IMG/VR virus record: IMGVR_UViG_3300036979_000316 | Coordinates: 1-24,224 of that record | Source: a virus | Strand: one strand, 5' to 3' | Length of the DNA stretch: 24,224 nt | In this document: piece after piece, positions 1-24,224 of the stretch | Layout: each line of letters begins with the position of its first letter | Position numbering within the stretch: position 1 is the stretch's first letter | Program-made: the position numbers and the translations under genes | Notes under the pieces: model-generated | What the model was told of the DNA's origin: nothing | Seen by the model: only the letters and a program-made list of their open reading frames with translations | The model's database searches: none

Positions 1-612
1 TCAAAAAGAGGGGCATTAGGATTTATTTCAAAAGAGACACCACAAGGGCTACAAGACACAGTATTGACAGCTGAAGAAAAATCAGAAATAGAACAAGCAT
101 ATTATGAGCGATACGGTATTGGAGAAGGGCAAAACCCATTTGCAATATTGCCTTCTAATATGAAGTTTAATAAAACAGACTCAGGTTTATCAGAGTTTCT
201 TCCAGTCGAGTTAAAGAAATCAGAGCTTCAATCAATAGCAAACTGTTTAGGGGGGTTCCCTTTAGCGCTTATAAATGGCGATGATAAATCAACTTATAAC
301 AACGTAAAGGAATATCAAAAAGCGTTTATTAATAATATAGTAAAACCTAATATGTCGTTGATATGTTCAGGACTTACCAGAGGGCTTAACTTGCCAAGCA
401 ATGAGTATTTAGAAGTCGATTATTCACAAGTAGAAGCTTTGCAAGTAGATAAAAAAGCACATGCTGAAACAACTAAGATTGAAGCTGAGAATTTAGTTAA
501 TTTAATGAAGGCTGGGCTGGTTACACCTGAATACGTATGTAAAGTATTAGAATTACCAGCGCCGCCAATTGTTGAACCAATAATTACAGAAAATGCCACG
601 CCGACCGTTTGA
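1..612 (+). CDS. Phage portal protein, C-terminal part (5' end outside the window)
   Basis: The frame is open from the first base and ends at TGA 610-612, so about 203 C-terminal residues are present. In tailed phages the portal is the dodecameric ring at the capsid vertex through which DNA is packaged and ejected. The text fits the C-terminal half of HK97-family portals: a segment with a Pro-rich turn (NPFAILPSNMKFN), a helical stretch around LGGFPLALINGDDKSTYNNV, and a late helix with a long polar run (VDKKAHAETTKIEAENLVNLMKAGLVTPE). The last line, about gaining residues after an M-x-x-G-x-x-TP-E motif, is a common portal ending. The protease and capsid genes follow directly, which is the canonical order. 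The protease start codon lies inside the 3' end (20-base overlap), implying coupled translation. A family-level search would confirm the call; the gene context makes it quite secure. Confidence 0.85.
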   Translation, partial: SKRGALGFISKETPQGLQDTVLTAEEKSEIEQAYYERYGIGEGQNPFAILPSNMKFNKTDSGLSEFLPVELKKSELQSIANCLGGFPLALINGDDKSTYNNVKEYQKAFINNIVKPNMSLICSGLTRGLNLPSNEYLEVDYSQVEALQVDKKAHAETTKIEAENLVNLMKAGLVTPEYVCKVLELPAPPIVEPIITENATPTV

Positions 613-1375
613 CAACGAAAAAGAACATGAATACATTCAATCGTGCATGATTGAATTGAAATCAGAATATGCAGATGAATCACAAAGATATGCAGTATGC
701 AAGTCAAATTATGATAAGTCTAAAGCAGGCTCATTGGCATGTTGGAGTAAAAAGTCAATTAGTTCATCTATAATCGATGTTGAACACAAAAAAGGAATTG
801 TAAAAGTAATTGTTAATTCATTTGATGTCGAGGATGACCAGAACGATATAAGCTTAAAGGGTTCATTCCAAAAGACAGTTAAAGAAAACTTTAATGACAT
901 ATTTTGGTATTTGAACCATGATGAAACAAAGATGCCGGGTATAACATTAGACCTTTATGAAGAAAAAAACGGACTTGTAGCAATCGGACAGGCTAATCTT
1001 AATAAAGATATTGGGCGGGATACATTTAGTGATTATGTTTTGTTTGCAGAAAACAATCGAAGCTTACAGCATTCAATAGCTGTTAAAGCAATGAAAAGAG
1101 ATACAAAAGACAGTCGTAAAGTATTGGAATGGAAAATGCGTGAATGGTCAACACTTACTCAAAAAGGGTCAAATCCAATTACACCAGTATTGTCATTAAA
1201 AAACAACACGGAAGAAGAAATCGAACTATTAAGGAAAGCTTTAAAGTTGGATTATACAGATAAGAAATTAGAAGAAATTGAAGCGCAATTGAAAGCAGCC
1301 GAGGCTTTACTCACTGAAAAAAATAACAAGCTTATAATTTCAGAATTAAATAAAATAATTAATAAGTATAAGTAA
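593..1375 (+). CDS. HK97-family prohead (capsid maturation) serine protease
   Basis: This 260-aa protein probably cleaves the capsid scaffold or delta domain during head maturation. Features of the U35/HK97 protease fold are visible: a histidine in WYLNHDETKMPG (H109), the candidate serine in LQHSIAVKAM (S161), and the strand EWKMREWSTLT after it, which normally carries the third active-site position. The N-terminal 50 residues hold a separate small module, a Cys-x13-PD-like/QRYAVC pattern (C18 to C33), that I know from other phage portal/protease genes but whose role is unclear. The C-terminal 60 residues are a charged helix, possibly a scaffold-like tail. The ATG at 593 overlaps the portal gene, and the stop TAA is immediately followed by the capsid ATG at 1376. 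Confidence 0.88.
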   Translation: MPRRPFDNEKEHEYIQSCMIELKSEYADESQRYAVCKSNYDKSKAGSLACWSKKSISSSIIDVEHKKGIVKVIVNSFDVEDDQNDISLKGSFQKTVKENFNDIFWYLNHDETKMPGITLDLYEEKNGLVAIGQANLNKDIGRDTFSDYVLFAENNRSLQHSIAVKAMKRDTKDSRKVLEWKMREWSTLTQKGSNPITPVLSLKNNTEEEIELLRKALKLDYTDKKLEEIEAQLKAAEALLTEKNNKLIISELNKIINKYK

Positions 1376-2683
1376 ATGGAAGATGTATTAAAAAAAGTAG
1401 ATGAGCTTGGCGCAAATCTTGAAGCCAAGTTAAAAGCAGCAAATGAAGCTGTAACAAAAGAAAACAAAGAAGCTTTAAAGAAAGCTATTGAAGATGTTAA
1501 CAAAGCAAGCGAGGAACTATTCGAAAGCAACAAAGCAGCTTATGCAACACTAGAAGGCAAAATGAAACTTATTGCGGAGGAAGTTGAAAAAGTTAAAAAA
1601 ACTAAAGTAATTGAAAAAAATGGCTCAAATATAAAGAGTGCATTAAAAGCCGCTTTAGAATCGCATGGATTAATTGAAAACTATATAGCAGACAACGGCA
1701 TTGAGGCTTGTAGGTTTAAATCTTCCGATATGTTGAGCAATAAGATACAGCTAAAGGCTGCAATCGAAATGACAACAGCATTAACTCAAGTACCTGGCAC
1801 TGACACTTCGATAGGTTCATTGACAGCTTATGCAATGAAACGTGTTGAATTGCCTATTTCACAGGATATTCATATGGCTCAGGTATTGCCAGTTAAATCA
1901 ATTACAGCTAAATACTTCGGTGTAATTGTATTCAATACTGAATGGAAAGGCGCTGCAACCACAGCAGAAAACACAGCAGTTGGTCAAAGCTCATTTAAAC
2001 TTAAATCAGTTGAATATAAAGTTCATGACATTGGTTGTTATTTCCATGTTTCTAAAAACGAACTTGAAGATGTTGACGGGTTGTTAACTGAAATTCAAAA
2101 ACGTGCATTCAACAACATAAATGAAGTAATAGATGCTAAGATACTTGGAACAAATGCAACTGATGCAAGCGATGTTCAAGGTCTTTTGGGTTCAGGAAAC
2201 TATACAGCATTTAGCGCTTCAACTTATGCAGCTTCCGTTAAAAAAGCAAACATAGTTGACGTACTAAGGAAAATGAGACTACAGGCAAGAGTGGCCAACA
2301 AGTCAGTTAACGCAGTTTTATTAAACGCTGCTGACATTGATAGCATTGAATCATTGAAAGACGATGATGGAAACTATCCAATGCAACTAGGAGTTAAGAT
2401 TGATGCAAATGGTAAAGTAAACTCTATCGCTGGGTTAGCAATCATAGAAAACAACAATGTAGTAGCTAACACAGCAATTGCAATCGATGTTAACGAAAGT
2501 TCAGAAATTGGCATTCGTAACGATGTAACAATGGAAATAGGATGGCAAAATGAAGACATAACCAAACGCATGGTTACCATTGTATTTGTCACTAGATTGG
2601 CTCATGGGATTAAAGATGCTGAACGAAATATTTATTCGTCAAATCTAACAGGCGATGCTGCAACATTAAACATTGGTGCATAA
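1376..2683 (+). CDS. Major capsid protein, HK97 fold, with N-terminal coiled-coil scaffolding (delta) domain
   Basis: The 435-aa product forms the icosahedral shell. Residues 1 to about 95 are Lys/Glu-rich helix with heptad character, as expected for the delta domain that acts as an internal scaffold and is cut off by the protease. The body then reads like HK97 major capsid proteins: a PGTDTSIGSLTAYAMKRVELPISQ entry segment (N-arm/E-loop area), the NTEWKGAATTAENTAVGQSS segment, a spine helix (FNNINEVIDAKILGT), an ADIDSIESLKDDDGNYPMQ A-domain loop, and a final strand pair ending in a hydrophobic TIVFVTRLAHGIKD. It begins directly after the protease stop codon. The next small ORF starts on the last base of the stop codon (TAATG). 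Confidence 0.93.
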   Translation: MEDVLKKVDELGANLEAKLKAANEAVTKENKEALKKAIEDVNKASEELFESNKAAYATLEGKMKLIAEEVEKVKKTKVIEKNGSNIKSALKAALESHGLIENYIADNGIEACRFKSSDMLSNKIQLKAAIEMTTALTQVPGTDTSIGSLTAYAMKRVELPISQDIHMAQVLPVKSITAKYFGVIVFNTEWKGAATTAENTAVGQSSFKLKSVEYKVHDIGCYFHVSKNELEDVDGLLTEIQKRAFNNINEVIDAKILGTNATDASDVQGLLGSGNYTAFSASTYAASVKKANIVDVLRKMRLQARVANKSVNAVLLNAADIDSIESLKDDDGNYPMQLGVKIDANGKVNSIAGLAIIENNNVVANTAIAIDVNESSEIGIRNDVTMEIGWQNEDITKRMVTIVFVTRLAHGIKDAERNIYSSNLTGDAATLNIGA

Positions 2684-2847
2684 TGTTAGTAATCGTAACA
2701 CAAAACGGAGTTGAGGAATTAAAAGACCTCGACTCTGTTATTGCAAGTTCATTGATTAAGCAAGGGCTTGCAAAGAGTCCAGAAAAAAAAGAAGAAAAAT
2801 TAAAAGTAAAAATTACAAAACGAGAACAAAATGAAAAAGATAATTAG
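2683..2847 (+). CDS. Small 54-aa protein between capsid and decoration-like gene, function unknown
   Basis: ATG at 2683 shares one base with the capsid stop codon (TAATG) and the frame closes at TAG 2845-2847. The protein starts MLVIVTQNGVEELKDL, a short hydrophobic strand, continues as a helix with IASSLIKQGLAK, and ends in a strongly Lys/Glu-rich tail. The overlap at both ends (with the capsid gene by one base and with the next gene by 17 bases) and the sensible amino-acid pattern argue that it is translated. Small proteins of this shape often follow the capsid gene in Bacteroidota phages, but I cannot name a function. Confidence 0.6.
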   Translation: MLVIVTQNGVEELKDLDSVIASSLIKQGLAKSPEKKEEKLKVKITKREQNEKDN

Positions 2848-3262
2848 TATTTTAATAGGATTGGCTTGCGCACTTTCACTAAGTGCGCAAACATACGCTC
2901 AAAAGACTATAGAATGTCCTGCTTATACCACTTTCTGGGGCGCAACAACAGACACTATCACTTCAAGTGGCACAAATATTCAGGCAGTAAGACTACAAGG
3001 GAACAGTTTGTTAAAAATAGATTTGCAGTTGGATGTAACCAAAACAAGTGGAACGGTTACAAACAATTTGTTTATTCAGAAATCAATGGATGGAACAAAC
3101 TGGACAAATACAGATACTATTGCTTTGTCAAATGCCTCAACAAGTCGCAACGTAAAGACTATTAGTAATTGGAATACGCCATACATTAGATTTTATCAAG
3201 TCGCACCAGCAACCGCTCAACTTGCATATTACAAACTATGGTTTATCGCACGTTATCAATAA
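2831..3262 (+). CDS. Putative decoration-type beta protein with an N-terminal signal peptide
   Basis: The 143-aa protein opens with a textbook signal peptide: MKKI, a hydrophobic core (SILIGLACALSLS), then AQTYAQ as a likely signal-peptidase I region near residues 20-24. The mature part is rich in Ser/Thr/Asn and predicted beta, with SMDGTNWTNTDTIAL and a final WFIARYQ strand. That pattern resembles small beta proteins beside the capsid gene in many phages, which I would associate with head decoration or a neck role. An exported leader on such a protein is odd, because virion proteins assemble in the cytoplasm. Alternatives are a periplasmic or surface moron, for example for superinfection exclusion. 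The stop codon TAA (3260-3262) supplies the first two bases of the tRNA-like minihelix that follows. Confidence 0.75.
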   Translation: MKKIISILIGLACALSLSAQTYAQKTIECPAYTTFWGATTDTITSSGTNIQAVRLQGNSLLKIDLQLDVTKTSGTVTNNLFIQKSMDGTNWTNTDTIALSNASTSRNVKTISNWNTPYIRFYQVAPATAQLAYYKLWFIARYQ

Positions 3263-3304
3263 CCTCATTTGGAATGCAGGGCGGTTCGATTCCGCTCTGA
3301 GGTT
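3261..3304 (+). ncRNA. tRNA-like acceptor/T-arm minihelix in the head operon
   Basis: The + strand holds two coaxial helices. AACCTCA (3261-3267) pairs perfectly with TGAGGTT (3298-3304), and GGGCGG (3279-3284) pairs with CCGCTC (3292-3297) through one G-T wobble. The loop 3285-3291 is TTCGATT, the canonical T-loop with T54, T55, C56, purine 57 and A58 in place, closed by the usual G53-C61 pair. The two stems stack with no unpaired base on the 3' side, as in tRNA. The 5' side carries an 11-base bulge (3268-3278) where the D and anticodon arms would be. I could not fold a full cloverleaf from the bases upstream. The shape matches a minimal RNase P substrate. The 3' side continues CAAAAAA, with no CCA and no U tract. 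Confidence 0.6.
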
Positions 3305-3317
3305 CAAAAAATAAATT

Positions 3318-3749
3318 ATGGCAACATATTGTAGTATATCAGATTTTACCGGATACCCATATGAGCTTCCAAATGAAATGAATCTAAATAATAGATTAAA
3401 GGGAGCTATTCAATACTATGAATTAAAACTAATAAAAAGGTTATTTTCGCCAGATTATATAACAGCATTTAATTTGGTCGATGATGATGCTTTAGATAAT
3501 TTATTAAAAGAAGCATTAATACCTTATACATATTTTCATTTTATTCAAACAGCAAATAGTCAGGTAACATCAACAGGGTACCAAGTAAATGTACTAGAAA
3601 ACACAAAAAGTACAATTGATAAAAAAAGACTATGTATGATTCATAATGATTACATAGACAAATTATCATTGGCAATTGACTACATGGACGAAAATAGTAT
3701 TAATTACAACATACTAGGGTTAAAATATATCAATGAATTTGGCATTTGA
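3318..3749 (+). CDS. Head-tail connector-like protein
   Basis: The 143-aa, mainly helical protein sits directly after the head genes where HK97 gp6-like connectors lie. These assemble as a ring under the portal. It has a short N-terminal segment (CSISDFTGYPYELPNEM), then several helices with a long acidic/hydrophobic middle (YITAFNLVDDDALDNLLKEALI) and a C-terminal helical hairpin (KLSLAIDYMDEN). No catalytic motif is present. The ATG at 3318 follows the tRNA-like element by 13 bases with an A-rich leader. Its 3' end overlaps the next gene by 17 bases. The family call rests on position and fold-like pattern rather than on a diagnostic motif. Confidence 0.6.
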   Translation: MATYCSISDFTGYPYELPNEMNLNNRLKGAIQYYELKLIKRLFSPDYITAFNLVDDDALDNLLKEALIPYTYFHFIQTANSQVTSTGYQVNVLENTKSTIDKKRLCMIHNDYIDKLSLAIDYMDENSINYNILGLKYINEFGI

Positions 3750-4203
3750 AATAACAACGCTACTTAAACAAGTTACTTATTGCAAGCTTAACGTAAAGTT
3801 TAGCTCAATGCAAGAAGGACTTAAAGATATGTCAGAGGAATATCAAATCGAAGCATTTAAAGATTTGGTTTACCCGGCCTGCTTGGTAATGTCTAATATT
3901 GACTATGAGTATAAAGATGTAAGGTATGTAAGTAAGTTTGATTTAAAGCTATATATATTTCAACGGTCTGATGTAAACATGTCGATAGAAGATTGCGAAA
4001 ATGACACTATTGAAAATGTATTAATGCCATTGAAAAAAGAGATTGAAACATTAATTAAATCGAGCAAAACGATTATATGCGACCATTTAATTAATACAGC
4101 TTGGAAGATTCGATACAAAGTTATGGCAGGTTCTGAGGTGTGCGATATAATAGAACTAAATATTAAGGATTTAAAATTATTTAATCCGAATTATAGATTA
4201 TGA
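3733..4203 (+). CDS. Neck or tail-completion-like protein (156 aa)
   Basis: The product looks like a small alpha/beta protein: an N-terminal amphipathic helix (AFEITTLLKQVTYCKLNVKF), then YPACLVMSNIDYEYKDVRYVSKFDLKLYIF as paired strands, a helix (CENDTIENVLMPLKKEIETLIKS), and closing strands ending in LNIKDLKLFNPNYRL. Proteins of this size and pattern between the connector and the tail tube usually are head-closure or tail-completion components. I recognise no specific motif. It overlaps its upstream neighbour by 17 bases and the next gene by four (ATGA), as part of one translationally coupled cluster. Confidence 0.5.
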   Translation: MNLAFEITTLLKQVTYCKLNVKFSSMQEGLKDMSEEYQIEAFKDLVYPACLVMSNIDYEYKDVRYVSKFDLKLYIFQRSDVNMSIEDCENDTIENVLMPLKKEIETLIKSSKTIICDHLINTAWKIRYKVMAGSEVCDIIELNIKDLKLFNPNYRL

Positions 4204-6083
4204 TTAGAAAAGTATCATATAATTTAGAATCATTACAAGAAACCTCGACATCGGTAAGTATTAATTCTTACATGATGTTTAAACATATCATTTTTGTAAC
4301 GGATGATTTCAGTTTCGAAGATGTTGACGAAATAGGATTGCTTTCTAATTATAAGACTGGAATCTCAGAAAAAACAATGTTCTTTACCCCTGAGATTCAC
4401 AATACAGAGCCTAAGATTGAAGACGCTAAATACTTTATTTTTCAAGACAAATCGGCTGTAAAAGTTGAGGATAATTTATTAAACTACCGATTCAAATTTA
4501 AATTAGACTTCGATTGGTATAAGAAATTTAAGTCATTTGAAAATACTGGTCTAAGGATTATGTTTGTTGACTACATGAACCAAGTGTATACAATATTAGA
4601 AGATGATGTATACATGGGATTAAAAACGTCAATGATTTCTGTGTCAAAGCCAGAAATAGGAAGTGAAGTATGTATTTTTAATGTCGATATTAATCTGAGC
4701 AAAGAAAATGATATGACAGCAACGGTAGTAACTGGTGTTGATTTATCGTTTTATGACTTACAATTAAGGAAGCCAATAATATCGACAAAAGATATAACTG
4801 TAATTTCGGATTCAATATTACAAAGTGGAGGGGTTATTAAAGACAATGGGAATTCAGCAATAACAGAAACTGGATTATTATATAGTATGTCAAATCCCCC
4901 ATTATATGGTAGTTCAAGTAAAGTATTATATACCGGGACTGATTTAGATTTTACAAAACAAATAACAGGACTAGCAGAAAATACTAATTATTATATTAGG
5001 GCGTTTGCAAAAAATAGTATAGGTGTAAATTATGGTATTGTTAAAATCGGAACAACAAGTGTAATAATTCCAACCGCACCAGAAGTTACAACAAAAGACG
5101 TGACCCCTATTTCGCAAACAATAATATCGTGCGGTGGTACAATAACAAATACAGGCAACTCGACAATAACAGGTAGAGGCATATTGGTATCAACAAACAC
5201 ACCCCCAACGCATGAAAACTCAACAGTAATAAGCGAAGCAACAAACATTAATAATTACACATTACAAGCTACAGATTTAGAAGTTGAAACAACATATTAT
5301 ATACGAGCATTTGCAACTAATGCAATAGGAACGTCTTACGGAAGTATAAAAGAATATTACAATACCGACATACATGTAACAATTACCACAGATACGATGA
5401 CAGGTGGGGATTTACAGTTCACTGTTACAGGAAGTGTAGACTGCGGAGAAGGTATAACAGTAATAGAGCAAGGATTTATATATTCAAAAACAGATATAAC
5501 GCCAACAGAGGGCGAGGGAGGCGTAAAAGTAACATCTGAAGATATGAGCGAAACCGTAACGGGACTAGATGCTAATACAAGGTATTATGCCCGTACATTC
5601 GTCAACACAAATTATGGGTTATTTTATGGCACAACTAAAAATGACTATACAGATATACATGTTGAATATGAAAGGAATCTTTATTATGATTATGCTACAT
5701 ACATAAAAACTAGAGGCAACTATATGACTACGTCTCAGGATGATGAAAAACTTAAATTAGAGGCAAGCCAAGACGGAGGAGGGTTTCCAAGCTATTTATT
5801 ATTGCAAGGGAATGAGCCTGTAGACACTAATTTTAGTGTCGGTAAGGACTATAGACTAACATTTATAAATAGTTATGACACAATAACAGCTGGCGTGTCA
5901 ATAGTAATATCATCATTAACAACAGGGTATCAAGCATTATATGCGCAATTCCCAAGTACAGCTGGTAATGTAGTTATCAATTTTACAGCGACACATGCAG
6001 TTCCTTATATATCTATAGAAATACCGTATAGTACAGGGAATGTAATACATATAGAAGGTTATAAATTAGAAAGATTAAGTTAA
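4200..6083 (+). CDS. Large virion protein with three Fn3/Ig-like repeats and a C-terminal beta-sandwich domain
   Basis: Layout of the 627-aa protein: residues 1-185 form an alpha/beta region that I do not recognise but that resembles neck or tail proteins. Residues about 190-290, 291-388 and 390-480 are three tandem beta repeats. Each has an inner strand, a G-x-L/I-x-Y/V-S turn, TPP- or NPP-type loops and the signature T-x-YYIRAFAxNxxGxxYG. Residues about 487-627 form a Ser/Thr-rich, carbohydrate-binding-like beta-sandwich tail (FNxxDTITAGVSIVI, AHAVPYISIEIP). Such Bacteroidota Fn3-like repeats decorate many virion surfaces and are thought to bind host glycans. Position just before the tail tube gene suggests a neck or tail-tube decoration, possibly fused to a tail component. 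Length is unusual for this slot. Confidence 0.65.
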   Translation: MIRKVSYNLESLQETSTSVSINSYMMFKHIIFVTDDFSFEDVDEIGLLSNYKTGISEKTMFFTPEIHNTEPKIEDAKYFIFQDKSAVKVEDNLLNYRFKFKLDFDWYKKFKSFENTGLRIMFVDYMNQVYTILEDDVYMGLKTSMISVSKPEIGSEVCIFNVDINLSKENDMTATVVTGVDLSFYDLQLRKPIISTKDITVISDSILQSGGVIKDNGNSAITETGLLYSMSNPPLYGSSSKVLYTGTDLDFTKQITGLAENTNYYIRAFAKNSIGVNYGIVKIGTTSVIIPTAPEVTTKDVTPISQTIISCGGTITNTGNSTITGRGILVSTNTPPTHENSTVISEATNINNYTLQATDLEVETTYYIRAFATNAIGTSYGSIKEYYNTDIHVTITTDTMTGGDLQFTVTGSVDCGEGITVIEQGFIYSKTDITPTEGEGGVKVTSEDMSETVTGLDANTRYYARTFVNTNYGLFYGTTKNDYTDIHVEYERNLYYDYATYIKTRGNYMTTSQDDEKLKLEASQDGGGFPSYLLLQGNEPVDTNFSVGKDYRLTFINSYDTITAGVSIVISSLTTGYQALYAQFPSTAGNVVINFTATHAVPYISIEIPYSTGNVIHIEGYKLERLS

Positions 6084-6099
6084 TAATACATATATGTTA

Positions 6100-6111
6100 A
6101 ATCAATTGATT
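6100..6111. repeat. 12-base perfect palindrome in the leader of the tail tube gene
   Basis: AATCAATTGATT is self-complementary and lies 17 bases before the tail tube start codon, inside the 45-base gap that separates this gene from the one upstream. Most gaps in this operon are shorter than 15 bases. It could be an operator, part of an internal promoter, or chance in AT-rich DNA. Confidence 0.3.
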
Positions 6112-6128
6112 AATTAAATTTTAAAACA

Positions 6129-7007
6129 ATGACAGTAAAGCGCAGCACAGCAGCACCCCTTTTGGGGTCAGGTGGAATAGAAGGGAATAACTTTCTTGAA
6201 CCTAAATTCTTTTTCTTGACCGATAATGATTTCGTTATTGAAACATTGGGCGATTTAGCCGATGAAGATACATTCACGGCCGCAATTGCATCTAAACAGA
6301 TTTTCCCTTTAGGTGAAAAGTACTCTATTGAAAAAACCAAAAAAGAAGCTAAATACAGCACGTCTTCCGGTGGTGTTGATATTCTTACAATGCCTATGAT
6401 GGAAGCTTTTAAGGTTAACTTTAACATGAATGAAGACCAAGCAAAAATCGCACGTGAAACATTACCGGGCAAATCATTCAGGTTATTTTACTCAGATTAT
6501 GCGAACCAATTAAAAATCGGTAAATATCCAGACGGATACAAAGGATTCAGGACATTCCCTATTTATGTTGAAAAAGCAGAGGCTGGAGACTCCCCTGCAA
6601 TGGTTCAATTATATATCCAAATGAAAGACACCGAGGACATGATGGACAGAGGTGTAATTGTGAAACTTGACTGGCCAATATCTGAGTTGCAAGCAATAAC
6701 CCCAGTTACCGGAGCGGCCAGTGCTGTTCAAACAAACACATTTACTATCGTTGTTAAGACTGATACAATAAGCTACATTAATGAAGATGGTACAGCTAAT
6801 GCAGGCGCTATTATGGGGCTTGAATCAGCCAACTTTCAAGTATTAAGCTCGGCAGGGGTAGCTAGAGCCGCAGTAGCAGCAACAGAATCAACAACCGTTG
6901 ATGGTAAATACTCAGTAACAGGAACCGGGGTAGTAGCTACCGATACCGTTCAAATCATACCATCAGCTTCTAACTTATATGAAAGTGCAGTTATTACATT
7001 AGCATAA
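6129..7007 (+). CDS. Major tail tube protein with C-terminal Ig-like domain
   Basis: The 292-aa protein occupies the slot of the tail tube subunit, downstream of the neck genes and upstream of the chaperone and tape measure. Residues 1 to about 195 read as a beta-rich tube domain with a Pro/Gly-poor core: WKGA-like start (RSTAAPLLGSGGIEGNNFLEPKF), the loop EKTKKEAKYSTSSGGVDILTMPM, and the helix MNEDQAKIARETLPGKSFR. Residues about 195-292 form a separate beta domain (AVQTNTFTIVVKTDTISY... ESAVITLA) of the kind often appended to tail tube proteins and displayed on the tail surface. The leader is 45 bases long with a palindrome, in line with high expression. The stop overlaps the next ATG (TAATG). 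Confidence 0.75.
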   Translation: MTVKRSTAAPLLGSGGIEGNNFLEPKFFFLTDNDFVIETLGDLADEDTFTAAIASKQIFPLGEKYSIEKTKKEAKYSTSSGGVDILTMPMMEAFKVNFNMNEDQAKIARETLPGKSFRLFYSDYANQLKIGKYPDGYKGFRTFPIYVEKAEAGDSPAMVQLYIQMKDTEDMMDRGVIVKLDWPISELQAITPVTGAASAVQTNTFTIVVKTDTISYINEDGTANAGAIMGLESANFQVLSSAGVARAAVAATESTTVDGKYSVTGTGVVATDTVQIIPSASNLYESAVITLA

Positions 7008-7435
7008 TGTTTAACCAATTGTCAGATAATATTCAAAAACTGATTGATGAAATCGAGCCTCTGATTGTAACAAAGATGAAACAGTCAGAGGCCGAAATCA
7101 TTGATATGAATGTCGAACAGTTGGCAATTGGTAAAAACTCATTAGATGAAAACATGCCAGACTATAAACTCGACTGGTACGCACAATATAAAGAAGCATT
7201 AGGCTCAAAGTCGGACGGTAGATACGATTTAAATTTAGAAGGTGATTATATCGGGGCTATGTATGCCGAGGCGTTCCCGGATGGGCTAGGGATAGATACA
7301 AAAGACTCAAAAAGAGATAAGTTTGATTATCTAAATCCATTTGGTCTTAATGAAAAAAATAAAGAAATATTAGCAAACGAATTAACCGAACCACTACAAA
7401 CAGATATTGAAGAAATATTTCTAACAGGTTTTTAA
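7007..7435 (+). CDS. Unknown 142-aa tail-region protein
   Basis: The start shares one base with the tail tube stop. The protein is acidic and mostly helical at the N-terminus (NIQKLIDEIEPLIVTKMKQSE), followed by a segment rich in Asp, Gly and Tyr: YKLDWYAQYKEALGSKSDG, GDYIGAMYAEAFPDGLGIDT, FDYLNPFGLNEKN. I recognise no family. Position between tail tube and chaperone suggests a tail-assembly role. It ends one base before the next ATG. Confidence 0.55.
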   Translation: MFNQLSDNIQKLIDEIEPLIVTKMKQSEAEIIDMNVEQLAIGKNSLDENMPDYKLDWYAQYKEALGSKSDGRYDLNLEGDYIGAMYAEAFPDGLGIDTKDSKRDKFDYLNPFGLNEKNKEILANELTEPLQTDIEEIFLTGF

Positions 7436-7436
7436 A

Positions 7437-8030
7437 ATGAAAAAAATAGAGACTCAATATCATAGTTCGATTGAAACACTCGAATATAGGGTGTTTTTGA
7501 AAATAAGCAAATCAGGCAATTTAAAATTACTAACTATACAAGGCGAACCAGACTCGCAAATATTAGTTGACGCTTGGAGTAATATACTTAGCGAAAACGA
7601 AAAAGACACTGGAATAATGTTATTGACATCGCACCTACAAGAAAGCGATATGTCAATGATTCAACAGGCAAAAATGATGCGTTTAATTTGCGCTTATCAT
7701 TTAATGGTCTTTCAAGATGAATACGGGATAAAAATTGCAAATGAATTAAAGCTGAAAATTAATGATATGGCCCCGGATAGCATTAATAAAGTTAGGGCTA
7801 AGTTTAATCAAATAAATACTCAGATTCAGTTAAATACAATATACTCTCAGAAAAAATATAAGACCGATAAAGAACAAACATTCGAAAGTATTATCGCACA
7901 GTGCGAAAACATACTAAAACGGAGTTTACCAAGAGACATAACAGTTAAAGAATTTAACGCAAATTATAAAGTAATCAAAGAAATAATCTCACAATACGAA
8001 AAAAATGGCCGGGAAAGTAAAAGCAGATGA
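7437..8030 (+). CDS. Tail assembly chaperone-like protein
   Basis: This 197-aa, largely helical protein lies directly before the tape measure gene and overlaps its start by 26 bases, the usual place of tail assembly chaperones that coat the tape measure before tail polymerisation. Visible parts are a short beta start (LEYRVFLKISKSGNLKLLTIQG), a long helical middle (MIQQAKMMRLICAYHLMVFQDEYG) and a basic C-terminus ending in RESKSR. There is no diagnostic motif. An A7 run (7999-8005) lies exactly where this frame and the tape measure frame meet, but no evidence ties it to frameshifting. Confidence 0.5.
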   Translation: MKKIETQYHSSIETLEYRVFLKISKSGNLKLLTIQGEPDSQILVDAWSNILSENEKDTGIMLLTSHLQESDMSMIQQAKMMRLICAYHLMVFQDEYGIKIANELKLKINDMAPDSINKVRAKFNQINTQIQLNTIYSQKKYKTDKEQTFESIIAQCENILKRSLPRDITVKEFNANYKVIKEIISQYEKNGRESKSR

Positions 8031-10515
8031 ATTATTTGATTTAGATAAGTTTAAAAAAGATTTAGAGGCTACAAAAAAGCTATTGATTGATAACGATGAA
8101 GCGTTAAAAGAGTTTATGAAATCAATGCAAGAGGGTTCTAAGACTATTAAAGATTCACAAACAGCAAACGAAAATTTAGGTAAAGCAAAGAAAAATCTAT
8201 CTGAGGCAGAAAAAGAAGCGATAAGAGTTCAGAAAGATGCTGAAAAAATACTTATTGATAAACAAAAAGCAGAAAATGCTGAATTAGGAACATTAGAAAG
8301 ATTACAGGCGGCAAATAGAAATTTAGCAAAAGAGCGTAATAAATTAAACTTAGAAACCGATACCGGGAAGAAAAGATTAGGTGAGATAAATTCAGAACTA
8401 GATAAGAATAATAAAACAATAAAAGATAATGTCGATTCACTCGGTAAACAAAGGTTAAATATTGGGAATTATAAAAGCGCATTAGAAGGTTTGCCAGAGC
8501 CATTAAAAAACGCTGGCGATTCTGTAGGTGGGTTAGGAAAGCAATTCATCGCATTAATGATGAATCCTATAGCCTTATTTATAGCGGCAATAGTTGGAGG
8601 GTTATACGCATTATTCAAAGCATTCATATCAACAGACGAAGGGGCTGTAAAATTTGCTCAGGTAATGGAATCTATAAAAGCCGTTCTTGATGTTGTTAGA
8701 CAAAGATTAGCACAATTTGCGGACGGTGTAGTAAGTTTGTTTAAAGGTGAATGGAGTGAAGCGGCAAAGCAATTCGGAAACGCATTTGAAAAGATAGGAG
8801 AACAAATGAAGTCGGCTGTAAATGCTGCATTTGAATATCAAAGAATACTCGATGAAATAGGTGATTCAGAAAGCAATTATGTTTCACAATCAGCCGAAAA
8901 TAGAAATAAAATTGCCAAACTCGAATTTATCTCTAAAGACCAAACAAAAACTATTGAAGAAAGAAAAGCAGCTTTACAGGAAGCTATGAAATTAAGTGAA
9001 GAGGAAAGTAAAAAATCAATCCAATTGGCAAAGAATAAATTAGAAGCTGAAATAAATTATTTAGCCTTAAAATCTGATTCAAGGAATAAAGTTAATGCGC
9101 AGGAAATATTAGACTTTATAAAGATGACCGATGAACAACAAAAAAGTGCTAAAAAATCATTGCAAATTGTACGTAATAATAACGAGGCAAAATTTGATGA
9201 ATTAGAAAAAATGTATGGTTCAATGATAGATGCTGATACTAGGTATTTTGATGAAAATAAGAAAAATAATGCAAAGCTGTCACAATTTACAAAAGATGAA
9301 ATTGATAAAAGACATAAATATAAAGTTGACCAATTAAAAGCAGAGAGAGACGCTATTGGAGAGTCGGCAAATTATGACCAAGAAATAAGAAAGAGAAATG
9401 AAAAAGCTGCAGCCGATGAAATGGCACGACTTCAAAAGCAAGAATCAGAAAAACTAAAACTAGAAAAGGAAATACATGACAATAAAATACGCAATATCGA
9501 TATTGAGTATTTAAAATCAGTTGAGGCATCTAGTAAAGATTATTTAGCTAAAAAGAAAAATGGGAGTGCGACTTTAGAAGATGAAAAAACATATTCAAAT
9601 AAAATATTAGAAGCAAAAAAAGCGGCTTTAGTCTCAGAAATGTTATTGGAGAAAGATAACATGGATAAGTATTTAGAGTTACAGAATCAGTTAAATGAAT
9701 TAGAAATAAAACAGTTTGAAGACAAAGAAAAAGAAAAGCAAGCTGCAATACAACAAACATTTGACTTGACAAAGCAAGGAGTGTCCGCAATTACAGGACT
9801 TGTAAATCAAATGTATGATAATGAAATTATAGAGATACAGGCCAAAAATGCAACAGAAATAGAAGAAAGCCAAGCACGCAGAGAAAGAGAATTAAAGGCA
9901 CATAAAGATGATAAAGATGCAATTGCTAAAATAAATAAAAAATATGATGACCAACAAAAAGCTATTGAAAAAAAGAATAAAGACGAAGAGAAAAAAGTTA
10001 AAATACAGCAATTTAATATAAATAAAGCAGAGAAGGCAATAAATGCAGGCATAGAAATAGCGTTAAATATTATTAAAGCGTCAAACCCTGCTATGGCATG
10101 GATGATACCTTGGATTTCAGCAATTGGAGCTATTCAGTTGGGAACAATATTAGCAGCAAAAGCGCCTGCATATAAAGAAGGTACAGAATTTCATGAAGGC
10201 GGTCTTGCAATAGTCGGTGACGGCGGTATGTCCGAACTTATCAAAACTCCAGACTCAAAATGGTATCTAAGCCCTAATACCTCAACAGTACTTGACTTGC
10301 CTAGAGGGTCGAAAGTTATAAAAGGAGAGGAAACACAAAAACTAATGGGGGGTAGTTCAATTGATAAGTATCACGAATTATTAAAAGAACAGAAAGAAAC
10401 TACCAGCGCAATAAAGAAAATAAAGATATTAAACACTAATTTTACAGAAAACGGAATAGAAAGAATCGTTACCGAAGGGAATTCAAGAACTAAGTTACAA
10501 AACAAATACGCATGA
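8005..10515 (+). CDS. Tail tape measure protein
   Basis: The 836-aa protein sets tail length and takes part in DNA ejection. It has a long coiled-coil N-terminus (residues 1-160, Lys/Glu rich), a hydrophobic segment at about 179-207 (QFIALMMNPIALFIAAIVGG), another coiled coil through about 640, and a second hydrophobic helical region at 675-716 (AINAGIEIALNIIKA, MAWMIPWISAIGAIQLGTIL). The C-terminal EGTEFHEGGLAIVGDGGMSELI and RGSKVIKGEE are typical endings of tape measures in Bacteroidota phages. The start ATG is within the upstream chaperone gene; the stop overlaps the next gene by four bases (ATGA). Length would suggest a medium siphovirus tail. Confidence 0.88.
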   Translation: MAGKVKADELFDLDKFKKDLEATKKLLIDNDEALKEFMKSMQEGSKTIKDSQTANENLGKAKKNLSEAEKEAIRVQKDAEKILIDKQKAENAELGTLERLQAANRNLAKERNKLNLETDTGKKRLGEINSELDKNNKTIKDNVDSLGKQRLNIGNYKSALEGLPEPLKNAGDSVGGLGKQFIALMMNPIALFIAAIVGGLYALFKAFISTDEGAVKFAQVMESIKAVLDVVRQRLAQFADGVVSLFKGEWSEAAKQFGNAFEKIGEQMKSAVNAAFEYQRILDEIGDSESNYVSQSAENRNKIAKLEFISKDQTKTIEERKAALQEAMKLSEEESKKSIQLAKNKLEAEINYLALKSDSRNKVNAQEILDFIKMTDEQQKSAKKSLQIVRNNNEAKFDELEKMYGSMIDADTRYFDENKKNNAKLSQFTKDEIDKRHKYKVDQLKAERDAIGESANYDQEIRKRNEKAAADEMARLQKQESEKLKLEKEIHDNKIRNIDIEYLKSVEASSKDYLAKKKNGSATLEDEKTYSNKILEAKKAALVSEMLLEKDNMDKYLELQNQLNELEIKQFEDKEKEKQAAIQQTFDLTKQGVSAITGLVNQMYDNEIIEIQAKNATEIEESQARRERELKAHKDDKDAIAKINKKYDDQQKAIEKKNKDEEKKVKIQQFNINKAEKAINAGIEIALNIIKASNPAMAWMIPWISAIGAIQLGTILAAKAPAYKEGTEFHEGGLAIVGDGGMSELIKTPDSKWYLSPNTSTVLDLPRGSKVIKGEETQKLMGGSSIDKYHELLKEQKETTSAIKKIKILNTNFTENGIERIVTEGNSRTKLQNKYA

Positions 10516-13500
10516 GTTTTTATAAGTATTATCTGACATACAACGGAACAACAACAGAGGTATTTAAAGTTGATGGATGGAATGACATCGGCCGTGAGTA
10601 TAAAAGGTCTCCAAAGTATCACAGCGTATTAAGGCAGTTTTCAGTTGAATTAGGGTTTCATAATTCGGAGGCCGGGAAGATAATAAGAGATGCCTATTAC
10701 GAGTCAGGGTTAGACATGAATATTACATTCAAAGTAACTAAGTACAACCATTTGACAAATGTATATGATGATTTTTACGAGTCTGTAATAGATGCAAAGC
10801 CAGAATCATTAAAATTCACACGTGACTTTGTTAGGTGTTCACTAATTGATAGCTCAAAAGAAAATGACTTTGCCACCTATGATGAAATTAATTTTAATTT
10901 AGTAAATAGAACGGCAATAGACGGGACCGAGGTAGAACAATTCGAAACTGAACTTTCTGAAATACAAATACCGTATCCAGATATTTATTTACATACAAAT
11001 GCGACCGGAGGTAATGGCCTAGTAAATGAATTAAGCCCATTTGCAGAACAATTAGACTATCAAGTAATAGACCAAAGAAATGAATATCCAACAGGGGATT
11101 TAATTCATGAAGTTATTTATAAAACAGATTTAGAAGATGGAACATTAACAACCCCTGATATTGTAATATATTCAAACACTATATCGGATAGACCACTAGA
11201 ATGGAGGGTAGATTATATTAGTCCGTATATATTAAATTATGAAACTGAACATAGTACACTTTATGTTGACTGGACAAATCAAGTATCTACAAGGTCAATA
11301 CAGTTTAATGAAAAAATAATACTATTAATTGGGACAACTGAGCACATTATATGCGAAAGGACAGTAACACATACAGAATCTGACTTAGAAGTTGGGAGTA
11401 CAACGTATAACCTCCCGTCAATGTTAGCATATGAGTATGGAACAGATTATGCAGTGGAAGAAAATGCAGATGTTAAATTAGTGTCAAGATGCACTTATAC
11501 ATTTGAAAACCCTTATTCAGTTACTTACGATGGGTTCCCTTATGCGGTAGTGGAATTATTAAAAGTAGAAACAACTGACTATAAAAAATACCTGACAAAT
11601 AGCCATATATTAATTAATGAAAACGATACAGCTAATAAATTAGGCAATAATTCATATGCGGTATATGAAAATAATAGTATTAATCAACAGTCATTTGATA
11701 TTAATGTAACAACGGTTGGAGATTTAGTATTAAAAGCAATATCATTAAGTAACGAAACTGGACATTTCTTTTCAAAGGATTATAAATGTATATTAAAGCA
11801 CATAAAAGCGGATGATACATTTACTGAATACGATATATACAATGCCGGCACAACAATGACCGACAATATAAGTATAGAAAGAGACAAATACTATACAGAT
11901 GATAATGAGTATGGATTAGAAATTAATACAAATAATACATTAGTAAATTTAACACGTGCTATTAACCATACAGGGTCTAAATCATTGACTTTAGATATTG
12001 GGGATAAAGTAGAACTATCATTTTTAATACATTTTGCAACTCCAATAAATAATGAAGATTATACAGGAAACCTAAAACTAGAAAGCGTAAAAATAGATTA
12101 TAGCGATTTAGTTACTACAGTTGGTTACACAATAAAAGTACTAACTACCGAAAAAGTTACTGTAAAAGGAATGTATGTTCACGAAGCATTTTACAGAGCG
12201 ATTCAATTAGCATTAGGCGCCAAAGGTAAAGAGTCAAATGTAGAAAAGATATTCCATTCAGATTTACTAGGGCGGACAAGTTCTGAAATGGAAACTTACT
12301 CAGCAAATGGGCAATGGTCTAATTTATTTATCACGAGCGGAACAATGCTAAGAGGTCGAAATACAGATTTAAACGTATCAATTTTAGAACTATTTAGCAG
12401 CCTAGATAAGAAATTACAATTATGCCTTTATTACGATAGGACAATAAAAAAGTATGTCGTAGATACAAGAGACAAAGCGTTTAAAGATGAAAAGTTAACT
12501 ACTATAGAATCGAAAGGATTAGAGATTACTTTAAATAGTGAGTTGTTTTTTAATCAGGTTTTCACAGGTCACAATGATTTAACATACGACTATATAAAAG
12601 GAGCTAATGAATACGATGTAAATACAGAGTGGGGGATTAATTCACCTGTAAAGAATTCAATAGATTTACGGTCAAAGTATAGAACCGATACAGTAGGAAT
12701 AGTTATTCAGTTATTAAATCCGTATACTATTGCAGGGTCAAAAGATATGAAAGGCGATTCTGACATATTTATTATTGAGACTGACAACGGGATAGCTAAA
12801 TTAACAGGGGTTAATTATACAGGGTTTGAAGGGATTGAAACTTATCTAAATCCAAACATGAACCCTCGACAATGCTTATTGAGACATAATTATACATTAT
12901 ATCCTCAGTCTAAAAGGCTTTCAGATATGAATATTCGATTCATAAAGAATCAAAAAGCAATCGAGTATGAAATATATGGGGGCAGTCAAACACAATTAGT
13001 CGCCACAGCTAATTTAGATGAATGTACATTGTTGCCAGAAATCTATGATTTAACCGCTCCAATATCAGATTTGGAAATAGCCGCTATTGATTTAGACCCT
13101 AATAAATATATGGAGTTTACTAGCGATGTGGTTACTTATAACGGATGGATTGACGAATTTAAAAGAGGCGATTATAAAGGAAGTGCTAAGTTAAGATTAA
13201 GAGGAAGAAAATACACTCAACCAGCAATAGGAATATACAATCTGTATGCAGTTAATACAGGTAAATTAGCCCCAGTTGGATGGAGAGTTTCAAATAATGA
13301 AGATTGGGATGAATTAATAGAATATTTAGGTGGAGAAAGTATTGCTGGTGGAAAATTAAAAGAAATAGGTACAACAAATTGGGATGAACCAAATCAAGGA
13401 GCTACAAACGAATATGGGTTTACTGCGGTAGCTAGCGGAATGCGAAATGATAGTGGAACTTATTTATATAAAAATGTTTTATCTAATTGGTGGAGTTCAT

Positions 13501-13826
13501 CAACCCCAAATCTACCATGGGAAAACCCATTTTATACATGTTATTATGGGCATTCATATTGCTCTTATTCGGAACAATTCTATAAGAAAGTTGGATATGC
13601 AGTAAGATTAGTAACGGACATTAATCCTAATACGACAATCATAACAGATTATGACGGGAATATTTATAATGTCATTAAAATAGGTGAACAATGGTGGTTA
13701 AAGCAAGATTTAAAAGTTACTCATTTTAACGATGGTGAAATAATCCCTAATGTAATAAGCAATACCGAATGGGAGTCATTAACTACACCTGCATATTGTA
13801 ATTATAATAATAAACCTTTTATATAA
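10512..13826 (+). CDS. Large distal tail protein with C-terminal rearranged FISUMP domain
   Basis: This 1104-aa protein follows the tape measure, where siphovirus distal tail or tail-tip hub proteins lie. Residues 1 to about 900 are beta-rich with a start (YNGTTTEVFKVDGWNDIGREYKR) like distal tail proteins and a middle that I do not recognise. Residues 907-1104 match the FISUMP (Fibrobacter succinogenes major paralogous) family in pieces. The C-terminal half of the family comes first (907-1036: IYNLYAVNTGKLAPVGWRV, LGGESIAGGKLKE, WWSSSTPN, GYAVRLVTD). The N-terminal half comes after it (1045-1104: TDYDGNIYNVIKIGEQWWLKQDL, HFNDGEIIP, TTPAYCNYNN), where the protein stops. FISUMP domains have a C-type-lectin-like part and probably bind a host receptor. 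The next gene begins after five bases. Confidence 0.72.
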   Translation: MSFYKYYLTYNGTTTEVFKVDGWNDIGREYKRSPKYHSVLRQFSVELGFHNSEAGKIIRDAYYESGLDMNITFKVTKYNHLTNVYDDFYESVIDAKPESLKFTRDFVRCSLIDSSKENDFATYDEINFNLVNRTAIDGTEVEQFETELSEIQIPYPDIYLHTNATGGNGLVNELSPFAEQLDYQVIDQRNEYPTGDLIHEVIYKTDLEDGTLTTPDIVIYSNTISDRPLEWRVDYISPYILNYETEHSTLYVDWTNQVSTRSIQFNEKIILLIGTTEHIICERTVTHTESDLEVGSTTYNLPSMLAYEYGTDYAVEENADVKLVSRCTYTFENPYSVTYDGFPYAVVELLKVETTDYKKYLTNSHILINENDTANKLGNNSYAVYENNSINQQSFDINVTTVGDLVLKAISLSNETGHFFSKDYKCILKHIKADDTFTEYDIYNAGTTMTDNISIERDKYYTDDNEYGLEINTNNTLVNLTRAINHTGSKSLTLDIGDKVELSFLIHFATPINNEDYTGNLKLESVKIDYSDLVTTVGYTIKVLTTEKVTVKGMYVHEAFYRAIQLALGAKGKESNVEKIFHSDLLGRTSSEMETYSANGQWSNLFITSGTMLRGRNTDLNVSILELFSSLDKKLQLCLYYDRTIKKYVVDTRDKAFKDEKLTTIESKGLEITLNSELFFNQVFTGHNDLTYDYIKGANEYDVNTEWGINSPVKNSIDLRSKYRTDTVGIVIQLLNPYTIAGSKDMKGDSDIFIIETDNGIAKLTGVNYTGFEGIETYLNPNMNPRQCLLRHNYTLYPQSKRLSDMNIRFIKNQKAIEYEIYGGSQTQLVATANLDECTLLPEIYDLTAPISDLEIAAIDLDPNKYMEFTSDVVTYNGWIDEFKRGDYKGSAKLRLRGRKYTQPAIGIYNLYAVNTGKLAPVGWRVSNNEDWDELIEYLGGESIAGGKLKEIGTTNWDEPNQGATNEYGFTAVASGMRNDSGTYLYKNVLSNWWSSSTPNLPWENPFYTCYYGHSYCSYSEQFYKKVGYAVRLVTDINPNTTIITDYDGNIYNVIKIGEQWWLKQDLKVTHFNDGEIIPNVISNTEWESLTTPAYCNYNNKPFI

Positions 13827-13831
13827 AAAAC

Positions 13832-14611
13832 ATGAATTTCTCACTTACAAACAATATTAGATTTTATGATACGACAAAAGAAGCGGATTTCGATACATAC
13901 TTCCCTAATTTCGATAATCAGTTACTAAGGGAACAATATTACACTGATAGAAATCCACTAGAATATTATCGTGAACATATAATTAATAAAGAAATCCAAT
14001 TTCAGATTAGGAACGATGAATTAATAACCGTAGATGTATATATAGATGGGGATATTGAAGACACTGGGGCAACAGTTGCAGACATTACACCTGAAAACTG
14101 GGTAGGTGATTCTATTTATTTAGTTTCATATACTCCAAGCGCCGAAGGTATATATCAGTTTAAAATAGCAGATACAGACTTTGAATCGGACGAAGTAAAT
14201 GTAATAACTACCTCAAAAAAGATAGTAAAAGTAGAGTATTCAAATGATACCAACGACTACGGAACAATATTCGTAGATGATAGTTTAGAATCTGTCTATA
14301 CAGGTCTTGCATATTTTACCGGATACCTAAAAGCAGGTGATTCAAAAATGGAGAAAGAAGTGTTTAAAACGGATAGAGGGGTACAAGTAACACAGCGTAG
14401 CACACCAATTGACCAATTAATTTTATACATAGAGGGTATTCATGAAACATATTTACAGTACATTTCTAAAATATTTAGCTGTAATTCATTAAAAGTTAAT
14501 GATATTTTCGTAAATTCGGACGGTGAAATTAGCAAAGAGCAAATACCAGAAAGCGATTGTTTTAATCTCACTATAACACTGGTAAAAACAGATATAACGT
14601 ATTTAGTATGA
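13832..14611 (+). CDS. Minor tail or baseplate-like protein
   Basis: The 259-aa protein begins MNFSLTNNIRFYDTTKEADF and contains a beta domain with SIYLVSYTPSAEGIYQFKIADTDFESDEVNVIT (residues about 89-121), followed by a second domain with STPIDQLILYIEGIHETYLQYISKIFSCNSLKVND. I know proteins with this arrangement next to distal tail proteins in Bacteroidota phages but not their role. Position suggests a tail-tip or baseplate component. Overlaps the following gene by four bases (ATGA). Confidence 0.55.
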   Translation: MNFSLTNNIRFYDTTKEADFDTYFPNFDNQLLREQYYTDRNPLEYYREHIINKEIQFQIRNDELITVDVYIDGDIEDTGATVADITPENWVGDSIYLVSYTPSAEGIYQFKIADTDFESDEVNVITTSKKIVKVEYSNDTNDYGTIFVDDSLESVYTGLAYFTGYLKAGDSKMEKEVFKTDRGVQVTQRSTPIDQLILYIEGIHETYLQYISKIFSCNSLKVNDIFVNSDGEISKEQIPESDCFNLTITLVKTDITYLV

Positions 14612-14943
14612 ACTTGCAAATAATATATAAAGGCCAGCCTTTTTATTTACTTATATCTGATGAAATAAAATCAAACTATTATAGGCAAATTGAAGAAGAA
14701 ACAATTGTAAAAGCAATTATATCAGACGGCCAAACAAATATAGAATTTACTTTAGATAGTGAAACGTATCCAATAGAAGTTTATTCGGATCATGAATACA
14801 GGCTATACTTGTCAACCGAAATACTTAGCGTGTTAAATGAAGGAATTATAACAATGATGTTTGCGCAAGAAAATGTAATAGATTCAGAAAATGTAATAGA
14901 TAGCGAATTAATTACGCCAATCTTTGAATTAAAAAGTATTTAA
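14608..14943 (+). CDS. Small 111-aa tail-tip protein, function unknown
   Basis: The product has a beta N-terminal half (LQIIYKGQPFYLLISDEIK, TNIEFTLDSETYPIEVYS) and ends with a duplicated hexapeptide ENVIDS-ENVIDS encoded by an 18-base tandem repeat (14869-14904). It is coupled by a four-base overlap to the upstream gene and lies one base before the next. I recognise no family. The setting argues for a fibre or baseplate accessory. Confidence 0.5.
   Translation: MNLQIIYKGQPFYLLISDEIKSNYYRQIEEETIVKAIISDGQTNIEFTLDSETYPIEVYSDHEYRLYLSTEILSVLNEGIITMMFAQENVIDSENVIDSELITPIFELKSI
14869..14904 (+). repeat. 18-base tandem direct repeat within a tail gene
   Basis: GAAAATGTAATAGATTCA (14869-14886) is followed at once by GAAAATGTAATAGATAGC (14887-14904); 16 of 18 bases match. 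It keeps the frame and encodes ENVIDS twice, so it looks like a recent in-frame duplication. Confidence 0.75.
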
Positions 14944-14944
14944 G

Positions 14945-15718
14945 ATGATAAAAGTTTCATTTCAAAACAATAAAAAACCTATATTGGTAAAAACTGACAA
15001 TGGGTTAATAAGAACAATAACAGATACACAATACAATATATTAAATAATACTACAGGGGTTAATACTGGGGACGAAACTACGGCAACATTAAAGACTAAA
15101 TTAGGTATCACAATATTGTCAGGAGCTAATACAGGGGATGAAACCTCAACATCAATTGTAACAAAAATAGGGAATGGGACAAAAATAAGTTCAACATATT
15201 TACCATCGTATGTTGATGATGTGATAGAGGTAGATACATTTAATAATTTGCCATTAACAGGAGAGACAGGGATAATATATATAACAATTGATACTGGATA
15301 CGAATACAGATGGACAGGAACAGTATATATACATATAAATGTAACGGACATTTCTGGTAAAGTTGACAAAGAAACAGGAAAAGGGTTGTCAACAAACGAT
15401 TACGACAATACAGAGAAAGACTCTTTATCATTTGTTAAAAACAATGCTGTAAATTATACATCATCAATCCCATTTACAAAAGCATTAACAGACATTGATA
15501 CGCATACAATGGTCGGGAATATAACATTAACAATTAATACTACAGGGGCTTGTGATAATGCTTGTACTCAATTGTTATTGGTTAATAATTCAAGTTATTT
15601 GGCAGACGTTACAGCATTTCACACAATAGGGGAACAAGATAATACAAAGGCATATACATTGTTAACATTCGAGCGTAAAAGAGGATTATATTTGGTTTCA
15701 ATAGCTAATTTTGATTAA
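14945..15718 (+). CDS. Tail fibre-like protein with trimerisation-type repeats
   Basis: The 257-aa protein has short fibre repeats common in phage tail fibres and upper baseplate proteins: NTGDETTATLKTKLG and NTGDETSTSIVTKIG in tandem (residues about 39-73), then the LPSYVDDVIEVDTFNNLP segment, YRWTGTVYI, and SGKVDKETGKGLSTNDYDNTEKDSL, a motif I know from many phage fibres. The C-terminal 80 residues form a beta domain (TMVGNITLTIN, TFERKRGLYLVSIANFD). It probably forms an elongated trimer at the tail tip and could be an anchor for the large adhesin encoded next. The stop is one base before the next ATG. Confidence 0.65.
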   Translation: MIKVSFQNNKKPILVKTDNGLIRTITDTQYNILNNTTGVNTGDETTATLKTKLGITILSGANTGDETSTSIVTKIGNGTKISSTYLPSYVDDVIEVDTFNNLPLTGETGIIYITIDTGYEYRWTGTVYIHINVTDISGKVDKETGKGLSTNDYDNTEKDSLSFVKNNAVNYTSSIPFTKALTDIDTHTMVGNITLTINTTGACDNACTQLLLVNNSSYLADVTAFHTIGEQDNTKAYTLLTFERKRGLYLVSIANFD

Positions 15719-15719
15719 T

Positions 15720-18113
15720 ATGAGAGCTGGGATAGTATTTGGGTTTGCTGGGAATGCGAATGTAACAGACCAGACTTATGATTACGATGCAAGGTCCTTA
15801 GAGTATTTTTCTGAGGTTGAGGTTTATTCTGAATTACTATCTGAAACAAAACGTAGAAATATAGATACATTAATTAAAGAGTTAAAAGCTGAAAGCCTTT
15901 ATGATACTCAATGGGATACACTATGTATTTGTCGAGGCGATGGGACAAATGCAGGGATTCATAATTTAATAAAAAATAGCATTCATGGTTTAAAAATAGG
16001 CGCAACAGGATTTACTGAAAATGTAGGGTACAACAGTAATGGTTCGTCAACTGGGATAAATACAAAGTTTAAAGCAGCTACGCATGGAGTATTGTTTACT
16101 AGAGACGATGCAACATACTTAACTAAGTGGGGTGTTGTTGGGTCTGGTAATAATCAATTTAGCGGGGTATTAACTACAGGAGGAACGTCAATAAAGTTTG
16201 TAGGTGGATTTTCTGACTATGTAACCATAAATGGAACATTAACACCATACACTCCGGCAATATCAGGTTATAACGCTTATGTTAGAACTGGGAGTAATTC
16301 AGGGAAAGTATTGCAAAACTCAGATGAAATTGCAATTACTGGAGCGTCACAGGTGCTAACAGATTTGGAGGCATATTTATTGGTGTTAAACAATGGAGGT
16401 ATAGCTCAATTTTACAACGTTTCTGGGACAAAAGTAGAGTTATATGGATATGGTAAATCAATTACTCAAGCTAAGTTCCTGCAATTTCAAACTATTGTCG
16501 AATCTTATTTTACAAGATTAGGTACCAAACCAGTATATGTAAGTTCTAGGATTAATTCGAATAATTTAAATCAAGTGATTATTGAATTTAATGTTAATAT
16601 TAGTTCGATAGAAGTTCCTAATAAATCTTTATTTACATTAACAGGTAAAACGATTACAAATACATCGGTTAGTAGTAAATACGTAACACTTACTGTTAGT
16701 GAACCATTTATTGGAGGGGAAACATGTAGAGTTACATACACCAAACCGTCAACAAAAGTAAACTACATAGCAAACGAAGGCGGCACGCTATGCGAGTCTT
16801 TTGACCAATTAATCTTAGATACGGCAGGAGAATATCCATTAGTATTAAAGTCTCAAACACTTGGAGAATACGATACCCTATGGTATAAATTTGGAACATA
16901 TGTAACAAAGAACAGCATAAATGAAGTAACTGCGTGGGCTGATGAAAATGGAAGCGATGTTGATTTAACAACTGTTGATCCATATGTCCCATCTTACGAT
17001 TCAGAACGAAATACAATTGTATTTAATGGGAGAAACGCAATGTTGCAATCTGGGTCTATAACATTAAACAGGCCAACAGAAATATATATAGCTGCTAAAA
17101 TTATAAACTTTAATAATGCAAGAACTATTGTAGATGGCAAAACAGCTGATAGTGGTAGAATATGGATATTAGGTTCAGACAATGAAGCTAATTCGTTCAG
17201 TATGTATGCCGGAACAAGAGATGGCCATTATGAGAACACCCCGATATTTAGCAGAGCCAATAAATGGAATATTTACAAAGTATTATTTTCAGAGACAAGT
17301 GGTTATATTCAATATAATGATGTAGCGAAAGAGGTGTTTACAATGGACACTGATATGGGGGGTATTACATTAGGTTGCGGAGCATCAAAAATAACCTCCA
17401 ATTCAATATGTGCGGAAATTTCCGAAGTTATTTGTAGAAAAAAACCATTTACTACGGATGAAGCTATTCTAGTAAATAATTATCTAAAATCTAATTATAT
17501 ACAATCCCAAGCCGCAGACATAGTAAACATAAACATAGTAACAGAAGGGCATTCATTTATTAGTTTAGGGTCTCATTTTGCGACAGAGGTTGTTAGAACA
17601 GTAAATACTATAGATGGCTCTATCAAAAACCAAGGAGTTGATGGTAATTGGATTTCAAGTATTGTAAGTAGAGCCGCTGCGGCTGATGCGTTTCTAAAAA
17701 CAGAAACAGCTACATTTAAAAATGTAATGGTTCTTTATATGGGATGCAATGATTTATATGGGCATCTTACGCCACAGCAAGCTTACGATGAGTTTTCTGC
17801 TTATGTAAGTGCGAGAAGCGCTGCCGGATGGAAGGTTATAACATTTACCGCAACACCTTCACTATATCTTTCTACTACATACCCTAGTTTCGAACAAAAT
17901 AGATTAGACTTTAATACATTATTGAGGGCCGGAATACCAAGTATAACTAACGCTTATTTATTAGACACTGAAACAGTAACCGATTTAGCTAATCAGAATA
18001 GTGCTGCATTTATGGATGGATTACATCCTAGTTTTTACGGGGCTACATTGTTAAGAGATATGTATTTGTCTAAATTGACAGAACTATATACCACTAAAGT
18101 CTTAAATATATAA
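15720..18113 (+). CDS. Large tail adhesin/tailspike with C-terminal SGNH (GDSL-type) hydrolase domain
   Basis: I start at ATG 15720 (797 aa), as it follows the upstream stop by one base; a TTG three codons earlier is less likely. The N-terminal 270 residues are a structural region that I do not recognise. Residues about 275-345 resemble an Ig-like/SwmB-type repeat (VIIEFNVNISSIEVPNKSLF). Residues about 370-600 look like a concanavalin/laminin-G-type beta-sandwich (WYKFGTYV, NTIVFNGRNAML, EIYIAAKI). From about residue 603 an SGNH esterase fold is visible: block I IVTEGHSFISLG with S612 in GHS rather than GDS, a block II glycine near NQGVDGNW, block III MGCND with N677, and block V DGLHPS with D766 and H769. 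It may deacetylate a capsule or surface glycan during adsorption. Confidence 0.7.
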   Translation: MRAGIVFGFAGNANVTDQTYDYDARSLEYFSEVEVYSELLSETKRRNIDTLIKELKAESLYDTQWDTLCICRGDGTNAGIHNLIKNSIHGLKIGATGFTENVGYNSNGSSTGINTKFKAATHGVLFTRDDATYLTKWGVVGSGNNQFSGVLTTGGTSIKFVGGFSDYVTINGTLTPYTPAISGYNAYVRTGSNSGKVLQNSDEIAITGASQVLTDLEAYLLVLNNGGIAQFYNVSGTKVELYGYGKSITQAKFLQFQTIVESYFTRLGTKPVYVSSRINSNNLNQVIIEFNVNISSIEVPNKSLFTLTGKTITNTSVSSKYVTLTVSEPFIGGETCRVTYTKPSTKVNYIANEGGTLCESFDQLILDTAGEYPLVLKSQTLGEYDTLWYKFGTYVTKNSINEVTAWADENGSDVDLTTVDPYVPSYDSERNTIVFNGRNAMLQSGSITLNRPTEIYIAAKIINFNNARTIVDGKTADSGRIWILGSDNEANSFSMYAGTRDGHYENTPIFSRANKWNIYKVLFSETSGYIQYNDVAKEVFTMDTDMGGITLGCGASKITSNSICAEISEVICRKKPFTTDEAILVNNYLKSNYIQSQAADIVNINIVTEGHSFISLGSHFATEVVRTVNTIDGSIKNQGVDGNWISSIVSRAAAADAFLKTETATFKNVMVLYMGCNDLYGHLTPQQAYDEFSAYVSARSAAGWKVITFTATPSLYLSTTYPSFEQNRLDFNTLLRAGIPSITNAYLLDTETVTDLANQNSAAFMDGLHPSFYGATLLRDMYLSKLTELYTTKVLNI

Positions 18114-18114
18114 A

Positions 18115-18639
18115 ATGATAACAACAGATATACTTAAAAAAATATGTCCATTAACACGCCGAGAAATATTAGATAAATATTCAGGGCTGTTAGATAAATT
18201 AATGCCTGAATATGGTATTAATTCTAAATTAAGAATTCAGCATTTTATAGCACAAATAGCACACGAAAGCGGATACTTTCAATTTGTAAAAGAGATAGGA
18301 TGCGGGGCTAAATACGAATTTAGAAAAGACTTAGGGAATATATATAAAGGTGACGGCGATAAATACAAGGGAAGAGGTCTAATTCAAATTACAGGACGTG
18401 CAAATTATGAAAAGCTATCAATGGATTTGTTTACAAATAAACAATTAGTTGATAACCCCGCAATATTAGAAATGCCAGAATATGCTATTAAATCGGCATT
18501 GTGGTATTGGGATAAGCATAAATTAAACATATATGCAGATAACGATGATATATTAACCATTACAAGAAAAATAAATGGTGGGTTAAATGGAGTCGAGAGT
18601 CGAATTAATTTATTAAATAAGTGTAAGGAATATATTTAA
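18115..18639 (+). CDS. Endolysin, glycoside hydrolase family 19 (chitinase-like lysozyme)
   Basis: The 174-aa protein should hydrolyse peptidoglycan at the end of infection. It has the GH19 pattern: helix HFIAQIAHESGYF with the catalytic acid E51, then KYEFRKDLGN, a GDGDKYKGRGLIQITGRANYEKL segment typical of phage GH19 lysins, and a conserved Trp-rich LWYWDKHKLN helix before TRKINGGLNGVESR. Second catalytic Glu candidates are E60 and E68. There is no signal peptide, so a holin would be needed for access to the wall, in line with the membrane genes downstream. Starts one base after the adhesin stop. Confidence 0.9.
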   Translation: MITTDILKKICPLTRREILDKYSGLLDKLMPEYGINSKLRIQHFIAQIAHESGYFQFVKEIGCGAKYEFRKDLGNIYKGDGDKYKGRGLIQITGRANYEKLSMDLFTNKQLVDNPAILEMPEYAIKSALWYWDKHKLNIYADNDDILTITRKINGGLNGVESRINLLNKCKEYI

Positions 18640-18648
18640 ATTTACAAC

Positions 18649-18876
18649 ATGGAATCAACAGGGTATTTCGAAGAAAAACCGGGGGTAAAATCTGCAATAA
18701 GATTAATAGTATTTATGTTTGCAGTATACGCAGTTATTGCGAGCGCATGGTTATTTTATAAAAATACAGATTATACTGCTGGGATTGCTGTATTTGTAGC
18801 AATATCATCTATTGCTTTATCAGCTAAATTAATACAAAAACCAATGGAAGCCAATGCAAATGACAATAAACAATAG
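18649..18876 (+). CDS. Holin-like small membrane protein
   Basis: The 75-aa protein has two predicted membrane segments (about residues 17-36, LIVFMFAVYAVIASAWLFY, and 43-62, AGIAVFVAISSIALSA), a short N-terminal and a charged C-terminal tail. It sits between the endolysin and the spanin-like gene. Size, topology and place suit a class II holin. There is no sequence motif that proves it. Its 3' end overlaps the spanin gene by 23 bases. Confidence 0.65.
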   Translation: MESTGYFEEKPGVKSAIRLIVFMFAVYAVIASAWLFYKNTDYTAGIAVFVAISSIALSAKLIQKPMEANANDNKQ

Positions 18877-19348
18877 AAATAATTATAATATCTTGTTGAT
18901 ATTATTTATCATATCAATCATTTTGCTAATTATTTTAGCATCTTGTAGTCCTAAGATTGAAAGTAAAATTATTAAGAATGATTCTATTGTTTACCGGGAT
19001 TCAGTTAGAATTATAGAAAAGATTGTTCATAAAGAAGGTTCAAAAGTATACGTCCCAATAGATTGTGGGAAAAAAGACACCGTATTTATAAAAATAGGTA
19101 ATACTACAGCAAGATTAACAACTAATAGAGGTATAGCAAATTTAAATCTCATAAATGAAAACTCAACTGATACTATTAAATCTAGTAGCCATATAAGTTC
19201 AAAAAATGAATCCAAAACAAATATCGAATATAAAACTATAGAAAAGAACATATATCCATTTTGGTATATATGGGTAATTCTTATTATATCATTAGTTTTA
19301 AATATGTGGTATATCTATAAGTCTATTATAAAAATAAAAAATGAATAA
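18854..19348 (+). CDS. Probable unimolecular spanin (u-spanin)
   Basis: The 164-aa protein combines an N-terminal lipoprotein signal with a C-terminal membrane helix, the definition of a u-spanin, which links and fuses inner and outer membranes in Gram-negative lysis. After a 30-residue hydrophobic leader, the lipobox LASC ends in C31; S32 at +2 fits outer-membrane sorting. The periplasmic stretch (32 to about 133) is Ser/Thr/Lys/Asn-rich with a beta middle (VYVPIDCGKKDTVFIKI) and no long coiled coil. The TM helix spans about 135-156 (FWYIWVILIISLVLNMWYI), and the basic tail KSIIKIKNE stays inside. Start ATG 18854, with an ATG two codons on as an alternative. Confidence 0.8.
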   Translation: MQMTINNRNNYNILLILFIISIILLIILASCSPKIESKIIKNDSIVYRDSVRIIEKIVHKEGSKVYVPIDCGKKDTVFIKIGNTTARLTTNRGIANLNLINENSTDTIKSSSHISSKNESKTNIEYKTIEKNIYPFWYIWVILIISLVLNMWYIYKSIIKIKNE

Positions 19349-19382
19349 ATAATTATAATATAAACTATATAAATGCAGTATA

Positions 19383-19655
19383 ATGAGTAGTGAATTTATT
19401 ATTGGCACAATATTAACTGCATTTGGCGCACTTATAATTATATTGTTAAAAAATATATTAACAGAAATAGAACAAAATAGATACAGACAATTACAATACG
19501 AAGAAAAGCAATCTGATAAATGGGAAATAATTTATAAATATATCAATGAATTAGAAGACCATAACAGGCGAATAAAGATAGTAGAAGAAGACATGAAGCA
19601 ATTGTCAAAAGAACATTATTCTTATTGCGAAAAGTATTGTAAAGTACACTCTTAA
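19383..19655 (+). CDS. Membrane-anchored coiled-coil protein of the lysis module
   Basis: The 90-aa protein has one N-terminal membrane helix (FIIGTILTAFGALIIILLK, residues 5-23), then a charged helix with a coiled-coil look (LTEIEQNRYRQLQYEEKQSDKWEII to EEDMKQLSKEH) and two cysteines near the end (CEKYC). It may be another holin, an anti-holin or a lysis regulator. There is no distinctive motif. A 34-base gap with AT-only runs precedes it. Its stop overlaps by four bases the 3' end of the convergent leftward gene. Confidence 0.6.
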   Translation: MSSEFIIGTILTAFGALIIILLKNILTEIEQNRYRQLQYEEKQSDKWEIIYKYINELEDHNRRIKIVEEDMKQLSKEHYSYCEKYCKVHS

Positions 19656-19930
19656 TCATATTTCTTTAATTTATCAGCAAAATAAATATAAATAAGGAAA
19701 GCCATTAAAGAAGATATAAAGCACCAATTAATAATTCCTAATCCATATAATTCTAGTCCATAGCATATCAGATACGCCCAAAATGAAAAACACATAGGGC
19801 AAACTAATAATCTATAAAGGCACTCTTTTTTATCTTTTGCCAATGTGCGCACACTGGCAAATAAAAAAGACCTGTTAACGATAAAAGTCAACCCTATGGC
19901 ACTTGCAAGTATTTTAAAGTCAGCAACCAT
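19652..19930 (-). CDS. DUF1360-like membrane protein
   Basis: The 92-aa protein has an N-terminal region with a hydrophobic stretch, then the motif LLVCPMCFSFWAYLICYGLELYG (residues about 42-63), where the C-P-x-C-x-S-x-W pattern is known from DUF1360 proteins in phages, then a second membrane segment (CFISSLMAFLIYIYFA). The function of the family is not established; the CxxC pair could bind metal or be redox active. ATG at 19930 is two bases after the upstream HTH gene stop. It converges on the lysis genes with a four-base overlap. Confidence 0.6.
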   Translation of the reverse strand: MVADFKILASAIGLTFIVNRSFLFASVRTLAKDKKECLYRLLVCPMCFSFWAYLICYGLELYGLGIINWCFISSLMAFLIYIYFADKLKKYD

Positions 19931-19932
19931 TG

Positions 19933-20139
19933 CTACAATGAGCCACAGCTGGCCACAACCATTTTATTTTCATTTCTTAAATATTTTATATCACGCCAAA
20001 TTGTTGCTCTTGATACATTAAAAAGATTAGTCATATCACTAACAAATCGATTCCACCTTCTATGGCCTCTACATTCGATTTCGTTATGTAATAAGCCTCT
20101 TCTTTTATCTAATGACAATGACCTTTTGACTTGACCCAT
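19933..20139 (-). CDS. Small helix-turn-helix DNA-binding protein
   Basis: I place the start at ATG 20139 (68 aa), not at the upstream ATG 20187, because the leader reads AAGAAGGTGAATCAACTA directly before it, a good Shine-Dalgarno-like run (GAAGG) that is rare among genes here, and because it reduces overlap with the MazG-like gene. The protein is basic at its N-terminus (VKRSLSLDKRRG) and carries a clear HTH at about residues 35-54 (MTNLFNVSRATIWRDIKYLR) with the winged-helix-like spacing of DeoR/phage HTH domains. It could repress nearby genes, including those with the TGATTAAA dyads, but no binding site is proved. Confidence 0.65.
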   Translation of the reverse strand: MGQVKRSLSLDKRRGLLHNEIECRGHRRWNRFVSDMTNLFNVSRATIWRDIKYLRNENKMVVASCGSL

Positions 20140-20452
20140 TAGTTGATTCACCTTCTTTAATCTTTTTATACTTTTTATGAGCATCAATGTACTTCATAGG
20201 GTCATAACCCATTGAATACATAGCGTCCCATACTTTTTCAGCTAGTTCAGCAAGTTCCTGAGGGGCTGTATCCTTAAACATTTCGCAATATTTATTGTAA
20301 AATTCTGAATCACTTACCCCATCAAGTACTTCAATTTTCTCAGTTGGGAACATGTGCTTTTTATAAGCCTTTCTAAATTCCCAAATTTCAGTTTCTAAAC
20401 TTTTTGCAAAGTCAGAAACACTCCCATGCTTTTCCCAATACTTATCTAACAT
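20105..20452 (-). CDS. MazG-like nucleotide pyrophosphohydrolase
   Basis: From ATG 20452 the product has 115 residues; a TTG six codons upstream is an alternative. The helical protein has early E-x-x-E spacing (LETEIWEFRKAY) and the late helix DTAPQELAELAEKVWDAMYSMGYDP followed by IDAHKKYKKIKEG, the pattern of the all-alpha NTP-pyrophosphohydrolase (MazG/PRA-PH-like) fold, in which Glu/Asp residues bind Mg and NTP is split to NMP and pyrophosphate. Phage versions may modulate nucleotide pools or ppGpp signalling. The key motif EExxE then ExxD is only partly visible, so the activity is not assured. The 5' end overlaps the upstream gene by 11 bases. Confidence 0.6.
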   Translation of the reverse strand: MLDKYWEKHGSVSDFAKSLETEIWEFRKAYKKHMFPTEKIEVLDGVSDSEFYNKYCEMFKDTAPQELAELAEKVWDAMYSMGYDPMKYIDAHKKYKKIKEGESTNGSSQKVIVIR

Positions 20453-20726
20453 CTCTGTAAGTTGTTTCAAATATTGCTATTTGGCCCGCAGCGGCCGAAC
20501 TGACAACATAAAAAGCGGAAGTACTATTTGTTGTAATATTGCTTTCCGAAGGTTCAGTCAAAGTCGGAGCCGGTATTGTAAACTCAAAGTTAGTTGCACT
20601 TACCAAATTGGAGCGACTTACATACAATATTGTCGTACCAGTATTCTGAAAGCGAATATTAACCCTATTCCTATTTCGTGGGATTGTAATTGCAATTAAC
20701 CCAACTGTTTGAGGTGAATTTATCAT
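20442..20726 (-). CDS. Small beta-rich virion-like protein
   Basis: The 94-aa protein is predicted all-beta with alternating hydrophobic strands: TVGLIAITIPRNRNRVNIRFQN, TGTTILYVSR, FEFTIPAPTL, SAFYVVSSAAAGQIAIFET. Small proteins of this layout are common in phages near structural genes and may sit on the virion. It starts two bases after the upstream Gly/Asn-rich protein and is probably co-translated with it. No catalytic residues are seen. Function unknown. Confidence 0.55.
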   Translation of the reverse strand: MINSPQTVGLIAITIPRNRNRVNIRFQNTGTTILYVSRSNLVSATNFEFTIPAPTLTEPSESNITTNSTSAFYVVSSAAAGQIAIFETTYRDVR

Positions 20727-20728
20727 AA

Positions 20729-21481
20729 TTATACAATTAATCGATCACGGTCACAGCTTCTATTTGGAATTAAATGAGTCAAAATTGTGTTAGTTTGAGC
20801 AGCCATAAGAGCAGTTAAACTAGCAGTTTGATTCAAATTATTAACCTGAGATTTAGAATCAGCTAATTGAGATAAAAGATTTTCTTTATCGAGCTGGTTA
20901 ATTAAAGCACGTGTCATGTTACCATCGGCTGCAATTGATTTCTGAGTTTCGCAGCAACATGCAAGGAGTTGTGTAGATAACGCAGCTCCTTGACTTATAA
21001 TCTGATTTGTGGAATTAGTCAAATTGCCATTAACACTATTAAAGTTTTGAATCTGATTAATTAAAGCCTGTGTATTTGCGGCTGTAATATCCCTTCCAAG
21101 GCCGTTAATAGAATTTAAATTGTTAAAATTAGTTTGAGTTACGTTGTTATTAACTGCTGCGATACCCTGCCCAAGCTGACCAACTGTGTTTTGAATATTA
21201 GCGTTAACGCCATCTAACCCGGCCATAAGTGCGTTTGAGTTAATAGAGCTGCTTAAATTTGTTATTTGGTTTTGCAACGACTGAAATGCTGGGTTTAAAA
21301 CTACGTCTGTTGCAACTGCTGATGCGGCAGGTGAACCATTCATGCCACCCCATCTATTACCCCCAAAACCACCCATACCTCCACCAAAAAGAAGCGCTCC
21401 GATTAATAGCGCTCCAAGTGAGCCGCCTCCAAGAAATCCCTCTGTTCCGCTTGTTGTTGGAACTGTTATAATATCACTCAT
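20729..21481 (-). CDS. Gly-rich, Asn/Gln-rich putative virion protein
   Basis: I start at ATG 21481 (250 aa), as the ORF upstream runs only from a TTG. After a short N-terminus comes a Gly-rich hydrophobic stretch (residues about 14-45, with SLGALLIGALLFGGGMGGFGG), then a long region of N/Q/S repeats of helical character (SLQNQITNLSSSINSNALM, GVNANIQNTVGQL). Then comes the cysteine cluster CCCETQKSIAADGNMTRAL and a C-terminal helix. I have seen proteins with this CCC-x-T/R-x motif in many phage genomes, where they appear structural; the function is unknown. A 10-bp inverted repeat abuts the start codon. Confidence 0.6.
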   Translation of the reverse strand: MSDIITVPTTSGTEGFLGGGSLGALLIGALLFGGGMGGFGGNRWGGMNGSPAASAVATDVVLNPAFQSLQNQITNLSSSINSNALMAGLDGVNANIQNTVGQLGQGIAAVNNNVTQTNFNNLNSINGLGRDITAANTQALINQIQNFNSVNGNLTNSTNQIISQGAALSTQLLACCCETQKSIAADGNMTRALINQLDKENLLSQLADSKSQVNNLNQTASLTALMAAQTNTILTHLIPNRSCDRDRLIV

Positions 21482-21482
21482 T

Positions 21483-21507
21483 TGATTAAATTTAAATTGT
21501 TTAATCA
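21483..21507 (-). promoter_or_regulatory. Regulatory dyad TGATTAAA-N9-TTTAATCA, copy 1
   Basis: Arms 21483-21490 and 21500-21507 are perfectly complementary with a nine-base spacer; the match extends to ten base pairs with TTT and AAA at the ends (21481-21509). It lies directly before the start codon of the Gly-rich protein gene, so the transcript would form a hairpin next to its ATG. The same arms and spacing recur at 22116-22140. It could be an operator or an RNA element controlling translation. Confidence 0.55.
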
Positions 21508-21532
21508 AAGGTGGTAGTTATTTTAGTTTTTA

Positions 21533-21550
21533 GCTATTTTTTAAAATAGC
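21533..21550. other. AT-rich stem-loop between leftward genes
   Basis: GCTATTTT (21533-21540) is complementary to AAAATAGC (21543-21550). It lies 35 bases after the HTH-like gene stop in the leftward direction. Neither strand has a following U tract, so it is not a convincing intrinsic terminator, though it may mark the end of one transcript. Confidence 0.3.
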
Positions 21551-21584
21551 ATTAAGTTTAATTATAGATTAGTAATAAGTTATA

Positions 21585-21818
21585 TTAATAAATACCTAAT
21601 AAAATTTTAATGTCTTTTTCATTAAGCATTAACTTATGTCCTTTCCTACAAGTTTCAATTCTCTTACAGCGTACATTATAAGCTAATTTAGCGTATTTAA
21701 CTTTATATTTCATGCAAGCATCTACGTAAGTTATATAACCAGTTTCATGAATGCAATCATTTATTAAATTCCTTAGCTCACTAACTGTTAATGAACTAAC
21801 AAGTTTATTGTTGTCCAT
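21585..21818 (-). CDS. Small helix-turn-helix-like protein
   Basis: The 77-aa protein begins with a helix (LTVSELRNLINDCIHE) and then shows an excisionase/MerR-like pattern: YITYVDACMKYKVKYAKLAYNVRCKRIETCRKGHKLMLNEKDIKILL. The helix-turn-helix (VDACMKYKVKYAKLAYNV) is followed by a short wing-like IETCRKGHKLML and a K/R-rich surface. It may regulate transcription or act as an excisionase, though no integrase is seen here. Overlaps the gene upstream by 14 bases, so both belong to one operon. Confidence 0.5.
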   Translation of the reverse strand: MDNNKLVSSLTVSELRNLINDCIHETGYITYVDACMKYKVKYAKLAYNVRCKRIETCRKGHKLMLNEKDIKILLGIY

Positions 21819-22116
21819 TTATATTTGATTTTGCCCAATTAATAATAAAATCCATTGAACCTTTTGCTATAGGCAATTTCATTAAGAAGTCAACATTAGC
21901 ATTAATTAACCCCAAAAGGTCTTTATTTTTCATTCTATTATAAACATAAGCCCCAAACTGCTTATCTTTGTGGTATCGTTGATAATCAAATTTAAGATTC
22001 TCAGGATATCCATTAAAGTTCTGTAGTAAATAATCTACATAAACAATATGACCATCTACGTCTTTATATAGGTCTGGCAAACCTATATTTTTACAAAATT
22101 CATCTATTTTTAACAT
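21805..22116 (-). CDS. Unknown 103-aa protein
   Basis: The product begins MLKIDEFCKNIGLPDLYKDVDGHIVYVDYLLQNF, has a helical region with paired aromatic residues (FDYQRYHKDKQFGAYVYNRM), and ends MDFIINWAKSNINGQQ. I do not recognise the family, and there is no signal peptide or membrane helix. The ATG at 22116 overlaps the first base of the second dyad copy, placing a predicted hairpin at its start. It lies between a lytic-transglycosylase-like gene and an HTH-like gene. Confidence 0.5.
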   Translation of the reverse strand: MLKIDEFCKNIGLPDLYKDVDGHIVYVDYLLQNFNGYPENLKFDYQRYHKDKQFGAYVYNRMKNKDLLGLINANVDFLMKLPIAKGSMDFIINWAKSNINGQQ

Positions 22117-22140
22117 GATTAAAGGTTTTAATTTTAATCA
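22116..22140 (-). promoter_or_regulatory. Regulatory dyad TGATTAAA-N9-TTTAATCA, copy 2
   Basis: Arms 22116-22123 and 22133-22140 are perfectly complementary with a nine-base spacer, identical in arm sequence and spacing to copy 1. The spacer sequences differ between the copies. This copy touches the ATG of the unknown 103-aa gene, sharing the T-A of its start codon context, and extends toward the upstream gene stop at 22144. Confidence 0.55.
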
Positions 22141-22143
22141 AAA

Positions 22144-22560
22144 TTAGATACTATTATTGTAAAATTCAAATATTAGCTTAAAATATTCTAAATTACCATG
22201 TGAAACATGTCCGGCATTCCATAAATTAGCCGCTTTTCTTAGGTCAAAAGTCGGATTCCTTAATTTTTGAATTGTCAAAAAGATTTCAATTGACTTAGCT
22301 TTTGAGTATCTATCATTTAATGAATAGTTTTTACCAGTTAATCGATTAAATTCTGCTAACATAATAGGCCTAATTTGTAAATATCCTACTGCATTTTCTT
22401 TAATATTCACAGCCAGAGAATCAAAATTACTCTCAATTTTCGCAAATGATTTAATAATTCGCTCTGTATTGTCAATTACCCTTTTAGGGGTAATAAATAA
22501 ATAATTATTAGCAATCCTAATTGATAGTAATAAAAGTAATGTAATAGTAAAAAGTCTCAT
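22144..22560 (-). CDS. Lytic transglycosylase-like protein with signal anchor
   Basis: The 138-aa protein starts with a hydrophobic N-terminus (LFTITLLLLLSIRIANNYLF), either a signal peptide or a membrane anchor. Then comes an SLT/lysozyme-like region: FAKIESNFDSLAVNIKENAVGYLQIRPIML, in which E in IESNFD fits the catalytic acid and AVGYLQIRP is the usual substrate-cleft segment, followed by LTGKNYSLNDRYSKAKSIEIFL and a terminal AANLWNAGH. It may cut peptidoglycan glycan strands during lysis or DNA entry. It is not next to the endolysin. The start is ATG 22560, with a TATATTTG box close upstream. Confidence 0.7.
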   Translation of the reverse strand: MRLFTITLLLLLSIRIANNYLFITPKRVIDNTERIIKSFAKIESNFDSLAVNIKENAVGYLQIRPIMLAEFNRLTGKNYSLNDRYSKAKSIEIFLTIQKLRNPTFDLRKAANLWNAGHVSHGNLEYFKLIFEFYNNSI

Positions 22561-22582
22561 ATAATTGATATTAAGTTATTAG

Positions 22583-22590
22583 CAAATATA
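22583..22590 (-). promoter_or_regulatory. Candidate -7 box TATATTTG for the leftward operon
   Basis: On the minus strand the sequence reads TATATTTG, a match to the Bacteroidota -7 consensus TAnnTTTG, ending 22 bases before the ATG at 22560. No clear TTTG -33 box is seen at the usual spacing, so this is a half-supported promoter. Confidence 0.4.
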
Positions 22591-22622
22591 TAAAAATAAA
22601 TTATAAATAAAAATAATTAACA

Positions 22623-22652
22623 TGTGTATAATAAAAATAAATATTATCTTTG
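22623..22652 (+). promoter_or_regulatory. Promoter/operator element, copy 1 (before the ASCH gene)
   Basis: The 30-base element runs from TGTGT to TATCTTTG, the latter a perfect Bacteroidota -7 box (TAnnTTTG) at 22645-22652; TGTG at its 5' end is a fair -33 box at about 18 bases spacing. It holds a dyad ATAATA (22628-22633) and TATTAT (22642-22647) with eight bases between, overlapping the promoter. A copy at 23958-23987 agrees in 27 of 30 positions. The ASCH gene ATG is 15 bases downstream. Confidence 0.65.
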
Positions 22653-22667
22653 TAATAAAATATAACT

Positions 22668-23102
22668 ATGCTTTTAACTTTTTCAAAAACAGAATTTAGA
22701 AACCGAATAAGAAGTGGAACAAAAGTACACACTATTCGAGACGACAAACACAACAGATGGAAAGTTGGTAATAAGATTCATTTTTGGTTAGGAAACCCAC
22801 GAAATACAAGAGGTAAAACTAAACCTTATCAATTCGGTGTTGCTGAAGTTTCAAGAGTTGAAACTATTAGAATGGATTTCGCAATTCCAGAAGATTGGCA
22901 ACAAGATATTGTTTATATAGGTAACGATATTGTGTTAAAATCAATTGAGGAATTAAACGCATTAGCCGAAAATGATGGCTTTAACAATTGGGCAGACATG
23001 AAGCATTGGTTTGTTAACATGGATATGCAATATTTCGGTAAAATTATCTTTTGGAAAAACATTGATTTAGTTGCAAATGATGATGGTAGCACTGTCTTTT
23101 AG
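22668..23102 (+). CDS. ASCH-domain protein
   Basis: The 144-aa protein has the ASCH signature, a beta-barrel related to PUA domains that is thought to bind RNA: an early TKVHTIRDDKHNRWKVGNKIHFWLG (residues about 19-43) with T-I-R and W-x-x-G-x-x-I, then YQFGVAEVSRVETIRM, and a late FNNWADMKHWFVNMD helix. ASCH proteins occur often in phage accessory regions; the exact ligand is unknown. It is read from the first copy of the duplicated promoter with a very short leader, and it is followed immediately by a long inverted repeat. Confidence 0.75.
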   Translation: MLLTFSKTEFRNRIRSGTKVHTIRDDKHNRWKVGNKIHFWLGNPRNTRGKTKPYQFGVAEVSRVETIRMDFAIPEDWQQDIVYIGNDIVLKSIEELNALAENDGFNNWADMKHWFVNMDMQYFGKIIFWKNIDLVANDDGSTVF

Positions 23103-23109
23103 TGTTGCC

Positions 23110-23199
23110 GATAACGTGTTGTGTATGAGCAGTGGCACTTGTACACACTTAAAATTTAGCACAAAACTATCCGTGCCATTGCTTATACACGGTGTTACC
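23110..23199. repeat. Long imperfect inverted repeat after the ASCH gene
   Basis: GTGTATGAGCAGTGGCAC (23121-23138) pairs along its full 18 bases with GTGCCATTGCTTATACAC (23173-23190) when G-U is allowed, with 16 Watson-Crick pairs and a 34-base loop. Outside an internal loop, TAAC (23112-23115) pairs with GTTA (23194-23197). No U tract follows, so a simple intrinsic terminator is unlikely; as RNA it would be a long stable hairpin. Its outer 3' segment recurs inverted at 23539-23548. Confidence 0.65.
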
Positions 23200-23203
23200 A
23201 CCA
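23194..23203 (+). repeat. GTTACCACCA, left member of an inverted pair flanking a small gene
   Basis: The ten bases are the exact reverse complement of 23539-23548 (TGGTGGTAAC). The two sites bracket the gene 23235-23537, suggesting cassette-like ends. Ten bases in AT-rich sequence with a GC-rich core is unlikely, though not impossible, by chance. Confidence 0.45.
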
Positions 23204-23234
23204 GTTATTTATTTAAAACTTAAAAACTAGTAAA

Positions 23235-23537
23235 ATGATACAAAAATTCAGAAAGAAACCAGTCGAGATTGAAGCAATTCAATGGAATGGAAATAGTAAT
23301 AAGCAAGAGGTTGATTCTTTTGTTGGCAAAACATTAAACACCGAACTTGAAAGCGAAACAGCCTATTTGGCTGGAGTTGCACCACCGATATTCAGTTTAT
23401 TAATTGAAACAAAAGAAGGTGTAATGAAAGCGTTTAAAGGGGATTATATTATTAAAGAACCTTTTCCAACAGGCGACAGAGATTTTTATCCCTGTAAAAA
23501 CGATATATTTATTAACACCTACGATGCCATCTCATAA
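23235..23537 (+). CDS. Common phage protein of unknown function (GDYIIK/FYPCK-type)
   Basis: The 100-aa protein opens IQKFRKKPVEIEAIQWNGNSN, passes through SLLIETKEGVMKAFKGDYIIKEP, and ends DRDFYPCKNDIFINTYDAI. This pattern, with GDxIIKG and F-Y-P-C-K/P-D-I-F-x-x-T-Y, is widespread in phage genomes of many hosts, where it is annotated as hypothetical; its role is unknown. Here the middle has an inserted stretch (ELESETAYLAGVAPPIF) and a GDRD in place of the usual short loop. It lies between inverted ten-base repeats. Confidence 0.7.
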   Translation: MIQKFRKKPVEIEAIQWNGNSNKQEVDSFVGKTLNTELESETAYLAGVAPPIFSLLIETKEGVMKAFKGDYIIKEPFPTGDRDFYPCKNDIFINTYDAIS

Positions 23538-23538
23538 T

Positions 23539-23548
23539 TGGTGGTAAC
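23539..23548 (+). repeat. TGGTGGTAAC, right member of the inverted pair
   Basis: This is the exact reverse complement of 23194-23203 and starts two bases after the stop codon of the intervening gene. Confidence 0.45.
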
Positions 23549-23607
23549 TATTCGATAGGCGCAATTATGCACATAAATCAACTTAATAGAATTATATACG
23601 CAATAAA

Positions 23608-23790
23608 ATGAAACATACAATATCAATATTAACCGCAACAATTACAAAACATCAGTCTGAAATAGACAAGTTAAATAATTTAGACATTAAACGAGGTACT
23701 ATGTTTATTGACGATGAGATAAGTAATCACAAAAAATTAATAGAAGAAATAATATTAGCAATTCATATAATTTCAAAGCACGAAAGATGA
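23608..23790 (+). CDS. Small 60-aa helical protein, function unknown
   Basis: The product is likely all-helical with heptad spacing (ISILTATITKHQSEIDKLNNLDI, then ISNHKKLIEEIILAIHIIS), so it may form a coiled coil. The two helices are separated by KRGTMFIDDE. Its stop overlaps the next ATG (ATGA), so it is translationally coupled to the ribbon-helix-helix gene. I recognise no family. Confidence 0.5.
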   Translation: MKHTISILTATITKHQSEIDKLNNLDIKRGTMFIDDEISNHKKLIEEIILAIHIISKHER

Positions 23791-23951
23791 GAAAGCAAGG
23801 AGACAAAGACAAAGAACCAAGAAAAAGAAAAGGGCAAACAAAGCAAAGAGTCAATATATCAATAGATAAGATATTGCACTCCAAAGCACAACAAAAGTAC
23901 CCTAAGCAGTTAAGTAAATTATTTGAAATTTATTTAAAAGATATTTTATAA
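23787..23951 (+). CDS. Ribbon-helix-helix-type DNA-binding protein (54 aa)
   Basis: ATG 23787 overlaps the preceding stop (ATGA) and the frame ends at TAA 23949-23951. The first 20 residues are Lys/Arg-rich (RKQGDKDKEPRKRKGQTKQ), followed by RVNISIDKILHSKAQQKYPKQLSKLFEIYLKDIL. That reads as a strand R-x-N-I-S-I-D and two helices with LSKLFEIYL, matching the Arc/CopG-like RHH fold that binds DNA as a dimer through the strand. It lies just upstream of the second promoter/operator copy, which makes it a candidate regulator of that dyad. Confidence 0.6.
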   Translation: MRKQGDKDKEPRKRKGQTKQRVNISIDKILHSKAQQKYPKQLSKLFEIYLKDIL

Positions 23952-23957
23952 AAAAGG

Positions 23958-23987
23958 TGTGTATAATAAAATAAAGTATTATCTTTG
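23958..23987 (+). promoter_or_regulatory. Promoter/operator element, copy 2
   Basis: This 30-base copy matches 22623-22652 at 27 positions with no gap. It keeps TGTGT, the ATAATA (23963-23968) and TATTAT (23977-23982) dyad arms and the TATCTTTG -7 box (23980-23987). All three differences are in the spacer between the arms. The ATG at 24008 is 20 bases downstream. Confidence 0.65.
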
Positions 23988-24007
23988 ATATAACAAAAAC
24001 AAACAAC

Positions 24008-24224
24008 ATGGAAACTGATAACGAACTACAAAAAATAGAAAAACTAACACGAATATTGTATTGTATTAAAGAAGCTCAAAGAAAAAATTTAATTCAATAT
24101 TCTAATATGAAAATGTATAACATGCGAGATTTAGAAGATGCGGCAAAAAATGAACTGCATAAAATAAGTATTACACATATGGCTATTAAAAGACTTCAAA
24201 ACTACTATAAAAATGAGAAAGCAA
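24008..24224 (+). CDS. Helical protein of unknown function (3' end outside the window)
   Basis: From ATG 24008, 72 codons are visible and the frame is still open at the end of the window. The peptide is charged and helical: NELQKIEKLTRILYCIKEAQRKNLI, then MRDLEDAAKNELHKISITHMAIKRLQNYY. No family is recognised. It is read from the second copy of the duplicated promoter. An ATG in another frame at 24213 begins the same 12 bases as the start of the ribbon-helix-helix gene. Confidence 0.55.
   Translation, partial: METDNELQKIEKLTRILYCIKEAQRKNLIQYSNMKMYNMRDLEDAAKNELHKISITHMAIKRLQNYYKNEKA

Follow-up and report, generated by a model that had tools for sequence, protein, structure and literature searches.

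What does a tRNA-like hairpin do in the head operon of a phage? The stretch of DNA analyzed here (24,224 bases from an uncultured virus, referred to as the window) encodes a portal fragment, a protease, the capsid protein, a small gene, a 143-aa protein, a DUF6712 protein, and tail proteins. Most of its structural genes abut or overlap. The exception is a 55-nt gap (3263-3317) occupied by a minihelix and an A-rich leader, which separates the stop codon of the 143-aa gene (TAA, 3260-3262) from the start codon of the DUF6712 gene (ATG, 3318). Judging from its position, the DUF6712 gene presumably encodes the head-tail connector. The 143-aa protein starts with MKKIISILIGLACALSLSAQTYA, an apparent Sec signal sequence, which is unusual within a phage head operon.

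The window element forms a 12-bp acceptor/T-arm helix

On the plus strand, the minihelix (3261-3305) reads AACCTCA-TTTGGAATGCA-GGGCGG-TTCGATT-CCGCTC-TGAGGTT-C. A preliminary description of this locus had recognized an acceptor-like stem, a 6-bp T-stem, and a TTCGATT loop within 44 bases, and all three are present in the window sequence (Table 1). The acceptor and T-stem contribute 6 + 6 pairs to a coaxial helix of 12 bp, with a single G-U pair in the T-stem (3280:3296). A covariance model built without the window sequence returned this element as its sole match in the 24 kb (55.3 bits, E ~3e-13), while 400 Markov-shuffled windows yielded zero such elements, which argues against a chance hairpin. 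Folding of two other intergenic gaps of the window revealed no hairpin in either. The minimum-energy fold of the 45-mer alone is the minihelix (-15.4 kcal/mol), but when the 3' flank is included, a competing fold that pairs UUUGGA with UUCAAA becomes the predicted minimum (-18.4). Since thermodynamics alone is ambiguous, we prefer the minihelix over the competing fold on the basis of comparative evidence, not energy.

Other identities were considered for the hairpin. Neither ARAGORN nor Rfam (gathering score) gave a match at the window element, and the 11-nt loop that replaces the D and anticodon arms sets it apart from a tRNA. An intrinsic terminator was rejected because there is no U-run: the window hairpin is followed by CAAAAAATAAATT, and family positions 76-77 are mostly A. 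An attC site was rejected because no matching core sites were found.

Table 1. Coordinates of the minihelix and neighboring genes in the window, and of arginine tRNA-like genes in other loci
Feature	Position	Strand	Remarks
N-1	3261	+	can pair with N73 (A3261:T3304); register from 129 distinct full matches
Acceptor-like stem, 5' strand, ACCTCA	3262-3267	+	covariation; covariance model match
Connecting loop, TTTGGAATGCA	3268-3278	+	11 nt; replaces D and anticodon arms
Conserved GG of the loop	G3271-G3272	+	three bases past the acceptor
T-stem, 5' strand, GGGCGG	3279-3284	+	covariation; covariance model match
T-loop, TTCGATT	3285-3291	+	sequence; covariance model match
T-stem, 3' strand, CCGCTC	3292-3297	+	covariation; covariance model match
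Acceptor-like stem, 3' strand, TGAGGT	3298-3303	+	adjoins T-stem without gap; covariation; covariance model match
N73 (T) and conserved C74	3304-3305	+	followed by AAAAAATAAATT, not CCA
Major capsid protein	1376-2683	+	HK97 fold, PF05065
Upstream gene, 143 aa	2831-3262	+	no confident family; TAA 3260-3262 overlaps acceptor 5' strand
Downstream gene, DUF6712	3318-3749	+	PF20459, E 7e-7
Arginine tRNA-like genes, T-loop position in locus	L122 6492; L127 1082; L141 2734; L154 5788; L170 5763; L178 11724; L198 1702; L212 5680; L216 3065; L228 2978; L230 7210; and others		

Both stems covary across related elements

In the seed alignment, 97.2% of cells were paired compared to 55.7% after shuffling (covariation score, 1.05 versus 0.20), and 138 distinct matches gave 95.2% versus 53.7% (0.94 versus 0.17); because the descriptor that picked both alignments requires pairing, these counts are partly selected. 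The pairing signal was lost when the partner was slid by 1-3 columns. Unbiased support comes from two control tests and from orthologous changes. Acceptor stems accompanied 51 T-arm sites compared to a mean of 6.3 (maximum, 12) after permuting the upstream flanks, and GG was present in 49 of these 51 connecting loops. With a pattern that fixed TTGGA and the T-arm but made no requirement on the acceptor, 53 of 99 unique T-stem sites had an acceptor stem of 6 bp or more, against 2.4 (maximum, 7) in swapped controls; the remaining sites were mostly tRNAs. Compensatory changes were found behind capsid genes that are 76-86% identical (AAGGAAA/TTTCCTT in locus L021 versus AAGGAAC/GTTCCTC in L060) and at an orthologous place in two Mycobacterium phages (TAGAGG/CCTCTA in Fowlmouth versus TGATGG/CCATCA in Cuke). 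The preliminary description had proposed a covariance model search of related phages and a test for compensatory pairs, and both gave strongly positive results.

These changes bear on the idea that the element is a tRNA 3'-end remnant left by integration, or else a chance hairpin. Integrases often use tRNA 3' ends, and the T-arm sequence is tRNA-like, but the acceptor 5' strand covaries, genomes hold many diverged sense-strand copies, and the 12-bp register is kept; we give this idea next to no credence. In particular, the arrays of covarying, sense-oriented copies exclude the integrated tRNA end suggested earlier.

The register was read from 129 distinct full matches. Because pair 1:72 was kept in 89% of them and pair -1:73 in only 50%, the functional helix comprises 12 bp, six from the T-stem and six from the acceptor. 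On the 3' side, C74 was found in 110 of the 129 (85%), C75 in 5 (4%), A76 in 93, and a complete CCA in 3; the window element is followed by CAAAAA, with no encoded CCA. Outside mycobacteriophages, N+1 is mostly A, not G.

The loops also hold conserved bases. GG lies three bases past the acceptor in 118 of 154 elements, at the equivalent of D-loop G18-G19, which in tRNA contact the T-loop. In named phages, GGC occurs with T-loop base G59 (9/10) and GGT with T59 (25/27), a pattern that is suggestive of a loop-loop contact rather than proof of one, since the copies are related. Our T-loop search required TTC[AG]A, and conservation of TTCRANN is thus by construction; gaps in five Mycobacterium phages that were read without this requirement nearly all hold TTC[AG]A. 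An orthologous variant in Fowlmouth, MrMiyagi, and Cuke (L237 3985-4078, L238 5792-5893, and L239 5043-5141) lacks GG and has the T-loop TGCGAGT instead of TTCGANN, so that two features in mutual contact in tRNA have been lost together.

The family is widespread and essentially viral

Minihelix architecture was found in at least ~100 phage contigs, with many unrelated phages among its carriers, and since the viral contig scans were pattern based, all such counts are lower bounds. The bare T-arm pattern GGGCGGTTCGATTCCGC matched at least 118 stretches in viral contigs, many of which are not tRNAs and have the minihelix layout. A stringent family pattern occurred at least 19 times in viral contigs versus once in 84,980 prokaryote genomes. 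Being almost confined to viral contigs by this pattern, the family is essentially viral. The Mycobacterium phages Fowlmouth, MrMiyagi, Cuke, Papyrus, and Indlulamithi carry ~10-12 elements each, arrayed in successive gaps within a single gene block, while Cellulophaga phage phiST, the crAss-like phage cr131_1, and one Clostridia MAG have single copies. Among 299 genomes of the phylum of this MAG, there was no second match to the family pattern. Several copies in L032, L115, and L164 have a common acceptor (GAACTGC/GCAGTTC) after a C-run, with T-stems that differ.

The full minihelix was absent from the candidates raised by short BLAST matches (Salmonella 7-11, BP63, Nitrincola, Bacillus, Aeromonas, Arthrobacter Glenn, and the crAss-like cr109_1 and ctbg_1), and none was found in crAss001, Cellulophaga phi38:1, HTVC010P, HTVC008M, or T4. 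For the prophage elements in L009 and L018, neither the E. coli nor the phage collections gave a match. Rfam 15 at gathering score matched no family and reported only a true tRNA. We found no prior description in the searchable open literature, which mostly leaves out subscription papers and preprints, so that an earlier report is possible. Minihelices thus apparently represent a widespread, undescribed family of phage cis-acting RNAs.

The window itself has no near relatives among viral contigs in a protein-based search, nor does the downstream-gene protein have a near relative among named phages. A protein search of the window returned distant capsid matches only, the best in Flavobacterium phages, and the minihelix was not found in the two of these that we checked. 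In L021, L060, L070, L108, and L227, the minihelix lies directly 3' of the capsid gene, and the capsid proteins encoded there are distant homologues of the window capsid (~25% identity). Positions 23235-23511 of the window align at 80% DNA identity with an unannotated region of LR756500.1, a 462-kb uncultured phage; the rest of the window had no match.

Minihelices are placed at stop codons between genes

A same-strand ORF stop lies within -8 to +20 of N+1 in 95 of 129 elements, compared to 10% at random sites, and an opposite-strand stop in 13 of 129. Distances to the stop codon peak at -1 to +1 and at +7 to +9. Minihelices are on the sense strand between codirectional genes, at or within ~12 nt of the upstream stop codon, with start codons mostly 10-50 nt downstream. 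The genes upstream encode capsid proteins (phrog_10, PF05065 in 6/54), ArdC-like anti-restriction proteins, and DUF932 proteins; those downstream are mixed, and comparison of flanking genes revealed no protein common to the flanks. At the level of sequence comparison, we regard the following as established: the existence of a family, covariation in both of its stems, a helix length of 12 bp, C74 with CCA avoidance, the placement, and the arrays.

Some copies are directly behind capsid genes, as might be expected of a packaging or assembly signal or of a binding site for a host or phage tRNA-binding protein. The Mycobacterium phage arrays, on the other hand, sit among small genes behind lysis genes with up to 12 copies, and the flanks have no protein in common; such a role strikes us as highly improbable. 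The packaging signal proposed in the preliminary description is unlikely for a related reason, as most copies are outside head genes.

Nearly all gaps in the Mycobacterium phages have the order stop, leader, minihelix, A73 C74, second hairpin, AGAGGATGG, and start. In the Mycobacterium phage loci L237-L239, L259, and L260, the second hairpin is variable and directly follows the minihelix, with a AGAGGATGG-like ribosome-binding site after it, and some Mycobacterium phage elements have an extra hairpin between the GG loop and the T-arm. Fowlmouth (L237) gp43 and gp47 (3443-3580 and 4340-4615) start upstream of or inside minihelices, which suggests mis-called starts or genes. In Cellulophaga phage phiST, the minihelix comes behind a terminator and is a 5' UTR element there, not an intercistronic one.

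This placement can also be read without RNase P, with the fold alone forming an mRNA end or insulator that blocks exonucleases or keeps ribosomes from sliding on to the next gene, or else acting as a stable structure in the 5' UTR. Elements at stop codons and ahead of start sites fit such a role, as do the phiST element after its terminator and the second hairpin that often lies directly downstream (40% of the 34-nt stretches downstream of elements exceed 95% of shuffles in stability). However, a plain hairpin would be sufficient for this, with no need for the T-loop, GG, 12 bp, and C74 to be kept across phages of distant hosts, and we consider an action by the fold alone unlikely.

Minihelices resemble substrates of host RNase P

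Bacterial RNase P makes contact with the T-loop, gauges the 12 bp of acceptor and T-stem, and pairs N73-C74-C75 with GGU; synthetic acceptor/T-arm hairpins are also cleaved at their correct site, and phage and mRNA substrates of the enzyme are already known (PMC11143913, PMC10731613). The features conserved in the family are RNase P determinants, except for C75-A76. Minihelices occur in phages of distant hosts (Mycobacterium and Cellulophaga), as well as in a Clostridia MAG and a crAss-like phage, and such a spread speaks for a universal host factor. On this evidence, the minihelix is probably a tRNA-like punctuation of polycistronic phage mRNA that is cut by host RNase P. The preliminary description had likened it to a minimal RNase P substrate, and the 12-bp ruler and T-loop bear this out; at the 3' end, C74 is conserved but C75 is not.

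Host RNase P would read the 12-bp acceptor/T helix, the T-loop, and N73-C74 and would cut between N-1 and N+1. The upstream message would be freed directly behind its stop codon, and the downstream message would start with a compact folded 5' end, which could alter its stability and translation. Based on the conserved register (12 bp, N73, and C74), the predicted cut in the window is most likely between 3261 and 3262, where it would separate the capsid/143-aa message from the connector message. The cut had been proposed to fall before 3261; the predicted site still lies inside the upstream stop codon, but the proposed position was probably one base off. As the window minihelix would form only when the stop codon is free of a ribosome, we speculate that the cut could be coupled to translation termination.

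Several features argue against cleavage by RNase P. C75-A76 strengthens RNase P binding, and in this family it is absent, with C75 even avoided. The preference for A at N+1 outside mycobacteriophages, the phiST element behind a terminator, and the competing fold in the window count against it as well. In addition, the upstream product would end with no 3' hairpin, and in the window its stop codon would be truncated. The avoidance of C75 and CCA might prevent the unit from being handled like a tRNA, or it might permit RNase Z.

The latter leads to a scheme in which both ends are processed, by RNase P on the 5' side and by RNase Z or other nucleases on the 3' side, which would release a 44-nt tRNA-like small RNA or free the downstream message at N73/C74. 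CCA blocks RNase Z in many bacteria, and its rarity in the family would fit this scheme. The determinants of RNase Z are the T-arm and acceptor, both of which the minihelix has. Nevertheless, the loop and stems are too variable for a guide RNA, and we know of no need for ten different small RNAs, so we view processing at both ends as quite unlikely.

Returning to cleavage by RNase P at the 5' side, we lean slightly toward the possibility that phages of at least two phyla (Bacteroidota and Actinomycetota, probably more) have independently adopted or exchanged minihelices for RNase P cuts at each stop codon. If the cut is real, the metabolism of phage mRNAs, late and early alike, would have RNase P as a general factor, and the predicted route would be an unsuspected form of phage mRNA processing that depends on the host enzyme. 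The minihelices would add to phage gene expression a widespread RNA family that is missing from Rfam and the searchable open literature, and they may serve as natural minimal RNase P substrates for mechanism studies and tool building. Since known laboratory phages of M. smegmatis carry them, RNase P cleavage is directly testable.

Comparison with known systems

The tRNA-like domain of tmRNA resembles the minihelix in having an acceptor, a T-arm, and a D-loop without a D-stem, while the minihelix has no mRNA-like domain, no CCA, and a length of 44 nt. Rfam RF04354 (Plastid-ycf2 5' UTR) weakly matched the complementary strand (17.6 bits versus a gathering score of 65.7, E 0.37); being below threshold and on the opposite strand, this match reflects T-arm resemblance only. 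We also noticed ~20 phage arginine tRNA-like genes (anticodons TCT, ACG, and CCT; Table 1), nearly all missed by ARAGORN, with the layout acceptor, TAxC, anticodon arm, GAAAG.GTAATTGGA, and T-arm. Their GG "D-loop" is 3' of the anticodon arm and immediately precedes the T-stem, as though the D-arm had been permuted, and they have the TTGGA motif in common with the minihelix.

Phage RNAs that are cut by host RNase P include phi80 M3 RNA, P1/P7 C4 antisense RNA, and T4 gene 32 mRNA (PMC11143913). Identity with M3 was rejected, as M3 is an OOP-like antisense/terminator hairpin without a T-loop, unlike the minihelix, and a search of phi80 with the minihelix model gave no match. The synthetic RNase P substrates AT1 and pMini3bpUG (PMC11143913) are closer, since they have the acceptor and T helix, the T-loop, and a short link that replaces the D and anticodon arms. 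These are synthetic and carry RCCA, whereas minihelices are natural and intercistronic, with 12 bp, a GG-bearing loop, C74, and no CCA.

In mitochondrial tRNA punctuation, tRNA-shaped units likewise lie between genes and direct the RNase P cuts that free the messages, as minihelices are expected to do. Minihelices differ in that they are not tRNAs (no anticodon and no CCA), are phage encoded, and have a cut that is predicted. If this prediction is true, they would be the bacterial-virus counterpart of mitochondrial tRNA punctuation, in arrays of up to ~12 per genome.
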